DNA from: Chelatococcus reniformis
GTDB lineage: Bacteria > Pseudomonadota > Alphaproteobacteria > Rhizobiales > Beijerinckiaceae
Direction of reading: 5' to 3'
Length of the DNA: 64,000 bases
Assembly: GCF_014640075.1 (NCBI RefSeq)
Contig: NZ_BMGG01000003.1
Coordinates: 433,036 to 497,035 of the forward strand
Made by a program: the position numbers and the translations under genes. Shown piece by piece: positions 1 through 64,000 of this stretch. Below the pieces are notes generated by a model, which saw only the letters and a program-made list of their open reading frames with translations, was not told where the DNA came from and made no database searches. Position 1 is the first letter of the stretch, and the number at the start of each line of letters is the position of its first letter.

Positions 1-715
1 TCGGCACGCGCACCTTGCCGCCAAGGACGGCATCCTCGAGCGCCACCGGCAGCCGGGCCCGCAGCAGCTTGCCGTCGACGGTGAAGCGCTCGTGCGGCGC
101 GATGCGGATGGTGAGATGGGCATCTCCGTGCTCGCCGCCGAACGTGCTCGGCTCGCCCAGCCCTTTCAGGCGCATGACCTTTCCATCGGTCACCCCGATC
201 GGAACGGTCATTTCCACCTCGCGGCCGTTGGGGAGCACCAGCCGTCGATTGCCGCCCTGCACGGCCTCCTTCAGGGTGAGCGTGATCTCGGCCTCCACGT
301 CAGCGCCGCGTGGGGCCGCCCGCGTGCGCCGACCGGTGCGGGTGCCGCCGCCCACATCGCCGAACACGTCGCCGAAGATATCCGCAGGATCGACCCGCGC
401 GCCACGCCCGAAGTTGAACGAGAAGCCCTCGAAGCCGCCGGCGCCCGCCCCTCCGCCGGCGCCGGGCCGGAAGCCCTCGAAGCCCTGGAAGCGGGGCTTG
501 CCCTCCGCGTCGATCTCTCCGCGGTCGAACTGGCCACGCTTGCCCGCGTCGCCCACGATTTCGTACGCGGCGTTGATCTCGGCAAAGCGCTCCTTCGCCT
601 TGGGGTCCTTGTTCTGGTCCGGGTGCCAGGTCTTGGCGAGCTTGCGGAAGGCCTTCTTCACCTCGTCGCTGCTCGCTTGCCGCGAGACGCCAAGCACCTC
701 GTAGGGGTCACGCAT
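1..715 (-). CDS. DnaJ-family co-chaperone (J domain plus C-terminal substrate-binding domain), 3' end cut by window edge
   Basis: Hsp40-type co-chaperone that would stimulate the ATPase of DnaK in the cytoplasm. 238 residues are visible and the frame is open to the left edge. The N-terminus is a J domain with the catalytic HPD tripeptide at residues 31-33. A Gly/Phe-rich linker at about 75-120 follows (repeated GFEGF motifs), then a DnaJ C-terminal beta domain starting near residue 140. No CXXCXGXG zinc-finger repeats lie between linker and C-domain, so this is a type II, CbpA-like protein rather than canonical DnaJ. The ATG at 715 is preceded by AGGAG. It is divergent from pdxH, with a lipoprotein gene between. 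Seen: J domain and linker. Inferred: chaperone partner. Confidence 0.93.
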
Positions 716-880
716 CGTCGAAAGGCTCCTCATCCGGCCGGGGCGAGCGGTGGCCGGATGCATATGGGCGATATGTTGCGTTTCTGCAACGCTCGTTCTC
801 GCTACAAGCCGTGGATCGCCAGGAAGGAAGCCGCTCGGCGCACCGCTCCGCGGCGCGGGCAGCAGCGCCCGCGACCGGGC

Positions 881-1387
881 TCAGCTCTCGCGCGGCTTGA
901 CGGACTTGAGCACCCATTCCTCGGCAGCGACGCGGCATGCGACGCCATCGAGCGTGTCCGCGTCGCCCTGCCCGGCGAGCTCGGCGCGGAAGGCCCGGCA
1001 AACCTGGTCGGCCTTGACATAGGGGGCGCCCGCCGGCGTGAACGAGCCGGACAGGCCGGTCGCCGGGTTGTCCCAGACCGCCCGCGAGCCGTTGCCGACC
1101 GGGTCGAGGGCCACCGCGAGCGCACTCCTGGCCCGCCGCCAGTCCTCGGCCGTCTGCCGCGGCGAGAGCGGCGAGGGATCGGCGATGGGCTTGACCGAGC
1201 CGGTCGGCATGTCGTCGCTGGCGAGCGGCATGATCGGGAACGACAGGGCGCAGCCGCCGGTGATGCCCGCCAGCAGCACACAGACGAGCACCGCCGCGAC
1301 CGGCTTTGCCCCTTCGCGCGCGGCGCAGGACAACCTATATCTCTGTCGCCTCGCGACAAGCTGCACGCGTGTGGCCTCCATCTCCAT
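881..1387 (-). CDS. RT0821/Lpp0805-like surface (17 kDa antigen-type) lipoprotein
   Basis: 168-residue envelope protein. After a basic N-terminus there is a hydrophobic stretch at about 30-46 ending in a glycine pair and a cysteine (TGGC), which resembles a lipoprotein signal although the -3 residue is Thr instead of Leu. The C-terminal half contains the aromatic/Gly-rich block with [14 protein letters not shown] and a later Cys pair (VCRAF, GVACR) that matches my memory of the RT0821/Lpp0805 family found beside dnaJ and pdxH in Rhizobiales. Function of the family is unknown; outer-membrane location is inferred. It lies on the same strand as, and upstream of, the DnaJ-type gene and diverges from pdxH. 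The start is uncertain, as codon 3 is also ATG. Confidence 0.75.
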
Positions 1388-1408
1388 CCGTCGACAGGGA
1401 CATTTGCT

Positions 1409-2026
1409 GTGGATCGGTTAACGTCAGGTGACTTCACCGTTGCCGAGGACCCGTTGGCGCTGTTCGCCGCCTGGTTCGCGGAAGCCGCGGCGAGCGAGAT
1501 CAACGATGCCAACGCCATGGCGCTGGCCACGGTCGATGCCGACGGTCTGCCCAACGTGCGCATCGTACTGCTGAAGGCCCTCGATGAGCGCGGCTTCTCG
1601 TTCTTCACCAATACGGCGAGCGCCAAGGGGCGCGAGCTCGACGGCACCGGCAAGGCCGCCCTCGCCTTCCATTGGAAATCGCTCAGGCGGCAGGTCAGGG
1701 CGCGCGGCCTGATCGAGCGCGTCGGTGACGCGGAGGCCGACGCCTACTACGCCACCCGCCCGTGGGGCAGCCGCATCGGCGCCTGGGCGAGCGACCAGTC
1801 GCGGCCCCTTGATTCCCGCGAGACGCTGGTTCGCCGCGTCACAGAGATGGAGCGCCGCTATCCGGAAGCGAGCGACGTACCGCGGCCGCCGCATTGGACC
1901 GGCTACCGGCTGCTGCCGGCGGCCATCGAGTTCTGGCACGATCGGCCGTTCCGCCTGCACGACCGCGTCGTCTTCTCGCGCGCTAGCGCCGACGTCCCTT
2001 GGGCGCGTCAGCGCCTGTTCCCCTGA
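1409..2026 (+). CDS. pdxH: Pyridoxamine 5'-phosphate oxidase PdxH
   Basis: FMN-dependent oxidase converting pyridoxamine or pyridoxine 5'-phosphate to pyridoxal 5'-phosphate, the last step of vitamin B6 synthesis and salvage, in the cytoplasm. The 205-residue protein has the usual family length. It shows the N-terminal [15 protein letters not shown] strand, the FMN-contact segment around [13 protein letters not shown], the central LRRQVRARG motif and the conserved C-terminus with [13 protein letters not shown]. The start chosen is GTG at 1409, with AGGGA about 9 bases upstream; the open frame runs much further upstream, but only the segment from 1409 resembles the family. It is divergent from the RT0821-like gene. 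Confidence 0.95.
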
Positions 2027-2293
2027 GCGCGGCGTGCCGGCGCAGAGGATGCCTGCGCCGCCGTGCGCATGGACGCTGCCTCGCGCGTGGCGTAGGGTCC
2101 ACCCGTCGTGGACATGACGTCTCCCACCCGCACGGCGTCGGCGTCGGCATCGGCGCTCAGGATCTTCAGATCCACTAAACCACGCTGGAATCCCGGGGTT
2201 GCCAGCGTGGACCGAGAATCGGACATTCGCTCCAGCCCTGCCACGAGGTGACGCGACTCTTGAAGTCACGCGAACTCAGGATTCGCCACGCAA
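2027..2293. other. Intergenic stretch after pdxH with a 9-bp-stem hairpin
   Basis: Together with the adjacent repeat this makes a 400-base gap before the next gene. Its only clear structure is a perfect 9-bp inverted repeat, CCACGCTGG at 2180-2188 and CCAGCGTGG at 2202-2210, with a 13-base loop. There is no T-tract, so calling it a terminator of pdxH would be a guess. A possible 72-codon frame on the - strand (2226 down to 2008) overlaps the pdxH stop and resembles nothing I know. Confidence 0.5.
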
Positions 2294-2403
2294 GAGCATT
2301 TTCGTGCAATTGGATCATCCAGTTGCACAGAAATGCTCCAGGTCTTTTGAATCTAGAGCGCTGTTTAGCGCTTGGGTGATTCCACCCAATCGCGAAGCGC
2401 TCT
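2294..2403. repeat. Modular palindromic repeat, copy R1 (two hairpins)
   Basis: Two back-to-back imperfect palindromes. The first runs from GAGCATTTTCG to AGAAATGCTC around a TTGGATCATCCA-type centre; the second runs from AGAGCGCT to AGCGCTCT around GGGTGATTCCACCC. The same GAGC...GCTC borders and centres occur at copies R4, R5 and R6 elsewhere in the window. It ends only 23 bases before the start of the SDR gene, so it lies in that gene's 5' leader. Confidence 0.85.
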
Positions 2404-2426
2404 CGCCGTTCGAGGGTTTTCGATCC

Positions 2427-3179
2427 GTGTCGACCTCATCCAACTCCCCCCGTCGCGTCCTGCTGCTGACCGGCGCCAGCCGTGGCATCGGCCACGCGAC
2501 GGTCAAGCGGTTCTCGGCGGCGGGCTTTCGCGTCATCACCTGCTCGCGCCACGCCTTCCCGGAGGAATGCCCGTGGGACATGGGCCCGGAGGATCATATC
2601 CAGGTCGACCTCAGCGATCCGGAGAGCACCACCGCCGCCATCGACGAGATCAAGCAGCGCCTGGCTTCGGAAGGTGGCCTCAACGCGCTCGTCAACAACG
2701 CCGGCATCTCGCCCAAGGGCACCGGCGGCGCACGGCTCAACACCATCAACACCCCGCTCGCCGACTGGCAGCACGTGTTCCAGGTGAACTTCTTCGCCCC
2801 GATCATGCTGGCGCGCGGGCTCCTCGACGAGTTGGTCCGCGTCAAGGGCTCGGTCGTCAACGTCAGTTCGATTGCCGGCTCCCGCGTGCACCCATTCGCC
2901 GGCGCCGCCTACGCCACCTCCAAGGCGGCACTGGCCTCGCTCACCCGCGAGATGGCAGCGGACTTCGGGCCGCTGGGGGTGCGTGTCAACGCCATCTCCC
3001 CCGGCGAGATCGACACCTCCATCCTCTCGCCGGGTACGGAGAAGCTGGTCGACCAGATCCCGCTTCGCCGGCTCGGCCAGCCCGACGAAGTCGCCAAGGC
3101 GATCTATTTCCTCTGCACCGAGGCGAGCTCCTACGTGAACGGCGCCGAAATCCACATCAACGGCGGCCAGCACGTGTGA
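2427..3179 (+). CDS. Short-chain dehydrogenase/reductase (SDR) family oxidoreductase
   Basis: 250-residue classical SDR, NAD(P)-dependent and cytoplasmic; the substrate is unknown. Seen: TGASRGIG at residues 15-22 (dinucleotide binding), NNAG, the catalytic Ser in VVNVSSIAGS, the YATSK catalytic Tyr/Lys pair and the C-terminal GGQHV end typical of FabG-like reductases. Start is GTG at 2427, the first start codon after the R1 repeat that leaves a normal SDR N-terminus. Its stop overlaps the Nudix start (TGATG), so the two are translationally coupled. The DLSDPEST and 'SPKGTGG' loops differ from FabG, so it is unlikely to be the fatty-acid 3-oxoacyl reductase. Confidence 0.92.
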   Translation: MSTSSNSPRRVLLLTGASRGIGHATVKRFSAAGFRVITCSRHAFPEECPWDMGPEDHIQVDLSDPESTTAAIDEIKQRLASEGGLNALVNNAGISPKGTGGARLNTINTPLADWQHVFQVNFFAPIMLARGLLDELVRVKGSVVNVSSIAGSRVHPFAGAAYATSKAALASLTREMAADFGPLGVRVNAISPGEIDTSILSPGTEKLVDQIPLRRLGQPDEVAKAIYFLCTEASSYVNGAEIHINGGQHV

Positions 3180-3667
3180 TGACGGCGGCCGCGCAACCTG
3201 CGGCGCCGGGCGCCACGGCTGCCGGCGACGACGACCGGCTCTTTCCCATGCGGCCGATCCTGGCGGCGAGCTGCGCCGTGGTGCGCGATGGCCGTGTCCT
3301 GATTGCCCGGCGCGGCCGCCCGCCCATGGCGCAGGTGTGGAGCCTGCCCGGCGGGCTGGTCGAGGTGGGCGAGCACCTGGCCGAAGCGGCACTGCGCGAG
3401 CTCATGGAGGAAGTCGGTGTCGGTGCCGAGATCGGCGGCGTCGCGGGCCACGTCGAGCACATCGAGTGGGACACGACCAGCCCGGGCCGCCGGGTGCGGC
3501 GGCACTTCGTCATCGTCGCCTTCGCCGCCCGCTGGCGCGACGGCGAGCCCGCCGTCAGCGCCGAAGCCGCCGAGGTGGCCTGGGCCACGCCGGCTGAGAT
3601 CGCGGCGCTTCCCACCACCGATCGCCTGCCCGAGATCGCCGCCCGCGCAGTGGAGCTGATGCCGTGA
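3179..3667 (+). CDS. Nudix hydrolase
   Basis: 162-residue Nudix enzyme, expected to hydrolyse a nucleoside diphosphate linked to some other moiety, with a divalent metal. The Nudix box is intact (GGLVEVGEHLAEAALRELME followed by EVGV, fitting GX5EX7REUXEEXGU). Substrate cannot be told; the small size and N-terminal RPILAASCAVVRDGRVL segment resemble ADP-ribose/MutT-like members from alphaproteobacteria. Start ATG overlaps the SDR stop and its own stop overlaps the next GTG start, so SDR, Nudix and the TIGR02301 gene form one tightly packed transcription unit. Confidence 0.92.
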   Translation: MTAAAQPAAPGATAAGDDDRLFPMRPILAASCAVVRDGRVLIARRGRPPMAQVWSLPGGLVEVGEHLAEAALRELMEEVGVGAEIGGVAGHVEHIEWDTTSPGRRVRRHFVIVAFAARWRDGEPAVSAEAAEVAWATPAEIAALPTTDRLPEIAARAVELMP

Positions 3668-4143
3668 TCCGGGCGCTACTGGCAGCGGTGCTGATGCTCA
3701 CGCTGCCCGCTATGGCGTTCGCGCAGCAGCGGCCCGGCCAGTCCGGCCCGCGGGCCACCCGCGCCGAGCCCAAGGCAGCGGCCACCAAGCCTGCCGAAAC
3801 CAAGCCCGCCGAAGCCAAGCCAGCGGACCCCAACGCGACACATGCCCCCTACGACCGCGATCTGGCCCGCCTCGCCGAGGTGATGGGGTCGCTGGCCTTC
3901 CTGCGCACCCTGTGCAAGGCGCCGGATGCGGCCGAGTGGCGCACCCGTATGAAGAATCTCGTGGACGTGGAGGCGCAGACCGAGGAGCGCAGGGACCGGC
4001 TCGCCGGTGCCTTCAACAAGGGCTTTCAAGGCTTCGCCCTCACCTATCGCCAGTGCACGCCCTCAGCCGGTAGGGCGATCGACCGCTACCTGGCGGAGGG
4101 CCAGGCGCTGCAGCGCTCGCTGGCCTCGCGCTACGGCGGCTGA
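3664..4143 (+). CDS. TIGR02301 family secreted protein
   Basis: 159-residue protein with a clear Sec signal peptide (hydrophobic residues 2-20, AMAFAQ cleavage region). A low-complexity linker follows, made of repeats of Lys-Pro-Ala-Glu, at about 35-55. The conserved domain from about 60 onward contains PYDRDLARLAEVMGSLAFLR and TYRQCTPSA. This matches the alphaproteobacterial family TIGR02301, whose function is unknown; a periplasmic location is inferred from the signal. The GTG start overlaps the Nudix stop by four bases. The Lys/Pro/Ala/Glu linker might let the domain reach through peptidoglycan, but that is speculation. Confidence 0.85.
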   Translation: MIRALLAAVLMLTLPAMAFAQQRPGQSGPRATRAEPKAAATKPAETKPAEAKPADPNATHAPYDRDLARLAEVMGSLAFLRTLCKAPDAAEWRTRMKNLVDVEAQTEERRDRLAGAFNKGFQGFALTYRQCTPSAGRAIDRYLAEGQALQRSLASRYGG

Positions 4144-4278
4144 AGCTCAGGGCGCGGCCGGCCGCGTTTGCCAAGCGTCGGCGCCTGGATTAACTCTTCG
4201 GCAAGAACCGCATAGCGCCCTTCGGTGCAGGCGTTATTCTAAGGGGGCGATCCAGTATCGTCGGGCCAGGCGCGGACC

Positions 4279-4533
4279 ATGAACGACAACCAGCTTTCCT
4301 ACGACCTGATCGAATCGACCGACGAGAAGCGAGCGGCGCTGACGTATCTATCCGAAGCTTTCGCCGAGGCACAGCTCGATGGGCTGGACGGCGATTGCGT
4401 GGCCCATGCGGCGCTGTTCACCGCGTTCCGCGAACTCGTCTATGCCTATGGCGAGGAGGCCGTCGCCCGCTTTGCCGAGACGCTGCCCGAGCGCCTGCGC
4501 GGCGGCGGCTTCTCCACCGGGCCCCGGCACTGA
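4279..4533 (+). CDS. Small conserved hypothetical protein (84 aa)
   Basis: 84-residue acidic, soluble protein with no signal peptide or membrane segment. It looks all-helical (DEKRAALTYLSEAFAEAQLDG, then a second helix pair ending RFAETLPERLRGG). The ATG at 4279 follows a plausible GGCGCGGACC leader with no strong ribosome-binding site. I do not recognise a named family, though small helical proteins of this kind are common in Rhizobiales. It is co-oriented with the neighbouring secreted-protein genes. Coding is supported by composition and a clean start and stop. Confidence 0.7.
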   Translation: MNDNQLSYDLIESTDEKRAALTYLSEAFAEAQLDGLDGDCVAHAALFTAFRELVYAYGEEAVARFAETLPERLRGGGFSTGPRH

Positions 4534-4601
4534 TCGGGCCACGACGGCCGCTCAAGGCAGGATTGGCCCACCGCATCCAGTCGCCCGCTGATCGCCGCGC
4601 C

Positions 4602-5285
4602 ATGCCGCAGCTGCGCGGCCCGGCATGGCAGATCGTGCCATCGGCCATCGCGCTGGCCATGCTCCTGACAGCTGCCGGCTCCGGGGCAGCATGGGCCCAG
4701 ACGCCCCCCGGCGGGGCTGTCCCGTCCAAGGCGAACCCGCCTGCCCCGTCCAAGGGCACACGGCCCATGGAACGTCGCCCAGCCGCCGACGCGACCGCGA
4801 CGCCCCAGCCCAGGCGGACGCTGCCCGAGATCGAGACCGATCCGTCCAAGCTCCCGCCGCTGGTCGCGCGCATGCGCGCCGCGATCATCGAGGCGGCACA
4901 GACCGGCGATGTGGAAAAGCTGCGGCTGGCTCTGGAACGCAACGAGATGCCGCCACTGCTGAGCAAGGGCCAGACGGGCGATCCGATCGCCGGGCTCAAG
5001 GCGCGCTCCGGCGACGGCGACGGCCGCGAGACCCTGGGCATCCTGCTCGACGTGATCGAGGGGCCCTATGTGCATCTGAAGCCCGGGACGGCCGAGGAGA
5101 TGTATGTCTGGCCGTGGTTTGCAGCGTATCCGCCGACAGAACTCGACGCCGGGCAGCGCGTCGAGGTCTATCGGATCCTGCGTGCCGCCGAGTTCAAGGC
5201 TTCGCTCGCCACGGGCCGCTACAGCTCATGGCGCCTCGGTATCGGTCCGGACGGCACCTGGCACTACTTCCTAGCCGGCGAGTAA
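4602..5285 (+). CDS. Conserved hypothetical secreted/periplasmic protein
   Basis: 227-residue exported protein. Residues 10-33 form a signal peptide (IALAMLLTAAGSGAAWAQ, AWA-Q cleavage). A Pro/Ala-rich linker follows at 34-80, then a folded domain from about 85, beginning LPPLVARMRAAIIEAAQTGD and ending with a WRLGIGPDGTWHYFLAGE C-terminus. The VYRILRAAEFKASLATGRYSSWRLGIG block looks like a conserved Rhizobiales periplasmic family of unknown function. No catalytic motif is evident. Start ATG 4602 was chosen because it gives the signal peptide at the N-terminus. It sits 68 bases after the small helical protein gene. Confidence 0.8.
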   Translation: MPQLRGPAWQIVPSAIALAMLLTAAGSGAAWAQTPPGGAVPSKANPPAPSKGTRPMERRPAADATATPQPRRTLPEIETDPSKLPPLVARMRAAIIEAAQTGDVEKLRLALERNEMPPLLSKGQTGDPIAGLKARSGDGDGRETLGILLDVIEGPYVHLKPGTAEEMYVWPWFAAYPPTELDAGQRVEVYRILRAAEFKASLATGRYSSWRLGIGPDGTWHYFLAGE

Positions 5286-5294
5286 CCGCCGGCA

Positions 5295-5528
5295 TCAGTC
5301 GTGGGCGCCGCGGCCCGCCACCCGATCCTCGTCCGCCTGCTCGTCCTGGGCGTAGCCGGCGCCGCACGGGGCCGCCGGCCGCACCACGGCGCTCTTGGCC
5401 GACGCCGTGAGGGCACCGACCACGGCCGGAATGCCGATGGCGCGGAAGGTCAGGCCGGAGCGGTCGCGGCGACGAGGAGCGGCGTCGGGCGCAATCCCCG
5501 TTGTCCAGGTCGTCGTGGGGGTCGTCAT
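5295..5528 (-). CDS. Possible small hypothetical protein (77 aa)
   Basis: 77-residue candidate on the - strand, convergent with the secreted-protein gene and only 9 bases from its end. The start ATG at 5528 has AAGGA ten bases upstream. A TTATAA box (5584-5589) with TTGAAC 19 bases further upstream could be its promoter. The protein begins with a Thr/Trp-rich stretch, then an Arg-rich segment and a short hydrophobic patch (FRAIGIPAVVGAL). No family recognised; it could be spurious. Confidence 0.45.
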   Translation of the reverse strand: MTTPTTTWTTGIAPDAAPRRRDRSGLTFRAIGIPAVVGALTASAKSAVVRPAAPCGAGYAQDEQADEDRVAGRGAHD

Positions 5529-6025
5529 GGCGAATACATTCCTTCTCTGTCGCCTCACGCGCCGGGAACCGCCCGGAGCGGCCTTATAACGTGGCGTTGA
5601 AACCGGTCGTTCAAAAGGCCTGATTGAGTAAATTTAGAGGCGAGTTGATCTCAGCGACCGCATGACGGCCGCGACGGATAACAAAAGATTAACGGATGTT
5701 TCAGGAAACCTCGTGCAAGGTCGATAAATACTGCAATGCAACGTGTGGCTTCGGCGACCTCCCTCGCGCTGAGCGCTCCGGATCGAGCATTCCGCCGCCG
5801 TTGTGCCGACACTCGGGCGATTGACACCGCTCACTCTCTTAACCTGGCTGAAGCGGGAACGCGCCGGCGTGCGCTGCGGCACATGGGAGGGCTTCCCGAC
5901 CGCCGACGCGCTCCCACGCCGACGCCGCGGCCCTCACATCGAGGGCTTGCGCCGTCCGGATGTTCCCCTTCGCGTCGTAGGCTAAGCCGGCATGCGCCGG
6001 GCGCGACACCCGCCCTGAACGGCGC
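5529..6025. other. Intergenic region with relatively AT-rich patch
   Basis: About 500 bases between the small - strand frame and the end of kup. 5590-5735 is noticeably AT-richer than its surroundings. I see a promoter-like TTATAA at 5584-5589 reading leftward, but no tRNA cloverleaf, riboswitch or convincing coding frame. Frames through 5736-6212 have poor composition for this genome and no ribosome-binding site. Confidence 0.5.
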
Positions 6026-7954
6026 TCAGATGGTGACCTGCGTGCCCACCTCGACCACGCGCCCGGTCGGGATCTGGAAGAAGTCCGTGGCGTCGCTGGC
6101 ATTGCGAGCCAGCAGCAGGAAGATCTGCGTCTGCCACCGCGGCATCTTCGTGGTGGCGCCAGCCTTGAGCGACCGGCGCGAGACGAAGAACGACGTCGCC
6201 ATGATGTCGTAGCGCCATCCGATGCTGCGAGCGATGGCAAGGCCCCGGGGCACATTCGGGGTTTCGGCATAGCCGAAGGCCATGCTGACACGGCTGAAGC
6301 CGTCCCTGATCGGTTCGATGAGCACACGCTCCGCGTCCGGCACCCAGGGGCGGTCGTCCGTGGTCACCGTCAGGATGACGTTCTTCTCGTGCATCACCTT
6401 GTTGTGCTTGAGGTTGTGCAGCAGCGCCGTCGGCGCAAAGGCCGGGTCGCTGGTGAGGAAGACCGCCGTGCCGCGGACCCGGTGCGGGCTGCTCTTGGCC
6501 AGCACGTCGAGCAGCTCGGCGATCGGCATCTCCGTGCGGCGCGTCTTCTGCAGCACCATGCGCGTGCCGCGCCGCCAGCTGATCATCAGCAGCATGATGG
6601 CGCCGCCCAGCATGATCGGGAACAGGCCCCCGTCGAGCACCTTGAGGAGATTGGCCAACAGGAAGATGGTCTCGATGGCGAGGAACGGCGCCATGACGAG
6701 CGCCGCCGCCCACACGGGCCAGCGCCAGATCTTCCAGATCACGACGAACGCCATGAGGGCCGTCACCACCATGGTGCCGGAGACGGCGATGCCGTAGGCG
6801 GATGCCAGCGCACTCGACGACCGGTACATGACCACGGCGACGATGACGCCGATCAGCAGCAGGACGTTGATGCGCGGCACGTAGATCTGGCCGGCATGCG
6901 CCTCGGACGTGTAGCGAATCTCGAGCCGCGGCAGCAAACCGAGCTGGATGGCCTGGCGGCTGAGGGAAAAGGCGCCGGTAATCACCGCCTGGCTGGCGAT
7001 GACGGTCGCCGCCGTCGCCAGCGCCACGACGGGCGCCAGTGCCCAGGCCGGATAGAGAAGGAAGAACGGATTCTCGAGACGGTCCGGCTGGGCCAGGACG
7101 AGCGCACCCTGGCCGAGGTAGTTGAGCACCAGCGCCGGCAGCGCCATCACGAGCCAGGTGAGCTGGATCGGCCGGCGGCCGAAATGGCCGAGGTCGGCGT
7201 ACAGGGCCTCCGCTCCGGTGACCGCCAGAAACACGGCGCCGAGCGTCAGCAGGCCGATGTACCCGTTGCCGAGCAGGAACGAGACCGCGTGGCGCGGGTC
7301 GAAGGCAGCGAATACGCCGGGCTCGTCCGCGATGTGGATGAGCCCGCCGAGCGCGAGCACCGCGAACCAAAGCAGCATGACCGGGCCGAAGAACGCGGCG
7401 ACGCGTGCCGTGCCCCGGCTCTGCACCAGGAACAGCCCGACGAGGATGACGATGGTGATCTGCAGCACGTAGGGGTCCAGCACCGGGGTCACCAGCTTCA
7501 GCCCCTCGACCGCCGACAGCACCGAGATCGCCGGCGTGATGATGGCGTCGCCGTAGAACAGGGCGGCGCCGAGCATGCCGAGCGTCGCCACAACCTGTCC
7601 GCGCCGCCCCCGCAGCGCGCGCTGCGCCAGGGCCATGAGCGAGAGCGTGCCGCCCTCGCCGTTGTTGTCGGCCCGCAGCAGGAGGATGACGTACTTGACA
7701 GTGACGACGAGGATCAGCGCCCACAGAATGAGCGACAGCACGCCGAGCACCGCCTCTGCCGTGGGCGCCCCGCCGCTGCGCGCGGCGGTCACAGCCTCTC
7801 GGAAGGCGTAGAGCGGACTCGTTCCGATATCACCGTAGACGACGCCGGCGCTGCCGACGACGAGCGTCCAAAAGCCGGGTCTGGCGACGTGGGTGGACGG
7901 GTCTCCGTCCCCCGCCGGCTGAGGGTCCGCCGCTAGGGCGGTGTCCGCTGGCAT
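6026..7954 (-). CDS. kup: Potassium uptake transporter Kup/TrkD
   Basis: 642-residue inner-membrane K+ (probably K+/H+ symport) transporter of the KUP/HAK/KT family. Seen: the family signature [18 protein letters not shown] near the N-terminus. About twelve hydrophobic segments follow through residue 450, then a hydrophilic C-terminal cytoplasmic domain with [13 protein letters not shown]-like strand (here [18 protein letters not shown]) and a final [14 protein letters not shown], as in Kup. Length is normal. Start ATG 7954 has AAGAAGG upstream, better than the ATG 60 bases earlier. It is divergent from fabI across a 191-base gap. Confidence 0.95.
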
Positions 7955-8145
7955 GCTGACCTTCTTGCGCTGGCCGAAGGCGCCGGACGTATATAACGGG
8001 GCGCGGGAGCGCAAGCGCGAACACGGTTGCCGGGCCCCGGCATGGTGGCGATGCGGGCTTCCGTCCCCCCATCGGCTCGGCTAATGATGCCCCCATCCGC
8101 AGCGTCGGCTGTTCGTTCCGACGATCACAAGGCCCCGATCATACC

Positions 8146-8976
8146 ATGGCAGAGAGCGTCGCGCAGAAATCCTCACTCATGGCCGGCAAGCGCGGCCTCG
8201 TCATGGGAGTGGCCAACAACCGTTCGATCGCCTGGGGCATCGCCAAGGCAGCGCGCCAGCACGGGGCGGACGTGGCCCTGACCTACCAGGGTGACGCGCT
8301 GAAGAAGCGGGTCGAGCCGTTGGCGGCGGAGCTCGGCGCGAGCGTTGTCGGCCACTGCGACGTCACCGACGGGCCGAGCATCGACGCCGTCTTTGCCGAG
8401 GTGGAGCGGCTGTGGGGCGGTCTCGATTTTCTGGTGCACGCCATCGCCTTTTCGGACAAGGACCAGCTCACCGGACGCTACCTGGAGACGACCGAACAGA
8501 ACTTCTCGCGCAGCATGCTGATCTCCTGCTACTCGCTCACTGCGGTGACCCAGCGGGCGGAGCGGCTGATGCGGGGCGGTGGCTCGATCCTGACGCTGAC
8601 CTACTACGGCGCCGAGAAATGGATGCCCCACTACAATGTCATGGGCGTCGCCAAGGCCGCCCTCGAGGCGAGCGTGCGCTATCTCGCCGCCGACCTGGGG
8701 CCGCAGAACATCCGCGTCAACGCCATCTCGGCCGGCCCGGTGAAGACGCTGGCCGCGTCCGGCATCGGCGACTTCCGCTACATCCTTAAGTGGAACGAGT
8801 ATAATTCGCCGCTGCGGCGATCGGTGACGGTCGAAGAGGTCGGCGAGGCGGCAACCTATCTGCTGTCCGATATGTCGCGCGGCGTCACCGGCGAGGTGCA
8901 CCACGTGGACGCCGGCTACCACGTCGTCGGCATGAAGAACCCGGACGCGCCCGACATCGTGCTCGGCAAGGAGTGA
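8146..8976 (+). CDS. fabI: Enoyl-[acyl-carrier-protein] reductase (NADH) FabI
   Basis: 276-residue FabI, which reduces trans-2-enoyl-ACP in each fatty-acid elongation cycle in the cytoplasm. Seen: the FabI-type cofactor motif GVANNRSIAWGIA at about 21-33, the substrate segment HAIAFSDKDQLTGRYLET, the active-site TYYGAEKWMPHYNVMGVAK carrying the Tyr-(X)6-Lys pair, and SAGPVKTLAASGI. Length and C-terminus are normal. It is followed with a four-base overlap by a histidine phosphatase gene, the usual arrangement beside aroC in Rhizobiales, although aroC here is 8.5 kb further on. Confidence 0.96.
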   Translation: MAESVAQKSSLMAGKRGLVMGVANNRSIAWGIAKAARQHGADVALTYQGDALKKRVEPLAAELGASVVGHCDVTDGPSIDAVFAEVERLWGGLDFLVHAIAFSDKDQLTGRYLETTEQNFSRSMLISCYSLTAVTQRAERLMRGGGSILTLTYYGAEKWMPHYNVMGVAKAALEASVRYLAADLGPQNIRVNAISAGPVKTLAASGIGDFRYILKWNEYNSPLRRSVTVEEVGEAATYLLSDMSRGVTGEVHHVDAGYHVVGMKNPDAPDIVLGKE

Positions 8977-9596
8977 GCGGGCCCGAGACCGGCGCCGGGA
9001 CGGCGGCAGCGCCGACCCTCTACTTCGTGCGCCACGGCGAGACCGATTGGAACGCGGCAGGTCGCCTGCAGGGCCGGCGCGACACCGAGCTCAACGCCAC
9101 CGGCCGTCGCCAGGCCGAGGCGAGCGGACGCGCTCTGCGCGCGCTGATCGCCGCTCCGGCGGAGCTTGCCTACGTGTCGAGCCCACTGCGGCGTGCGCGC
9201 GCCACCATGGAGGGGCTGCGTCACGCGATCGGCCTCGCCCCCGCCGCCTACGCGCTCGACGAGCGGCTGATGGAGCTCTCCTTCGGGCGGTGGGAAGGGT
9301 TAACCTGGCGCGAGATCCGCACGGGCCAGCCGCGCCTGCACGGCGAGCGGAAGGCCCGTATCTGGGACTTCGTGCCCCCGGGCGGCGAGAGCTATGCCGA
9401 CCTCGCCGCCCGTCTGACCCCCTTCGTGCGGGACTTGGTCCGTGACACCGTCATCGTCTCGCACGGTGGCGTCGCCCGCGCCCTGGCCGCAGGGCTCGCC
9501 GGCGTCGCAACGGCGGAGGCCGTCAAGCTCGACATCTGGCAGGGTCGCGTCCTCGTCTTCGCCGGCGGCCGGCTGACCTGGAGCGAAGGTCTCTAG
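8973..9596 (+). CDS. Histidine phosphatase family protein (phosphoglycerate-mutase-like)
   Basis: 207-residue cytoplasmic enzyme of the histidine phosphatase superfamily. It has the catalytic RHGETDWN at about 15-22, the second conserved Arg region SSPLRRARATMEG, a catalytic Glu in MELSFGRWEGL and the C-terminal VSHGGVARALAAG with the second catalytic His. Such proteins are annotated as phosphoglycerate mutase or cobalamin/alpha-ribazole phosphatase; the substrate cannot be read from sequence. GTG start overlaps the fabI stop, so it is likely co-transcribed and translationally coupled. The R2 repeat begins at its stop codon. Confidence 0.92.
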   Translation: MSGPETGAGTAAAPTLYFVRHGETDWNAAGRLQGRRDTELNATGRRQAEASGRALRALIAAPAELAYVSSPLRRARATMEGLRHAIGLAPAAYALDERLMELSFGRWEGLTWREIRTGQPRLHGERKARIWDFVPPGGESYADLAARLTPFVRDLVRDTVIVSHGGVARALAAGLAGVATAEAVKLDIWQGRVLVFAGGRLTWSEGL

Positions 9597-9697
9597 AGCG
9601 TTTTCGAGCGAAGTGGACGCCGGTTCGCGTGAAGAAAACGCGACAAATCAAACAGATAGAGCATTTCGGCGATTCGAAGACGCGAAAATGCTCCAGG
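9595..9697. repeat. Modular palindromic repeat, copy R2 (GAGCGTTTTCGAGCGAA type)
   Basis: Starts inside the stop of the phosphatase gene. The left hairpin pairs GCGTTTTCGAGCGAA with TTCGCGTGAAGAAAACGC around TGGACGCCGG. The right half runs from AGAGCATTTCG to CGAAAATGCTC. Copy R3 is nearly identical over the first 80 bases. From memory, elements beginning this way are abundant in intergenic DNA of Rhizobiales genomes; the sequence itself shows two copies here. Confidence 0.88.
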
Positions 9698-10293
9698 CGC
9701 GATACTGCGGTCAGGCCGGCTCAGTCGATGGGCGGCGAGGCTGCCTAAATCGGATGACCTGCTTCCGCGCGAAGGCCTACGGCGCAAAGCCGGCGACCTA
9801 CGCCGGAAGGCGCCGTCGACACGGACGCAGCCCGCGCTAGGTGCGCGGGCCGGCGGCCGCTGCCACGGCTCCTCCGTAGCGCGGCGGGCGCCGCCTTTGC
9901 GATGCGGCATAAGAACTTGGCCGTGACCTCGATGACCTGCCGACGGCTTTGTTCATCAATGGTTCAGCGATCCCGGCGCATTGGAAGCGCTGACGGGAGC
10001 CCATGGTCCCGGCGCAGCGGCCGTTCCGGTTGGCTCACCCGATCCATGGCGTTGCCGCAAGAATTCCGGTGACCCCGCGTCCGCAAGGCGCGCGGCACCG
10101 GACGGGGGGCGAACGGAGCAATCCACGATGCTGCCGTAGCGACGACTTCTCCGCCCCGGGGAAGCGCGAGCGGCCGTCGTTGCTCCAGGAGTGGCCGAGG
10201 CGTTGTGCTCCCGACCGCTCACGGATCCGAGCTGTCTCGGCGCGGCCGCGTTGCGGAGCGCCACGCCGAGCAGGCTCGAGTGAGGCGTACACC
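9698..10293. other. Intergenic region upstream of the Pls-type synthetase
   Basis: About 600 bases. The frame of the downstream synthetase stays open to 10003, but its translation there is Arg/Pro-rich with no resemblance to the family, so I treat it as untranslated leader or promoter DNA. I find no strong sigma-70 promoter, riboswitch or RNA gene. A long gap upstream of a large secondary-metabolite-type gene fits a regulated promoter. Confidence 0.45.
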
Positions 10294-13200
10294 ATGAAGC
10301 ACGCGACCGACACGACGCTCACCGCCGCCTATACGCCCTCCATCGCCATCCCCCGCGCGCCCCGGCCCGTATTGACCGCGCCCGTGCTGGACGGTCCCGT
10401 CCGCCCGGACCTGAACCGCGACGAGGTGCTGGGAGAAGTCTTCCAGTCCACCGTCCAGGGACGCGGCTACCGCGTCGCCTACATCAGCGGCGACAAGGTG
10501 TGGACCTACGCCCAGGTGCAGGCGGAGACCGACGCGATCGCGCGCGGGCTCGTCGCCCAGGGCATCGGGCCCGGCCACATCGTCGGGCTGTGGATGGCGC
10601 GCGGCGTCGAGTTGCTGATGGCGCAAATCGCCATCACCAAGTCCGGTGCGGCCTGGCTGCCGTTCGACGCGGACGCCCCGGTCGAGCGCATCTCGGTCTG
10701 CCTCGCCGACGCCCAAGCCAAGGGCATCCTCACCAGCGCGGCCTTCATCGAGCGTGCCGAGGGCACCGGCGTTGCCGTGTGGACGAGCGCCGCGCTGTTA
10801 GAACGTGCGGCGCCCGGCGCGCTGCCCAACCCGCGCGCGCGGGGCCTGACCGCCGACAGTCCGGCTTATCTGATCTACACCTCCGGCTCGACGGGGACGC
10901 CCAAGGGCATCGTCATCAGCCACCGCAACATCTGCCACTTCCTGCGCTCGGCCAACGAGGTCTACGGCTTCGCCTCCGACGACGTGGTGTTCCAGGGCGC
11001 CTCCGTCGCCTTCGACCTCTCCATGGAAGAGATCTGGGTGCCGTATCTGGTCGGAGCGACGCTGTTCGTCGCGACGCCCGAGATGATCGGCGACGTCGAA
11101 CGCCTGCCCGACCTGATGATCGATGCCGGCGTCACCGTGCTCGACACCGTGCCGACCCTGCTCGCCATGCTGCCACGCGACATCCCATCGCTGCGAATCA
11201 TCCTGCTGGGCGGCGAAGCCCTGCCTTCGCCACTGGTGGCGCGCTGGGCCCGGCCCGGCCGGCGCATCTTCAACACCTACGGGCCGACCGAGGCGACCGT
11301 CGTCGCGACGGTGGCGGAGGTGCTCCCCGGCGAGGCGGTGACGATCGGCCGACCGATCCCCAACTACACCTGCTACATCGCGGACGACGACCTCAATCCC
11401 GTGGCCGACGGCCAGCAGGGCGAACTGCTCATCGGCGGTCCCGGCGTCGCCGCCGGCTATCTCGGCCGGCCCGAGCTCACGGCGCAGAAATTCGTCGCCA
11501 ACCCCTTCGCCGATCAGACCGGCATCGACCCGGTGCTGTACCGCTCGGGCGACGCCGTCAGCCTGGACGGGGCCGGCAACATCGTTTTCCACGGCCGCAT
11601 CGACGACCAGGTCAAGATCCGCGGCTTTCGCGTCGAACTGGGGGAGATCGAGGCCAAGCTGGCCGACTTTCCTCACGTCGCCCACGTCGCCGTGGTGCTG
11701 CGCCAGGACAACGGCCTCGACCGGCTGGTGGCCTTCCTGGTGCCCGAACCCGGCCAGACGATCGACCGGCTGGCGCTGCGCCTGGGGCTGCGCGACCGGC
11801 TGCCGTCCTACATGGTGCCGGCCCATTTCGAGCTGGTGGACACGCTGCCCCGGCTGACCTCCGGCAAGATCGACCGCAAGGTGCTCAAGGCCGCGTCCCT
11901 GACCGCCGCCGAGGCGCTAGCGGAGGACGAGCCGCGCACGCCGGCCGAGGCCGCCCTGCTCGCCGCGGCCAAGTTCGTATTCCCGGGCCAGGCCATCCCC
12001 TTCGATGCCGACTTCTTCATGGACTTGGGCGGTCATTCGCTGCTCGCCGCCCGCTTCGTCTCGGCCGTGCGCGAAGACCATGCCTATGCCGGCATCACCC
12101 TTCAGGACGTCTACGGCGCCCGCACCCTGCGCGCCATGGCCGCCAAGCTGGAAGCTGCCGGTCGCGGCCAGGGGCCGCGCGATCTCTCCTTCACACCGCC
12201 GCCGCTGCTGCGCCGCGTCTTGTGCGGTGTGGGTCAGGCTGTGGCGCTGCCCTTCATCATCGCGCTGATGACGGCGCAGTGGCTCGGCATCTTCATCGGT
12301 TACATGCTGCTGTCCGGCGGCGAAGCCGGCATCGGTGCCGAGATCGCGGCTCTGCTCGGCCTCTACCTCGTCATCAACCTCGTCACCATCGCGATTTCCA
12401 TCGTCGCCAAATGGCTCATCATCGGCCGCACCAAGCCGGGCCGCTATCCGCTCTGGGGCACCTATTACTTCCGCTGGTGGCTGACGACGCGGCTGATCGG
12501 GCTCGCCCACATCAAGTGGATGCAGAACTCGCCGCTGATCGTCTGGTACCTCAGGGCGCTGGGAGCGCGCATCGGCAAGGACACGATCCTGGCCGAGATT
12601 GAATGCGGTGCCTTCGACCTGCTCACCATCGGCGACGGCGTGTGCGTCGGCGGCAAGGCCAAGTTCGCGACCGCGGAGGTCGTCGGCAACGAGCTCGTCA
12701 TCAGCGCGATCAGCATCGGCAAGGACGCCTACGTCGGCACGTCGTGCGTGCTCGAAGGCGGTGTCGCCGTCGGTGAAGGCGCCGAGCTTGCGGATCTGAC
12801 CGCCGTCGCCGCCGGCACCGCGGTCGGCCCCCGCCAGACGTGGGACGGCTCGCCCGCCCGGCATGTCGGCACGGTCCCCGATAGCGATCTGCCGCCGCGG
12901 CCGACAGTCGGTCCGGTCAAACGGACGCTCCAGAACTGCGCCTACGTGGCTGGCGGCCTGCTGATCCCGCCGCTCGGTCTGCTGCCGATCTTCCCGGCCT
13001 TCTTCCTGTTCGACCGCCTGGACGACGTCCTCAGCGGCCCCCTGGGCATCAGCTACCTCTATTACCTGCCCGTGCTCGCCTGGCCGACCGCCTTCTGCCT
13101 AGTGCTCGCCACCATCGCCTTCATCGTGGCGGCGCGCTGGGTCGTGCTGCCGCGCGTGTCTGAGGGCATCTATTCGGTCCACAGCTGGTTCTACGTGCGC

Positions 13201-14379
13201 AAGTGGGTGGTCTCGCTCGCCACCGAGGTGACGCTCGAGACCCTCTCGACCCTCTACGCCACCGTCTACATGCGCGGCTGGTACCGCCTGATGGGCGCCA
13301 AGATCGGCAAGGACGCCGAGATCTCCACCAATCTGTCGGGCCGCTACGACCTGGTCGAGATCGGCGAGAAGAACTTCATCGCCGACGAGGTGGTGCTCGG
13401 CGACGAGGACATCCGCCAGGGCTGGATGATCCTGAAACGGGTCAAGACAGGAGCGCGCGTCTTCGTCGGCAACGATGCCGTCGTGCCGCCCGGTACGCGC
13501 ATTCCCGCGGATGCGTTGATCGGCATCAAGTCGAAGCCGCCGGCCAACGACGCGATGTCATCGGGCGATACCTGGTTCGGCTCCCCGCCGATCAAGCTGC
13601 CGGTGCGCCAGACGTTCGGCGACGTCGCCGCCAACTGGACCTATGAGCCGTCGCGCCTGCGGCGCCTGGGCCGGGCCGTGTTCGAAGCCTTCAACCTGTC
13701 GCTGCCCACCATGCTGTTCATCAGCTTCGGCACCCTCGCGGTCGAGCTGCTGGCGCCGGCGATCCTGGCGGGCGATGTCGCGACCCTGGTGCCGGGGTTC
13801 ATCGGCCTCAGCGTCGCCATCTCGATGGCCATGACGGCGGTGGTCATCGGCCTGAAATGGTTGATGATGGGCGCCTACAAGCCCACCATGAAGCCCATGT
13901 GGACGTTCTGGTCGCTGCGCACCGAGGCGACCGCTGTGCTCTACTGGGGCCTGACCGGCAAGGTGCTGCTCGAGCAGTTGCGCGGCACCCCGTACTTGCC
14001 ATGGGTTCTGCGGCTGTTCGGCGCCAAGTTCGGCAAGGGCGTGTTCATGGATACGACCGACATCACCGAGTTCGACTGCGTCGAGGTTGGCGACTTCGTC
14101 GCCATCAACGCCGTCGCGGCGCTGCAGACCCACCTCTACGAGGATCGCCTGATGAAGGTCGGGCGGGTCTCGATCGGCAACGGCGTGACCATCGGTGCCG
14201 GCGCGACGGTGCTCTACGATACCAAGGTCGGCCCGTTCGCCCGCATCGGGCCGCTGACCATCGTCATGAAGGGCGAGTCGATCCCCGGTCACAGCGAATG
14301 GGCCGGCGCCCCGGCCGAGCCCGTCGCGCACGGGACGGCGGCAGCGGTGGTGACGCCGCAGCTCAAATCGGCGGCCTGA
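10294..14379 (+). CDS. Pls/PosA-family nonribosomal peptide synthetase with membrane and hexapeptide-repeat C-terminus
   Basis: 1361-residue single-module synthetase without condensation or thioesterase domain. Residues 30-545 are an adenylation domain: A3 YTSGSTGTPKG (about 195-205), A5 NTYGPTEAT, A7 YRSGD, A8 GRIDDQVKIRGFRVELGEIE, A10 LTSGKIDRK. A carrier domain follows with LGGHSLL, phosphopantetheine serine S582. From about 640 come membrane segments alternating with three left-handed beta-helix (hexapeptide acyltransferase-like) blocks near 770-870, 1010-1110 and 1250-1350. This is the layout of epsilon-poly-lysine synthetase (Pls) and PosA (TIGR02353), which polymerise one basic amino acid at the membrane. 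A hand alignment to GrsA gives pocket residues D241, L242, E245 and D284, then L, G, T, V, V; the two acidic residues favour a cationic substrate (inference). ATG 10294 follows a GAGG. Confidence 0.93.
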   Translation: MKHATDTTLTAAYTPSIAIPRAPRPVLTAPVLDGPVRPDLNRDEVLGEVFQSTVQGRGYRVAYISGDKVWTYAQVQAETDAIARGLVAQGIGPGHIVGLWMARGVELLMAQIAITKSGAAWLPFDADAPVERISVCLADAQAKGILTSAAFIERAEGTGVAVWTSAALLERAAPGALPNPRARGLTADSPAYLIYTSGSTGTPKGIVISHRNICHFLRSANEVYGFASDDVVFQGASVAFDLSMEEIWVPYLVGATLFVATPEMIGDVERLPDLMIDAGVTVLDTVPTLLAMLPRDIPSLRIILLGGEALPSPLVARWARPGRRIFNTYGPTEATVVATVAEVLPGEAVTIGRPIPNYTCYIADDDLNPVADGQQGELLIGGPGVAAGYLGRPELTAQKFVANPFADQTGIDPVLYRSGDAVSLDGAGNIVFHGRIDDQVKIRGFRVELGEIEAKLADFPHVAHVAVVLRQDNGLDRLVAFLVPEPGQTIDRLALRLGLRDRLPSYMVPAHFELVDTLPRLTSGKIDRKVLKAASLTAAEALAEDEPRTPAEAALLAAAKFVFPGQAIPFDADFFMDLGGHSLLAARFVSAVREDHAYAGITLQDVYGARTLRAMAAKLEAAGRGQGPRDLSFTPPPLLRRVLCGVGQAVALPFIIALMTAQWLGIFIGYMLLSGGEAGIGAEIAALLGLYLVINLVTIAISIVAKWLIIGRTKPGRYPLWGTYYFRWWLTTRLIGLAHIKWMQNSPLIVWYLRALGARIGKDTILAEIECGAFDLLTIGDGVCVGGKAKFATAEVVGNELVISAISIGKDAYVGTSCVLEGGVAVGEGAELADLTAVAAGTAVGPRQTWDGSPARHVGTVPDSDLPPRPTVGPVKRTLQNCAYVAGGLLIPPLGLLPIFPAFFLFDRLDDVLSGPLGISYLYYLPVLAWPTAFCLVLATIAFIVAARWVVLPRVSEGIYSVHSWFYVRKWVVSLATEVTLETLSTLYATVYMRGWYRLMGAKIGKDAEISTNLSGRYDLVEIGEKNFIADEVVLGDEDIRQGWMILKRVKTGARVFVGNDAVVPPGTRIPADALIGIKSKPPANDAMSSGDTWFGSPPIKLPVRQTFGDVAANWTYEPSRLRRLGRAVFEAFNLSLPTMLFISFGTLAVELLAPAILAGDVATLVPGFIGLSVAISMAMTAVVIGLKWLMMGAYKPTMKPMWTFWSLRTEATAVLYWGLTGKVLLEQLRGTPYLPWVLRLFGAKFGKGVFMDTTDITEFDCVEVGDFVAINAVAALQTHLYEDRLMKVGRVSIGNGVTIGAGATVLYDTKVGPFARIGPLTIVMKGESIPGHSEWAGAPAEPVAHGTAAAVVTPQLKSAA

Positions 14380-14460
14380 GCGCCCTCACCGCGACCGGCC
14401 TGCCGCGCGGCCACGGCGCGGGAGGCGGCGCTAGCAATCGCAGCAGGGCAGCTTGGGCCC

Positions 14461-14520
14461 AAATTGCAATCATTGATAGATGATGAAATTTGATCTGCAA
14501 TTTTTGATATGCAACAATTG
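14461..14520. promoter_or_regulatory. AT-rich block with inverted repeat upstream of the small secreted repeat protein
   Basis: About 60 bases that are mostly A and T in an otherwise strongly GC-rich window. AATTGCA (14462-14468) and TGCAATT (14496-14502) form a 7-bp inverted repeat, and further GCAA/TTGC words follow. It lies 50-110 bases before the ATG of the next gene and is the natural place for its promoter and an operator or histone-like-protein site. Function is inferred. Confidence 0.4.
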
Positions 14521-14570
14521 CTCGATACTCGGCCGTGCTCAACCGCGGTCGACGGTCGGGAGGATCGCCG

Positions 14571-14855
14571 ATGCGGCCGGCCTGTGTATCCGTCGTTCTG
14601 CTGATGATGGCGCCCGCGGCGCTCGCCTGCGATAGCAGCTCCCCTTGCCTCTACAGCAAGGAGGGCAAGTTCCTCGGCCACCTCAACAAGAATCCCTACG
14701 ACCCGGATTCGGTGGCCAACCCGCACGGGCGCTACGGCAGCCCCTATTCCCCCGACAGCATCAACAATCCCAATGGCCGCTATGGCAGCCCCTACTCCGC
14801 CGACAGCGCCAACAATCCCTACGCCACCGGTGGAATCGTGATCCGTGGGCGTTGA
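14571..14855 (+). CDS. Small secreted protein with tandem NPxGRYGSPYS repeats
   Basis: 94-residue exported protein. Residues 1-19 are a signal peptide (VVLLMMAPAALA|C), possibly lipid-modified or disulphide-linked because Cys follows at once and a second Cys is at SSPC. The mature part contains roughly two and a half tandem copies of a 16-residue unit, N-P-x-G-R-Y-G-S-P-Y-S-x-D-S-x-N, rich in Tyr, Gly, Ser and Asn. Similar repeats occur in small proteins of many bacteria with no known role. GGGAGGA ends 6 bases before the ATG. It lies 190 bases downstream of the Pls-type synthetase on the same strand; a functional link is only a possibility. Confidence 0.8.
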   Translation: MRPACVSVVLLMMAPAALACDSSSPCLYSKEGKFLGHLNKNPYDPDSVANPHGRYGSPYSPDSINNPNGRYGSPYSADSANNPYATGGIVIRGR

Positions 14856-14871
14856 GCGCTGTCGCTTCACT

Positions 14872-14976
14872 TGGAGCGTTTTCGAGCGAAGTGGACGCCG
14901 GTTCGCGTGAAGAAAACACGGAAAATCAAACAGATAGAGCATTTCGGTGGTTCGAAGAAACACGGAAATGCGCTAG
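14872..14976. repeat. Modular palindromic repeat, copy R3
   Basis: Nearly identical to R2 across the left hairpin (GGAGCGTTTTCGAGCGAAG ... GAAGAAAACAC) and the linker CAAACAGATAGAGCATTTCGG, but the right hairpin has drifted (ends GGAAATGCGCTAG rather than AAAATGCTCCAG). It begins 17 bases after the stop of the small secreted repeat protein. Confidence 0.88.
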
Positions 14977-15072
14977 GGGGCGGAGACGGTCCGATCGCGG
15001 CATGTCCGGGCCCCGCCCGTTCTCACACCGCCTGGACCACACCCGCCCGCCCGCGGCTCATCGGGCGCGACC
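14977..15072. other. Spacer between repeats R3 and R4
   Basis: A 96-base GC-rich spacer with no evident gene. With R3 and R4 it makes up the 340-base gap between two convergent genes. Confidence 0.5.
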
Positions 15073-15178
15073 AGAGCACTTCCCGATCAGATGGAATCAT
15101 CCGATCGGTGAAATGCTCCACGTCTTTGAATTGGGAGCACTCCTGATCGGGTGGAACCAATTGGTCAGGAAGCGCTCT
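15073..15178. repeat. Modular palindromic repeat, copy R4 (two hairpins)
   Basis: Two imperfect palindromes of the R1 type: AGAGCACTTCCCGATCAGATGG paired with CCGATCGGTGAAATGCTC, then GGGAGCACTCCTGATCGGGTGG paired with CCAATTGGTCAGGAAGCGCTCT. It sits 20 bases beyond the 3' end of the - strand binding-protein gene, a position where it could end or stabilise transcripts from both sides. Confidence 0.85.
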
Positions 15179-15197
15179 ACGCGCGGAGCCCGCATCC

Positions 15198-16406
15198 TCA
15201 TAGCCCGGCGTCGATCGCCTTGCCGAAGATGACGAAACGCTCGCCGTCGAAGCGGCCCAGGCGCAAGGTCTGGATGGGGTGGAAGTTCGTCGGGCTGGTC
15301 CTGATGCGCACGCCCTCAAGCAGCATGGGTAGGGTGAGGTCCAGATTGGCCGCCTGGCGCATGACGTTCTCGCGCGTCAGAGTATCACCGCACTGCCGGA
15401 GGAGCTGGACGAAGGTCTGCGCCATCATGTAAGCGAAGACGTTGATCGTCTCCATCTTGTTGCCCGCTGGATAATATTTGTCCATGAAGGCGAAGTATTC
15501 CTTGGCCCCTGCCGATCCGGCATTCTGCGGGTCGGCCGGGTCGGCGAAGAACTGTGTGGTGATGACGCCGACTGCGTGCTCCGCGCCGGCCGGAAGGATC
15601 ACAGTCGGAATCGAGGCCGAGACGTAGCTGACGAAATGCAGCGGCTTCCAGCCGATGCTGCCGGCCTTGCGGATGGCCTGGGCGGCGAACTTGGGCGTCG
15701 CGGCGTTGACGAAGGTATCGGCGCCGGCGGCCTCGAGGTTGACGATCTGTGAATCGACCGTCGGATCGGAGACGGCATAGGGCTCCTCGCGCACCACCAG
15801 CGCGCCATATCGGTCGCCGAGCGCCAGCTTGAGGCCGGCGAGGTAGGCCTTGCCGAAGTCGTCGTTCTGATAGAGCACGCCGAGACGAGCGTCGGGCACG
15901 GTGTCGAGGATGTACCGGCCGAAGATCTTGCCCTCCGCCTCGTAGGCCGGCTGCCAGCCGATGGTCCACGGATAGGCCTTGGGATCGCCAAAGGTGCCGA
16001 GGCCGCTGTTGACGAACACCTGCGGCACCTTTTTCGCGTTGAGGTATCTGCGGATGGCCATGTTGGAGGCGGTGCCCAGCGGGCTGAACAGCACGAACAC
16101 CTCGTCGCCCTCCACAAGCCGGCGCACCTGCTCGATCGTCTTGGGCGGGCTGTAGGCGTCGTCCAGGGAGATCAGGCGAAGCTTGCGGCCACCGATGCCG
16201 CCCTGCTCGTTGATCATATCGAAATAGGCGGCCTGGACCTTGCCCTCGGTCCCGTAGGCCGACGCGGGGCCGCTGTAGGGCATGGTCTGGCCGACGACGA
16301 TTTCGCCGGCCGACACGCCCTGCTCCGCCGCCCGCGCCGGGCCGAGCGGGAGCGGGGCGAAGCCGAACAGCGCGGCGGCCAGCAGCCGCCGACGGTCGAG
16401 GGTCAT
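15198..16406 (-). CDS. ABC transporter substrate-binding protein, branched-chain amino acid type (Peripla_BP_6)
   Basis: 402-residue periplasmic type I binding protein (LivK-like). The N-terminus TLDRRRLLAAALFG looks like a twin-arginine signal with cleavage after ARA-AEQ. The core begins VSAGEIVVGQTMPYSGPASA and contains the EQGGIGGRKLRLISLDDAY and DDFGKAYLAG segments of the family. Ligand is unknown: branched-chain amino acids, amides and aromatic acids are all bound by relatives. No permease or ATPase gene is nearby, so it is an orphan. It is closely related to the protein at 23913-25118 (same PYSGPASAYGT and SLDDAYSPPKT blocks). It is divergent from a LysR gene. Confidence 0.93.
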   Translation of the reverse strand: MTLDRRRLLAAALFGFAPLPLGPARAAEQGVSAGEIVVGQTMPYSGPASAYGTEGKVQAAYFDMINEQGGIGGRKLRLISLDDAYSPPKTIEQVRRLVEGDEVFVLFSPLGTASNMAIRRYLNAKKVPQVFVNSGLGTFGDPKAYPWTIGWQPAYEAEGKIFGRYILDTVPDARLGVLYQNDDFGKAYLAGLKLALGDRYGALVVREEPYAVSDPTVDSQIVNLEAAGADTFVNAATPKFAAQAIRKAGSIGWKPLHFVSYVSASIPTVILPAGAEHAVGVITTQFFADPADPQNAGSAGAKEYFAFMDKYYPAGNKMETINVFAYMMAQTFVQLLRQCGDTLTRENVMRQAANLDLTLPMLLEGVRIRTSPTNFHPIQTLRLGRFDGERFVIFGKAIDAGL

Positions 16407-16534
16407 GTCATCCTCCCTGATTTATTTATGAATTCTGCCGATTTACGATCGATCGAAGCCGATCTACTTTCGTTCTTGCTGGAGGCTAGGGGCGTGATTA
16501 TAACGGCGCAAATGCTTTGTCCGCATCGAAGGTC

Positions 16535-17470
16535 ATGCATCCTGTGCATCTGTCGCGCGTCGATCTCAATCTGTTCGTCATCTTCGACGCGATCTTCACC
16601 GAGGGCGGAGTCACGCCCGCCAGCCGACGCCTCAACCTGTCGCAGCCGGCGATCAGCCACGCCCTGACACGGCTGCGGGAGATGTTCGACGACCCGCTGT
16701 TCGTGCGTCGGGGCCAGGCTATGGTGCCGACCCAGCGCGCTCGGCAGATGGTCGAATCGGTGCGTGCGGCGCTGCAACGGCTGGAGACGACCTTCGCGCC
16801 GAACGGCGCGTTCGATCCATCGATGCTGGCGACGACCTTCGTCCTGGGCCTGCCCGAGCCGTTCGAGGCGACGGCCATGCCGATCTTCCTGGCCCGGGTC
16901 GCGCATCTGGCGCCGGCTGTCGACGTCGTCATGATCAAGGTCGACCGCGGTCAGATGAAATCCGAGCTGGCGACGGGTTCCGTCGACGCGGTCGTCGACA
17001 TCTGGCGCCCCGTGTCAGGCGATTTGCGGAGCGCGGCACTGACCGTCCGCCGCTTCGCTGTCGTTGCCCGCCGGGGCCATCCCGCGGTAGGGCCGGACCT
17101 CGATCTCGACACCTACCTCGCCCAGGGCCATATCCTGGTGAGCGCCCGGCGCAAGGGTCTGGGGCTGGAAGATTATGCGCTGCACGGCGCCGGGCTCGAG
17201 CGGCGCATCAAGGTGCGCAGCCGGCACTTCTTCGCCGCCTGCCACATGGTGGCCGCCACCGACTATCTGCTCACGCTGACGGAGCAATACGCGCAGGTCC
17301 TCAATGCCGGGACCGACAACCAGATCCTGCCCTTCCCGCTCGATACCGCGAGTTCGGGCATGCATCTCTACTGGCACGCGAGGACGGACGACGATCCAGC
17401 CAACGCCTGGCTGCGCAGCCAGCTGCTCGCCGCCGTCGAGACCTTCGAGCGCGTGGCCCGACCGGTTTGA
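16535..17470 (+). CDS. LysR-family transcriptional regulator
   Basis: 311-residue LTTR. Residues 5-65 are the winged helix-turn-helix (DLNLFVIFDAIFTEGGVTPA then LSQPAISHALTRLREMFDDP), followed by the inducer-binding domain. The motif PLFVRRGQAMVPTQRA is typical of the NodD/LinR-like branch. ATG 16535 is preceded by GAAGG; an upstream TTG would add six residues. It is transcribed divergently from the binding-protein gene across 128 bases containing CGATCGATCG and AT-rich stretches, so autoregulation and control of that gene are likely (inference). Confidence 0.93.
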   Translation: MHPVHLSRVDLNLFVIFDAIFTEGGVTPASRRLNLSQPAISHALTRLREMFDDPLFVRRGQAMVPTQRARQMVESVRAALQRLETTFAPNGAFDPSMLATTFVLGLPEPFEATAMPIFLARVAHLAPAVDVVMIKVDRGQMKSELATGSVDAVVDIWRPVSGDLRSAALTVRRFAVVARRGHPAVGPDLDLDTYLAQGHILVSARRKGLGLEDYALHGAGLERRIKVRSRHFFAACHMVAATDYLLTLTEQYAQVLNAGTDNQILPFPLDTASSGMHLYWHARTDDDPANAWLRSQLLAAVETFERVARPV

Positions 17471-17513
17471 CCGGCGCGGCGGCAGTGCGTAATGCACCGG
17501 CCAAAGGTTCGTC

Positions 17514-18620
17514 ATGTCGCACAACACGTTCGGTCATCTCTTCCGCGTTACCACCTTCGGCGAAAGCCACGGCCCGGCCATCGGCTGCGTCGTGGACGGG
17601 TGCCCGCCGCTGATCGCGATCGAGGCCAGCGAGATCCAGCGCGAGCTCGACCGCCGCAAGCCCGGCCAATCCCGGTTCACGACCCAGCGACGCGAGGCGG
17701 ACGAGGTGAGGATCCTGTCCGGCGTCTTCGTCGACGAGGCGAGCGGCCAACAGATCACCACCGGCACGCCGATCGGTCTCCTCATCGAGAACACCGACCA
17801 GCGCTCCAAGGACTACGGCGACATCAAGGACAAGTATCGGCCCGGCCACGCCGACTTCACCTATGACGTCAAATACGGCGTGCGCGACTACCGCGGCGGC
17901 GGCCGCGCCTCGGCCCGCGAGACGGCCATGCGGGTCGCGGCCGGCGCCATCGCCCGCAAGGTGGTGCCGGGCCTTCTGGTGCGCGGCGCCGTTGTGCAGA
18001 TCGGGCCTCATGCGGTCGATCGCGACCGCTGGGACTGGGACGAGGTGGGCCGCAACCCGCTGTTCTGTCCGGATGCGGCCATGGTGCCGATGCTAGAAGA
18101 CTACCTCGATGGCATCCGCAAGGACGGATCGTCCGTGGGCGCCGTGGTCGAGGTGGTGGCCGAGGGCGTGCCCCCCGGTCTCGGCGCGCCGATCTACGGC
18201 AAGCTCGACGCCGATATCGCCGCCGCGCTGATGAGCATCAACGCCGTCAAGGGCGTGGAGATCGGTGATGGCTTCGCCGCCGCAACCCTGCGCGGCGAAG
18301 CCAACGCCGACGAGATCCGCCGCGGCAACGACGGCCAGGCTCTGTTCCTGTCCAACCATGCCGGCGGCATCCTGGGCGGCCTCTCGACCGGCCAGGCGAT
18401 CGTCGCCCGCTTCGCGGTGAAGCCGACGTCGTCGATCCTGACGCCCCGGCTGACGGTCGATCGCCAGGGTCACGAGACCGACATCCTCACCAAGGGCCGC
18501 CACGACCCCTGCGTCGGCCTGCGCGCCGTGCCGGTCGGCGAAGCCATGGTTGCCTGCGTCCTCGCCGACCATTATCTGCGTCATCGCGGCCAGATCGGCG
18601 CCGTCCGCGCCTGGCCCTGA
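17514..18620 (+). CDS. aroC: Chorismate synthase AroC
   Basis: 368-residue enzyme converting 5-enolpyruvylshikimate 3-phosphate to chorismate with reduced FMN, the last common step to aromatic amino acids, folate and ubiquinone precursors. Seen: the N-terminal [20 protein letters not shown] signature, the middle [19 protein letters not shown] signature and the C-terminal [17 protein letters not shown]. Length is normal. ATG 17514 follows AAAGGTTCGTC, a weak Shine-Dalgarno. Located between the LysR gene and ribBA on the same strand. Confidence 0.97.
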
Positions 18621-18703
18621 GGCGCCCACAAGCAGATGCGGTGCAAGGGGACGGGATCCGTCACACCCACAACAGAACCGCGCTCAACGGAATTGGATCA
18701 GCC

Positions 18704-19780
18704 ATGTCCCACTCGGTGACCGAAGCCATCGAAGCCATCGGCCGCGGCGAGATCGTCATCGTCACCGATGACGACGACCGCGAGAACGAAGGCGACCTCG
18801 TCTGCGCTGCCACGCTGTGCACGCAGGAGAAGATGGCCTTCATCATCCGCAACACCTGCGGCATCGTCTGTGCCCCGTTGAGCATGGAAGAGGCGCGGCG
18901 GCTGCGGCTCGATCCCATGGTCGCGGCCAACGACGCGCCCCTCGGCACCGCCTTCACCGTGACCGTCGACGTCAAGCACGGGCTGACCACCGGCATCTCG
19001 GCAGAGCAGCGCGCCTCCACCGTGCGGGCGCTCGCCAACAACAACATGGGCCCGGCGGATTTCGTGCGGCCCGGCCACGTCTTCCCGCTGATCGCCCGCG
19101 ACGGCGGCGTGCTCATGCGCTCCGGCCACACCGAGGCGGCGGTCGACCTCTGCAAGCTCGCCGGCCTGCCGCCGGTGGGCGTGATCTGCGAGCTCGCCAA
19201 CGACGACGGGACCGTCATGAAGGGGCCTCAGATCGAGGCCTTCGCCGAGAAGCACCAGCTCAAGCGCATCTCGGTCGCCGACCTCATTTCCTACCGGCAG
19301 GCACGCGAGAAGCTGGTCGAGCGCGTCAACACCTTCCATGTCGACACCGAATGGGGCGCCATGGTGGGCCACGCCTACATGACATCCTTCGATCCCGTGC
19401 AGCATTTCGCCTTCGTCATGGGCAATATCGGGGACGGCAAGGAGGTGCCCGCGCGCCTGCACCGCGCCCACGTGGTCCCTGACGTCCTCGGCCCCTCGAC
19501 GGTGCACCGCGCCCTGAAGCGCTTCTCCCGCGAAGGGCGCGGCGTGCTCGTCTACTTGCGCGACGGCACCGCGGGCGTGCCGGTCACGATGCAGGACGGG
19601 TCGTCGAACTCCGAGGTGGCGCGCTCCCAGCTGTGGCGCGAGGTGGGCCTCGGCGCCCAGATCCTGCGCGATCTCGGCGTCTCGTCGATCGTTCACCTGT
19701 CGTCGTCGACGCCGCGGGCCTTCGTCGGCCTCGCCGGCTTCGGCATCGAGATCGTGCGCACCGAGCCCCTCGAACCATAG
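18704..19780 (+). CDS. ribB: 3,4-dihydroxy-2-butanone 4-phosphate synthase fused to a degenerate GTP cyclohydrolase II domain
   Basis: 358-residue RibBA-like fusion in riboflavin synthesis. Residues 1-205 are a complete RibB domain (DDDDRENEGDL at 22-32, RSGHTEAAVDLCKLAGL near 140), which converts ribulose 5-phosphate to dihydroxybutanone phosphate plus formate. Residues 210-358 align with GTP cyclohydrolase II but lack the three zinc cysteines of RibA (CX2GX7CXC): the matching segment reads RLHRAHVVPDVLGPSTVHRA, with no Cys. The second half is therefore probably not a cyclohydrolase, as in other alphaproteobacteria that carry a separate RibA. ATG 18704 (MSHSVTEAI) is preferred over an upstream start on family alignment. 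84 bases after aroC, with no FMN riboswitch in the gap. Confidence 0.92.
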   Translation: MSHSVTEAIEAIGRGEIVIVTDDDDRENEGDLVCAATLCTQEKMAFIIRNTCGIVCAPLSMEEARRLRLDPMVAANDAPLGTAFTVTVDVKHGLTTGISAEQRASTVRALANNNMGPADFVRPGHVFPLIARDGGVLMRSGHTEAAVDLCKLAGLPPVGVICELANDDGTVMKGPQIEAFAEKHQLKRISVADLISYRQAREKLVERVNTFHVDTEWGAMVGHAYMTSFDPVQHFAFVMGNIGDGKEVPARLHRAHVVPDVLGPSTVHRALKRFSREGRGVLVYLRDGTAGVPVTMQDGSSNSEVARSQLWREVGLGAQILRDLGVSSIVHLSSSTPRAFVGLAGFGIEIVRTEPLEP

Positions 19781-19956
19781 CAGCAGGGGTTAGCGCACGG
19801 GGTGCGCCGCATCCGGGCCGGGTCCCTGTAACCGATCGGCGCAGATCGGCGAATTGCGTCTGGAGCGCTTCGATGTGCCCCGGGGCCGACCCGGGACGCG
19901 GCGGCGTTCAAGGCGGCCAGGCAGTTGGCCGCGACGCAGACCGATGGGGGTCCGCC

Positions 19957-20469
19957 ATGACCGTGGACGCTTCAAGCTGGCCGCCCGACGCACGGCGCGC
20001 CGCCGCGCTCGGCCGCCTCTTCCGCCGTATCGGCCGCGCGGTCGCGCTCGCTGGCGTCTGCCTGCCGCTCGTCCTCATCGGCATCTCCAAGTTCACGCAA
20101 AGCGAGATCGAGGGCGTTGAGCCGCTGCTGACCGGCACGCCCTGGCTCGCCTGGCTGCCCGCCCTCCTTGGAGCCGCCGGCGCGTCCTACCTGCTCGGCG
20201 TGGTGGAGGTGGCGACGGCGGTGCTGTTCCTCGCCGGACTGCGGTGGCCACTTGCCGGGGTCGCAGCCGGCGCCTTCGGCGCCGCGACCTTCGCCGTGAC
20301 GGTGTCCATTCTGCTGGCGCAGCCGATCTGGGACACCGAGTCGGGCGGCTTTCCGTGGCTCAACTCGCTCGGGCAGTTCATCATCAAGGACGTCGCCCTG
20401 CTCGGCATCTCGCTTGTCGTGCTCGGCGAAGGTTTGCTGCGAACGGGCGCCGAACGGCGAGGCCCATGA
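19957..20469 (+). CDS. DUF417 (YkgB/RclC-like) inner-membrane protein
   Basis: 170-residue membrane protein with about four hydrophobic helices. The family hallmark after helix 1, GISKFTQSEIEGVEPLLTGTPWLAWL, matches the DUF417 signature of YkgB and RclC; E. coli RclC belongs to a reactive-chlorine resistance operon. No rclA/rclB/rclR partner is nearby, so the role is open. ATG 19957 follows GGGGGTCC. It stands alone between ribBA and a convergent MFS gene. The N-terminus is rich in Ala and Arg, as often at such starts. Confidence 0.85.
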   Translation: MTVDASSWPPDARRAAALGRLFRRIGRAVALAGVCLPLVLIGISKFTQSEIEGVEPLLTGTPWLAWLPALLGAAGASYLLGVVEVATAVLFLAGLRWPLAGVAAGAFGAATFAVTVSILLAQPIWDTESGGFPWLNSLGQFIIKDVALLGISLVVLGEGLLRTGAERRGP

Positions 20470-20505
20470 GGACGTCGTGCCCGGCGTGCGAGGCCGCCGA
20501 GGTCA

Positions 20506-20558
20506 TATGCACTTCTCTGCCGTTGGATGGCTTCATCCAATAACAAAGAAACGCTCGA
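20506..20558. repeat. Degenerate or partial palindromic repeat, copy R5
   Basis: Contains TTCTCTGCCGTTGGATGG and CTTCATCCAATAACAAAGAA, the same centre as the second hairpin of copy R6 (there CTCTGCCATTGGATGGCCTC), but the right arm has decayed (TAACAAAGAAACGCTCGA). It lies between the convergent DUF417 and MFS genes. Confidence 0.7.
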
Positions 20559-20568
20559 CCGGTGGCGC

Positions 20569-21765
20569 TCACCTCGGCAGCTGCCACCGCAGGGCCAGAA
20601 CGAGCGGCATGATGGCCATAGCCGTCAACGCCGCGGCAATGATGGCGAACGTCTGGCCCGCATGGTCGGCAATCGCGCCGTAGGCAATCGGCGCCAGCCC
20701 GCCGGCACCGACGCCGCCTGTATAGAACAGAGCGAAGGCGCGGCCGACATCGCCCTTCGGCGCCAGCTCGGGAACGGTCCCGTAGAGCACCGACGAAGTG
20801 CCGTTCAACACGATGCCGAGAATCGGCAGGGCGATGAGCATCCCTGTCAGGGGCAGCACGATTGTCGTGGCGATCAGCAAGGCGGTAGCCGCCTCCGTGA
20901 CGATGACACTCCACGCGACGCCGAGGCGCTGCCCGAGCCAGCCGCAGGCCGCCTTGCCAAGCGCCCCACCGATGAAAAGCAGGGCCAGGCCGAGCCCGAT
21001 GCTTGCCGCCCCACCACCCCGCGCCTGGAGCATGAACGGGAGAAACAGCAGGTAGCCCGTGCGGACCGCCGTATCGAGCGCGCCGATGGCCAGGAGCAGG
21101 CCGAAGCCCACGGGGCTGCCCTCGCTGACGTCGGCGCGCGCGGGGCCCGCTGCCGGCTGGCCAAGCTGCCGCGGGATGAGCGCCAGCAGAGCGACGGCGA
21201 CGGCAAGCCCGACCCCGGCCATGAGGCCGACGACCGGCCGCCATGGCAGCAGCGTCAGCAGCAGAGCCACCGCGGCCGGAAAGGCCGCCTTGCCGAGATC
21301 GCCGGCGAAATTATAGACGCCGAGTGGCCCGCGCGCGGCCGACCCGTAGGCCTGTGTCACCAGGAGCGATGCACGAGGGTGCTGCACGCTGGAGCCGATA
21401 CCGGCGAGCACGAGGCCGACACAAAGTGTGGCGAAGCCGGCCGGCAGAGCCATCAGCAGATAGCCGCCAGCGGCGACGCATGTGGCGAGCGCGAGGGCGG
21501 TGCGCGGATCCAGCCAGCGGGTCGCCCGGTCGGCCGGCACCTGCAGCCCACCCATGGGGCCAAAGTACAACGCGCGGACCACGGCGAGGCCGGTGTAGGA
21601 GAGTCCGAACTCCGCCTGCCAGATCGGCAGCAGCACATAGAGCTGATCGGTGTAGCCGTCGTGGACGGCATGAGCCACACAGGCGCCCGCGAGTCCCCGC
21701 CGCTGAACCGGCGTTTGCTGCGTGCTCTCGGGCCGCGACGAAACGGCCGTGTCCGTGCCGTCCAT
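20569..21765 (-). CDS. Major facilitator superfamily transporter (fosmidomycin-resistance-like)
   Basis: 398-residue inner-membrane MFS protein with about twelve hydrophobic segments. The first helix region contains AHAVHDGYTDQLYVLLPIWQ, a pattern seen in the Fsr/FsmR group of drug exporters, and the loop with GSSVQHPRASLLVTQAYG follows. Direction and substrate are inferred: likely efflux of a small toxic compound. Start ATG 21765 has a G-rich ribosome-binding site; an ATG 27 bases upstream is an alternative. It is divergent from a LysR gene 101 bases away, the usual layout for a regulator and its target exporter. Confidence 0.9.
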   Translation of the reverse strand: MDGTDTAVSSRPESTQQTPVQRRGLAGACVAHAVHDGYTDQLYVLLPIWQAEFGLSYTGLAVVRALYFGPMGGLQVPADRATRWLDPRTALALATCVAAGGYLLMALPAGFATLCVGLVLAGIGSSVQHPRASLLVTQAYGSAARGPLGVYNFAGDLGKAAFPAAVALLLTLLPWRPVVGLMAGVGLAVAVALLALIPRQLGQPAAGPARADVSEGSPVGFGLLLAIGALDTAVRTGYLLFLPFMLQARGGGAASIGLGLALLFIGGALGKAACGWLGQRLGVAWSVIVTEAATALLIATTIVLPLTGMLIALPILGIVLNGTSSVLYGTVPELAPKGDVGRAFALFYTGGVGAGGLAPIAYGAIADHAGQTFAIIAAALTAMAIMPLVLALRWQLPR

Positions 21766-21824
21766 GCGATGGCCCCCGTCCCCAGTCGGCACACTCTACG
21801 AACGGGAGTTTTTCTCGAATAGAA

Positions 21825-21838
21825 CGTGATATCTCACG
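21825..21838. promoter_or_regulatory. Possible LysR operator in the MFS/LysR divergent promoter
   Basis: CGTGA-N4-TCACG inverted repeat in the 101-base gap between the divergent MFS and LysR genes, 29 bases before the LysR ATG. The place fits an autoregulatory site; the arms are short, so the call is tentative. Confidence 0.35.
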
Positions 21839-21866
21839 CTATCTGTTTGGTTTCCTCACGGATTGC

Positions 21867-22754
21867 ATGCGCCGCCTTCCCCCGCTCAACGCCCTTCGCA
21901 TCTTCGAGGTCGCGGCCCGCACCGGCAGCTACGCGGCGGCGGGCGCCGAGCTCGGCCTCACCCACGGAGCCGTCAGTCGCCAGATCGCTGCCCTGGAGAG
22001 CTGGCTCGGCCAGCGCCTGTTCGTGCGGTCGGGTCGGCGCATGGTGGCGACGCCGGCGGCGCGCGCCTTCGCCGGCGAGGTCAGCCTGTCGTTTGACCGG
22101 GTGACGGCCGCGGCGGACGCCTACGGACGCCGGGGCGCCCGCCGCATCCTGCGCGTCAGCGCCCCGACGACGTTCGCCATCCGCTGGCTCATTCCCCGCC
22201 TGGAGCGCTTTCATCTGGAGAGGCCCGAGGTCGAGGTCGCGGTCACCACCACGACGACGCTGCATGACGAATTGCGCGGCGGCTTCGACGTCGCCATCCG
22301 CCAGGGATCGGCGGAACGGGAGGCCTGGCCGCAGCACCGCGCCGTCCGCTTCCTGGGCGAGGCCGACACGCTGATCGCGAGCCCAGCCCTATTTGCGCGA
22401 TCTCCGATCCGAATGGCGAGCGACATCGCAGAGCACATCCTGCTTGCCACCGAGACGCGACCTGGCGATTGGGACGACTGGCTTGGCCGCGCCGGCCTGT
22501 CCCCCACCACCGGCCGGCGCCGTCGCATGTTCGATCACTTCTTCGTCACGTTGCAGGCGGCGAAGGACGGCCTCGGGCTCGCCATCGGCCCGATGCCGGT
22601 GCTCTGCGACGACGTTGCGAACGGACACCTGGTAGCGCCCCTTCCCGATATCCGCGTGCCGCGGGCGGGCTACGTCGCGCTGGTCCCGTTCGACGCCGAC
22701 AAGACATCGTCGCTCGCCGCCTTCATCGACTGGCTGGTCGCGGAGGGCGCCTGA
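21867..22754 (+). CDS. LysR-family transcriptional regulator (GcvA-like)
   Basis: 295-residue LTTR. The start MRRLPPLNALRIFEVAARTG followed by LTHGAVSRQIAALESWLGQ is typical of the GcvA/AmpR-like branch, with the winged helix at residues 5-65 and an inducer domain from about 90 (LRVSAPTTFAIRWLIPRLER). The long open frame upstream of 21867 is not family-like, so this ATG is chosen. It is divergent from the MFS exporter and probably controls it (inference from position). Confidence 0.93.
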   Translation: MRRLPPLNALRIFEVAARTGSYAAAGAELGLTHGAVSRQIAALESWLGQRLFVRSGRRMVATPAARAFAGEVSLSFDRVTAAADAYGRRGARRILRVSAPTTFAIRWLIPRLERFHLERPEVEVAVTTTTTLHDELRGGFDVAIRQGSAEREAWPQHRAVRFLGEADTLIASPALFARSPIRMASDIAEHILLATETRPGDWDDWLGRAGLSPTTGRRRRMFDHFFVTLQAAKDGLGLAIGPMPVLCDDVANGHLVAPLPDIRVPRAGYVALVPFDADKTSSLAAFIDWLVAEGA

Positions 22755-22855
22755 CGGCCTCCGATGGCCCAGCGATCCCGGGCCAGGTGGGTCCGCCATG
22801 GCGGTCGGGTTCGCAGGGTCCCGCATGCGCGCCGGCTGCCGGAGCGCTCGCCCCG

Positions 22856-23785
22856 CTACATGCCCATCAACGCCTCGACGTGGCCGGCGGTCGACTTGGC
22901 GAGTGCATCGAGGTCGTAGCCTCCCTCGAGCATCGAGACGATGCGGCCCTTGCACTGGCTGTCGGCGATCGCCATCAGCCGCAGGGTGGCCCAGGCGAAA
23001 TCGGCTTCGGTGAGGTTGAGGTTGGCCAGCGGATCACGCCAGTGGGCGTCGAAGCCGGCCGAAATGATGATCAGATCCGCCTTGAACGCCTCGAGGCGCG
23101 GCAGGATGGCGAAGTCGAACGCCTCGCGGAAGCTGCGGCTGTTGGTGCCCGCCGGCAACGGCACGTTGACTATGGTGTCGTGCTCGCCCTGCTCCGACAT
23201 GGCGCCCGTGCCGGGGTAGAGCGGCATCTCGTGGGTCGAGCAGTACAGCACGTCCGGATCGGACCAGAAGATGTCCTGCGTGCCGTTGCCATGGTGCACG
23301 TCCCAATCGACGATGGCGACGCGGCCGGCGCCGTGCGCGGTGCGGGCGTGACGGGCGGCGATGGCCACGTTGTTGAAGAGGCAGAAACCCATGGCCTGTG
23401 CGCGCTCGGCGTGGTGTCCCGGTGGCCGCGTGGCACAGAAGGCGTTGCCGACCCGCCCCGCCATGACCTCGTCGGTCGCCCGCACCGCGGCGCCGACGCC
23501 CCGCAGCGCCGCCTCGAAGCTGCCCCGTGACAACGCCGTGTCGCCGTCGATGTGGACGATGCCGGAGCGTGGCGTCGCCTGCTCGATAGCCTCCACGTAG
23601 CGCTCGGGATGAACCCGGTGGATCGCTTCGCGGCTGCCGAGCGGCGCCTGCTCGCGCAGCAGCAGCGCGAACTTCTCCTGCTCCAGGGCGCGCTCGACCG
23701 CGCGCAGCCGCTCGGCGCACTCCGGATGGCCGAGCGGCGTTTCGTGGTCCAGGCAGGCGGGATGCGTCAGATAAAGCGTGCTCAC
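22856..23785 (-). CDS. Histone deacetylase family protein (zinc amidohydrolase, acetylpolyamine/HDAH type)
   Basis: 309-residue arginase/deacetylase-fold hydrolase. Seen: RPPGHHAERAQAMGFCLFNN with the catalytic His pair, the zinc motif DWDVHHGNGTQDIFW and SAGFDAHWRDPLANL with the second zinc Asp. Bacterial members remove acetyl groups from polyamines or other small amides (acetylpolyamine amidohydrolase, HDAH); histones are not the substrate. GTG at 23785 gives the conserved start STLYLTHPACLDHETPLGHP with GAGG upstream; the frame extends 28 codons further without family similarity. In other Rhizobiales this gene is, from memory, often next to xseB; here it is 14 kb away. Confidence 0.93.
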   Translation of the reverse strand: MSTLYLTHPACLDHETPLGHPECAERLRAVERALEQEKFALLLREQAPLGSREAIHRVHPERYVEAIEQATPRSGIVHIDGDTALSRGSFEAALRGVGAAVRATDEVMAGRVGNAFCATRPPGHHAERAQAMGFCLFNNVAIAARHARTAHGAGRVAIVDWDVHHGNGTQDIFWSDPDVLYCSTHEMPLYPGTGAMSEQGEHDTIVNVPLPAGTNSRSFREAFDFAILPRLEAFKADLIIISAGFDAHWRDPLANLNLTEADFAWATLRLMAIADSQCKGRIVSMLEGGYDLDALAKSTAGHVEALMGM

Positions 23786-23878
23786 AGCGGCCTCGGCGTG
23801 GCGGTCGGCCCGCGGCAATGCCCCGCGCCGAAAGCCGGAACTGTTACAATGGCGCACGCCGATGTCCATGCGCGGCAG

Positions 23879-23905
23879 CGCCGCCCCGTCCTGGACGGGG
23901 CGGCG
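23879..23905 (-). terminator. Perfect 12-bp-stem hairpin downstream of the binding-protein gene
   Basis: CGCCGCCCCGTC (23879-23890) and GACGGGGCGGCG (23894-23905) form a 12-bp GC-only stem with a 3-base loop, starting 8 bases beyond the stop of the - strand gene ending at 23913. There is no following T-tract, so it may stall polymerase or protect the 3' end rather than act as a classic terminator. Confidence 0.6.
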
Positions 23906-23912
23906 GATCAGC

Positions 23913-25118
23913 CTATTCGACCGTGATGGGGTCGCCGAAGACCACCCAGCGCTCGCCGTCGAACCGCTGCAAGCGGAAGGTATCGTACGTGGCGTAATTG
24001 GTGGGCGAGACGTTCAGCGTCACGCCGGGCAGCAGCAGCGGCACCGACAGGCGCTGGATGTTGGTCGCCTGCTTCAGCACGTTCTCGCGTGTCAGATCGT
24101 CGCCGGCGCTCTTCAGGATGTGCGCGGTGATCTGCGCGATCGTGTAGCCGAACACGTTGCCGCTGTTCAACGGATCGCCGTCCTTGTACCACTCCTGCAT
24201 GAACTTCTTGTAAGCCAGCATGCCCGGGTCGTTGTCCCAGTTCGGATCGCTCGCCTCCTTGAGCACCGTCGCGGTGATGAGCCCCTTGGCATTGTCCAGC
24301 CCCGCCGGCGCCAGGGTCTGCGCGCGCGATGCCGCAACCGATGAGATGTAGAACGCCGGCTTCCAGCCGAGCTCGGCGACCTTGCGGATCGCCTGGGCAC
24401 CGAATTTCGGCGTCGCCATCACGAACAGCGTGTCGGCCCCGGAGCTCTTCAGCTGCAGGATCTGCGAATCGATCGTCGGATCGGTGACCTCGTAGGTCGC
24501 CTCCTTCACGACGTCCTTGACGGCGTCGCCCAATCCTTCCTTGAAGCCGCGCACGTAGTCGCGGCCCGCATCGTCGTTCTGCGACAGGATCGCGATCTTG
24601 GCGTTCGGGTTCGTCTTGACGACCTGCCTGCCGTAGACCCTGCCTTCGTAGGGATAGGACCAGACGCCGGGCGTGGTCCAGGGAAAGGCCTTGGGATCGT
24701 TCCACCTGGCAGCACCGGAGGAGACCAGCAACTGCGGCACCTTCTTGGTGTTCAGGTATTTCTGTACCGCAGCGTTGGTCGCCGTGCCGATCGTATTGAC
24801 CAGCGCCAGAACGTCGTCGGACTCGACCAGCTTGCGGGTCTGCTCGACGGTCTTGGGCGGGCTGTAGGCATCATCCAGCGAGATGAGATTCACCTTGCGT
24901 CCGTTGATGCCACCCTGGGCGTTGAGCATGGCGAAGTAAGCGACCTCCGCCCGGCCCTGCGTCCCGTAGGCGGAGGCGGGGCCGCTGTACGGCATCGTCT
25001 GGCCGATCTTGATCTCGGTGTCGCTCGCCCCGGGACCGTAGCTCTTCTGGGCCTGCGCCGCCTGCGCCGACAGCAGCGCGACGGCAACGCCGGCCGCGAG
25101 TCTCCCAACCATGCTCAT
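23913..25118 (-). CDS. ABC transporter substrate-binding protein, branched-chain amino acid type (second paralogue)
   Basis: 401-residue periplasmic type I binding protein with a Sec signal (hydrophobic 6-20, AQAAQAQ-KS cleavage). It shares long near-identical blocks with the protein at 15198-16406: GQTMPYSGPASAYGT, then SLDDAYSPPKT and the C-terminal R-FDGER-V-FG end, so the two are recent or strongly conserved paralogues. No permease or ATPase gene adjoins either. ATG 25118 has a strong GGGAGGGACG ribosome-binding site, whereas the frame further upstream does not look coding. Ligand unknown. Followed by a stable hairpin. Confidence 0.93.
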   Translation of the reverse strand: MSMVGRLAAGVAVALLSAQAAQAQKSYGPGASDTEIKIGQTMPYSGPASAYGTQGRAEVAYFAMLNAQGGINGRKVNLISLDDAYSPPKTVEQTRKLVESDDVLALVNTIGTATNAAVQKYLNTKKVPQLLVSSGAARWNDPKAFPWTTPGVWSYPYEGRVYGRQVVKTNPNAKIAILSQNDDAGRDYVRGFKEGLGDAVKDVVKEATYEVTDPTIDSQILQLKSSGADTLFVMATPKFGAQAIRKVAELGWKPAFYISSVAASRAQTLAPAGLDNAKGLITATVLKEASDPNWDNDPGMLAYKKFMQEWYKDGDPLNSGNVFGYTIAQITAHILKSAGDDLTRENVLKQATNIQRLSVPLLLPGVTLNVSPTNYATYDTFRLQRFDGERWVVFGDPITVE

Positions 25119-25430
25119 GAAAACACGTCCCTCCCTTCCCATCGCGTCGGCCCGCCCATCTGCGACGGTGACGCTCTTCTTACGGTTGCACAGCCTAGCG
25201 TCGCGGTGCCGCGCCGCAAGTATCAAACAAGCGATTGGCAGGTATCCAGCACGGGCGGAGTGCCTCCGTCTGGCGGGCGACAGGCCTCGTGCGCCGTAAA
25301 AAGTGTGGTGACACCGCATCACGTGCGCGCCGAGTGCACCGGCTCATGCGGCCCGTGTTGTCCCCCCCGCCATCGCGCGCTATGCCCATAAGGATTCCGC
25401 GGCTCAAAGCGGGCGGGGGCAAGAGATTCC
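25119..25430. other. Divergent intergenic region
   Basis: 312 bases between the binding-protein gene and the L,D-transpeptidase gene, both reading outward, so it must hold two promoters. No clear consensus boxes or palindrome were found. Confidence 0.4.
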
Positions 25431-26018
25431 GTGATATACACAGCTCGACAGCTGGCCGTTCTTGCCATGGCGTTGGCCTTGGGCGGCTGTTTCGCCTCGG
25501 TCCCAGACCCGCAGGTCGGCACGCGCGACCAGCAGTGGATGTCGATGGTCCCCAAGGCGGAGTTCGATCCCCAGTACGCCCGCTACCTGACCGATGACGA
25601 GACCGGCGAGGCTCCGGGCACCATCGTGGTCGACACCAAGCGGCGCTTGCTCTTTTACGTGCTGCCCAACCGGAAGATGATCCGCTATGGCGTGGCCGTC
25701 GGCGACGAAGCTTACGGCTGGAGCGGCGCGGCGACGGTGCAGCGCAAGGCCGAATGGCCCGACTGGAACCCCCCGGCCGAGATGACCGCGCGCTGGCCCC
25801 ACGTGCGGAAGACGGCCGGCGGCCCCGGCAATCCGCTCGGCGCCCGTGCGCTCTACCTGTTCCAGGGCAACAAGGACACGCTCTACCGCATCCACGGCAC
25901 CAACGAGCCGGAGAAGATCGGGCGCGCCGTCTCGTCCGGCTGTATCCGCATGAGCAACATCGACGTCATCGACCTCTACAATCGCGTATCGGTGGGCGCC
26001 AAGGTCATCGTCAAGTAG
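25431..26018 (+). CDS. L,D-transpeptidase (YkuD domain) lipoprotein
   Basis: 195-residue cell-wall enzyme. Residues 8-20 form a lipoprotein signal with lipobox LGGC (Cys20). The YkuD catalytic domain runs from about 60 to 195 and holds the His/Cys motif HGTNEPEKIG...SSGCIRM, with Cys as nucleophile. Such enzymes make 3-3 peptidoglycan cross-links or attach proteins to meso-diaminopimelate. GTG start at 25431 is preceded by an A/G-rich stretch. A paralogue with the same core (RKAEWP, LGARALYL, SSGCIR) lies at 33659-34462. Confidence 0.93.
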   Translation: MIYTARQLAVLAMALALGGCFASVPDPQVGTRDQQWMSMVPKAEFDPQYARYLTDDETGEAPGTIVVDTKRRLLFYVLPNRKMIRYGVAVGDEAYGWSGAATVQRKAEWPDWNPPAEMTARWPHVRKTAGGPGNPLGARALYLFQGNKDTLYRIHGTNEPEKIGRAVSSGCIRMSNIDVIDLYNRVSVGAKVIVK

Positions 26019-26152
26019 CCGGCGGATCCACCGCCGCGGCGCTGCGGGCGCCCGGGGTCGAGCCAATGCCGCCCGAAGCGACCATCAGCCGTCAGGCGAA
26101 GTTCGACGGCCGGGCCGCAGCCCGCTTGGCAGATGGCGTCCGCACGGAGGAT

Positions 26153-26638
26153 CTAAGCCAAGGCAGCGAACGCAGGCGCATAGTCTATTCTGCCGGACAA
26201 CGGCGGTAACGGGCGCGTGAGCGCCAACGCCATGAAGTATGGACCTGCATACGGCGAAGTAAAACCGCTGGCGAGCGCTGGATCGAAGCCGAACCGCCGA
26301 TAGTAGGGCGGGTCGCCGAGGACGAAAGCGAGCCTCCACAGGTCGGCTTCAGCTCGCGCCAAGCCGGACCTGATCAGGCGGCTGCCGATGCCCGATCTCT
26401 GCCGCGTCGGCAGGACCGCGACGGGAGCCAGTCCCAAAGCCCGAAACTCGGCTGCGATTCTCGAAAACATGACATGGCCGACGATGGCGCCCTCATCGAC
26501 CGCAACCAGCGATATTTCTGTGTTGCCGTCGGCCCGCAATCGGTCGACCAACCCGGCTTCCGCCGGCGTCGGGAAAGCCGCTTCGAGAACGGCGCGGATG
26601 GCCCGCCGATCCCCGGGTTCTTCGGCACGAACGATCAT
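26153..26638 (-). CDS. GNAT family N-acetyltransferase (YhbS-like)
   Basis: 161-residue acetyltransferase, acetyl-CoA dependent and cytoplasmic. It begins with the strand MIVRAEEPGDRRAIRAVLEAAF, has GHVMFSRIA, the acetyl-CoA loop LPTRQRSGIGSRLIRSGL and the YhbS-type GDPPYYRRFGFDPA motif. Substrate unknown. Start ATG 26638 is 41 bases downstream of the dihydroorotase stop on the same strand, so the pair is probably one operon. Ends convergent to the L,D-transpeptidase gene. Confidence 0.9.
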   Translation of the reverse strand: MIVRAEEPGDRRAIRAVLEAAFPTPAEAGLVDRLRADGNTEISLVAVDEGAIVGHVMFSRIAAEFRALGLAPVAVLPTRQRSGIGSRLIRSGLARAEADLWRLAFVLGDPPYYRRFGFDPALASGFTSPYAGPYFMALALTRPLPPLSGRIDYAPAFAALA

Positions 26639-26679
26639 GCAGCCGGTACCAACCCCTGCGAGCGACGGCGAGCGCCGCC

Positions 26680-28008
26680 TCACAGCGCCTGCACGAACCG
26701 CACCGTCTCGCCCTGCGCCGGCGCGACCAGTTCGCCGTCCCAGACCACGACGCGCCCGCGAACCAGGGTGCCGACCGGCCAGCCCGTCACCGCCGTCGTG
26801 TGGTAGGGCGTCCAGCCGGCGCGCGAGGCGATCCAATCGTCGGTGATGACATTGCGGCGCTTCATGTCGACGATGGTCAGGTCGGCGTCGTAGCCCGCGG
26901 CGATCCGACCCTTGCCGGCGATGCCGAAGAGCCGGGCCGGCCCGGCGCTGGTCATGTCCACGAAGCGCTGCAGGCTGAGCCGGCCGGCGTTCACGTGATC
27001 CAGCATGATCGGCACCAGGGTCTGCACGCCGGTCATGCCCGAGGGCGAGGCCGGATAGGGCTTGTCCTTTTCCGCGCGCGTATGGGGGGCGTGGTCCGAG
27101 CCCAGGATGTCGGCGACGCCTTGCCCCACGCCCTCCCAGATGCCGTCCCGATGGTGTGCATCGCGCACCGGCGGGTTCATCTGCACGTAGGTGCCGAGGC
27201 GCCGGTAGGCCTCGGGCCCGGCCAGGGTCAAATGGTGCGGCGTCACCTCGACCGAGGCGACGTCCTTGTGGCCGGCCAGGAAGCGCATCTCGTCGGCGGT
27301 GGAAATGTGCAGCACGTGGATCGCCGCGCCCACGTCGCGGGCGATCCGCACCAGCCGCTCGGTGCAGCGCAGCGCCACTTCGGCAGAGCGCCACACCGGG
27401 TGGCTCCACGGGTCGCCTTCGACGCGCAGGTTCTTGCGCTCGCGCAACATGGCCTCGTCCTCGGAGTGGAAGGCGGCGCGGCGGCGCGTCCGCCGCAACA
27501 CGTCGGCGACGCCCGCATCGTCCTCCAGCAGCAGCGAGCCGGTGGACGAACCCATGAACACCTTGATGCCGGCCGAGCCCGGCAAGCGCTCCAGCTCGGG
27601 GATGGCCTCGACGTTGTCGCGGGTGCCCCCGACCCAGAAGGCGAAATCGCAATGCATCCGGTGGCGCCCACGCGCCACCTTGTCGGCCAGCGCCTCGGCC
27701 GTCGTGGTCTGCGGCTCGGTGTTGGGCATCTCGAACACGGCCGTGACCCCGCCCAGCACGGCGCCGCGCGAGCCCGTCTCCAGGTCTTCCTTGTGCTCGA
27801 GCCCCGGCTCGCGAAAATGCACCTGCGTGTCGATGACGCCCGGCAGGATGGTAAGGCCGGTGCAGTCGATGATGCGAGCGGCGCGGGAGGCGTCGACGGG
27901 CCCGATATGGGCGATCTTGCCCCCCCTTATGGCGAGGTCGCGCGTGCCCTCGCCGTCGTGGTTGACCACTGTGCCACCGCTCAGCACCAGATCGTAGACT
28001 TCGGCCAT
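26680..28008 (-). CDS. Dihydroorotase (class I, PyrC/allantoinase-like)
   Basis: 442-residue cytoplasmic amidohydrolase, expected to interconvert carbamoyl-aspartate and dihydroorotate in pyrimidine synthesis. Seen: the metal-site region GVIDTQVHFREPG, in which the first His of the usual HxH is Gln; the carboxylated-Lys segment GIKVFMGSS; the metal His regions HSEDEAM and IHVLHIST; and the catalytic Asp in GSDHAPHT. The Gln variant also occurs, as I recall, in other alphaproteobacterial homologues annotated as dihydroorotase, so activity may be kept or changed to a related ring amide. ATG 28008 (MAEVYDLVLSGG) chosen on family alignment. Probably co-transcribed with the GNAT gene. Confidence 0.85.
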   Translation of the reverse strand: MAEVYDLVLSGGTVVNHDGEGTRDLAIRGGKIAHIGPVDASRAARIIDCTGLTILPGVIDTQVHFREPGLEHKEDLETGSRGAVLGGVTAVFEMPNTEPQTTTAEALADKVARGRHRMHCDFAFWVGGTRDNVEAIPELERLPGSAGIKVFMGSSTGSLLLEDDAGVADVLRRTRRRAAFHSEDEAMLRERKNLRVEGDPWSHPVWRSAEVALRCTERLVRIARDVGAAIHVLHISTADEMRFLAGHKDVASVEVTPHHLTLAGPEAYRRLGTYVQMNPPVRDAHHRDGIWEGVGQGVADILGSDHAPHTRAEKDKPYPASPSGMTGVQTLVPIMLDHVNAGRLSLQRFVDMTSAGPARLFGIAGKGRIAAGYDADLTIVDMKRRNVITDDWIASRAGWTPYHTTAVTGWPVGTLVRGRVVVWDGELVAPAQGETVRFVQAL

Positions 28009-28241
28009 CGGGGACGCCCCTCCTCGGTCGCCGCGGACCAAGCCGTCGCGATACCGGTTTAAACACACTTAGCGGGGGATTATGTCAGCCGTAGCGGCCG
28101 TGCAACCGGCCGTGGAGCGCAGACCTGCGATGCCCGCCCCCCCGGGCCGGCCGAATCAGCGCGGCACCGCTTCCCGCCGGGATCGGGCGCCGCACCTGCC
28201 GCCGAGCCCTTCTGCCCGCGGCTGATGCCGCGCGAGGATCC

Positions 28242-29360
28242 ATGAGGCATGGACGTTTAGCGTTTCCTCTGGCCGCCGCATTCGTCGCGGCAGGCTGGCT
28301 GCTGCTGCCGCGCGCCTTCGACGCCCGGGGCTGGCTGACGGCGCAGGATGACCCTTCTGCCCTGACGGCACGAGGTCTATCGGAAAGCTTCACGCCCGAC
28401 CGGCTGCGTGCGGAGCTCGAAGGAGCGCTGGACGCCGACGACGTGGATCTGGCGGGAAGCTTCGTCAGCCTCGCCGAGGCCCGGGGCCTGGCGGTGCCCG
28501 CCGCGCTGCGTGAACGCTATGAGGCTGCGACCAGTTCGACGGCGGAGGCCAGGCGCATGGCGACGGACTTCTACGAGGGCGCCATCCGAGGCCACGGCAC
28601 ATCCGGCGCGGGCCTGGCCGGCACCGTTGCCGCCGATCTCTCCGGTGTTGGGGATGTCCGCGATCTCATCCGCGAGGGACGTCGGGCTGCCGGCGGCGAA
28701 GAGCCCGACCGCCTGGTTGTCGGCCTGGCCGCCGTCGGGCTCGCTATCTCCGGGGCGACCATCGCCTCGATCGGGGCGGCACTGCCCGCACGTGGGGGCA
28801 TCTCGACCCTCAAGGCGGCAGCGAAGGGCGGCCGCCTGGCCAAGCCGCTGGCCGCCGACTTGGGCCGTCTCGTTCATGCGGCGGTCGATACGCAGGCCGC
28901 CAAGACCGCCGTCAAATCGCTGGCCGGCCTCGACCTCGCTGCGGCGCGCACCGCGGCCCGGGCGACGGTTCGTCCCGCCTCTCTCGGCGCCTTGCGCGGC
29001 ATCGCCACGGACGTGACGCTGATCGGCCGCCGCGCCGGCGTGCGGGCGACGTCTGAGGCGCTCGGCTTGGCGCGCGACGCGAGCGAACTGCGCCGCGTCG
29101 CCCGTCTGGCGGAGAGCCACGGCACGGCCACACGGGCCGTGCTCCGGGTCCTCGGCCGAGGAGCCATCGTCCTGGCCTCCGGCGTGCTGGCGCTGGCCGG
29201 CTGGGTGGCGGCAGCCGCGGCTTATGTATGGCTCGCCCTGCTGCTGCTCGTGGCGATCACCCGGCGCGTGGCGCGGCTGGCCCTGTGGGGCGCCCGAAGC
29301 GGCGCTCGTGCTACCAGCCGCCTCGGCGCGCGCTCGCCGGCGGCGCTTCGCGCGGTCTAA
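28242..29360 (+). CDS. Hypothetical membrane protein (372 aa)
   Basis: Not recognised as a named family. A first hydrophobic segment at residues 7-24 (signal anchor, LAFPLAAAFVAAGWLLLP), a helical Ala/Arg-rich region to 140, another hydrophobic segment near 165-185, a long Ala/Arg/Leu-rich amphipathic stretch 190-300 and a strong C-terminal membrane segment at about 305-340. The DADDVDLAGSFVSLAEARGLAVP segment suggests tandem helical hairpins. No catalytic motif visible. ATG 28242 is the first start after the spacer from dihydroorotase (divergent). It is followed 64 bases later by ygfZ. Composition is like its neighbours. Confidence 0.75.
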   Translation: MRHGRLAFPLAAAFVAAGWLLLPRAFDARGWLTAQDDPSALTARGLSESFTPDRLRAELEGALDADDVDLAGSFVSLAEARGLAVPAALRERYEAATSSTAEARRMATDFYEGAIRGHGTSGAGLAGTVAADLSGVGDVRDLIREGRRAAGGEEPDRLVVGLAAVGLAISGATIASIGAALPARGGISTLKAAAKGGRLAKPLAADLGRLVHAAVDTQAAKTAVKSLAGLDLAAARTAARATVRPASLGALRGIATDVTLIGRRAGVRATSEALGLARDASELRRVARLAESHGTATRAVLRVLGRGAIVLASGVLALAGWVAAAAAYVWLALLLLVAITRRVARLALWGARSGARATSRLGARSPAALRAV

Positions 29361-29424
29361 GATGTCACGCTCCGAGCTCATATCAGGTCAGCCCGGCACT
29401 CATGCCGACGTGGAAGCCCAGCCG

Positions 29425-30324
29425 ATGCCCATCACCCATCTTGCCGATCGTGGCGTCATCGAGGTCGGTGGCCCGGAGGCCGCCACCTTCCTGCAGAACC
29501 TGGTCACCTGCAACATCGACGCGCTGGCGCCGGGCCGCGCCAGCCTCGGCGCGCTGCTGGCGCCGCAGGGCAAGATCCTGTTCGATTTCCTGGTCGTCGC
29601 CGTTCCGACGGAGGACGGCCCGCGGTACCTCCTCGACGTCGCCGCCGACAAGGCGGCCGAACTCGCCAAGCGGCTGGGCTTCTACAAGCTGCGCGCCAAG
29701 GTGACCGTGACGGATCGCTCGGCCACCCTCGCCGTGGCGGCGGCCTGGGGCGACGAGGCGGCGGCCGAACGATTGCGGGCGGTGGCCGCGCCCGTCTTTG
29801 CCGATCCGCGGCTGGCCGCGCTCGGCTGGCGCGCCATCGGCGATCGCCCCGCCGTCGCCGCGCTCGGCGCCGACGAGGCCGACTCCTATCACGCCCACCG
29901 CATCGCCCTCGGCATCCCGGAGGGCGGCAAGGACTACGCTTTTGCCGACGCTTTCCCCCACGAGGCCGACATGGATCAACTCGGCGGCGTCGACTTCGCC
30001 AAGGGCTGCTACGTCGGCCAGGAGGTGGTGTCGCGCATGCAGCACCGGGGCACGGCGCGCACGCGCATCGTCGCCGCCCGCCTCATCGCGGCGCAGCCGG
30101 TCGCTGCGGGCAGTGAGATCGTCTGCGCCGACACGCGGCTGGGTACCCTCGTCTCGGCATCCGGGGCGCATGGGCTCGCCCTCGTCCGGCTCGATCGGCT
30201 GGGCGATGCGCTCACCGGCGGGCAGCCGATCACGGCAGCGGGCGTGCCGGTCGCGATCGAGAAGCCGGCATGGGCGACATTCCCCTTCCCCACACGGCAG
30301 CCGGCGGCAGCTCAACCCTCCTGA
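29425..30324 (+). CDS. ygfZ: Folate-binding protein YgfZ (GcvT-like, Fe-S cluster assembly factor)
   Basis: 299-residue tetrahydrofolate-binding protein related to the glycine-cleavage T protein, needed for repair or assembly of certain Fe-S enzymes such as MiaB (known for E. coli YgfZ). The diagnostic motif KGCYVGQEVVSRMQHRG with the reactive Cys is intact at about 193-209. The N-terminal LADRGVIEVGGPEAATFLQN segment is also family-like. The frame stays open upstream, but ATG 29425 with GGAAG upstream gives the normal start. It lies in a + strand run with tag, an HD hydrolase and a phosphatase gene. Confidence 0.93.
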   Translation: MPITHLADRGVIEVGGPEAATFLQNLVTCNIDALAPGRASLGALLAPQGKILFDFLVVAVPTEDGPRYLLDVAADKAAELAKRLGFYKLRAKVTVTDRSATLAVAAAWGDEAAAERLRAVAAPVFADPRLAALGWRAIGDRPAVAALGADEADSYHAHRIALGIPEGGKDYAFADAFPHEADMDQLGGVDFAKGCYVGQEVVSRMQHRGTARTRIVAARLIAAQPVAAGSEIVCADTRLGTLVSASGAHGLALVRLDRLGDALTGGQPITAAGVPVAIEKPAWATFPFPTRQPAAAQPS

Positions 30325-30443
30325 AGCCTCGGGTTCGCGCCGTCGGGCACACGCCCTGGCGACGCCCGGCCGCTCTGGCGCTACCTTCGGCGCTGGGCGG
30401 GCCCGATCCGCCGCCGATTCGAGCCAACGCGAGAGACCGACCG

Positions 30444-31052
30444 GTGCCCGACGACCTGATTCTCCACGAGGATGGCCAGCAGCGCTGCTTCTGGCCCGGC
30501 AGCGACCCGTTCTACGTCGCCTATCACGATACGGACTGGGGCGTGCCGGAGTACGGCGACCGGGCGCTGTTCGAGAAGCTCATCCTCGACGGCTTCCAGG
30601 CCGGCCTCTCCTGGATCACCATCCTGCGCAAGCGCGACAATTTCCGCCGCGCCTTTGCCGGCTTCGAGCCCGAGGCGATCGCCCGCTTCGGCGACGATGA
30701 CGTGGCGCGGCTCATGGGCGACGCCGGCATCGTGCGCAACCGCGCCAAGATCGAAGGCACGATCAAGAGCGCCAAGGTCTATCTCGCCATCCAGGAGCGC
30801 GACAGCTTCTCGCGCTTCCTGTGGGATTTCGTCGACGGGGTGCCGCAGCAGAACGGCTTCACGGCGCGCAGCCAGATCCCGGTGGACAGCGCGGCGTCGA
30901 AGGCCATGGCCAAGGAGCTCAAAGCCCGCGGGTTCACCTTCTGCGGCCCCACCATCACCTACGCCTTCATGCAGGCGGTCGGCATGGTCAACGACCATCT
31001 GGTCGGCTGCTGCCGCCACGCGGCCTGCGCGGCCCTGGCGAAGAAGCGGTAG
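30444..31052 (+). CDS. tag: DNA-3-methyladenine glycosylase I (Tag)
   Basis: 202-residue base-excision repair enzyme that removes 3-methyladenine from DNA. Seen: the conserved DTDWGVPEYGDRALFEKLIL segment, GLSWITILRKRDNFRRAF, the IVRNRAKIEGTIKSAK helix and the zinc-binding C-terminal VNDHLVGCCRHAAC with Cys/His ligands. The start taken is GTG 30444 (PDDLILHEDG), since the frame upstream has no similarity. Normal length. 119 bases after ygfZ on the same strand. Confidence 0.95.
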   Translation: MPDDLILHEDGQQRCFWPGSDPFYVAYHDTDWGVPEYGDRALFEKLILDGFQAGLSWITILRKRDNFRRAFAGFEPEAIARFGDDDVARLMGDAGIVRNRAKIEGTIKSAKVYLAIQERDSFSRFLWDFVDGVPQQNGFTARSQIPVDSAASKAMAKELKARGFTFCGPTITYAFMQAVGMVNDHLVGCCRHAACAALAKKR

Positions 31053-31145
31053 CAGAGGCGTGAGTAGCGCCGAGCGCATCGCTTCCGGGTCGATGGATCC
31101 CACGGCTGCCCGCCATCCGCCTCAGCGTTACGGGAGCACCGTCTG

Positions 31146-31748
31146 ATGCCGCCCCCATCTGCGCCACGGGCCTGGCAGCGGATGCTCTCAGGCCGCAGGC
31201 TCGACCTCATCGACCCCTCCCCGCTCGACATCGAGATCGAGGACATCGCCCACGGCCTGGCACGCGTGGCACGCTGGAACGGCCAGACGGTCGGTGCGTC
31301 GATCTTCTCGGTCGCCCAGCATTCGCTGCTCGTGGACGCCATCGCCTGCACCCTGGAGCCGCTGCTGCCGCCCCCGGCCAAGCTGATGGTGCTGCTGCAC
31401 GACGCCCCGGAATACGTCATCGGCGACATGATCTCGCCATTCAAGGTGGTGCTGGGCGACGGTTACAAGACCATCGAGGCTCGGCTGCTCACCGCCGTCC
31501 ACCTGCGCTTCGGGCTCCCACCCGAGACCCCGCAAGCCGTCCGCCGCGTGCTGAAGCGCGCCGATCGCGTCTCGGCCTATCTGGAATCCACGCGCCTCGC
31601 CGGCTTCTCACGCGAGGAAGCGCTCAAGGTCTTCGGCCGGCCGGACCCACTGCCGCGCACGCTCGATCCGATGCTCGTCCCATGGGACGCCGACACCGCC
31701 AAGACGGCGTTCCTTGCCCGCTTCGAGGCGCTGGCCACGGAGGTCTAG
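31146..31748 (+). CDS. HD-domain phosphohydrolase (YfbR-like)
   Basis: 200-residue metal-dependent phosphohydrolase of the HD superfamily. The first metal His is in SVAQHSLLVDAIA, the HD doublet in MVLLHDAPEYVIGDM and the final Asp in LKRADRVSAYLE. The layout resembles E. coli YfbR, a 5'-deoxynucleotidase acting on dNMPs. It is followed 3 bases later by the tyrosine-phosphatase gene, so the two are probably co-translated. Function by homology; the substrate is not proven by sequence. Confidence 0.87.
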   Translation: MPPPSAPRAWQRMLSGRRLDLIDPSPLDIEIEDIAHGLARVARWNGQTVGASIFSVAQHSLLVDAIACTLEPLLPPPAKLMVLLHDAPEYVIGDMISPFKVVLGDGYKTIEARLLTAVHLRFGLPPETPQAVRRVLKRADRVSAYLESTRLAGFSREEALKVFGRPDPLPRTLDPMLVPWDADTAKTAFLARFEALATEV

Positions 31749-31751
31749 ACC

Positions 31752-32267
31752 ATGCCGACCCTGCACGTCTGCTCGCTGTCGCGTGTCGGCGAGACGACCG
31801 CCCTGCTCGGCGCCACCCATCTGGTGACGTTGCTCAATGCCGGCGGCGTCGCGGTCACGCGGCCGGCGGCGATCGCTGCGGACTGCCATCTCAACCTCGC
31901 CGTCAGCGACATCGTCTCTGCCCAGCCCGGCCACGTGCTGCCGGGCGCCGCGCATGTGGAGGCGCTGCTCGACTTCGTGCGGCGCTGGGACCGCGGCCGT
32001 CCTCTGTTGATCCACTGCTATGCCGGCGTCAGCCGCTCGACCGCCGCGGCTTTCATCAGCGCTTGCGCGCTGGCGCCGGCCATCGATGAGGCGGATCTGG
32101 CGTGGCGGCTGCGCGAGGCCTCGCCGACCGCGACACCGAATGCCGCATTGGTTGCGGCCGCCGACGTCCTGCTCGGCCGCAACGGCCGCATGGTGAACGC
32201 GGTCGCCGCCATCGGCCGGGGCGCCGACGCCTTCGAGGGCGAGCCGTTCGAGCTGCGCTATATCTAG
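31752..32267 (+). CDS. Tyrosine/dual-specificity phosphatase-like protein
   Basis: 171-residue protein with the cysteine-phosphatase P-loop HCYAGVSRST (Cys-X5-Arg) near residue 96, preceded by a general-acid region with Asp (RRWDRGRP). The N-terminus (TLHVCSLSRVGETTALLGAT) and Ala-rich helices resemble alphaproteobacterial tyrosine-phosphatase family proteins. Substrate could be a phosphoprotein or a phospholipid. It begins 3 bases after the HD hydrolase stop and is convergent with a TetR gene 26 bases away. Confidence 0.87.
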   Translation: MPTLHVCSLSRVGETTALLGATHLVTLLNAGGVAVTRPAAIAADCHLNLAVSDIVSAQPGHVLPGAAHVEALLDFVRRWDRGRPLLIHCYAGVSRSTAAAFISACALAPAIDEADLAWRLREASPTATPNAALVAAADVLLGRNGRMVNAVAAIGRGADAFEGEPFELRYI

Positions 32268-32293
32268 AATATCTCGCTGCGACCGGCCGGGGT

Positions 32294-32902
32294 TCACGCG
32301 CGATCACCGCCGGACGCTAACGCCCGGTCGTCCAACAACAGCGCAATCAATGCATCCGCGGTTGCCCGCAAGCGCTGCTCGTCTTGATACACCCGCTCGA
32401 TGATGACGATGCCGCGCGTGAGCGTGACGATGAGGCGCGCGGCCTCCCCCGGCGCCAGCCTCAAGCCGTCGCTCGGCTGCGCCCTGGCCAGGCGCCCGCC
32501 AAGGAGCCCCTCCAGCTCGTCGAGCAGCCCCTGCACGGCCTCGCGGATCGACTCATCGACGATGGCGGTGCTGGCAGCGGTCTTCGTGGAGAGGCAGCCA
32601 CGGGTGGGATTGCCGGTGGTCATCGAGGTGACCACGCAATCGAAGAAGCTCTGCAGCGCGTCGTGCAGCTTCGGCCTGTCGAGGGACGCACGCAGCTGCC
32701 GGAGGAAATCGCGACGATAGACCTCAAAGACCTTGAGGAAGAGCGCCCCCTTGTCCCCGTAGGCATTGTAGAGGGAGCCGCGCTGCACACCCGTTGCGGA
32801 TGCAAGTTCCTGCATCGAGGTTTCGTCGAAGCCCTTCGTCCAGAACAGCGTCAACGCTTTCCGAAGCGCCTCCGCCTCATCGAACTGTCGAACTCCGACC
32901 AT
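32294..32902 (-). CDS. TetR-family transcriptional regulator
   Basis: 202-residue repressor. The N-terminal helix-turn-helix is FDEAEALRKALTLFWTKGFD followed by TSMQELASATGVQRGSLYNAYGDK (residues 7-50), with the helical ligand-binding domain after. The sequence around SFFDCVVTSMTTGNPTRGCL places it in the AcrR/TetR_C group often near NTF2-like or oxidoreductase genes. Its start faces the NTF2-like gene across 250 bases that carry a striking double inverted repeat (33001-33034), the likely operator. Ligand unknown. Confidence 0.92.
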   Translation of the reverse strand: MVGVRQFDEAEALRKALTLFWTKGFDETSMQELASATGVQRGSLYNAYGDKGALFLKVFEVYRRDFLRQLRASLDRPKLHDALQSFFDCVVTSMTTGNPTRGCLSTKTAASTAIVDESIREAVQGLLDELEGLLGGRLARAQPSDGLRLAPGEAARLIVTLTRGIVIIERVYQDEQRLRATADALIALLLDDRALASGGDRA

Positions 32903-33000
32903 GTCATCTTCCTCACGCCGGCCGCGTCCCGTGGCCCGGCCTCACCGCACGACGCTCGGTGCGTGGGAGAGCGCAGTTCAAGAATCTGATTCGACCATTA

Positions 33001-33034
33001 TTGACATAACCGTCAAACTTGACGATTGTGTCAA
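33001..33034. promoter_or_regulatory. Tandem TTGAC-N6-GTCAA inverted repeats (probable TetR operator)
   Basis: Two copies of TTGAC-N6-GTCAA, at 33001-33016 and 33019-33034, repeating with an 18-base period. They sit 99 bases upstream of the TetR start and 119 bases before the NTF2-like gene. Each arm begins with TTGAC, so a -35 box could be embedded. The shape fits two TetR dimers side by side; binding is inferred from position and symmetry. Confidence 0.7.
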
Positions 33035-33152
33035 ACATATCCGGATCGACCGCGCTGGGGCAACCCCGACGCTCCTGATCGGCCACCCATGCATTCAGTC
33101 TTCAGGCTCATCGCGCGATGACGCGTGCAATCACATGTGAGGTTCATGCACC

Positions 33153-33566
33153 ATGCCGACGCAGAACTCGGTGGAAATTGTCAATCGCTTCTGGCGGGAG
33201 GTCTGGCAGGCTCGCGACCCGAGCGCCGTCGATCGACTGGTCGCCGACGACTTCGTCCTGACGTCCGGCGGCGTCGAGCTTCGCTCAAAGGCAGCATTCA
33301 AACAGTGGGTCGCGGATTTTCTCGCCAGGATCGATGGGTTCAATTTCCACGTCGTCGAGACGTTTCAAAGCGAGAGCGGACATCGGGTTGCCTCACGCTG
33401 GCGCATCACGGGCAGAAACAACGGCTTCGCGGGAACCGAGCCTTGCGGGTCGCCGATCGAGTTGTGCGGCACAGCGGTTTGGCAAGTCTCGGAGGATGGT
33501 ATGCTCCAGCATAACTGGGTCGAGCGCAATGCGCTCGAAGTGTTCAGGTCGCTTTCGCAGGCGTAA
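33153..33566 (+). CDS. NTF2-like (SnoaL/polyketide-cyclase-type) protein
   Basis: 137-residue cone-shaped alpha+beta-barrel protein of the nuclear transport factor 2 superfamily. Pattern: VEIVNRFWREVWQARDPSAV helix, then VADDFVLTSGGVELRSK, VVETFQSESGHRVASRWRI and a last strand around QHNWVERNALEVF. Members include isomerases, dehydratases and ligand-binding proteins; catalytic residues cannot be picked out, so no reaction is assigned. It is divergent from the TetR gene and is the best candidate for its target. Confidence 0.85.
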   Translation: MPTQNSVEIVNRFWREVWQARDPSAVDRLVADDFVLTSGGVELRSKAAFKQWVADFLARIDGFNFHVVETFQSESGHRVASRWRITGRNNGFAGTEPCGSPIELCGTAVWQVSEDGMLQHNWVERNALEVFRSLSQA

Positions 33567-33658
33567 TTGCGCAAGGACGGCGCCCAAATTGGGATGCCGA
33601 CGTTGACGCAACCCATATCCAAATAATCCATCGAACGTTGAGGCAAAAAGGTATCATC

Positions 33659-34462
33659 ATGTGCCCTCTCAATGGCGGCGCAATGCCGACGCGCGCCTGC
33701 GTGCGGCCGGATACGCCCACCGCGGCCGTCACGCTGACCCGCCGACTCTTCACCTTCGCGGCCCCGCTCCTGACTGCGGGCTGTACTGCCGATCCATGGA
33801 CGCAGGCCTCCAAAGACAGCTTGGGCAAGAGCGCCTTGGACAAAAGCAGCTTGGATCAGAACGATCGCCTGATGAACGATGTGCGCTATGCGGCGATTCC
33901 CACGGAGAAGTTTCCGATCCCCGCCGTCGATCTCGGCCGCATCGACCCGCAGCACCTGCGCCAGGAGCTTGCTTACGCGAGCAGCGAACCGCCCGGCACG
34001 ATCATCGTCGATCCCGGCGCCTACGCGCTCTACCTGATCAAGCCCGGCGGAAGGGCCTTGCGTTATGGCGTGGGCGTCGGCCGCGAGGGGTTCGGATGGA
34101 GCGGCGGCGCCGTCATCGCACGCAAGGCCGAATGGCCGACCTGGACGCCGCCGGCCGAGATGATGGCACGCGACCCGCGTACCCGGCCGTGGGCCAAGGG
34201 CATGCCGGGAGGCCCCGACAATCCCCTCGGGGCCCGGGCCCTCTATCTCTATCAGAAGGGCCGCGACACGCTCTACCGCATTCACGGCACCGCCGAGCCC
34301 CAGTCGATCGGACAATCCGCGTCCAGCGGCTGCATCCGGCTGCTGAACCAGGACATCATCGACCTGTACGGCCGCGTACCTCTCGGCTCGCGCACCCTCG
34401 TGCTGCGCTCGCACCCGCCAGCTCCGACGGGCCGCGCGGAAGCTTCCGCGGAGCCGGTGTAG
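33659..34462 (+). CDS. L,D-transpeptidase (YkuD domain), Tat-like/lipoprotein signal
   Basis: 267-residue cell-wall transpeptidase. The N-terminal segment LTRRLFTFAAPLLTAGC looks like a twin-arginine signal ending in a near-lipobox (TAGC). A Ser/Lys/Asp linker with repeated KSSLD/KDSLG follows (about 45-65), and the catalytic domain has HGTAEPQSIG...SSGCIRL. It is about 70 residues longer than the paralogue at 25431-26018 and shares RKAEWP, PPAEM and LGARALYL with it. ATG 33659 has AAAGG upstream; TTG 33638 and ATG 33683 are alternatives. Product acts in the periplasm. Confidence 0.92.
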   Translation: MCPLNGGAMPTRACVRPDTPTAAVTLTRRLFTFAAPLLTAGCTADPWTQASKDSLGKSALDKSSLDQNDRLMNDVRYAAIPTEKFPIPAVDLGRIDPQHLRQELAYASSEPPGTIIVDPGAYALYLIKPGGRALRYGVGVGREGFGWSGGAVIARKAEWPTWTPPAEMMARDPRTRPWAKGMPGGPDNPLGARALYLYQKGRDTLYRIHGTAEPQSIGQSASSGCIRLLNQDIIDLYGRVPLGSRTLVLRSHPPAPTGRAEASAEPV

Positions 34463-34620
34463 CCGCACCGGCCGCTCAAGTGCGCCATGGCACCGCCGCG
34501 TGGCCGCTTTGCCCGTACCCCCGACATGTGTGACATTCGCGCGGCGACCTCGCCCTATGGGCTGACGTCGCGGAATCGGTTGGGGGCCAGCGCAGGGGAT
34601 TGGAGCGGCGAGTTGGCCTG

Positions 34621-34734
34621 GAGCGCTTATTCGCGATCGGGTGGAACCACCCGATCGCGAATAAGCGCTCCAGATTCAAGAGACTACGAGCTTTTCTCTG
34701 CCATTGGATGGCCTCATCCAATGGCAGAATGCTC
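34621..34734. repeat. Modular palindromic repeat, copy R6, with a perfect 24-bp stem
   Basis: The best preserved copy. 34621-34670 is a perfect inverted repeat, 24-bp arms (from GAGCGCTTATTCGCGATCGG) around a 2-base AA centre. After an 18-base linker, 34688-34734 forms a second hairpin with 14-bp perfect arms (TCTGCCATTGGATG / CATCCAATGGCAGA) and GAGC/GCTC ends. With its flanks it fills the 301-base gap between the L,D-transpeptidase and DUF2339 genes; the remainder shows nothing else. Confidence 0.92.
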
Positions 34735-34763
34735 TAGGCGGACCGCCGGTCCAGTGAGTGGCA

Positions 34764-37571
34764 ATGGAGTACATCCTTCTCGGTCTGGTGATTCTGGCCC
34801 TGCCCTTCGCGGGGCTCGCGGCCATCATCATGGTGCTCAATCTGCGCCGTCACGTGCGCACGCTCGAGCAGCGGCTGGACCTCCTTGAACGGCGGGCCAC
34901 AGGACCCGCACCATCAGCTCGGCTGGCCGCGGCCGAGCCCGCCGCCGGGCTCGACACGGGCCCGCCGCCCACCGCGCCGCCGCCGCAGGACGCGCGGCCG
35001 AGCGACGCACTACCGGCAGGCGATGACCTCAAGGCGCCGGAACCGCCCGCCCCGGCCGGTCCGCCCGAACGCGAATCGCCCAAGGCCGCCCCGCACCTGC
35101 CGCGGATGCCCGGCCGGGCCGCGAGCCCGCCGCCCGCGCCGCCGCTTGCCGGCACGGCCTCGCCCACGCACGGGGCGTTCGAGGACCGCCTCGGCGGCCG
35201 CTGGGCCGTCTGGGTCGGCGGCGTGGCGCTGGCGCTCGGCGCCGTGCTCATGGTCCGCTACTCGATCGAGCAGGGCTATTTCGGACCGGGCGCCCGCATT
35301 GTCTGCGCGGCGCTGTTCGCGACGGCGCTGCTGGCCGGCGGCGAATGGTTCCGGCGCCGCGAGCCCCGGGTGAGCCTGCCCGGACTCGCCAACGCTTATG
35401 TGCCGGGCGTGCTGACCGCCGCCGGCACCGTCGCCGCCTTCGCCACCGGCTACGGCGCTCACGCACTCTATGGCTTCATCGGCCCGGCCGCCGCCTTCGT
35501 CCTGCTTGGCGCCATCGCGCTCGCCACCATGTTCGCCTCGGCCTTGCACGGCCCGGCGCTGGCGGCCCTCGGCCTCGTCGGCGCCCTGGCCACGCCGCTG
35601 CTTGTCGCATCCGACGATCCGCAGCCGTGGCCATTGGTGCTCTACCTCGCCTTCCTCGTCGCCGCCGCCTATGCGCTCGCCCGCGTCCGCCTGTGGCGGT
35701 GGCTGGCCCTGGCTGCCGCCATCGGCGCGTCCTTGTGGGGCCTGCTGCTGGTCCTCATCTCCAGCTCGGCTGATCTGGGCGCCGTAGTCGCCTTCGTGGT
35801 GTCGCAGACCGCTCTGTCCGGACTGTTCCTGGTGGCCGACCCGCACCGCGGCATCGCCGACGCCGACGCCCGCCTCGACCGCTTCGCGCTGCCGGTCCTC
35901 GCGGCGTTGGCGATCCTCGGCGTGCTCGCCGCCGAGCTCAGTGCCGGCGGCGGCGCCCGCGCCGCCGTGGTCGGCCTGCTGGCGCTGATGCAGCTGACGC
36001 TGGCCCTGCGCTTCTCGCCCGTCTCACCGGCTGCGCTGCTGGCCGCCGGCATGGGAGCCGCCACCCTGGCGCTGTGGCCGGTGGCGGAACTCGCGGCGCG
36101 CGTGCCATCCGCCGTGCTGCCGAGCGCCGCCGCGCCGACGCAATTGCCGGCCGCCATCGGCCTCTATCTGGCCTTCACCGTCGGCCTCGGCCTGGTGCTG
36201 CTCGCCGGCCCGTTCTGGCGGCTGCGCCGGGGCCGCGCCCTCACGCTTCCCGTCGCCGCACCCTACGTCGCTGCCCCGCTCGGCGGCCCGATGCTGCTGC
36301 TCGTCATCAGCTACTGGCGGGTCACGGCCTTCGACACGAGCGTCCCGTTTGCCGCGGTGGCCGGCGTCCTGGCGCTGCTGCTCGCCTTTGCCGCCGGCGT
36401 CTTCAAGCGCGAGACGGCGGGGAGCCCGGCGCTCGCGCTGGCGCTCGGTGCCAGCGCCGCCGGCGCCGTCGGCGCCCTCGCGCTCGGCCTCACCTTCATG
36501 TTCGCCCAGGGCACGCTGACCGTGTCGTTCGCGGTGACCGCGCTCGCCGCCGCCTGGATCGCGCGGCGGTCCGAGATCCCGGCACTGCGCTATGCGGTCG
36601 GGGCGCTGGGCGCACTGGTGCTCGCCCGCCTGGTCTGGGACCCGGTGCTGGTCGGCAACCGGCTCGGCTCAACGCCGATCTTCAACTGGCTGCTCTGGGG
36701 CTACGGCGTGCCGGCGCTGGCCTTTGGCCTTGCGGCGCGCCTGCTGGCCGAGCGCCGCCGCGACCTCGTCGTCTCGCTGTGCGAGGGCCTGGCCATCCTG
36801 TTCAGCTTCGGCCTGATGTTCTTCGAACTGCGTCATGCCTTCCAAGGCGGCGACCCCCTGGCCCGCACCTGGGGCCTGGCCGAGGCCGGCACGGTGGCGG
36901 CGGCAGCGCTCGCCTTCGCGGCCGTCCTGCTCCGGACCGATCGGGTCGGCAGCGAGCCCATCCGCCGCTACGGCGCCCTTGCCGCCGGGCTCGTGGCGCT
37001 GGCGATCGCCGTCGAGCAATTGCTGACGACCGTGAACCCGCTCTTGGGCGGCGCCACCGTGGCGGGCGGCGCGATCTTCAACACGCTGCTGCCGGGCTAC
37101 CTGCTGCCGGCACTGGCGGCGGCTGCGCTCGCATTCTCGCTACGCACCTTCCAGCCGTCCGGGTGGGCGCGCGCCGCGGCCTGCGCGGCGCTCGTCCTCC
37201 AGTTCATGTATGCGATCGCCGAGGTGCGCCGGCTGTTCCAGGGCCCGGACATCAGCCTGGCCCGGCCGACCGGCTCGGGCGAACTGTGGGCCTATTCGCT
37301 GGTGCTGCTCGCCATCGGCGTGCTGGCGCTCGCCGTCGGGCTGCTACGCGACATCCGCTTCGCCCGCCTCCTCTCGGCCGTCTATGTCACCGCCGCCGTG
37401 CTGAAGGTGTTCCTGCTCGACCTGGCGAGCCTGGAGGGCATGCTGCGGGCGCTCTCGTTCATCGGGCTCGGCGTCGTGCTCGTCGGCATCGGGCTCGCCT
37501 ACCAGAAGCTGCTGGTGCGCCGACCGCCGCCTCAGGCGGACCCACCCGGCGACACGCCGAAGCTTGCATGA
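34764..37571 (+). CDS. DUF2339 multispanning membrane protein
   Basis: 935-residue inner-membrane protein of unknown function. One N-terminal membrane helix (YILLGLVILALPFAGLAAII) is followed by a coiled-coil stretch (RRHVRTLEQRLDLLERRA) and a Pro/Ala-rich disordered linker to about residue 135. About two dozen hydrophobic helices follow, starting with the DUF2339 signature FEDRLGGRWAVWVGGVALAL. Length and layout match the COG5373/DUF2339 family. ATG 34764 chosen; a GTG six bases earlier is possible. The R6 repeat ends 29 bases upstream. No catalytic motif evident. Confidence 0.9.
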   Translation: MEYILLGLVILALPFAGLAAIIMVLNLRRHVRTLEQRLDLLERRATGPAPSARLAAAEPAAGLDTGPPPTAPPPQDARPSDALPAGDDLKAPEPPAPAGPPERESPKAAPHLPRMPGRAASPPPAPPLAGTASPTHGAFEDRLGGRWAVWVGGVALALGAVLMVRYSIEQGYFGPGARIVCAALFATALLAGGEWFRRREPRVSLPGLANAYVPGVLTAAGTVAAFATGYGAHALYGFIGPAAAFVLLGAIALATMFASALHGPALAALGLVGALATPLLVASDDPQPWPLVLYLAFLVAAAYALARVRLWRWLALAAAIGASLWGLLLVLISSSADLGAVVAFVVSQTALSGLFLVADPHRGIADADARLDRFALPVLAALAILGVLAAELSAGGGARAAVVGLLALMQLTLALRFSPVSPAALLAAGMGAATLALWPVAELAARVPSAVLPSAAAPTQLPAAIGLYLAFTVGLGLVLLAGPFWRLRRGRALTLPVAAPYVAAPLGGPMLLLVISYWRVTAFDTSVPFAAVAGVLALLLAFAAGVFKRETAGSPALALALGASAAGAVGALALGLTFMFAQGTLTVSFAVTALAAAWIARRSEIPALRYAVGALGALVLARLVWDPVLVGNRLGSTPIFNWLLWGYGVPALAFGLAARLLAERRRDLVVSLCEGLAILFSFGLMFFELRHAFQGGDPLARTWGLAEAGTVAAAALAFAAVLLRTDRVGSEPIRRYGALAAGLVALAIAVEQLLTTVNPLLGGATVAGGAIFNTLLPGYLLPALAAAALAFSLRTFQPSGWARAAACAALVLQFMYAIAEVRRLFQGPDISLARPTGSGELWAYSLVLLAIGVLALAVGLLRDIRFARLLSAVYVTAAVLKVFLLDLASLEGMLRALSFIGLGVVLVGIGLAYQKLLVRRPPPQADPPGDTPKLA

Positions 37572-37572
37572 G

Positions 37573-37608
37573 GCGGGGCGCGGCGCCATAAGCCTCGCCT
37601 CGCCCCGC
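37573..37608. terminator. GC-rich hairpin between DUF2339 gene and xseB
   Basis: GCGGGGCG (37573-37580) and CGCCCCGC (37601-37608) pair across a 20-base loop, starting 2 bases after the DUF2339 stop and ending 14 bases before the xseB ATG. No T-tract; it could attenuate readthrough or affect xseB translation. Confidence 0.35.
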
Positions 37609-37621
37609 ATGAGAGGAAGCC

Positions 37622-37879
37622 ATGATGACGGGCACTCCGCCCCCTGACATCGACACCCTCAGCTTCGAGGCCGCCATGGCCGAACTCGAGGGGATTGTGA
37701 AACGGCTCGAAGAGGGCCGCGTCGATCTCGAGGAATCCATCGCCATCTATGAGCGAGGCGAAGCGCTGAAAAACCATTGCGAGAGCCTGCTGCGCAACGC
37801 CGAGGCGCGTATCGAGAAGATCTCGCTCGGCAGCGACGGCAAGCCCAGGGGGGTCGAGCCCCTGGACTCGTCGGACTGA
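37622..37879 (+). CDS. xseB: Exodeoxyribonuclease VII small subunit XseB
   Basis: 85-residue small subunit that binds several-fold to XseA to form exonuclease VII, which degrades single-stranded DNA from both ends. Seen: the family core [20 protein letters not shown] followed by [20 protein letters not shown], two helices forming a coiled hairpin. GAGAGGAAG precedes the ATG. It lies upstream of dxs on the same strand, a common xseB-(ispA)-dxs arrangement, but no ispA (farnesyl-diphosphate synthase) gene is present between them here. Confidence 0.95.
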
Positions 37880-38039
37880 CGACCAGCACGGAGATGTTTT
37901 TTGACGCTCGCCCCCGGAAGTCCTATGTCCTTATATCGAACCGCTCCAAATCGGACGTGTTGATGAGGTCTGCCGAACAGGTTTCTGCCGCCAGGTCGCC
38001 CGACCTAGACCCGCGCGGCGCGAGCGCAAAGGTTTGAAC

Positions 38040-39947
38040 TTGCCGGTCGAGACCCCTCTCCTCGATACCATCCATCTTCCCGCCGATCTGCGCCGCCTGC
38101 CGGAGGCAGACCTCGGCCGGCTGGCCGCCGAGCTCAGGGCGGAGACCATCGACGCCGTGTCGGTCACCGGCGGCCACCTCGGCGCCGGGCTCGGCGTCGT
38201 CGAGCTGACCGTCGCGCTCCACTACGTCTTCGACACCCCGCACGACCGGCTGATCTGGGACGTCGGCCACCAGGCCTATCCGCACAAGATCCTCACCGGG
38301 CGGCGCGACCGCATCCGCACCCTGCGCCAGGGCGGCGGCCTGTCAGGCTTCACCAAGCGCACGGAAAGCGCCTACGATCCCTTCGGCGCGGCCCACTCGT
38401 CCACCTCGATCTCCGCCAGCCTGGGCATGGCCGCAGCGCGCGACTTGAAGGGCGAGAATCGCAACGTCGTCTGCGTCATCGGCGATGGCGCCATGTCGGC
38501 CGGCATGGCCTACGAGGCGATGAACAATGCCGGCGCACGCGGCGAGCGGCTGATCGTCGTGCTCAACGACAACGATATGTCGATCGCGCCGCCGGTCGGT
38601 GCCATGTCGGCTTATCTGGCCCGGCTGGTTTCCGGCGGCACCTACCGCTCGATCCGCGAGATCGGCAAGCAGCTGGCGCGGCGCATGCCGTCGTTCATCT
38701 ACGAGAAGGCGCAGCGAGCGGAGGAGTTCGCGCGCGGGCTGCTCACCGGTGGGACCCTGTTCGAAGAGCTCGGCTTCTACTATGTCGGGCCGATCGACGG
38801 CCATAACCTCGACCACCTGCTGCCGGTGCTGAAGAATGTGCGCGACGCGGAGGCCGGGCCCGTCCTGGTCCATGTCGTCACCCAGAAGGGCAAGGGCTAT
38901 GCGCCGGCGGAGCAGTCGGCCGACAAGTACCACGGCGTCGTCAGCTTCGACGTGGTCACCGGCGCCCAGGCCAAGCCCAAGGCCAACGCGCCGAGCTACA
39001 CCCGCGTCTTCGCCGACAGCCTGATCGCCGAGGCGCGCCGGGACGACCGCATCGTGGCCGTCACCGCCGCCATGCCCGCGGGCACCGGCCTCGACCTGTT
39101 CGGAGCGGAATTCCCGACCCGGACCTTCGACGTCGGCATCGCCGAGCAGCATGCGGTTACGTTCGCCGCCGGCCTCGCGACAGAAGGCTACAAGCCGTTC
39201 TGCGCCATCTACTCCACGTTTCTCCAGCGTGCCTATGATCAGGTGGTGCACGATGTCTCCATTCAGAACCTGCCCGTGCGCTTTGCGCTCGACCGGGCGG
39301 GGCTGGTGGGCGCGGATGGGCCGACCCATGCGGGGGCCTTCGACGTCGCCTATCTCGGCTGCCTGCCCAACATGGTGGTGATGGCGGCGAGCGACGAGGC
39401 CGAACTTGTCCACATGGTCGCCACCGCGGCGGCCCACGAGGACGGACCCATCGCCTTCCGCTACCCGCGCGGCGAAGGCGTCGGCGTCGAGATGCCGGCG
39501 CGCGGCATTCCCCTCGCCATCGGCAAGGGCCGCGTCGTCCGTGAGGGCACCCGCATCGCCCTGCTCTCGCTCGGCACCCGGCTCGCCGATTGCCTCGCCG
39601 CCGCCGAAGAGCTGGAGGCGCGCGGGCTCTCGACCACCGTGGCCGACGCGCGCTTCGCCAAGCCACTCGACGTCGACCTGGTGCTGCGTCTCGCCGCCGA
39701 GCACGAGGTTCTGGTCACCGTCGAGGAAGGCTCGGTCGGCGGCTTCGGCGCCTATGTGCTCCAGCTTCTGGCCGAGCGCGGCGTTCTCGACCGGGGCCTC
39801 AAGATCCGCCCCATGGTGCTGCCCGATATCTACCAGGAGCACGACAAGCCCGAGCGCATGTACGCGGCCGCCGGCCTCGACGCCGCCGGCATCGTCAAGA
39901 CGGTCTTCGCGGCCCTGGGCCAGGAGTCCGCGGCCCGGCGAGCGTGA
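38040..39947 (+). CDS. dxs: 1-deoxy-D-xylulose-5-phosphate synthase Dxs
   Basis: 635-residue thiamine-diphosphate enzyme, first step of the MEP pathway: pyruvate plus glyceraldehyde 3-phosphate to DXP. Seen: [25 protein letters not shown], the ThDP motif [18 protein letters not shown], the second-domain [15 protein letters not shown] and PIAFRYPRG. Two in-frame TTG codons begin the frame (38034, 38040) and no ATG or GTG precedes the conserved domain. TTG 38040 is preferred, since AAAGG then has a 7-base spacing. In this window Dxs and IspH bracket the hopanoid genes and supply isoprenoid precursors. Confidence 0.95.
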
Positions 39948-39996
39948 CGAAAATTTGACCAATTCGCAGGTTGCGACTTCTTCCCGACGGCTCTAT

Positions 39997-40014
39997 CTCC
40001 CTGTGCTGAGGGAG
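39997..40014. promoter_or_regulatory. Inverted repeat overlapping the vapB1 ribosome-binding site
   Basis: CTCCCT-N6-AGGGAG, whose right arm is part of the GGGAGGAAG Shine-Dalgarno of the first vapB. The second vapB at 40416 has a related site (40384-40399) within the same TATCT context. It could be a VapB/VapBC operator or an RNA hairpin that masks the ribosome-binding site. Confidence 0.5.
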
Positions 40015-40023
40015 GAAGATAAA

Positions 40024-40275
40024 ATGGCTCTCCACATCAACTCGGCCACGACCGAGCGCCTTGCCCTGGAAGTCGCAGAACTCACGGGCGAGAGTGTCGG
40101 CGAAGCGGTCCGCAAATCGCTCGAGACGCGCCTGGTGCAGGCGCGCGCCGCGCACAACGCCCGGGTGGCCGCCAAGATGGCGCAGCTGCGCCACATGCAG
40201 GACAACGACCGTCGCCCGGGCCCGCTCGGCATCTTCACCGAGCGTGACCTCGACGCCGACAGAAGCACCCTTTGA
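40024..40275 (+). CDS. VapB-family antitoxin, no adjacent toxin
   Basis: 83-residue type II antitoxin of the Rv0623/VapB4 (ribbon-helix-helix-like) family: LHINSATTERLALEVAELTG, GESVGEAVRKSLETRL and a longer helical tail. It is clearly related to the second VapB at 40416-40688 (LNIKSTETERLAREVAELTG). No PIN-domain toxin follows; the next frame is the second vapB. It may neutralise the neighbouring VapC, act on a toxin elsewhere, or be a relic of a lost pair. GGAGGAAG upstream gives strong translation. Confidence 0.85.
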   Translation: MALHINSATTERLALEVAELTGESVGEAVRKSLETRLVQARAAHNARVAAKMAQLRHMQDNDRRPGPLGIFTERDLDADRSTL

Positions 40276-40383
40276 TCGGCATCCATCCCTGAGGCCCGCG
40301 CCGATCCCGACCGCGGGCGGGCTCGGCGAAGGCCCGGGGAATAGCCGCAGAGAGCGGCTGGCGCGTTTTCCCCGGACGACTAT

Positions 40384-40399
40384 CTTCCTTGGCAGGAAG
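40384..40399. promoter_or_regulatory. Inverted repeat upstream of vapBC
   Basis: CTTCCT-TGGC-AGGAAG, 17 bases before the vapB ATG, overlapping its purine-rich leader. It resembles the site upstream of the first vapB in sequence and place, which suggests common autoregulation. Confidence 0.5.
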
Positions 40400-40415
40400 G
40401 GGAAGACGAGGGCGA

Positions 40416-40688
40416 ATGGCGCTCAACATCAAATCCACCGAGACGGAACGGCTCGCCCGCGAGGTGGCGGAGCTGACCGGTGACACCATCACCGAAGCCG
40501 TCCGCAAGGCGCTGGAGCTCCGGCTTGCCCAAGCGCGGGCCGAGCGGGACGTCGAAATCGCGCGCAAGCGACAGCTGGTCGGCCGCGTGCAGGACAACGT
40601 GGCCCGCAAGCTTGCCGGCCGGACCGTGGACGTCGGCACGAAGGACTTCGATCGCCTCTGGGACGAGCGGCGCGAGGGCGAGGGGTGA
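40416..40688 (+). CDS. vapB: VapB-family antitoxin of a VapBC pair
   Basis: 90-residue type II antitoxin of the Rv0623 family. N-terminal DNA-binding/dimerisation part ALNIKSTETERLAREVAELT, then TITEAVRKALELRLAQARAE and a basic, flexible C-terminus that would wrap VapC. Its stop overlaps the GTG of vapC by four bases, the usual coupling that gives more antitoxin than toxin. Expected to autorepress together with VapC through the inverted repeat just upstream (inference). Confidence 0.92.
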   Translation: MALNIKSTETERLAREVAELTGDTITEAVRKALELRLAQARAERDVEIARKRQLVGRVQDNVARKLAGRTVDVGTKDFDRLWDERREGEG

Positions 40689-41089
40689 CGGTGGTTGTCG
40701 ATGCCTCCGCATTGGTGGCGATCCTGCTCAAGGACGCCGAAGCGGCGCGGTTGCAGGACGCCCTGCTCGCCGCCTCGCGGCTGACGATCTCCGCCTTCAA
40801 TCTGTTCGAAGCCCACACCGTGCTCCTGCGCTCGGCTGAGCCGACGCTGACCGAGGACCTGGCGGAACTCGTCGACGGACTGGCGATCGCCCCCGCCAGT
40901 TTCGACCGGCGCCAGAGCGAGCTGGCATTTTCCGCCTACAGGCGTTTCGGCCACGGCTCCGGTCACCCCGCTCGGCTCAACCTGGGCGACTGCGCCGCCT
41001 ACGCGCTGGCCATGACCCTCGAGGCGCCCCTGTTGTTCAAGGGCGCCGGCCTGTCCCGGACCGATGTTGAGCCGGCTCTGCACGCCTAG
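40685..41089 (+). CDS. vapC: VapC-family PIN-domain ribonuclease toxin
   Basis: 134-residue PIN-domain endoribonuclease. Acidic metal-binding residues are in place: VVDASALVAILLKDAEA at the N-terminus (first Asp), the FEAHTVLL Glu and LNLGDCAAYALA (third Asp). VapC toxins cut tRNA or rRNA until inhibited by VapB. GTG start overlaps the vapB stop. The length is normal and no inactivating change is seen, so the pair should be functional. Confidence 0.93.
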   Translation: MTVVVDASALVAILLKDAEAARLQDALLAASRLTISAFNLFEAHTVLLRSAEPTLTEDLAELVDGLAIAPASFDRRQSELAFSAYRRFGHGSGHPARLNLGDCAAYALAMTLEAPLLFKGAGLSRTDVEPALHA

Positions 41090-41198
41090 GGCGAGCGGGC
41101 CCGGCCGCGCATAACTTAAGCGATGACTCGAAGAAACATATGCAACTCCTTGATCTCGGCTTTGTTCAGCGAACTGGAACAGCCTGAGCGCTGACGCC

Positions 41199-41981
41199 AT
41201 GCAAGGAGCAGGATCCGCGAATGTCGCCCCACCCATGACCCGTCGGCGCGCCGACCAGCTGCTCGTCGCCCGCGGCTTCTTCGCCAGCCGCGCCAAGGCC
41301 CAGGAGGCCATCGCCGCCGGCCTCGTGCAGGCGGGCGGGCGGCCGGTGACGCGGCCTGCCGAGCTCGTCGACGCGGAGGCCGAGATCGAGGCGGCCGCCC
41401 CCTATCCCTGGGTGTCGCGCGGCGGCGTCAAGCTGGCTGCGGCGCTCGACCATTTCGCCATCGACCCCAGGGGCCTCGTCTGCCTGGATCTCGGCGCCTC
41501 GACCGGCGGCTTCACCGACGTGCTGCTGACGCGCGGCGCTGGCCGCGTCCATGCCGTCGACGTGGGCCACGGCCAGCTGCATCCGCGCCTCGCCGCCGAC
41601 CCCTGCGTCGTCGCCTACGAAGGCCGCGATGCCCGCAGCCTCACCCCCGCGCTGCTGGGCGAGCCCGTCGAGCTCGCCGTCATCGACGTGAGCTTCATCT
41701 CGCTCGCGCTGGTGGTGCCGGCACTGCCGCCCCTGTGCGCGCCCGACGCCCGGCTGGTGGCGCTGATCAAACCCCAGTTCGAGGCGGGGCGCGCGCACGT
41801 ACGCAAGGGCTTGGTGCGCGACACCCGCGTGCACGAGACCGTCCGCCGGGACGTCGCGGCAGCCCTCACGCAGGCGGGTTTCGCGGTGCATGGCAGCATC
41901 CCCTCGCCCATCGCCGGCGGTGACGGCAACCGCGAATACCTCATCGCCGCCGACCGGCGCGAGGCTGTCCATGGCCGTTGA
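41199..41981 (+). CDS. tlyA: TlyA-family rRNA (cytidine-2'-O)-methyltransferase / hemolysin-type protein
   Basis: 260-residue protein with an N-terminal S4 RNA-binding domain (RRADQLLVARGFFASRAKAQ to GG at about 14-45) and an FtsJ-type SAM methyltransferase domain (CLDLGASTGGFTDVLLTRGA at about 95-115, VIDVSFISL near 165). In mycobacteria TlyA methylates 16S and 23S rRNA cytidines. Start is uncertain between ATG 41199 and ATG 41235 (MTRRRADQ); both lack a good ribosome-binding site. It follows dxs as in many Rhizobiales and overlaps the next methyltransferase gene by 11 bases. Confidence 0.92.
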   Translation: MQGAGSANVAPPMTRRRADQLLVARGFFASRAKAQEAIAAGLVQAGGRPVTRPAELVDAEAEIEAAAPYPWVSRGGVKLAAALDHFAIDPRGLVCLDLGASTGGFTDVLLTRGAGRVHAVDVGHGQLHPRLAADPCVVAYEGRDARSLTPALLGEPVELAVIDVSFISLALVVPALPPLCAPDARLVALIKPQFEAGRAHVRKGLVRDTRVHETVRRDVAAALTQAGFAVHGSIPSPIAGGDGNREYLIAADRREAVHGR

Positions 41982-43257
41982 CCTCACTATCGACGAGCTC
42001 GGCGCCCGGGGCGACGGCGTCGCCCGGACGGCCGGCCGAACCATCTACGTCGAAGGCGCGCTGCCCGGCGAGGCCGTCTCGGCGGAGGTGACGGGCGATC
42101 GCGGCCGCCTCCTCGCCATCGCGCGGCCTTCGCCGGAGCGGACGGAGCCGATCTGTTCCTATTTCGATTGCTGCGGCGGCTGCGCCGCCCAGCATATGGC
42201 GGTTCCGCTCTACACACACTGGAAGACGGCGGCGATCGCCACGGCCCTCGCCCGGGCCGGCATTGGCACGCCGTTGGCGCCCCTGGTCGACGCGGCGGGA
42301 AGCGGACGTCGCCGGGTCATCCTGCACGCACGCACGCACGGCGGCCGCGCCAGCGTCGGCTTCATGGCGCCGCGCAGCCACGATCTCATCGCCATCGACC
42401 AATGCCCGGTGCTGACCCCGGCGCTGGCACGGGCGCCCGGGGTGGCGCGGCAGCTGGCGCAGTTGCTCGCCCGCTTCGACAAGCCGCTCGACCTCCAGCT
42501 GACGGCGACGCTCACCGGCCTCGACGTGGATATCCGCGGCCTCGGCCGGAAGGCGCCCGGCGAGCAGCTCGATGCCGCGCGTCTCGCCCTGGTGGAGGCG
42601 GCGGAGCGGCTCGACCTCGCCCGGCTCGCCCTGCACGGCGACATCCTGGTCGAGCGACGCCCACCACTGCTCGCCATGGGCCGGGCCACCGTGGTGCCGC
42701 CGCCGGGCGGCTTCCTGCAGGCGACAGAGGCGGGTGAGCAGATCCTCGCCGACCTCGTTCTCGCGGGCCTCGGCGAGGCGCGGGGTGCCGGCAAGGGCCG
42801 AAACCGGCCCTTGCGTGTGGCCGACTGCTTCTGCGGCTGCGGCCCGTTCACGCTCCGCCTGGCCGAGCAGGCCGAGGTGCACGCGGTCGAGATCGATGCG
42901 GCGGCGCTCGCAGCCCTGGACCGGGCCCGGCGCGGCGCACCCGGCCTGAAACCGATCAGGCTGGAGCAGCGCGACCTGTTTCGCCGGCCGCTGCTGCCGC
43001 CGGAGATCGACCGCTTCGACGCGCTCGTGTTCGATCCGCCGCGCGCCGGGGCCGAGGCGCTGGTGCGCCAGATGGCGGCCTCCCGGCTGCCGCTGGCCGT
43101 CGCCGTGTCGTGCGACGCGGCGAGCTTCGCCCGCGACGCGGCGATCCTGGCCGCGGCAGGCTTCGTGGCGCGCTGCATCGTCCCGGTGGACCAGTTCCGC
43201 TATTCGGCCCATACCGAGATTGTCGGCGTCTTCGTGCGCGAAAAGGCGAAGAGATGA
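41971..43257 (+). CDS. TrmA/RumA-family RNA (uracil-C5)-methyltransferase with Fe-S cysteines
   Basis: 428-residue RNA methyltransferase. A TRAM-like N-terminal OB domain (DLTIDELGARGDGVAR to about 55) is followed by the 4Fe-4S cysteine cluster CSYFDCCGGCAAQH with a fourth Cys in DQCPVL. The SAM domain has ADCFCGCGPFTLRLAEQA and the DPPRAGAE motif, and the catalytic Cys lies in AVSCDAASFARD. This is the layout of RlmD (23S U1939 m5U) and related enzymes; the exact target base is not fixed by sequence. ATG 41971 overlaps tlyA; the stop overlaps the next ATG (ATGA). Confidence 0.92.
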   Translation: MAVDLTIDELGARGDGVARTAGRTIYVEGALPGEAVSAEVTGDRGRLLAIARPSPERTEPICSYFDCCGGCAAQHMAVPLYTHWKTAAIATALARAGIGTPLAPLVDAAGSGRRRVILHARTHGGRASVGFMAPRSHDLIAIDQCPVLTPALARAPGVARQLAQLLARFDKPLDLQLTATLTGLDVDIRGLGRKAPGEQLDAARLALVEAAERLDLARLALHGDILVERRPPLLAMGRATVVPPPGGFLQATEAGEQILADLVLAGLGEARGAGKGRNRPLRVADCFCGCGPFTLRLAEQAEVHAVEIDAAALAALDRARRGAPGLKPIRLEQRDLFRRPLLPPEIDRFDALVFDPPRAGAEALVRQMAASRLPLAVAVSCDAASFARDAAILAAAGFVARCIVPVDQFRYSAHTEIVGVFVREKAKR

Positions 43258-44675
43258 ACCAGCATATCGCCCCCGAGACGGCTCTCGCCCGCTTCGCCGC
43301 CATCGTCGGCGAGCGGCACGTGGTGACCGCGCCGGGCGACATGGCGCCCCACCTCAAGGAGGCGCGCGACCTCTACCAGGGCGTGGCGCGCGCCGTCCTG
43401 AAGCCCGGCTCGACCGAGGAGGTGGCGGCGATCGTCAGGCTCGCGCGCGAAGCGCGGCTCGCCGTCGTGCCCCAGGGCGGCAACACCGGCCTGGTCGGCG
43501 GCCAGATCCCCACCGGCGACGTCGATGCCGTCGTTGTCTCGCTGACGCGCCTGGACAAGGTGCGCGAGGTCGATGCGCTGACCGACACCATGACGCTCGA
43601 GGCGGGCATCACCCTGCTCAAGGCGCAGGAGGTGGCGGATGGCATCGACCGGCTGTTCCCGCTGTCGCTCGCCTCGGAAGGCTCCTGCACCATCGGCGGC
43701 AACATCGCCGCCAACGCCGGCGGCACCGCAGTCATCGCCTACGGCAATACGCGCGAACTGGTGCTGGGGCTCGAGGTGGTGCTGGCCGACGGCCGCGTCT
43801 GGCACGGTCTCAACAAGCTGCGCAAGGACAACACCGGCTACGATCTCAAGGACCTGTTCATCGGCTCGGAGGGCACGTTGGGGATCGTCACCGCCGCAGT
43901 GCTCAAGCTGTTTCCCAAGCCGCGCGCCCGCGCGACAGCCATGGCCGCGGTGCCATCGCCGAAGGCGGCGCTGGCACTGCTGACGCTGGCCAAGGCTCAG
44001 GCCGGCCAGGCGCTGACCACCTTCGAGCTGATCCCCCGGATCGGCATCGACTTCGTCATCCGCCATCAGCCGGGGACGCGCGATCCGCTCGCCACCCCGT
44101 CGCCCTGGTACGTGCTGATCGAGCTGTCGTCATCGCAGGAGAGGGGTACTGAGGAGTTGCTGGAGGGCCTGCTCGGCGAGGCCATCGAGGCCGGCCTGGT
44201 CACCGACGCCACGCTCGCCGCCTCGCTCGACCAGCGCACGGCGCTGTGGTCGCTGCGCGAAGGGCTCTCCGACGCGCAGCGCTACGAGGGCGGCTCGATC
44301 AAGCACGACGTGTCGGTGCCGGTGGCGCATGTTCCCGACTTCATCGCCGAGGCATCGGAGGCGGTACGCGCCTTCATGCCCGGCTGCCGCCCGGTGCCGT
44401 TCGGCCACATGGGCGACGGCAACATCCACTTCAACGTGAGCCAGCCGGAAGGAACCGACAAGGACGCCTTCATCGGGCGCTGGGACGCCATGAACGACCT
44501 CGTGCATGCCATCGTCGTCAACTACGGCGGCTCGATCTCGGCCGAGCACGGCATCGGCCGGCTGAAGCGCCACCTGCTGCCGGGGGTGAAGGACCCCGTG
44601 GCGCTCGACCTGATGCGGGCCATCAAGCGCACGCTGGACCCGCAGGGGCTGCTCAACCCGGGGGCGGTGCTATGA
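43254..44675 (+). CDS. FAD-binding oxidoreductase (D-2-hydroxyglutarate/D-lactate dehydrogenase family)
   Basis: 473-residue flavoprotein of the GlcD/D2HGDH/DLD family, oxidising a D-2-hydroxyacid. Seen: the PCMH FAD-binding segment (VVPQGGNTGLVGGQIPTGD; SEGSCTIGGNIAANAGGTA), the KDLFIGSEGTLGIVTAAVLK block and the C-terminal metal/substrate motifs GHMGDGNIHFNV and SAEHGIGRLKR. From length and motifs D-2-hydroxyglutarate dehydrogenase is the likeliest specific function, with D-lactate as the alternative. ATG overlaps the methyltransferase stop and its own stop overlaps the GNAT start, so three or four genes here form one operon. Confidence 0.93.
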   Translation: MNQHIAPETALARFAAIVGERHVVTAPGDMAPHLKEARDLYQGVARAVLKPGSTEEVAAIVRLAREARLAVVPQGGNTGLVGGQIPTGDVDAVVVSLTRLDKVREVDALTDTMTLEAGITLLKAQEVADGIDRLFPLSLASEGSCTIGGNIAANAGGTAVIAYGNTRELVLGLEVVLADGRVWHGLNKLRKDNTGYDLKDLFIGSEGTLGIVTAAVLKLFPKPRARATAMAAVPSPKAALALLTLAKAQAGQALTTFELIPRIGIDFVIRHQPGTRDPLATPSPWYVLIELSSSQERGTEELLEGLLGEAIEAGLVTDATLAASLDQRTALWSLREGLSDAQRYEGGSIKHDVSVPVAHVPDFIAEASEAVRAFMPGCRPVPFGHMGDGNIHFNVSQPEGTDKDAFIGRWDAMNDLVHAIVVNYGGSISAEHGIGRLKRHLLPGVKDPVALDLMRAIKRTLDPQGLLNPGAVL

Positions 44676-45160
44676 GTGGGTCCGAGATCGGCGAAGCCGG
44701 CGGGGTCCGGCCGATGCGGCCGGGCGAAGAGGAGGCGGTCATCGCCGTCTGGCAGGCGGCGGGCCTGCTGCGGCCGTGGAACGACCCGATGGCCGACATC
44801 GCCTTCTGCCAGGCGAGCGGCCATGGCGCCGTGCTGGTGCTGCCGGGGGCGGACGGCGGGCCGGGGGCCATCGCCGCCGCGGTGATGGTGGGTCACGACG
44901 GCCATCGCGGCGCGGTCTACTACGTGGCGGTCGACCCCGGCCGCCGCCGCGCCGGGCTCGGGCGCGCGCTGATGGCCGGCGCCGAGGCGTGGCTCAAGAC
45001 GCGCGGCGTCTGGAAGCTCAACCTGCTCGTGCGCGCCGACAATCGCCAGGTGGTGCGTTTCTACGAAGCCATCGGCATGGCGGAGGGCGAGCGCATCTAC
45101 ATGGAGAAGTGGCTCGACCCGGCGCCCAAGGGCGATGCGGGCTCGGCTCCATCACCGTAG
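44672..45160 (+). CDS. GNAT family N-acetyltransferase (YpeA-like)
   Basis: 162-residue acetyltransferase. Core: VRPMRPGEEEAVIAVWQAAG, HRGAVYYVAVDPGRRRAGLG (acetyl-CoA loop) and LLVRADNRQVVRFYEAIGMA, closely resembling the YpeA subgroup. The acceptor is unknown. It overlaps the FAD-dehydrogenase stop (ATGA) and ends 6 bases before hpnI, so the hopanoid side-chain genes may be read from the same upstream transcript. Confidence 0.9.
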   Translation: MSGSEIGEAGGVRPMRPGEEEAVIAVWQAAGLLRPWNDPMADIAFCQASGHGAVLVLPGADGGPGAIAAAVMVGHDGHRGAVYYVAVDPGRRRAGLGRALMAGAEAWLKTRGVWKLNLLVRADNRQVVRFYEAIGMAEGERIYMEKWLDPAPKGDAGSAPSP

Positions 45161-45166
45161 CGTTTC

Positions 45167-46306
45167 GTGATCGGCACCGCCTTCGCCGTTCTGGCCGCGC
45201 TGGGCTGCCTTTATCTCCTCTATGCCGCCTACGCTGCGGCGGGCGCACGGCGCGATGCAGATGCCTCGCCGGACGGTCCGGCGCCCACGGTGACACTCCT
45301 CAAGCCCCTCCACGGCGCCGAGCCGGGCCTCTTCGAGAACCTCTCCTCCTTCTGCGCCCAGGGCTACGCGGCCCCGGTCCAGATCGTCTGCGGCGTGCAG
45401 GATCCCGCCGACGGGGCCATCGCCGTGGTCGAGCGGCTCCGCGCCGCCTTCCCGCACGCCGACATCGACCTCGTGATCGACCCGGCGCAGCACGGCGCCA
45501 ACCGGAAGGTCGGCAACCTCATCAACATGCTGCCGCTGGCCCGCCACGACTGCCTGGTCCTGGCCGACAGCGACGTCGGCGTTTCGCCCGACTATCTGAG
45601 GCGGGTGACGGCGGCGCTGGCCGAGCCCGGCGTCGGCGCGGTCACGTGCCTCTATCGGGGCGTTGCCGCGGCCGGCATCTGGTCGCGTCTGTCGGCCCTG
45701 GCCATCGACGGGCATTTCCTGCCGAACGTGCTGGTCGGCCTGAAGAGCGGCCTGGCGCGGCCCTGCCTCGGCTCGACCATCGCGCTGAGCCGCGCCCGGC
45801 TCACCGCCATCGGTGGGCTCGCTGGCTTCGCCGATCAGCTTGCCGACGACTACGCCATCGGCGCGGCCCTGCGTGCGAAGGGGCTGCGCGTCGCGGTGCC
45901 GAACTTCGCCGTGCGCCACAGCTGCACCGAAGGTTCCCTCGCCGACCTCTGGCGGCACGAGTTGCGCTGGGCCCGCACCATCCGTCAGATCGAGCCCGGC
46001 GGGCATCTCGGATCGCTGGTCACGCATCCGCTCGGCTGGGCGCTGCTGGCGGCCGTGACCGGCGCGCCGACGGTCGGCGCGGCGCTGGCCGTCGGTGCCA
46101 TCTGCTGCCGGATGGTGTTGCTGCGAATGCTGGCTCGCCGCTTCGGCACTGACGCAGCGCCGCCGCTCTGGCTGGTCCCGCCCCGCGACGTTCTGTCCTT
46201 CGCCGTCTTCGCCTGGAGCTTTTGCGGTCGGACCTTGACTTGGCGGGGGCGGAGTTACCAACTCCGGGGCGACGGCAGCCTGCGGCGAGCCGGGAGAAAC
46301 GAGTGA
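45167..46306 (+). CDS. hpnI: Hopanoid biosynthesis glycosyltransferase HpnI
   Basis: 379-residue membrane-linked GT2 glycosyltransferase. It adds N-acetylglucosamine to bacteriohopanetetrol (role established in Burkholderia and other hopanoid producers). One N-terminal membrane helix, the GT2 domain with TVTLLKPLHGAEPGLFENLS, HGANRKVGNL and the ADSDV metal motif, then QXXRW-like HELRWARTIRQ, then C-terminal membrane helices. GTG start at 45167. The stop TGA shares its last base with the ATG of hpnJ. First of hpnI-hpnJ-hpnK. Confidence 0.95.
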   Translation: MIGTAFAVLAALGCLYLLYAAYAAAGARRDADASPDGPAPTVTLLKPLHGAEPGLFENLSSFCAQGYAAPVQIVCGVQDPADGAIAVVERLRAAFPHADIDLVIDPAQHGANRKVGNLINMLPLARHDCLVLADSDVGVSPDYLRRVTAALAEPGVGAVTCLYRGVAAAGIWSRLSALAIDGHFLPNVLVGLKSGLARPCLGSTIALSRARLTAIGGLAGFADQLADDYAIGAALRAKGLRVAVPNFAVRHSCTEGSLADLWRHELRWARTIRQIEPGGHLGSLVTHPLGWALLAAVTGAPTVGAALAVGAICCRMVLLRMLARRFGTDAAPPLWLVPPRDVLSFAVFAWSFCGRTLTWRGRSYQLRGDGSLRRAGRNE

Positions 46307-47733
46307 TGCGGACCCTTTTCCTGCAAGCGCCATCGTTCGACGGGTTCGACGGCGGCGCCGGCTCCCGATATCAGGCCAAGCGCGAGATCGCGTCCTTCTG
46401 GTATCCGACGTGGCTGGCCCAGCCGGCGGCGCTGGTCGAGGGATCGAAGCTGATCGACGCGCCGCCGCACAAGATCGGCCTCGACGCGGTGGCCAAGCAG
46501 GCGCGCGACTACGACCTCGTGGTGCTGCACACGTCGACCCCCTCCTTCGACAGCGACGTGAAGACGATCGAGGCACTCAAGGCGGCCAATCCCGGGCTCA
46601 AGGCGGGGCTGATCGGCGCCAAGGTCGCCGTCCAGGCCGACGAAAGCCTCAAGGCTTCGCCTCTGATCGACTTCGTCGCCCGCAACGAGTTCGACTTCAC
46701 CATCAAGGACGTGGCGGACGACCGCGACTTCGCCGCGATCAAGGGGCTCTCCTGGCGCAACGGCAGCGGCCAGATCGTCCACAACGACGAGCGGCCCGTA
46801 GTCCACGACATGGATCAGCTGCCGTTCGTGACCCCCGTCTACCAGCGCGACCTGAAGATCGAGAACTACTTCATCGGCTATCTCAAGCACCCCTACATCT
46901 CGTTCTACACGGGGCGTGGGTGCAAATCGCGCTGCACCTTTTGCCTCTGGCCGCAGACCGTCGGCGGCCATCGCTACCGCACGCGCAGCGTCGGCCACGT
47001 CATCGACGAGATCCGCTGGGCCAAGGCCGCCTTCCCGCAGGTCAAGGAATTCTTCTTCGACGACGATACCTTCACGGACGATGCGCCGCGCGCCGAGGCG
47101 ATCGCCCGGGAGCTCGGCAAGCTCGGCGTCACCTGGTCTTGCAACGCCAAGGCCAACGTGCCGCGCGACACCTTGAAGGTCATGCGCGACAACGGACTGC
47201 GTCTGCTGCTCGTCGGCTACGAGAGCGGCAATCAGCAGATCCTGCACAACATCAAGAAAGGCATGCTGGTCGACGTCGCCAAGCGCTTCACCAAGGATTG
47301 CCACGAGCTCGGCATCGTCATCCACGGCACCTTCATCCTGGGTCTTCCCGGCGAGACGACGGAGACGATCCGCGAGACCATCGACTTCGCCAAGGAGATC
47401 AATCCGCACACCATCCAGGTCTCGCTCGCGGCGCCCTACCCCGGCACGTTCCTCTACAAGCAGGCGATCGAGAACGGCTGGCTCGACGACGCCAATGCCG
47501 AGCTGGTGAACGCCGATGGCGTCCAGATCGCCCCGCTGCACTACCCCCACCTGAGCCATTCCGAGATCTTCCATTCGGTGGAGGACTTCTACAGAAGCTT
47601 CTATTTCCGGGCGCCGAAGATCGCCTCGATCGTCGGCGAGATGGTGCGCAGCCCAGAGATGATGAAGCGGCGCCTGCGGGAGGGCGTCGAATTCTGGCGT
47701 TTCCTGCGCAGCCGGGCCGACGTCGCGGCTTGA
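46306..47733 (+). CDS. hpnJ: Radical SAM enzyme HpnJ (bacteriohopanetetrol cyclitol ether formation)
   Basis: 475-residue B12-binding-type radical SAM protein. The N-terminal Rossmann-like cobalamin domain (FLQAPSFDGFDGGAGSRYQA to about 170) is followed by the Fe-S motif GRGCKSRCTFCLWPQ (CX3CX2C) and the TIM-barrel core with LLVGYESGNQQILHNIKKGM. Published work assigns HpnJ to the ring contraction that turns the glucosamine head group into the cyclitol ether. ATG 46306 overlaps the hpnI stop by one base; the stop overlaps a TTG start of hpnK. Acts at the membrane on a lipid substrate. Confidence 0.95.
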   Translation: MRTLFLQAPSFDGFDGGAGSRYQAKREIASFWYPTWLAQPAALVEGSKLIDAPPHKIGLDAVAKQARDYDLVVLHTSTPSFDSDVKTIEALKAANPGLKAGLIGAKVAVQADESLKASPLIDFVARNEFDFTIKDVADDRDFAAIKGLSWRNGSGQIVHNDERPVVHDMDQLPFVTPVYQRDLKIENYFIGYLKHPYISFYTGRGCKSRCTFCLWPQTVGGHRYRTRSVGHVIDEIRWAKAAFPQVKEFFFDDDTFTDDAPRAEAIARELGKLGVTWSCNAKANVPRDTLKVMRDNGLRLLLVGYESGNQQILHNIKKGMLVDVAKRFTKDCHELGIVIHGTFILGLPGETTETIRETIDFAKEINPHTIQVSLAAPYPGTFLYKQAIENGWLDDANAELVNADGVQIAPLHYPHLSHSEIFHSVEDFYRSFYFRAPKIASIVGEMVRSPEMMKRRLREGVEFWRFLRSRADVAA

Positions 47734-48575
47734 GGCGCCTGATCGTCACCGCCGACGATTTCGGGCTGGCCGCCGAGGTGAACGAGGCCGTCGAGCAGGC
47801 GCATCGCCACGGCGTGCTGAGCGCGGCAAGCTTGATGGTCGCGGCCCCCGCCGCCGCACCCGCCGTCGCGCTGGCGCGGCGGCTACCGGGCTTGCGCGTC
47901 GGGCTGCACCTCACCCTGGTGGAGGACTGGCCGGCGCTACCGGCCGCCGACATCCCCAGTCTGACCGACGGCTCCGGGCGGCTGCGCACAGACCTTGCGG
48001 CCTACGGCTTCGCCATCTTCAGCCGGCCCGCCGTGCGCCGTCAGGTCGCGGGGGAGATCCGCGCGCAGTTCGAGGCCTTCCGCGCCACGGGGCTCGTCCT
48101 CGACCACGTCGACGCGCACCAGCACTTCCACCTCCATCCGACGGTGCTCGGCGCCATCCTCGCCATCGGCCACGCCTACGGCATGAAGGCGCTGCGTGTG
48201 CCCGCCGAGCCGCCGCGGATGCTCGCCGCGGTCGAGCCCTCGCGGCGCGGGCTGGCGCCACGCATCGCCTCGCCTTGGGCGGCGCTGATGCGCAGACAGG
48301 TGCGCGGCGCGGGACTGACCGTCGCCGATCGCGTCCTCGGCCTCGCCTGGTCCGGAGCCATGACGGAGGCGCGCCTGGCCGGCCTCATCGCGCAGCTGCC
48401 ACCTGGCCTCACCGAGATCTATTGCCATCCCGCGACGGCCGGCGGCTTCGCCGGGGCGGCGCCGGGCTACCGCTACCGGGACGAGCTCACGGCTCTGATG
48501 TCGCCGCGCGTCGCCGGCGCACTGGCGCGCTCCGGCGCCCGGCTGTGTGGTTACGGCGACAGCGCGCCGAATTAG
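47730..48575 (+). CDS. hpnK: Hopanoid N-acetylglucosaminyl deacetylase HpnK
   Basis: 281-residue YdjC/ChbG-type deacetylase that removes the acetyl group from the N-acetylglucosaminyl hopanoid made by HpnI. Metal site: VTADDFGLAAEVN near the N-terminus and HVDAHQHFHLHP near 130, plus HPATAG at the C-terminal side. Start is TTG at 47730, inside the hpnJ stop (TTGA), and is the only start codon that keeps the conserved RRLIVTADDFG end. Completes the hpnI-J-K cassette for the amino sugar/cyclitol head group. Confidence 0.93.
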   Translation: MRRLIVTADDFGLAAEVNEAVEQAHRHGVLSAASLMVAAPAAAPAVALARRLPGLRVGLHLTLVEDWPALPAADIPSLTDGSGRLRTDLAAYGFAIFSRPAVRRQVAGEIRAQFEAFRATGLVLDHVDAHQHFHLHPTVLGAILAIGHAYGMKALRVPAEPPRMLAAVEPSRRGLAPRIASPWAALMRRQVRGAGLTVADRVLGLAWSGAMTEARLAGLIAQLPPGLTEIYCHPATAGGFAGAAPGYRYRDELTALMSPRVAGALARSGARLCGYGDSAPN

Positions 48576-48721
48576 GGAAGCAACCTATATGCCTGTCACG
48601 CATTGTTGCCTAAGCTGGAGCGAACGGCCGCTTCGCCGTCGACGGACCGCAAGCGCCGGCGTCGGTCGTGGAGCGGCGGTCGCGCGTCAGGATCTGGCAC
48701 GTTAGGATCTGGTCATCGGCG

Positions 48722-49666
48722 ATGAAGATCATTCTTGCCCAACCGCGTGGATTTTGTGCCGGCGTCGTGCGTGCCATCGATGTGGTGGAACGGGCGCTCG
48801 AAAAATACGGCGCGCCGGTCTATGTGCGCCACGAGATCGTCCATAACCGTCACGTGGTCGAGTCGCTGAAGGCCAAGGGCGCCCGCTTCGTCGAGGAGCT
48901 GAGCGAGGTTCCGGCCGGGGCCGTGACGATCTTCAGCGCGCACGGAGTGTCCCGGAAGGTCGAGGACGAGGCGCGCGAGCGCGGCCTGCCGACGCTCGAC
49001 GCCACCTGCCCGCTGGTGACGAAGGTCCACAATCAGGGTCGGCACTACGTCGCGCAGGGCCGCACCCTCGTCTTCATCGGCCACGCCGGCCATCCAGAGG
49101 TCGAAGGCACGCTCGGCCAGATCGACGGCCAGCTGCATCTCGTCGAAAGCGAGGCGGATGTCGCCAAGCTGCCCATCGCCCTCGACACGCCGGTGGCGTA
49201 CGTGACGCAGACGACGCTCAGCGTCGACGACACGCGCGGTATTATCGCCGCCCTCCAGCGGCGCTTCAGCGACATCGAGGGCCCCGACACCCGTGATATC
49301 TGCTATGCGACGCAGAACCGGCAGAGCGCGGTGCGCGAACTGTCGCGGATGGCCGACGTCATCATCGTGGTCGGCGCGCGCAACAGCTCCAATTCGAACC
49401 GGCTGCGCGAGATCGGCGAGGAGGTCGGCCTGCCGAGCTATCTCGTCGCCGATGGCCGCGAGATCGATCCCGCCTGGGTCAAGGACGCGCAGGTCGTCGG
49501 CGTGACCGCCGGCGCCTCCGCCCCCGAAGTCCTGGTCGACGACGTCGTGCAAGCGCTGATGCGCATCAGGCCGGCGGAGCTGTCGGTTCTCGATGGACCC
49601 AAGGAAACGATCAGCTTCCGCCTGCCGGCGAAGCTGGACCCCCGGACCAGTTCGAACGCGGCCTGA
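48722..49666 (+). CDS. ispH: 4-hydroxy-3-methylbut-2-enyl diphosphate reductase IspH
   Basis: 314-residue 4Fe-4S enzyme, last step of the MEP pathway (HMBPP to IPP and DMAPP). The three conserved cluster Cys are present: [29 protein letters not shown] and [13 protein letters not shown]; also the TQTTLSVDD and NSSNSNRL motifs. The ATG at 48722 lacks a strong Shine-Dalgarno; a direct repeat (AGGATCTGG twice) lies about 20-30 bases upstream. The gene sits between hpnK and hpnH on the same strand, matching the frequent linkage of ispH with hpnH. Confidence 0.96.
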
Positions 49667-49796
49667 CGATGGATATGAAGCCTCGCCACATTGGCGATCG
49701 AATTGGCGTCGAGGCGTTTCCTGAAGATCGACGACACGCCCCGATCCGCCGCATGCGCCGCGGCGGCGTTCCGTTCACGAGCCGAGGGAGCGCCTG

Positions 49797-50951
49797 TTGG
49801 GCATTCCGCTGAGACAAATCGCCAGGGTCGGCGCCTATGTCGCCCGCCAGCACCTCGCGGGGCGCAAGCGCTATCCGCTCGTGCTCATGCTGGAGCCCCT
49901 GTTCCGCTGCAATCTCGCCTGCGCCGGCTGCGGCAAGATCGACTATCCCGACGCCATCCTCAACAAGCGCATCTCGGTCGAGGACGCGCTGGGCTCGGTC
50001 GACGAGTGCGGCGCCCCCGTGGTGGTCATGGCCGGCGGCGAGCCGCTCCTGCACAAGGAGCTGCCGAAGATCGTCGAGGGCGTGATTGCACGGCGCAAGT
50101 TCGCCATCGTCTGCACCAACGCGCTGCTGCTCGAGAAGAAGATCGACCAGTACAAGCCGAGCCCCTATTTCACCTGGTCGATCCACCTCGACGGCGACCA
50201 GGAGATGCACGACAAGTCGGTCTGCCAGAGCGGCGTCTACGACCGCGCCGTGGCGGCGCTCAAACTCGCCAAGGCCAAGGGCTTCCGCGTCACCATCAAC
50301 TGCACCTTTTTCAACGATGCCGACGGCGCCCGCGTCGCCGCCTTCTTCGACACGGTGACGGCCCTCGGGGTCGACGGCATCACGGTTTCACCGGGCTATG
50401 CCTACGAGCGCGCGCCCGACCAGAAGCACTTCCTCAACCGTGCCGCCACGAAGGAGCTCTTCCGCAGCATCTTCCGCCGCGGCGACGGCGGCCGCAAATG
50501 GGCCTTCAACCAGTCCGGCATGTTCCTCGACTTCCTGGCCGGCAACCAAGCCTACCATTGCACGCCGTGGGGCAACCCGACGCGGACCGTCTTCGGCTGG
50601 CAGCGTCCCTGCTATCTGCTCGGCGAGGGCTACGCGGCGACCTTCAAGGAGCTGATGGAGGGGACCGACTGGGATGCCTACGGGGTCGGCAACTACGAGA
50701 AGTGCGCCGACTGCATGGTCCACAGCGGCTTCGAGGCCTCGGCGGTGCGCGACACCGTGGCGAAGCCCTGGAAGGCGCTGGGCGTCGCCCTGCGCGGCGT
50801 GCGCACCGAAGGGCCGATGGCGCCGGAGATCACGCTCGACAGGCAGCGTCAGGCCGAGTTCGTTTTCCAGCGCAACGTGACGCAGAAGCTCTCAGAGATC
50901 CGCAAGGCCGAGGCTGAGGAAAAGGCCCGGAAGGCGGCGAACGCGGCCTAG
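49797..50951 (+). CDS. hpnH: Adenosyl-hopene synthase HpnH (radical SAM)
   Basis: 384-residue radical SAM enzyme that joins a 5'-deoxyadenosyl radical to hopene (diploptene), giving adenosylhopane, the first step of C35 hopanoid side-chain synthesis. Fe-S motif RCNLACAGCGKIDYP (CX3CX2C) at about 37-50; further MAGGEPLLHKELP, and a C-terminal Cys region (CYLLGEGYAATF, KCADCMVHSG). TTG start at 49797 with AGGGAG 7-8 bases upstream; no ATG gives the conserved N-terminus. The last 60 bases overlap the convergent hpnG gene. Highly charged Ala/Lys/Glu-rich C-terminal tail. Confidence 0.95.
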   Translation: MGIPLRQIARVGAYVARQHLAGRKRYPLVLMLEPLFRCNLACAGCGKIDYPDAILNKRISVEDALGSVDECGAPVVVMAGGEPLLHKELPKIVEGVIARRKFAIVCTNALLLEKKIDQYKPSPYFTWSIHLDGDQEMHDKSVCQSGVYDRAVAALKLAKAKGFRVTINCTFFNDADGARVAAFFDTVTALGVDGITVSPGYAYERAPDQKHFLNRAATKELFRSIFRRGDGGRKWAFNQSGMFLDFLAGNQAYHCTPWGNPTRTVFGWQRPCYLLGEGYAATFKELMEGTDWDAYGVGNYEKCADCMVHSGFEASAVRDTVAKPWKALGVALRGVRTEGPMAPEITLDRQRQAEFVFQRNVTQKLSEIRKAEAEEKARKAANAA

Positions 50952-51584
50952 CGCCGCGAACGCCGCGGCGCTGTCGAGCCCCGCGGCCACGAGCCCACCG
51001 ATCTGAGCCGGGGAGCGCGCCACGGCGGCGGCCACGACCTTCAGGTCGAGGCGGCCGTCGGCCCCCACCGCCTTCAGCACCAGCGGCGGCAGGTCGCGGT
51101 CGGCCGGGTCGCTGACCGCCCTCAGCACGACGAAGGGCAGGCCGCACTCTGCGGCGAAGCGCGCCGCGACCAGGCTCTCCATGTCGACCGCGATAGCGCC
51201 GGTGGCCTCGCGCAAACGCGCCTTGTCCCGCCAGGTGAGGACGGGCGCATCGACCGCCGCCACGACGCCCAGCCGGGCCGGTTGCCCCAGCGACGCCAGG
51301 CGCCGCACGAGCACGCGCCCCAACCCCTCCTGCGACGCGAGCGTAGTCCCGGCTGCGGCGACCGTGGTGCCGACGACGAGGTCACCGCTGCGCAGCGCCG
51401 GATCCAGCCCGCCGCACAGCCCGAAGCTGACGACGAGATCCGGCCGCGCGGGCAGCGCGCCGAGCCCGGCTTGCAGCGTCGGCGCATCGCCGCAGATGGC
51501 GCGGGCGCCCTCGCCGGCGGCGATGCCGGCCTCGCGCGCCAGGCCGCACACGAACAGCAGCGAGGGCTGGGCTGGCGCGGTCAT
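50892..51584 (-). CDS. hpnG: Adenosylhopane nucleosidase/phosphorylase HpnG
   Basis: 230-residue protein of the nucleoside phosphorylase fold. HpnG removes adenine from adenosylhopane in the second side-chain step. Seen: LLFVCGLAREAGIAAGEGAR, VVSFGLCGGLDPALRSGDLV and the conserved AVDMESLVAARFA followed by VVLRAVSDPADRDLPP. ATG 51584 gives a short N-terminus like the family. 17 bases after the shc stop. Its 3' end overlaps hpnH by 60 bases tail to tail, so HpnH and HpnG C-termini are encoded on opposite strands of the same DNA. Confidence 0.92.
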   Translation of the reverse strand: MTAPAQPSLLFVCGLAREAGIAAGEGARAICGDAPTLQAGLGALPARPDLVVSFGLCGGLDPALRSGDLVVGTTVAAAGTTLASQEGLGRVLVRRLASLGQPARLGVVAAVDAPVLTWRDKARLREATGAIAVDMESLVAARFAAECGLPFVVLRAVSDPADRDLPPLVLKAVGADGRLDLKVVAAAVARSPAQIGGLVAAGLDSAAAFAALGRVRRLPGLFLSLGLADL

Positions 51585-51601
51585 CGGGGCCGCCGCACCG
51601 G

Positions 51602-53578
51602 TCACATCCCGTAGGTCGGGGTCAGGCTGTTGGCGCGCCGGAGGTTGCGGTAGCGCGCCATGGCCCAGAGCGGGAAGAACTTCGCATAGCCGTGGTAGCG
51701 CAGGTAGAAGACGCGGGGAAAGCCGGTGGCCGTATGGAACGGCTCGTCCCAGAAGCCGTCGTCGCCCTGGGTCGCGGCAAGATAGGCGACGCCGCGCGCC
51801 ACCGACTCGTGCTCTGCGGCACCGGCGGCCATGAGGCCGAGCAGCGCCCAAGCGGTCTGCGAGGCGGTGGAGGGAGCGCGTTCGTAGCCATCATAGGCGA
51901 GCTGGTAGCTCTCGCCGCCCTCCCCCCAGCCGCCATCCTCGTTCTGAACGCTGGCCAGCCAGGCGACGGCGCGGCTCACCGGCGGCGATTGCAGGCCGTG
52001 GCCGACGGCACCCAGGGCGCAGAGCGCCGACCAGGTGCCGTAGACGTAGTTCATGCCCCAGCGGCCGAACCAGCTGCCGTCCTTCTCCTGGCCTGCGATC
52101 AGGGCGTCGATGCCGCGGGCCAGCACGGCGCTGGTCTCGCGCGTCTCGCCGAGTTGCGCCAGCATCGAGACGCAGCGCGCCGTGACGTCGGCCGTCGGTG
52201 GATCGAGCAGGGCGCCGTGGTCGGCGAAGGGGATGTTGTTGAGGTAGTGGTAGCTGTTGTCGGCATCGAAGGCAGCCCAGCCGCCGTCGCTGCTCTGCAG
52301 CCCCTCGACCCATTCGCGGGCGCGGGCAACCGCCTCGGCGTCATCACCGGCCGTGGCGCCCGCCCGTTCGCGCGCGGCACGATCCATGGCCATCACCACC
52401 ACGGCGGTGTCATCGAGATCGGGATAGTGCGGGTTGGCGTATTGGAAGGCCCAACCGCCCGGCCGCACGTCGGGGCGCTGCACCGCCCAGTCACCCTTGA
52501 CGTCGAGCACCTGGCGCGGCTTCAGCCAGGCGAGACCGGCCCTTGCCCGGGCCGCGCTCGCCGCATCCCCGACCTCGAGCAGCGCGTGCGAAGCCAGCGC
52601 CGTATCCCAGACCGGGGAGAGGCACGGCTGGCAATAGGCCTCGTCCTTGCCGATGACGAGCAGATGCTCGATCGAGCGGCGCGCCGCGACGAGGTGGGGA
52701 TGATCGGCCCGATAGCCGAGTGCATCGAACATCAGGACCGCATTGGCCATCGCCGGATAGATCGCGCCGAGCCCCTCCTCGTCGTTGAGACGCTCCGTCA
52801 CGAAAGCGACCGCGCCGGCGATGGCGCGCTGCCGCGGCCGGGCCGGCATATGCGGCTCGGCCAGCTTCAGCACCCTGTCGATGGCACCGAAGAGCTTGAT
52901 CCAGCCCCAGGCCTGGTGCGCGCCGCCCGGCCAGTCGCGCACCTGGTCCGGCGGCACCGTGAACAGCTCCGCCACGCCGATGCCGCGCCGGTTGACCGGC
53001 TTGGGCTTGAGCGCCTGCAGCACGAGCAGCGGCACCAGCACGGTGCGAGCCCAATAGGACACCTTGTCGAGGTGGAAGGGAAACCAGCGCGGCAGGAGGG
53101 TGATCTCCACCGGCATGGTCGGCGTGGCGGCCCAGGGGACGACGCCGTAGAGCGCCAGCAGGAAGCGCGTGAACACGTTGCTGCGCCCGGCCCCGCCGTT
53201 CGCCAGGATGGCCTCCCGGGCGCGGCGCATGTGGGGTGCGTCGACATCGTCGCCAATCATCTTCAGAGCGAAATAGGCCTTGACGCTGGCGCTCATGTCG
53301 AACGGGCCGGCATGGACTAGGGGCCAGCCGCCATGCGCGCCCTGCACGCGCCTGAGGTAGACGCCGATCAGTCGCTCCAGCTCCAGATCGTCCGGCTCAC
53401 CGCGGAAATGCCGCAGCAGCACGTATTCGGCGGGGATCGTGGCATCCGCCTCGAGCTCGAAGCACCAGTGGCCGTCCTCACGCTGAAGCGCGGTGAGCGC
53501 TTCCGTCGCCCGCCTGATATGGCGCTCCAGCCCGTCCAGGGTGGGGGCACTGCGCGCATGATCGAAAGCAATGTTCAC
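51602..53578 (-). CDS. shc: Squalene-hopene cyclase Shc (HpnF)
   Basis: 658-residue monotopic membrane enzyme that cyclises squalene to hopene and hopanol. Seen: the catalytic acid motif DLDDTAV (DXDDTA) and several QW repeats (GSWFGRWGMNYVYGTWSALC; EDGGWGEGGESY; DGFWDE). The frame continues to GTG 53617, but GTG 53578 (NIAFDHARS) follows AAGGGTG and is preferred; the extra 13 residues look non-conserved. From 53617 the gap to hpnE is only 3 bases. Part of hpnA-B-C-D-E-shc-G. Confidence 0.95.
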   Translation of the reverse strand: MNIAFDHARSAPTLDGLERHIRRATEALTALQREDGHWCFELEADATIPAEYVLLRHFRGEPDDLELERLIGVYLRRVQGAHGGWPLVHAGPFDMSASVKAYFALKMIGDDVDAPHMRRAREAILANGGAGRSNVFTRFLLALYGVVPWAATPTMPVEITLLPRWFPFHLDKVSYWARTVLVPLLVLQALKPKPVNRRGIGVAELFTVPPDQVRDWPGGAHQAWGWIKLFGAIDRVLKLAEPHMPARPRQRAIAGAVAFVTERLNDEEGLGAIYPAMANAVLMFDALGYRADHPHLVAARRSIEHLLVIGKDEAYCQPCLSPVWDTALASHALLEVGDAASAARARAGLAWLKPRQVLDVKGDWAVQRPDVRPGGWAFQYANPHYPDLDDTAVVVMAMDRAARERAGATAGDDAEAVARAREWVEGLQSSDGGWAAFDADNSYHYLNNIPFADHGALLDPPTADVTARCVSMLAQLGETRETSAVLARGIDALIAGQEKDGSWFGRWGMNYVYGTWSALCALGAVGHGLQSPPVSRAVAWLASVQNEDGGWGEGGESYQLAYDGYERAPSTASQTAWALLGLMAAGAAEHESVARGVAYLAATQGDDGFWDEPFHTATGFPRVFYLRYHGYAKFFPLWAMARYRNLRRANSLTPTYGM

Positions 53579-53620
53579 AACCGCACCCTTGAGCACGTCG
53601 ACCGTGGCCGTCCCCACCGG

Positions 53621-54868
53621 TCATCGAGGCATAAGCGAAGCCGCCTTATAACCCGAACGCACGGCCCCTTCGATGGTGGCCGGCAGGCCGGTCTGCGTCC
53701 AGTCGCCGGCGAGGACGACATTCGTCCAGCGCGTGCGCGCCTGTGGCCGCCTGGCGTCCTGGGACGGCGTTGCGGCGAACGTGGCACGCTTCTCCCGCAC
53801 GATCTGCCATGGCGGCAGTGTATCCGATAGGCCGGTCAGGGCGGCCACCTCCCTCCAGATGTCGGCGGCCAGCGTCTCGCGCGGCACGTCGAACAGCCGA
53901 TCCGCACTGCTGATTGTCACCGAGAGGTGCTGCGGATAGGCGAACAGCCATTCGGTGAGGCCGTTGACGATGCCGAGAACCGGCGCCAGGCCGGCCGGTG
54001 GCTTCACCCGGAAATGGGCGTTGACGATGGCCCGGAATGCGTCGGGCACCTCGAGCCCGGGCAGGAGTTCGCGTGCCGTCCACGGCGGCACGGCGAGCAG
54101 CACCGTCTCGCCGGACGACAGCGCCACGGCGCCGCTGCCGGTAAAATCGAGGGTCGCGGCGCGGTCGCCATCGAGGCCGATGCTCCTCAGCCGGTCGGCG
54201 AAGCGGATCGTCGCACCGCGGGCCGCGATGTAGGCGAGCGCCGGATCGATGAAGCTCGCCGAAAGCCCGTTCGCCGCCACCAGGGGCCGGCAGGCCTGTC
54301 CGCCAGCGCCGAGAGTCTCGCGCAGGATGCTGGCGGCGAGCCGCGCCGAGCCGTCCTTCGGGTCGGTGTTCAGCGCCGCGAGCAGCACCGGCCGCCACAG
54401 CCGCTCGTAGAGCGGCCCCGCGCAGCGCATGGCCTCGCCGACCGTCGCATGGGCCGGCGCGCGCAGCACGCCGAGGGGCGCCAGGTAGTCGCGGACCCGT
54501 GTCTCGGGCACGCGTCGCGATCGATCGAAGAGCCACCAGGGCACCCGCCCGTCGTTGGGGCGCAGCCGCCAGCGCGCGCCGCTCGCCAGGTCCGCGAAAT
54601 CGAAGGCGGCCGAAGCCGGCCCGCGCAGGCTGTCGCCCGCTCCGATCCGGCCGAGATAGTCGAGCACCGTTCGGTTGCCGGACAGCAGCAGGTGGTTGCC
54701 GTTGTCGATCACCAGATCCAGCGCCGGGTCGTAATATGAGCGACAGCGGCCGCCGGCCGCGGGTGCCGCCTCGTGCAGGACGACACGGCAGCCGGCTTCG
54801 ACCAGCCGCACGGCGGCGCTGAGGCCGGCGAGGCCGGCGCCGACCACGTGCACGGCCGGGCCGGTCAT
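53621..54868 (-). CDS. hpnE: Squalene-associated FAD-dependent desaturase HpnE
   Basis: 415-residue flavoprotein that with HpnC and HpnD makes squalene from farnesyl diphosphate; HpnE reduces hydroxysqualene to squalene in the three-enzyme route. FAD motif HVVGAGLAGLSAAVRLVEAG at 6-25, then ...AAPAAGGRCRSYYDPALDL and the C-terminal FAD segment VVLAGDWTQTGLPATIEGAV. ATG 54868. 46 bases after hpnD stop on the same strand. Normal length. Confidence 0.95.
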   Translation of the reverse strand: MTGPAVHVVGAGLAGLSAAVRLVEAGCRVVLHEAAPAAGGRCRSYYDPALDLVIDNGNHLLLSGNRTVLDYLGRIGAGDSLRGPASAAFDFADLASGARWRLRPNDGRVPWWLFDRSRRVPETRVRDYLAPLGVLRAPAHATVGEAMRCAGPLYERLWRPVLLAALNTDPKDGSARLAASILRETLGAGGQACRPLVAANGLSASFIDPALAYIAARGATIRFADRLRSIGLDGDRAATLDFTGSGAVALSSGETVLLAVPPWTARELLPGLEVPDAFRAIVNAHFRVKPPAGLAPVLGIVNGLTEWLFAYPQHLSVTISSADRLFDVPRETLAADIWREVAALTGLSDTLPPWQIVREKRATFAATPSQDARRPQARTRWTNVVLAGDWTQTGLPATIEGAVRSGYKAASLMPR

Positions 54869-54914
54869 GGCGCCGCCCCATGGACCCGCACGCGCGCTTC
54901 GCTCCGCGCGCGCA

Positions 54915-55733
54915 TCAGATGAGGCCGTGTCGGAGATAGGCGCCGAGCACGCGCAGACGGCTCGTGCGCACCCGCCGGCGCGGGGCCGCGAAGCCGGCGG
55001 CGACCATGCGGTCGAGGACGGAGCCGTAGGCCGCAGCCATCAGCCGCGGCGCCCGCATGGCGCGGCGCGGGCCAGCGGCAAAGATCGGCTGCACCTTCGC
55101 GTAGTGGTGGCGAGCGCGTGCGGCCACCTCGGCGCAAGCGGCCGGAAGGCGCGCATCGGCGGCTACGGCCAGCGGCTCGTCGATCGTGATGCCCGCCGCC
55201 ACCAGGGCTTCGCGCGGCAGATACAGCCGCCCGATGGATGCATCCTCGTCGATGTCGCGCAGGATGTTGGTGAGCTGGAGCGCGCGGCCCAGGTGGTGGG
55301 CGAGCACCTCGCCGGCGCCTTCGCCCAGGCCGAAGATGCGCACCGACAATCGCCCCACCGCGCTCGCGACGCGGTCGCAATAGAGATCGAGCGTGGCCCA
55401 GTCGGGCGCCCGGATGTCGTCCTCGGCGTCCATCATCATGCCCTCGATGACGGCGCCGAAGTCGTTCTGCCGCAGCCCATAGCGCCGGGTGGCCGCCGCG
55501 AGCGCGGCAAGGTGGGCCGGCGCGCGGCCGTCGAACATGGCGGCGATCTCCGCGCGCCACCGGTCGAGGCCGGCCCGGCGCTCGACAGCCGCACCGCCGC
55601 CGTCGGCGATATCGTCGACCGCGCGGCAGAAGCCATAGACCGCATACATCGCCTCGCGCTGCTCGGGCGGCAGGACGCGCATGGCGAGATAGAAGGAACT
55701 GCCCGACGCGGGTGCCGCGGCTTCCTCGGTCAT
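54915..55733 (-). CDS. hpnD: Presqualene diphosphate synthase HpnD
   Basis: 272-residue trans-isoprenyl diphosphate synthase of the squalene/phytoene synthase family; joins two farnesyl diphosphates to presqualene diphosphate. First Asp-rich motif CRAVDDIADGG, second ILRDIDEDASIGRLYLPRE, both intact. ATG 55733 overlaps the hpnC stop (ATGA). Within the hpnABCDE-shc-hpnG operon. The C-terminal RRRVRTSRLRVLGAYLRHGLI looks basic and amphipathic, suitable for membrane contact. Confidence 0.95.
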   Translation of the reverse strand: MTEEAAAPASGSSFYLAMRVLPPEQREAMYAVYGFCRAVDDIADGGGAAVERRAGLDRWRAEIAAMFDGRAPAHLAALAAATRRYGLRQNDFGAVIEGMMMDAEDDIRAPDWATLDLYCDRVASAVGRLSVRIFGLGEGAGEVLAHHLGRALQLTNILRDIDEDASIGRLYLPREALVAAGITIDEPLAVAADARLPAACAEVAARARHHYAKVQPIFAAGPRRAMRAPRLMAAAYGSVLDRMVAAGFAAPRRRVRTSRLRVLGAYLRHGLI

Positions 55734-56605
55734 GGCCGGCGTCCCGCGCGTGCGGCAATCGTCCGTCCCAGCTGCGCCAGCAGTCCCTGCAGGACGCCGG
55801 CGCCGCCGACCAGCGCAAAGCCCGCCTTGCCCAGATGAACGGGCTCGCTCAGCGGGTCGCGGCGCTCCAACTCGCCGGCGAGGTGACGGGCGAGGTTGTG
55901 GATCGCCCCGATTTCGAGCGACAGCCTGAGGTCGCGGATCTGCGGCACGAGCGAGCGGCTCTGGCCGACCAGTTCGGATGCGCGCCGCGCCAGCTCGCCG
56001 AGGGCCCCGTGCAGCGGCGGAGCGGCCCGCGGGGCGGCCAGCATATCCGCCGTTGCGCCATGGGCGGCGAGCACGTCCTGCGGCAGGTAGATGCGGCCGA
56101 GGTCGCGGTAGTCGGCGCCGCAATCCTGGAGGTGATTGATGACCTGCAGGGCGGCGCACAACGCATCCGACGCCGGCCACGTGGCTTCGCTTTCGCCATG
56201 CACGTCGAGCACGAAACGGCCGACCGGCATGGCCGACAGCCGGCAGTAGCCGATCAGCTCGTCCCAATCGGCGTAGCGGTTCTGGCGGACATCGAGCCGG
56301 AAGGCATCGAGCAGCTCCAGCGCGTGGCGAACGGACAGGCCGCGCTCGCGCAGAGCGTGCCGCAGCGGCTCCGCCTGCGGATCGGACGGCCCCTCGCCGG
56401 TCAGCGCCGCGCCCAGGTCGTCCAGCAGCGCCAGCTTGCGCGCAGGCGGCAGCGTCGCATGGTCGGCGACATCGTCGGCGGCCCGCGCGAAGCGGTAGAA
56501 GGCGAGGATCGGCCCGCGGTTGCGGGCGCTCATCAGCCAGGACGCGACGGGGAAGTTCTCGTCGCGATGAGACTTGCCCGAGAGCGTGTCGGCGGCCGAC
56601 GTCAT
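55730..56605 (-). CDS. hpnC: Hydroxysqualene synthase HpnC
   Basis: 291-residue relative of HpnD that converts presqualene diphosphate to hydroxysqualene. First motif RAADDVADHATLPP and second HLQDCGADYRDLGRIYLPQD, the latter with the DxxxDY form typical of HpnC rather than HpnD. N-terminus SGKSHRDENFPVASWLMSAR is diagnostic. ATG 56605 overlaps the hpnB stop and the stop overlaps the hpnD start, giving three coupled genes. Confidence 0.95.
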   Translation of the reverse strand: MTSAADTLSGKSHRDENFPVASWLMSARNRGPILAFYRFARAADDVADHATLPPARKLALLDDLGAALTGEGPSDPQAEPLRHALRERGLSVRHALELLDAFRLDVRQNRYADWDELIGYCRLSAMPVGRFVLDVHGESEATWPASDALCAALQVINHLQDCGADYRDLGRIYLPQDVLAAHGATADMLAAPRAAPPLHGALGELARRASELVGQSRSLVPQIRDLRLSLEIGAIHNLARHLAGELERRDPLSEPVHLGKAGFALVGGAGVLQGLLAQLGRTIAARAGRRP

Positions 56606-57828
56606 GTGCCCCTCGCCTCGCCGCGTCGTGTCTTCGCCTGGAAGCGGCCCTTCCAGTGGCCGCCCCGGCCGCGAACGTGCTCCAGGGCCGAATCCAGCGT
56701 AAACGCGGTATAGGCGGCGGCGATGGACGGCAAGGCCAGCGCGCCGACGCGCGATCGGCCGTAGAGGCGCAGGGTCGGCACGAAGGAGGCTGCCATCATG
56801 GCCCAGGCCAGCAGGCCGGCGGCCTGGGCCGGGCCGCGGGCCAGCAGAGCGAGCAGCGGCGGCGCGAGATAGGTCACCGCCATGCCGACGGCGGCGCCGG
56901 CGAGCCGCAGGGGCGAGTAGCGCAGTTCGGCATAGGCCGAGCGCGCGACCATCCGCCGGATGTCGGCGACGTGCGGATAGGCGCGCAGGCTGTGCACGTC
57001 CTCGGTCAGCCCGAGCCAGATCGGCCCCTGCCGCTTCATCAGCGCGCCGAGGGCGCAATCGTCGATGAGCGCATCGCGCACCCGCTCGAGCCCGCCCGCC
57101 GCGGCCAGGGCGCCGCGCCGCACCAGCATGCAGCCGCCCGCGGCGGCGGCCGTGCGCCGGCGCGGATCGTTCACCCAGGCGAACGGATAAAGCATCTGAA
57201 AGAAGAAGACGAAGGCCGGCACCAGCCAGCGCTCGGCGGCACTGGTGCAACGCAGCTTGACCATCAGCGAAGTGAGGACCGTGGCCCTGGCGGAGGCGAT
57301 GGCGACAAGCCGCCGCAGCACGGACGGCGCATAGGCGATGTCGGCATCCGTGAACAGCACCAGCGCCGACGCCGAGGCCTGGGCATCCACATGCGCCAGG
57401 CCCTGGCGCATGGCCCACAGCTTGCCCGTCCAGCCGCGCGGCGGCTCGGTGCCGCCGACAATGTGCAGGCGATCCGCTCCACCCGCCGCCGCAGCAGCCT
57501 CCGCGGCGATCCGGGCGGTGCCGTCCGTGCTCTGGTCGTCGACGAGCACGATGGACAGCCGCCCGGGATAGTCCTGCCGCAGCAACGAACCGATGCAGCG
57601 CGCGATCACCTCGGCCTCGTCGCGCGCCGGCACGATCGCGACCACGTCGGGCCACGCGCTCAGCCCCGCGGCGGCAAGGCCGACGCGATCATCGCGCTCC
57701 GCGCAGCGCCAGAAGCCGCCGCGGCCGACGAGGAGGTAGGCCCAGATGGCGGCCGGAACGAAGGCGAGCGCCAAGAGCGTCATCGGAGCGAGCGACATGG
57801 GGAAGAGCGTCATGGGAGCGAGCGTCAC
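56602..57828 (-). CDS. hpnB: Hopanoid-associated glycosyltransferase HpnB
   Basis: 408-residue membrane GT2 enzyme of unknown exact role found in hopanoid operons. N-terminal membrane helix, GT2 domain with VAIVPARDEAEVIARCIGSL, IVLVDDQSTDGTARI and the LFTDADIAY metal motif, then three or four C-terminal membrane segments. GTG 57828 overlaps the hpnA stop (GTGA). The first 20 residues are a duplication, M-T-L-A-P-M-T-L-F-P then M-S-L-A-P-M-T-L-L-A, produced by a 30-base tandem repeat, so Met codons at 57813, 57798 and 57783 are also possible starts. Confidence 0.92.
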   Translation of the reverse strand: MTLAPMTLFPMSLAPMTLLALAFVPAAIWAYLLVGRGGFWRCAERDDRVGLAAAGLSAWPDVVAIVPARDEAEVIARCIGSLLRQDYPGRLSIVLVDDQSTDGTARIAAEAAAAAGGADRLHIVGGTEPPRGWTGKLWAMRQGLAHVDAQASASALVLFTDADIAYAPSVLRRLVAIASARATVLTSLMVKLRCTSAAERWLVPAFVFFFQMLYPFAWVNDPRRRTAAAAGGCMLVRRGALAAAGGLERVRDALIDDCALGALMKRQGPIWLGLTEDVHSLRAYPHVADIRRMVARSAYAELRYSPLRLAGAAVGMAVTYLAPPLLALLARGPAQAAGLLAWAMMAASFVPTLRLYGRSRVGALALPSIAAAYTAFTLDSALEHVRGRGGHWKGRFQAKTRRGEARGT

Positions 57829-57833
57829 GGAAG
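57774..57833. repeat. 30-bp tandem duplication at the hpnA/hpnB junction
   Basis: Units 57774-57803 and 57804-57833 both begin AGAGCGTCAT and share about 24 of 30 positions. They encode the duplicated N-terminal decapeptide of HpnB and reach into the hpnA stop. Period 30 keeps both frames open. Confidence 0.8.
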
Positions 57834-58814
57834 ATGGCCGTGAGCGCGAAACCAGGCGACCGCATCCGCAAGCCCCTCACGATAGGGCCGCGACACGTAG
57901 CCCAGCTCGCGCCTGGCCTTGCCGTCGTCGAAGAACATGTGATGGCGCGCCATGCGCAGGCCGTCGACCGTCACGAACGGCTCCACGCCGCGCAGCCTGG
58001 CGACGAGCTCGGCGCCGTAGGCGACGGGATAGACGGCGAGCCGCGGGATCCGCAGGGTCGGCGGCTTGCGGCCGACCAGGCGGGCGATATCCGCCAGCAT
58101 GTCGCCGAGCGACACGTTCTCGCCGCCCAGGATATAGCGCTCGCCGATACGGCCGCGCTCGAGCGCGGCAAGATGGCCGGCGGCGATGTCGTCCACGTGC
58201 GCCAGATTGAGCCCGGTATCGATGAAGCCCGGCATGCGCCCGGCCGCCGCCTCGACGATGATGCGCCCGGTCGGGGTCGGCTTGATGTCGCGCGGCCCGA
58301 CGGGCGTGGAGGGATGGACGATCACCGCCGGCAGCCCGTCCCGGACCATGCCCTCGACGAGGCGCTCGGCGGCGACCTTGCTGCGCTTATACGCTCCGAT
58401 CGCCTCATGCTCGGCCAGCGGTGACTCTTCGCTCGCGGCTATCCCCTTGGCCAACTTGAAGGTGGCGACGCTGCTCGTGTAAACGATGCGTCGGACCCCG
58501 GCCTTCAGCGCCTCCTCCATGATGAGGCGCGTCCCTTCCACGTTGTTGCGCACGATCTCCAGCGGATCGCGCGCCCATAGGCGATAATCCGCCGCGGCGT
58601 GGAACAATGCATTCGCACCGTCGAGCGCGGCGGCAAGCGACCTTCGGTCGAGCAGGTCGCCCTCGTAGAGGGTATCGGCCGGATCGATATTCGCGCGCGG
58701 GCTGGTGCGACGCACCAGCACGCGCACCTCATGGCCCTGCGCCCTCAGAGCGGCGGCAATGGCCGAGCCGAGGAATCCCGAGGCGCCAGTGACGAGTACG
58801 GACGAAGCCACCAT
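57825..58814 (-). CDS. hpnA: Hopanoid-associated NAD-dependent epimerase/dehydratase-like HpnA
   Basis: 329-residue extended SDR. Cofactor motif VLVTGASGFLGSAIAAALRA at 6-25, catalytic YKRSK (Tyr/Lys) near 140, and LNLAHVDDIAAGHLAAL, RYILGGENVSLGDML typical of HpnA. The substrate is not established; the family is found with hopanoid genes but resembles dihydroflavonol reductases. ATG 58814; first gene of the operon and divergent from hpnN. Confidence 0.93.
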   Translation of the reverse strand: MVASSVLVTGASGFLGSAIAAALRAQGHEVRVLVRRTSPRANIDPADTLYEGDLLDRRSLAAALDGANALFHAAADYRLWARDPLEIVRNNVEGTRLIMEEALKAGVRRIVYTSSVATFKLAKGIAASEESPLAEHEAIGAYKRSKVAAERLVEGMVRDGLPAVIVHPSTPVGPRDIKPTPTGRIIVEAAAGRMPGFIDTGLNLAHVDDIAAGHLAALERGRIGERYILGGENVSLGDMLADIARLVGRKPPTLRIPRLAVYPVAYGAELVARLRGVEPFVTVDGLRMARHHMFFDDGKARRELGYVSRPYREGLADAVAWFRAHGHLP

Positions 58815-59136
58815 GCCGCTTGATCAGCACATCCGGCTTACCCAAAGCAAGATGTAGCGTGCACCTTGCGCGTGGGGACGTGCCCGGGCCGACCATGAAA
58901 GAGCTGCGATCGGCGCGTGCGCGCGCATCCCGCGCCCTGCGGCGTTTTGCATCCGGACGGCAGATTGGCTTGTACCACGGCCTGGCTATATCCGCTGTTT
59001 TCAACGCTGCGATGGTTGCCGCGCCGCCCCGCAGCAGGCGGGGGGCGGTCAGCGGCGGCGGCGCGTTGACCGATCGGCACGCGCCGACGATAGAGATACT
59101 GCCCTTTTTTCCCGCAGCGACGGTAATGTCCCGCCA
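58815..59136. other. Divergent promoter region of hpnA operon and hpnN
   Basis: 322 bases with the two start codons facing away from each other, so promoters for both sides should be here. I do not see clear -35/-10 pairs or palindromes. An 81-codon frame (58898-59140) that overlaps the hpnN start by four bases is not supported by motifs or by a ribosome-binding site. Confidence 0.5.
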
Positions 59137-61770
59137 ATGACCGCCGCCATCATGCAGGCCGTGCGCCTATCCGGCCGCCATCCCTGGCTCGTCGTCCTCG
59201 GCTTCCTCGCTGTGACGCTCCTGAGCGGACTCTACGTCGCTCGCAATTTCGCCATCGACACCGATAGCGAAAAGCTTCTTTCCGCCGCACTGCCGTATCG
59301 GCAGCAGGAGATCGCGCTCGAGCGCGCCTTTCCGCAGCGCTCAGGCCAACTGCTTGCAGTGGTCACCGCGAGTACGCCGGAGAAGGCGGAGGAAGCTGCC
59401 GAGGCACTGGTCAGGACGCTAGCGCCGCGCTCCGACGTGATCCGATCGATCCATAGGCCCGACGGCGGCCCGTTCTTCGCCAGGAGCGGCCTTCTCTTCC
59501 TCGACGTGGATCACGTGCGCCGCAGCATGTCCGCGCTGACCACGGCCCAACCTTTGCTCGAAGTCCTGGCGGCTGACCCGACACTGCGCGGCATTCTCGA
59601 CGTTCTCTCGCAGGGATTGCAGGGCGTCAGCGCCGACATGGTGAAGCTGCAGGAGCTGGCGGCGCCCATCTCGGCAATCGCCGACGCCCTCGAGCGATTG
59701 TCGCAGGGCAAGGACGCGGCCTTCTCCTGGCGGCGACTGATCTCGGGCGAAGCGCCGTCCACGGCCGAGTTGCGACGCTTCGTCAACATCCAGCCGGTGC
59801 TCGATTTCGACAACCTCGAACCGGGCGGCAAGGCGACGCGCGTGATCCGCGACGCCATCGCCGAGCTCAATCTGGTACCCGCGCACGGAGTGACCGTGCG
59901 ACTGACCGGGCCCGTCGCTCTCTCCGACGAGGAGTTCGGCACCATCGCCGAGGGAGCGGAGATCAACACCATCGCCACGGTCGCGATCGTGCTGCTCATC
60001 CTGTGGCTTGCGCTGCGGCAACGGGCGGTGATCGCGGCCGTGATGGTGAACCTTGCCGTCGGCCTCGTTCTCACCGCCGCAGTCGGGCTGTGGCTGGTCG
60101 GCGCTCTGAACCTGATCTCGATCGCCTTCGCCGTGCTGTTCATCGGCATCGGTGTCGACTTCGGCATCCAGTTCGGCGTCCGATATCGCGCCGAGCGGCA
60201 TGAGAAGGCGGACATGCATGCCGCCCTGCAGATGACCGCCCGGGCGCTCGCGGGGCCGCTGCTGCTCGCTGCCGCCTCGATTGCCGCGGCATTCTATTCG
60301 TTCCTGCCGACCGCCTATCGGGGTTTGTCGGAACTCGGGCTGATCGCCGGCACCGGCATGATCATCGCATTCGTGACCACGGTCACGCTGCTGCCGGCAC
60401 TGATCGTGCTGTTGCGCCCGTCCGGCGTCGCCGCGGAAGTCGGCTTCCCCGCGTTGGCGCCGGTTGATCGCTTTCTCAACAAGCGCGGCAACTGGGTGGT
60501 CGGGGTGACGATCGGTCTCACGCTGCTCGCGCTGCCGTTGCTCTGGGCGCTGCGCTTCGATTCGAATCCGCTCAACCTTCGGGCCCAGAACACCGAGGCG
60601 GTCTCGACCCTGCTCGATCTGCTGCGCGATCCGCAGACGAGCCCGAACACCATCAACGTATTGGCCGACAATGTCCCCGACGCTCTGGCAATTGCCGGGA
60701 AAGTTCGTGCACTGCCAGAGGTGGCACGCGTCGTGACGCTGGAGAGCTTCATCCCCGAGCACCAGGATGAGAAGCTCCCCATCATCGCCGAAACGCGAAC
60801 GGCCCTGAAGAACGTCATCGATCCGGGTCCTGCGAGCGCGCCCCCGACCCCTCAGGAAACCGAGGCCGCCCTCGCCACTACCGCCAGCGAACTCGCTGAA
60901 GCAGCGAGCCACAGCGCCGAACCGACCGCCGCGCAGGCCAAGCGGCTCGGCGGCCTGCTTGCGACGCTGGCCAAGGGCTCGCCGGAGGCCCGCCGCGCCG
61001 CGGAGGCTGCGCTTGTCGTGCCTCTGAAGACCACTTTGACGCAAATCCGCGATCTGTTGTCCGCCGACCGCGTCGATCTCGCCAGCTTGCCGCAGTCTCT
61101 GCGCAGCGACTGGGTGGCCGCCGACGGCAGAGCTCGGGTCGAGGTTGCCCCGAGCGGCGATGCCAACGACGGCGTGGTCCTGCGCCGCTTCGCCGATGCC
61201 GTGCGCGCCGTCGCGCCCAACGCGAGCGGAATGCCGATCGGTATCACCGAGGCAGCGGCCACGATCGTCAAAGCATTTCTTCAGGCAGGCGCGCTCTCGG
61301 TCATCGCCATCACCGTCATCCTCTATTTCGCGCTGCGGCGCTGGCTGGATGTGGCGCTGACTCTCGTGCCGCTGTTGTTGGCGCTGGTCGTGACGCTCGA
61401 GATCTGCGCGGCGATCGACCTCAAGCTGAACTTCGCCAACATTATCGCCCTACCGCTGCTGCTCGGCGTCGGCGTCGCCTTCAAGATCTACTACGTGATG
61501 GCGTGGCGGTCCGGCGAGACGAACTTCCTGCAGTCGAGCCTGACGCGCGCCGTCTTCTTCAGCGCCTGCACTACGGCCACCGCCTTCGGCAGCCTCTGGC
61601 TCTCGCACCACCCCGGCACGTCGAGCATGGGCAAGCTCATGGCGCTGGCGCTGGTGACCACCCTGGCCGCCGCCACCCTGTTCCAGCCCGCCCTGCTCGC
61701 CAGCCAGAACGGCGGCTCCGATGCGGCGGATGATGGCCCGCCTCCCGAGGGACGCGGGCCAGCCGCCTGA
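59137..61770 (+). CDS. hpnN: Hopanoid transporter HpnN (RND/MMPL family)
   Basis: 877-residue inner-membrane RND protein that moves hopanoids to the outer membrane (shown for HpnN of Rhodopseudomonas and Burkholderia). Two repeats of one helix, a large periplasmic loop and a cluster of about five helices: helix 1 at about 15-32, sterol-sensing-like bundle 270-435 (AVLFIGIGVDFGIQFGVRYR), second half starting GNWVVGVTIGLTLL near 452 and ending with helices 705-860. Length normal. It is divergent from hpnA, as usual for this locus. ATG 59137. Confidence 0.95.
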   Translation: MTAAIMQAVRLSGRHPWLVVLGFLAVTLLSGLYVARNFAIDTDSEKLLSAALPYRQQEIALERAFPQRSGQLLAVVTASTPEKAEEAAEALVRTLAPRSDVIRSIHRPDGGPFFARSGLLFLDVDHVRRSMSALTTAQPLLEVLAADPTLRGILDVLSQGLQGVSADMVKLQELAAPISAIADALERLSQGKDAAFSWRRLISGEAPSTAELRRFVNIQPVLDFDNLEPGGKATRVIRDAIAELNLVPAHGVTVRLTGPVALSDEEFGTIAEGAEINTIATVAIVLLILWLALRQRAVIAAVMVNLAVGLVLTAAVGLWLVGALNLISIAFAVLFIGIGVDFGIQFGVRYRAERHEKADMHAALQMTARALAGPLLLAAASIAAAFYSFLPTAYRGLSELGLIAGTGMIIAFVTTVTLLPALIVLLRPSGVAAEVGFPALAPVDRFLNKRGNWVVGVTIGLTLLALPLLWALRFDSNPLNLRAQNTEAVSTLLDLLRDPQTSPNTINVLADNVPDALAIAGKVRALPEVARVVTLESFIPEHQDEKLPIIAETRTALKNVIDPGPASAPPTPQETEAALATTASELAEAASHSAEPTAAQAKRLGGLLATLAKGSPEARRAAEAALVVPLKTTLTQIRDLLSADRVDLASLPQSLRSDWVAADGRARVEVAPSGDANDGVVLRRFADAVRAVAPNASGMPIGITEAAATIVKAFLQAGALSVIAITVILYFALRRWLDVALTLVPLLLALVVTLEICAAIDLKLNFANIIALPLLLGVGVAFKIYYVMAWRSGETNFLQSSLTRAVFFSACTTATAFGSLWLSHHPGTSSMGKLMALALVTTLAAATLFQPALLASQNGGSDAADDGPPPEGRGPAA

Positions 61771-61814
61771 AGCGTCCGCTGCGACCGGCGCGGCCGCTCC
61801 GCTGTCGCCACGAC

Positions 61815-62621
61815 CTATGGTGAGCCCAAGCGCATGATGATAGCGCCGATCGCCTGGCCCAGCGCGTCGAGCCGCTCGCGCGGCTTTGCTTCGATCAACT
61901 TGACGATGCGGGTATAGGGCCCGAGGACGCCGACGCTGTACTGCACGCCGTTTGGCGCAATCTCGATCGGCACGGCGAAGGCGGCGAGCTCCGCCTCGAC
62001 CTCGCGGATGCAGGTGGCAAAACGCGTCCGCCGGATCTCGGCATATTCCGCGCGGATCGCCGCGCGGTCCGTCTTGGTCCACGCTGTCAGCGGCTCGATG
62101 CCGGCATCGAGGCCGCGCTCGATCGCCTCGTCCGGCTGAAAGGCCATGATCACCTTGCCGCTCGCGGTCGCGTAGGGCTGCAGGATCTTGCCCGGCAGCA
62201 CGTAGCCGCGCCACGGCGTCTCCGGTGAGGCGATGGCGATCGAGCGCACGGTGACGTCCTCGAGGCGCCCGATGTAGCAGGTCTCGCCGATGCTGGCGCT
62301 GAAGTCGCGCAGCAGCGCCTCCGACAGCGATGCCACCGTATTGCTGTCGATACCGAGATAGGCCAGGCGGCGGACCCGCTGCGCCAGGACGTAGCGGCCG
62401 CGACCTTCGCCGGCGAACCCCACCAGCTCCGACCGCTGCATGGTCGCAAGCAGGCGGTGCATCGTCGCCTTGGGTAGCATGAGCATGCGGGCAAGCTCCA
62501 TCAGCGTCAGCCCGTCGCCGCTCAAGGCCAGCGCCTCGAGAACGCGAAAGTAGCGCTCCAGCGGCGCGTGCCGGCCCTGCTCATCGAGCCCGGTCCCATC
62601 CGTCATCTTCGGTCCGCTCAT
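61815..62621 (-). CDS. IclR-family transcriptional regulator
   Basis: 268-residue regulator. Winged helix-turn-helix about 20-85 (LERYFRVLEALALSGDGLTL, MELARMLMLPKATMHRLLAT), then the IclR effector-binding domain from about 95 (GETCYIGRLEDVTVRSIAIA; IQPYATASGK-like LQPYATASGKVIMAF). ATG 62621 has GGGGGA about 7 bases upstream. It is divergent from a branched-chain-amino-acid-type binding protein and a near-perfect 17-bp operator lies between (62874-62890), so it most likely controls that transporter. Confidence 0.93.
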   Translation of the reverse strand: MSGPKMTDGTGLDEQGRHAPLERYFRVLEALALSGDGLTLMELARMLMLPKATMHRLLATMQRSELVGFAGEGRGRYVLAQRVRRLAYLGIDSNTVASLSEALLRDFSASIGETCYIGRLEDVTVRSIAIASPETPWRGYVLPGKILQPYATASGKVIMAFQPDEAIERGLDAGIEPLTAWTKTDRAAIRAEYAEIRRTRFATCIREVEAELAAFAVPIEIAPNGVQYSVGVLGPYTRIVKLIEAKPRERLDALGQAIGAIIMRLGSP

Positions 62622-62941
62622 CGTCCCCCTTCGCCTCTCCCGGCCGGATTGTCCAGCCGCAGTCGGCGCACCGCCGGCCAAGGCGCTCACCCGGCTGCGG
62701 CTTGCTTCGGCGCCCCTCTTGGGAGCATCGGGTGGCCTTTGGCCACCTTCGCGCCAGTTGCTGGCGCAGGGCCGGTCTCGTCGCACAAATGCACGGCGAT
62801 TGCCTGTCCCCCGGGCTGCCCTGGTTGACAGGGATCACCAGCCCCGGAATGATATTCTCATAAAACGAGACAAGTTTCGATTATCGGAACATATCGACAG
62901 ACACGTACGGCGCGACATCACGTGAGAGGAGCGGGCAGAGC
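62622..62941. other. Divergent intergenic region of IclR and binding-protein genes
   Basis: 320 bases. The left 200 are GC-rich without features; the right 120 are AT-richer and hold a TTGACA at 62825-62830, an AT-rich -10-like TGATAT near 62850-62855 with a long spacer, and the IclR-type palindrome. A GAGAGGAGCGGGC purine-rich ribosome-binding region precedes the ATG at 62942. Confidence 0.6.
62874..62890. promoter_or_regulatory. IclR-type operator GTTTCGAT-T-ATCGGAAC
   Basis: 17-base inverted repeat, GTTTCGATTATCGGAAC, with one mismatch between half-sites, 52 bases before the binding-protein ATG and about 20 bases after the -10-like box. The half-site GTTTCGAT resembles known sites of PcaR/PobR/IclR-family regulators (GTTCGATAATCGCAC as I recall). 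Position near the start of transcription suits repression or activation by the divergent IclR gene. Confidence 0.75.
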
Positions 62942-64000
62942 ATGAGAGCAAGAGCCATCCCACTGCTGTGCAGCATCCTGGCGTTCGCCGCGGCGACGAC
63001 GGTGGCGGCGCAGCCGAGCGACACCGTCAAGATCGGCATGCTCATGGACATGTCCGGCAACTATTCCGACGTCGCCGGCAAGGGCAGCGTCACCGCCGCG
63101 CAGATGGCCGTGGAGGATTTCGGCGGCGAGGTCCTTGGCAAGAAGATCGAGGTGGTCTTCGCCGACATGCAGAACAAGGTCGACATCGCCAGCGCCATCG
63201 CGCGCCAGTGGTTCGACAAGGACGGCGTCGACGCGATCATGGACATCAACATGTCCTCGGCCGGGCTGGCCGTCAGCGGCATCGCCAAGGACAAGAACAA
63301 GATCGTTGTCATCAACATCTCCGGATCGCCGCGCTTCACCAACGAGAACTGCAGCGCCAACACCGTCCATTACGTCTACGACACCGATGCGCTGGCCCGC
63401 TCGACCGGCACGGCCCTGGTCAGGGACGGTGGCAAGTCCTGGTATTTCGTCACCGTGGACTACGCCTTCGGCCACGATTTCGAGCGCGAGACAGCCAAGA
63501 CCGTCGTAGCGGCAGGCGGCAAGGTGCTCGGCTCGGTGAAGGTGCCGCTCAACGCCATGGACTACTCATCGTTCCTGCTGCAGGCGCAAGGGTCCAACGC
63601 CGACGTCGTCGCCTTCGCCACCGCAGGCGCCGACACCTCCAATGCGATCAAGCAGGCGAAGGAGTTCGGCATGGGCGAGGGCCGGCAGAAGCTCGCAGGC
63701 CTCCTGGTCTATATCAACGAGATCGATGCGCTCGGGCTCGAAGCCGCGCAGGGCATGCAGTTCACGACCGGCTTCTACTGGGACCTCAACGATGAGACCC
63801 GCGCCTTCGCCAAGCGTTACAAGGAGCGCATGGGCAAGATGCCGAACATGTCCCAGGCCGGCGTCTACTCCAGTACCCTGCACTACCTCGAGGCGATCAA
63901 GGCGGCCGGCAGCGACGACACGGCCACGGTGATGAAGACGATGAAGGACCGGCCGGTCGACGATTTCTTCGCTCGCAACGGCCGCATCCGCGAGGACGGG
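62942..64000 (+). CDS. ABC transporter substrate-binding protein, branched-chain amino acid type (cut by window edge)
   Basis: 353 residues of a periplasmic type I binding protein, 3' end outside the window. Signal peptide 1-22 (LLCSILAFAAATTVAAQ), core starting VKIGMLMDMSGNYSDVAGKG, then ADMQNKVDIASAIARQWFDK, VTVDYAFGHDFERETAKTVV and QAGVYSSTLHYLEAIKAAG. It belongs to a different subgroup from the two paralogues at 15.2 and 23.9 kb (no SLDDAYSPPKT block). ATG 62942 with GAGAGGAG upstream. Probably regulated by the divergent IclR protein; permease genes, if linked, lie beyond the edge. Confidence 0.92.
   Translation, partial: MRARAIPLLCSILAFAAATTVAAQPSDTVKIGMLMDMSGNYSDVAGKGSVTAAQMAVEDFGGEVLGKKIEVVFADMQNKVDIASAIARQWFDKDGVDAIMDINMSSAGLAVSGIAKDKNKIVVINISGSPRFTNENCSANTVHYVYDTDALARSTGTALVRDGGKSWYFVTVDYAFGHDFERETAKTVVAAGGKVLGSVKVPLNAMDYSSFLLQAQGSNADVVAFATAGADTSNAIKQAKEFGMGEGRQKLAGLLVYINEIDALGLEAAQGMQFTTGFYWDLNDETRAFAKRYKERMGKMPNMSQAGVYSSTLHYLEAIKAAGSDDTATVMKTMKDRPVDDFFARNGRIREDG

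Follow-up and report, generated by a model that had tools for sequence, protein, structure and literature searches.

The window, a 64,000-nucleotide stretch of the Chelatococcus reniformis genome, carries a gene for a synthetase of the Pls/PosA type, preceded on the same strand by a fabI-like gene and a phosphatase gene. The features of the locus are as follows.

8146..8976, + strand: fabI-like enoyl-ACP reductase gene, within 5 kb upstream of the synthetase in 44 of 68 named loci
8973..9596, + strand: histidine-phosphatase (phosphoglycerate-mutase-like) gene, within 5 kb upstream in 61 of 68 named loci
10294..14379, + strand: Pls/PosA-type synthetase gene (P0001), 1361 amino acids, translation without internal stop
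10441..11868, + strand: adenylation domain, residues 50-525 (Pfam; nearest structures PosA 8g95-8g98, by sequence and by fold of the model)
11014..11028, + strand: pocket residues D241, L242 and E245 (code positions 1-3), aligned to PosA D217, M218 and E221
11143..11145, + strand: pocket residue D284 (code position 4, PosA H260), from the alignment with 8g95
11983..12144, + strand: carrier domain with S582, residues 564-617 (Pfam; serine in 120 of 120 rows)
12235..14316, + strand: membrane-embedded polymerising half, residues 648-1341 (TIGR02353; AlphaFold2 model)
12568..12873, + strand: beta-helix block 1, about residues 759-860 (AlphaFold2 model, block profiles)
13297..13599, + strand: beta-helix block 2, about residues 1002-1102, with D1031 (AlphaFold2 model, block profiles)
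14023..14304, + strand: beta-helix block 3, about residues 1244-1337, the proposed catalytic block (AlphaFold2 model, block profiles)
14125..14157, + strand: QTHLYEDRLMK motif, residues 1278-1288, with H1280 (alignment of 21 diverse members)

Pfam assigns AMP-binding (residues 50-390), AMP-binding_C (451-525) and PP-binding (564-617) to the synthetase, as well as a single Hexapep stretch (1292-1322) in the third block only, and its Pfam list contains no condensation or thioesterase family. The carrier serine S582 is a serine in all 120 aligned rows, the window protein among them. NCBIfam TIGR02353 covers residues 648-1341 with 594.7 bits, well over the cut-off of 423.1. A sequence-only reading had described one adenylation domain, one carrier domain with S582, no condensation or thioesterase domain, and the layout of Pls and PosA, and the domain searches agree with it on all points. 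Judged by its sequence, the synthetase is a member of the Pls/PosA family, a known kind of enzyme, from an uncharacterised branch. The genome also has three matches over cut-off to the phosphopantetheinyl transferase family. A promoter scan returned 0 sites (0.7 expected), and a terminator scan 4 (3.2 expected).

In the AlphaFold2 model of residues 641-1361 (mean pLDDT 86.0, pTM 0.87), three membrane hairpins alternate with three beta-helix blocks, which confirms the earlier description of the C-terminal half as membrane segments with three blocks of hexapeptide repeats. Gap-free alignments between the block profiles extend over 112-114 columns, and comparison of the model with known structures identifies the block fold as that of beta-helix transferases of the LacA/Maa type. 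A condensation domain in this half is ruled out by the fold, and by the absence of such a domain from the Pfam list. The block profiles and invariant columns were derived from 21 chosen sequences (20 for hhalign), the structure alignments from 29 sequences each. Among the 21 diverse members, D1031 of block 2 is invariant, and H1280 of block 3 is the only invariant histidine of the polymerising half; this position is a histidine in all 119 rows that cover it, out of 120. The QTH start of the surrounding motif reads QAH or QSH in 4 of the 21 rows, all of the DFE type, and the PosA motif at the same site, QTHLFEDRIMK, is nearly identical. According to the profile alignment, H1280 is located in a block-3 loop that matches the loop with the catalytic H115 of LacA, although the alignment is gapped at the histidine loop and does not pair the two residues directly. 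The match to LacA is about equally good for blocks 1 and 2.

The LacA/Maa-type acyltransferases share the block fold and carry their histidine in a protruding loop. In contrast to them, the synthetase is a single, membrane-embedded chain with an invariant histidine in one of three blocks only, and its donor would be a carrier-bound thioester. Since only block 3 keeps an invariant loop histidine, we propose one active site per chain, with H1280 as the putative site of bond formation. In CysE-type enzymes the catalytic histidine is located elsewhere, which counts against this site. For the bond-forming step of these synthetases, the available part of PMC10522769 does not name a catalytic residue.

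Among characterised enzymes, the closest is PosA, the delta-poly-L-ornithine synthetase of A. baumannii (PMC10522769), which has the same whole architecture and the same Asp and Glu anchors. The A. baumannii gene is 49.5% identical in the adenylation domain and 38.8% in the C-terminal half. The best sequence match of the adenylation domain is PosA 8g95 (409.5 bits), and the top fold matches of the model are to the PosA adenylation domain (rmsd 2.2, 48% identity). Pls, the epsilon-poly-L-lysine synthetase of Streptomyces albulus (7wew), has the same family layout and adenylation-domain fold, and matches with 210.3 bits.

Alignment with the PosA crystal-structure sequence 8g95 gives the pocket code DLEDLGTVVK and places D241, L242, E245, D284, L304, G306, T328, V336 and V337, the same letters as in the sequence-only reading. 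As a control, the A. baumannii gene passed through the same mapping yields DMEHNGTVSK, the PosA code in print (PMC10522769); the two codes differ at positions 2, 4, 5 and 9. Relatives with the same pocket are plentiful: DLED is found in 113 of 120 aligned rows (window included; L116 is masked across the pocket and yields no code) and in all 80 named relatives retrieved. With DLED at positions 1-4, GTV at 6-8, Val at 9 (where T, V or I is expected) and Lys at 10, the gene belongs to the DLEDIGTV(T/V/I)K group (Patel and Gulick 2023), but has Leu instead of the Ile given there for position 5. Other DLED members also have Ser at position 7.

The acids expected of Pls and PosA enzymes at positions 1 (Asp) and 3 (Glu) are present as D241 and E245. 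E245 aligns with PosA E221, the amine-binding Glu, mutation of which abolishes activity (PMC10522769), and a basic side chain on the substrate, as suggested from the sequence-only reading, is thereby supported as probable. That reading had relied on Glu and Asp at two key positions. The Glu stands, but D284 aligns with PosA H260, which makes no substrate contact in the crystal structures (PMC10522769). The ornithine domain of bacitracin synthetase has an acid at position 4 (PMC10522769), and Asp at this position occurs in none of the characterised codes quoted in the consulted parts of the PosA-family literature. Mutation of PosA S313 costs 183-fold (PMC10522769); its counterpart here is V337, and the pocket is therefore not that of PosA. 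PosA M218 has been proposed as the chain-length residue, with Ala in its place for Lys and Phe for Dap/Dab, and M218A brings a nearly tenfold gain for Lys (PMC10522769). L242 is near M218 in bulk, and is neither the Ala of the epsilon-poly-lysine enzymes nor the Phe of the poly-Dab/Dap enzymes, just as DLEDLGTVVK is not the DMEHNGTVSK of delta-poly-ornithine synthesis.

A quick tree of 44 rows (28 of the 80 named rows, 5 further genome rows, 10 plasmid rows and the window; 32 DLED rows) places A. baumannii PosA as the sister of the DLED clade with an SH-aLRT of 100. The relation recurs in a careful tree of 20 rows picked by hand (bootstrap/SH-aLRT 100/100), for which the AU test rejects a grouping of PosA with Sphingomonas and L115 (p-AU 2.58e-06). 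Since the PosA branch is long (1.11 and 1.4 in the two trees) and of odd composition, the placement of PosA leans on the model. Azospirillum plasmid copies cluster with the window and Chelatococcus (SH-aLRT 93, 44-row tree), and Camelimonas is apart from Chelatococcus in both trees. These two groupings speak against a purely vertical history, and indicate transfer or tree error beside mainly vertical descent. In nine synthetase pairs picked by hand, dN/dS points to purifying selection.

Of 199 genomes from the window's family, the Beijerinckiaceae, 136 have a TIGR02353-type synthetase over the cut-off; 30 of the loci concerned were read for their pocket codes. The DLED signature was reported in 2023 for Rhizobia, Methylobacterium and Archaea (Patel and Gulick 2023), and a 2021 study describes clusters of this class in almost all Methylobacterium/Methylorubrum genomes. 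The previously reported Methylobacterium-type NAPAA clusters very probably represent these genes, because a gene of the NAPAA type is made up of A and PCP plus a Pls/PosA-like domain according to PMC13291983. The expectation that the product would be unusual in such an organism is not supported, in view of this spread and the earlier reports.

The fabI-phosphatase site is common to 43 of the 68 testable loci, i.e. the named loci with at least 5 kb upstream; the 12 of 80 with less were left out of the upstream count, and 18 of 80 have under 5 kb downstream. Neighbour clustering recovered the synthetase in 80 of 81 sets. The fabI-like gene and the phosphatase gene are conserved neighbours, the former probably functionally outside the system. 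Relatives of a histone-deacetylase-like gene (22856-23869) occur at 16 loci in the neighbour clustering, one of them the window's own, and this gene is taken as part of the shared region. The lack of an adjacent resistance or export gene, to which the sequence-only reading had drawn attention, is ordinary, as A. baumannii posA is also a single-gene operon (PMC10522769). Two direct copies of an intergenic repeat flank the synthetase gene. With 123 copies of the repeat core in the genome, and with relatives that share the site as judged by its neighbouring genes, the bracketing is probably due to chance, and a mobile cassette is ruled against. The earlier remark that the organism makes hopanoids was apt, since a hopene cyclase gene lies inside the window, but nothing connects it to the synthetase.

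Known enzymes for the supply of Dab and Dap are nearly absent from the family genomes examined. Of 60 such genomes, one exceeds the cut-off for dat, none for ectB and one for sbnA. By hand count, 41 of the 60 have the synthetase over cut-off, and one of these 41, G042, has any of the three supply enzymes. The best scores in the own genome are 168.5, 173.8 and 230.9 bits, against cut-offs of 401.6, 552.2 and 349.95. The scarcity favours ornithine (or lysine, arginine), and makes Dab and Dap less likely than implied by the original list of Lys, Orn, Dab and Dap. A Dab transaminase gene adjoins the synthetase in two of five DFE-type plasmid loci read (L154, L155), and close relatives of these transaminases are found neither in the 80 named DLED loci nor in the window. 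The supply rule is not strict, because no Dab transaminase relative is present at the other three plasmid loci (L153, L156, L157), and dat, ectB and sbnA are not over cut-off in G005, despite its DFE-type synthetase (L085).

The enzyme is best explained, with a probability of about 0.6, as a Pls/PosA-family synthetase that is bound to the membrane, consists of one module and produces a short cationic homopolymer. That the product is a cationic homopolymer is quite likely; ornithine is the most likely basic amino acid, with about even chances. The adenylation domain would activate this amino acid, with D241 holding the alpha-amine and E245 the side-chain amine, and D284 perhaps assisting in place of the serine used by PosA. 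The amino acid would be loaded on the phosphopantetheine at S582, as in the chemistry of the family. The C-terminal half, in which three beta-helices of one chain apparently form a pseudo-trimer on a membrane base, would then pass the amino acid to the growing chain's side-chain amine at one active site, H1280, as in a beta-helix acyltransferase. Release would probably take place at or across the inner membrane, with the product then acting at the cell surface.

Alternatively, the substrate could be Arg, Lys or another larger basic amino acid, with E245 and D284 gripping the side chain and an undescribed polymer or poly-lysine as the product. The two acids at positions 3 and 4 are in line with this possibility, which we consider doubtful. 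A tested homologue with the pocket DSECYGGVTK was activated with arginine and not with the known diamino acids, and PosA itself is modestly active with Lys, whereas its activity with Arg and His is low. However, the Leu at position 2 would be expected to obstruct long side chains, if PosA M218A is a guide, and a side-chain isopeptide bond would be difficult for arginine. The same mechanism with a shorter diamino acid, yielding poly-Dab or poly-Dap, is unlikely: a Dab code with Leu at position 2 does exist in another NRPS, but the supply enzymes are scarce. E245 would suit any side-chain amine, but Phe at position 2 goes with Dap/Dab (PMC10522769), and Leu is found here. A transferase that attaches one basic amino acid to a lipid or another part of the envelope, instead of building a free polymer, is very improbable. 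The membrane-bound transferase fold, the often fixed, housekeeping-like site by fabI and a Pls/PosA-like domain gene within a hybrid lipid cluster (PMC13291983) would fit it, but the characterised members named in PMC10522769 make homopolymers, and PosA has almost the same motif at the putative active site.

The DLED pocket, and the presence of such clusters in almost all Methylobacterium genomes, are already in print. Added here are the uniformity of DLED in 80 relatives, the spread through the family, the shared site, the sister relation to PosA, the scarcity of known Dab/Dap supply enzymes and the putative H1280 site. In the literature consulted, such polycations are mainly actinomycete antimicrobials, plus one gammaproteobacterial and one fungal case. 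For the DLED branch we tentatively suggest, as a combination rather unlikely to hold in every part, an undescribed polymer whose building block, a universal basic amino acid, is bound by two acids. Rather than an occasional antibiotic, this polymer would be an old part of the envelope, near-core throughout an alphaproteobacterial family (methylotrophs included); its gene would mostly have stayed at one chromosomal site and occasionally have moved to plasmids of Azospirillum and Rhizobium. The invariant histidine motif of block 3 offers a concrete, falsifiable site for the bond-forming step. The single pocket type, the purifying selection in the pairs tested and the frequently fixed site suggest that the DLED branch has a standing physiological role in a common plant- and soil-associated family.

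The gene discussed here and other features of the window noted alongside it are located as follows.

9596-9680 and 14874-14958, an intergenic repeat in direct orientation, its two copies bracketing the synthetase and the small gene
10294-14379, forward strand, synthetase, an open frame encoding a 1361-residue protein
14568-14855, small open frame 3' of the synthetase, 95 residues
22856-23869, reverse strand, histone-deacetylase-family gene (Pfam PF00850)
51635-53551 (G000:C3:484670-486586 in the window's own genome), reverse strand, hopene cyclase (TIGR01507, 727.4 bits)

The synthetase is a clear member of the Pls/PosA family. The Pfam hits in its 1361 residues are confined to an adenylation domain at 50-390 and 451-525, a carrier at 564-617 and a single hexapeptide stretch at 1292-1322. 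The NCBIfam Pls/PosA model (TIGR02353) covers residues 648-1341, the polymerising half, with 594.7 bits against a cut-off of 423.1, and this is the only match above the cut-off in the genome. The layout described in the sequence-only reading is thus borne out. In architecture the protein is an ordinary representative of a known enzyme kind, and its pocket subgroup has been noticed before.

By sequence, residues 20-440 match the adenylation domain of the delta-poly-L-ornithine synthetase PosA (8g95) best among solved structures, at 409.5 bits, against 210.3 bits for the epsilon-poly-lysine domain 7wew. A fold search also ranks PosA structures first (rmsd 2.2, 48% identity), its query being residues 25-639 as modelled by AlphaFold2 (mean pLDDT 85.8). 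By alignment, the specificity code consists of D241, L242, E245, D284, L304, G306, T328, V336 and V337, with the last residue, K525, taken from the conserved tail. The alignment to 8g95 confirms the pocket letters read earlier by hand; in a control, the same script, run on the Acinetobacter baumannii gene, returned the published PosA code DMEHNGTVSK. The meaning given to the two acids, as joint partners of a basic side chain, holds in part: E245 corresponds to PosA E221, which binds the side-chain amine, but D284 corresponds to PosA H260, which does not contact the substrate (accessible sections of PMC10522769). In the bacitracin synthetase, the acid of the ornithine domain is at code position 4 (section 14 of the same paper). 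The DLED pocket has acids at positions 3 and 4, and it differs from PosA in that S313, which is important there, is replaced by V337.

Three hints speak for ornithine, or some other universal basic amino acid, as the substrate, namely the sister relation of the DLED clade to PosA, the leucine at position 2, and the scarcity of Dab/Dap enzymes. The sister relation is found in a quick tree with 32 DLED sequences (SH-aLRT 100) and in a careful tree with 12 (support 100/100), although PosA forms a long branch, which tempers this hint. A grouping of PosA with Sphingomonas and the locus L115 was rejected in the careful tree (p-AU 2.58e-06). The leucine resembles the PosA methionine in bulk. Among 60 genomes of the Beijerinckiaceae, the supply enzymes dat, ectB and sbnA exceed their cut-offs in 1, 0 and 1, respectively, and one ectB score (G020) falls 1.5 bits short. 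A Dab transaminase gene adjoins two genes with another pocket type, DFE, in Skermanella (L155) and Streptomyces (L154), which are probable poly-Dab clusters; an aspartate kinase gene also lies beside the latter. Close relatives of these transaminases were found neither in the window nor in the 80 named loci, relatives fetched with variable flanks of up to 10 kb, where L029 and L016 have distant aminotransferases only. Three other DFE-type plasmid loci have no adjacent Dab transaminase. The supply rule is not strict, since in genome G005, which bears a DFE-type synthetase, all three enzymes score below cut-off.

The model of the polymerising half (mean pLDDT 86.0, pTM 0.87) contains three helix hairpins and three beta-helices, the layout reported for PosA (PMC10522769, section 13). 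Its top Foldseek matches are beta-helix acetyltransferases with modest scores (best E 8.2e-06), and profile alignments place the three beta-helix blocks in register without gaps. Among 21 diverse members, invariant polar residues are concentrated in the third block (E1259, Q1278, H1280, E1283, K1288, Y1308, K1326 and E1328), with Q648, R727, D1031, R1127 and E1211 outside it. H1280 is the sole invariant histidine of this half, present in 119/119 covering sequences, and the corresponding loops in blocks 1 and 2 show histidines in single sequences, none conserved. Seventeen of the 21 read QTH at this motif; the other four, of DFE type, read QAH or QSH. The LacA loop with H115, the catalytic residue of that enzyme, aligns to the loop of H1280, with a gap. 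According to a structural paper, a catalytic histidine in a protruding loop is common to the beta-helix family members that have been crystallised (accessible parts of PMC3046976). H1280 is proposed as the base that would act in bond formation.

In the window, genes for enoyl-ACP reductase and a histidine phosphatase precede the synthetase, and a chorismate synthase gene follows 3.1 kb downstream. Of the named loci, 68 extend at least 5 kb upstream; within those 5 kb, 61 have a phosphatase relative, 44 the reductase and 43 both; chorismate synthase is within 5 kb downstream in 15 of the 62 with at least 5 kb there. dN/dS is 0.044-0.314 for the synthetase (nine hand-picked pairs) and 0.025-0.065 for fabI (the five pairs with fabI at both loci). 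The shared site and these ratios suggest that descent was mainly vertical, with purifying selection. Plasmid-borne DLED copies in Azospirillum and Rhizobium are exceptions, as are some branches of the synthetase trees that disagree with taxonomy. Relatives of the histone-deacetylase-family gene lie near the synthetase in 16 clustered loci, including the window. Separately, plasmid synthetases of Rhizobium (L150), Sphingomonas (L152) and Shinella (L157) are directly followed by a phosphopantetheinyl transferase gene, relatives of which were found neither in the window nor in the 80 named loci.

The 27-base core of the intergenic repeat has 123 genomic copies, 58 on one strand and 65 on the other (reversed control 0). 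The product of the small frame begins like a signal peptide, contains a tandem repeat of the type NPxGRYGSPYSxDS, and has no Pfam match. An earlier remark on hopanoids is supported by the hopene cyclase gene.

The synthetase family exceeds the cut-off in 136 of 199 genomes of the Beijerinckiaceae and in 33 of the 43 genera represented (hand count). In a draw across the Alphaproteobacteria it does so in 10 of 385, and these ten include the window's genome and three others from the family. D-L-E-D at positions 1-4 with terminal VVK occurs in 80/80 named loci and in 28 of 30 family loci read, the other two having DFEALG(S/T)VTK. The named loci are mostly from Methylobacterium, with Microvirga, Camelimonas, Chelatococcus, Methylocella, Rhodoblastus, Alsobacter and others; Chelatococcus albus is closest to the window synthetase (71% identity). 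Two relatives from another alphaproteobacterial family (L121, L122) have the pocket DAESIGTVIK, which would be lysine-like by the published position-2 rule.

DLEDIGTV(T/V/I)K has been listed, with no substrate assigned, as a unique signature of Archaea, Rhizobia, Methylobacterium and others (accessible sections of PMC10522769). No report on the product, substrate or conserved site of the DLED branch was found in the literature searched, partly available papers with subscription titles mostly outside its scope. That clusters of such synthetases are common in this group was known before, from nearly all of the Methylobacterium/Methylorubrum genomes in an earlier study (PMC8561711, in its accessible part). 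What is new here is the shared chromosomal site and the family-wide count, the sister relation to PosA suggested by the trees, and, as predictions, a narrower substrate choice and a candidate catalytic residue.
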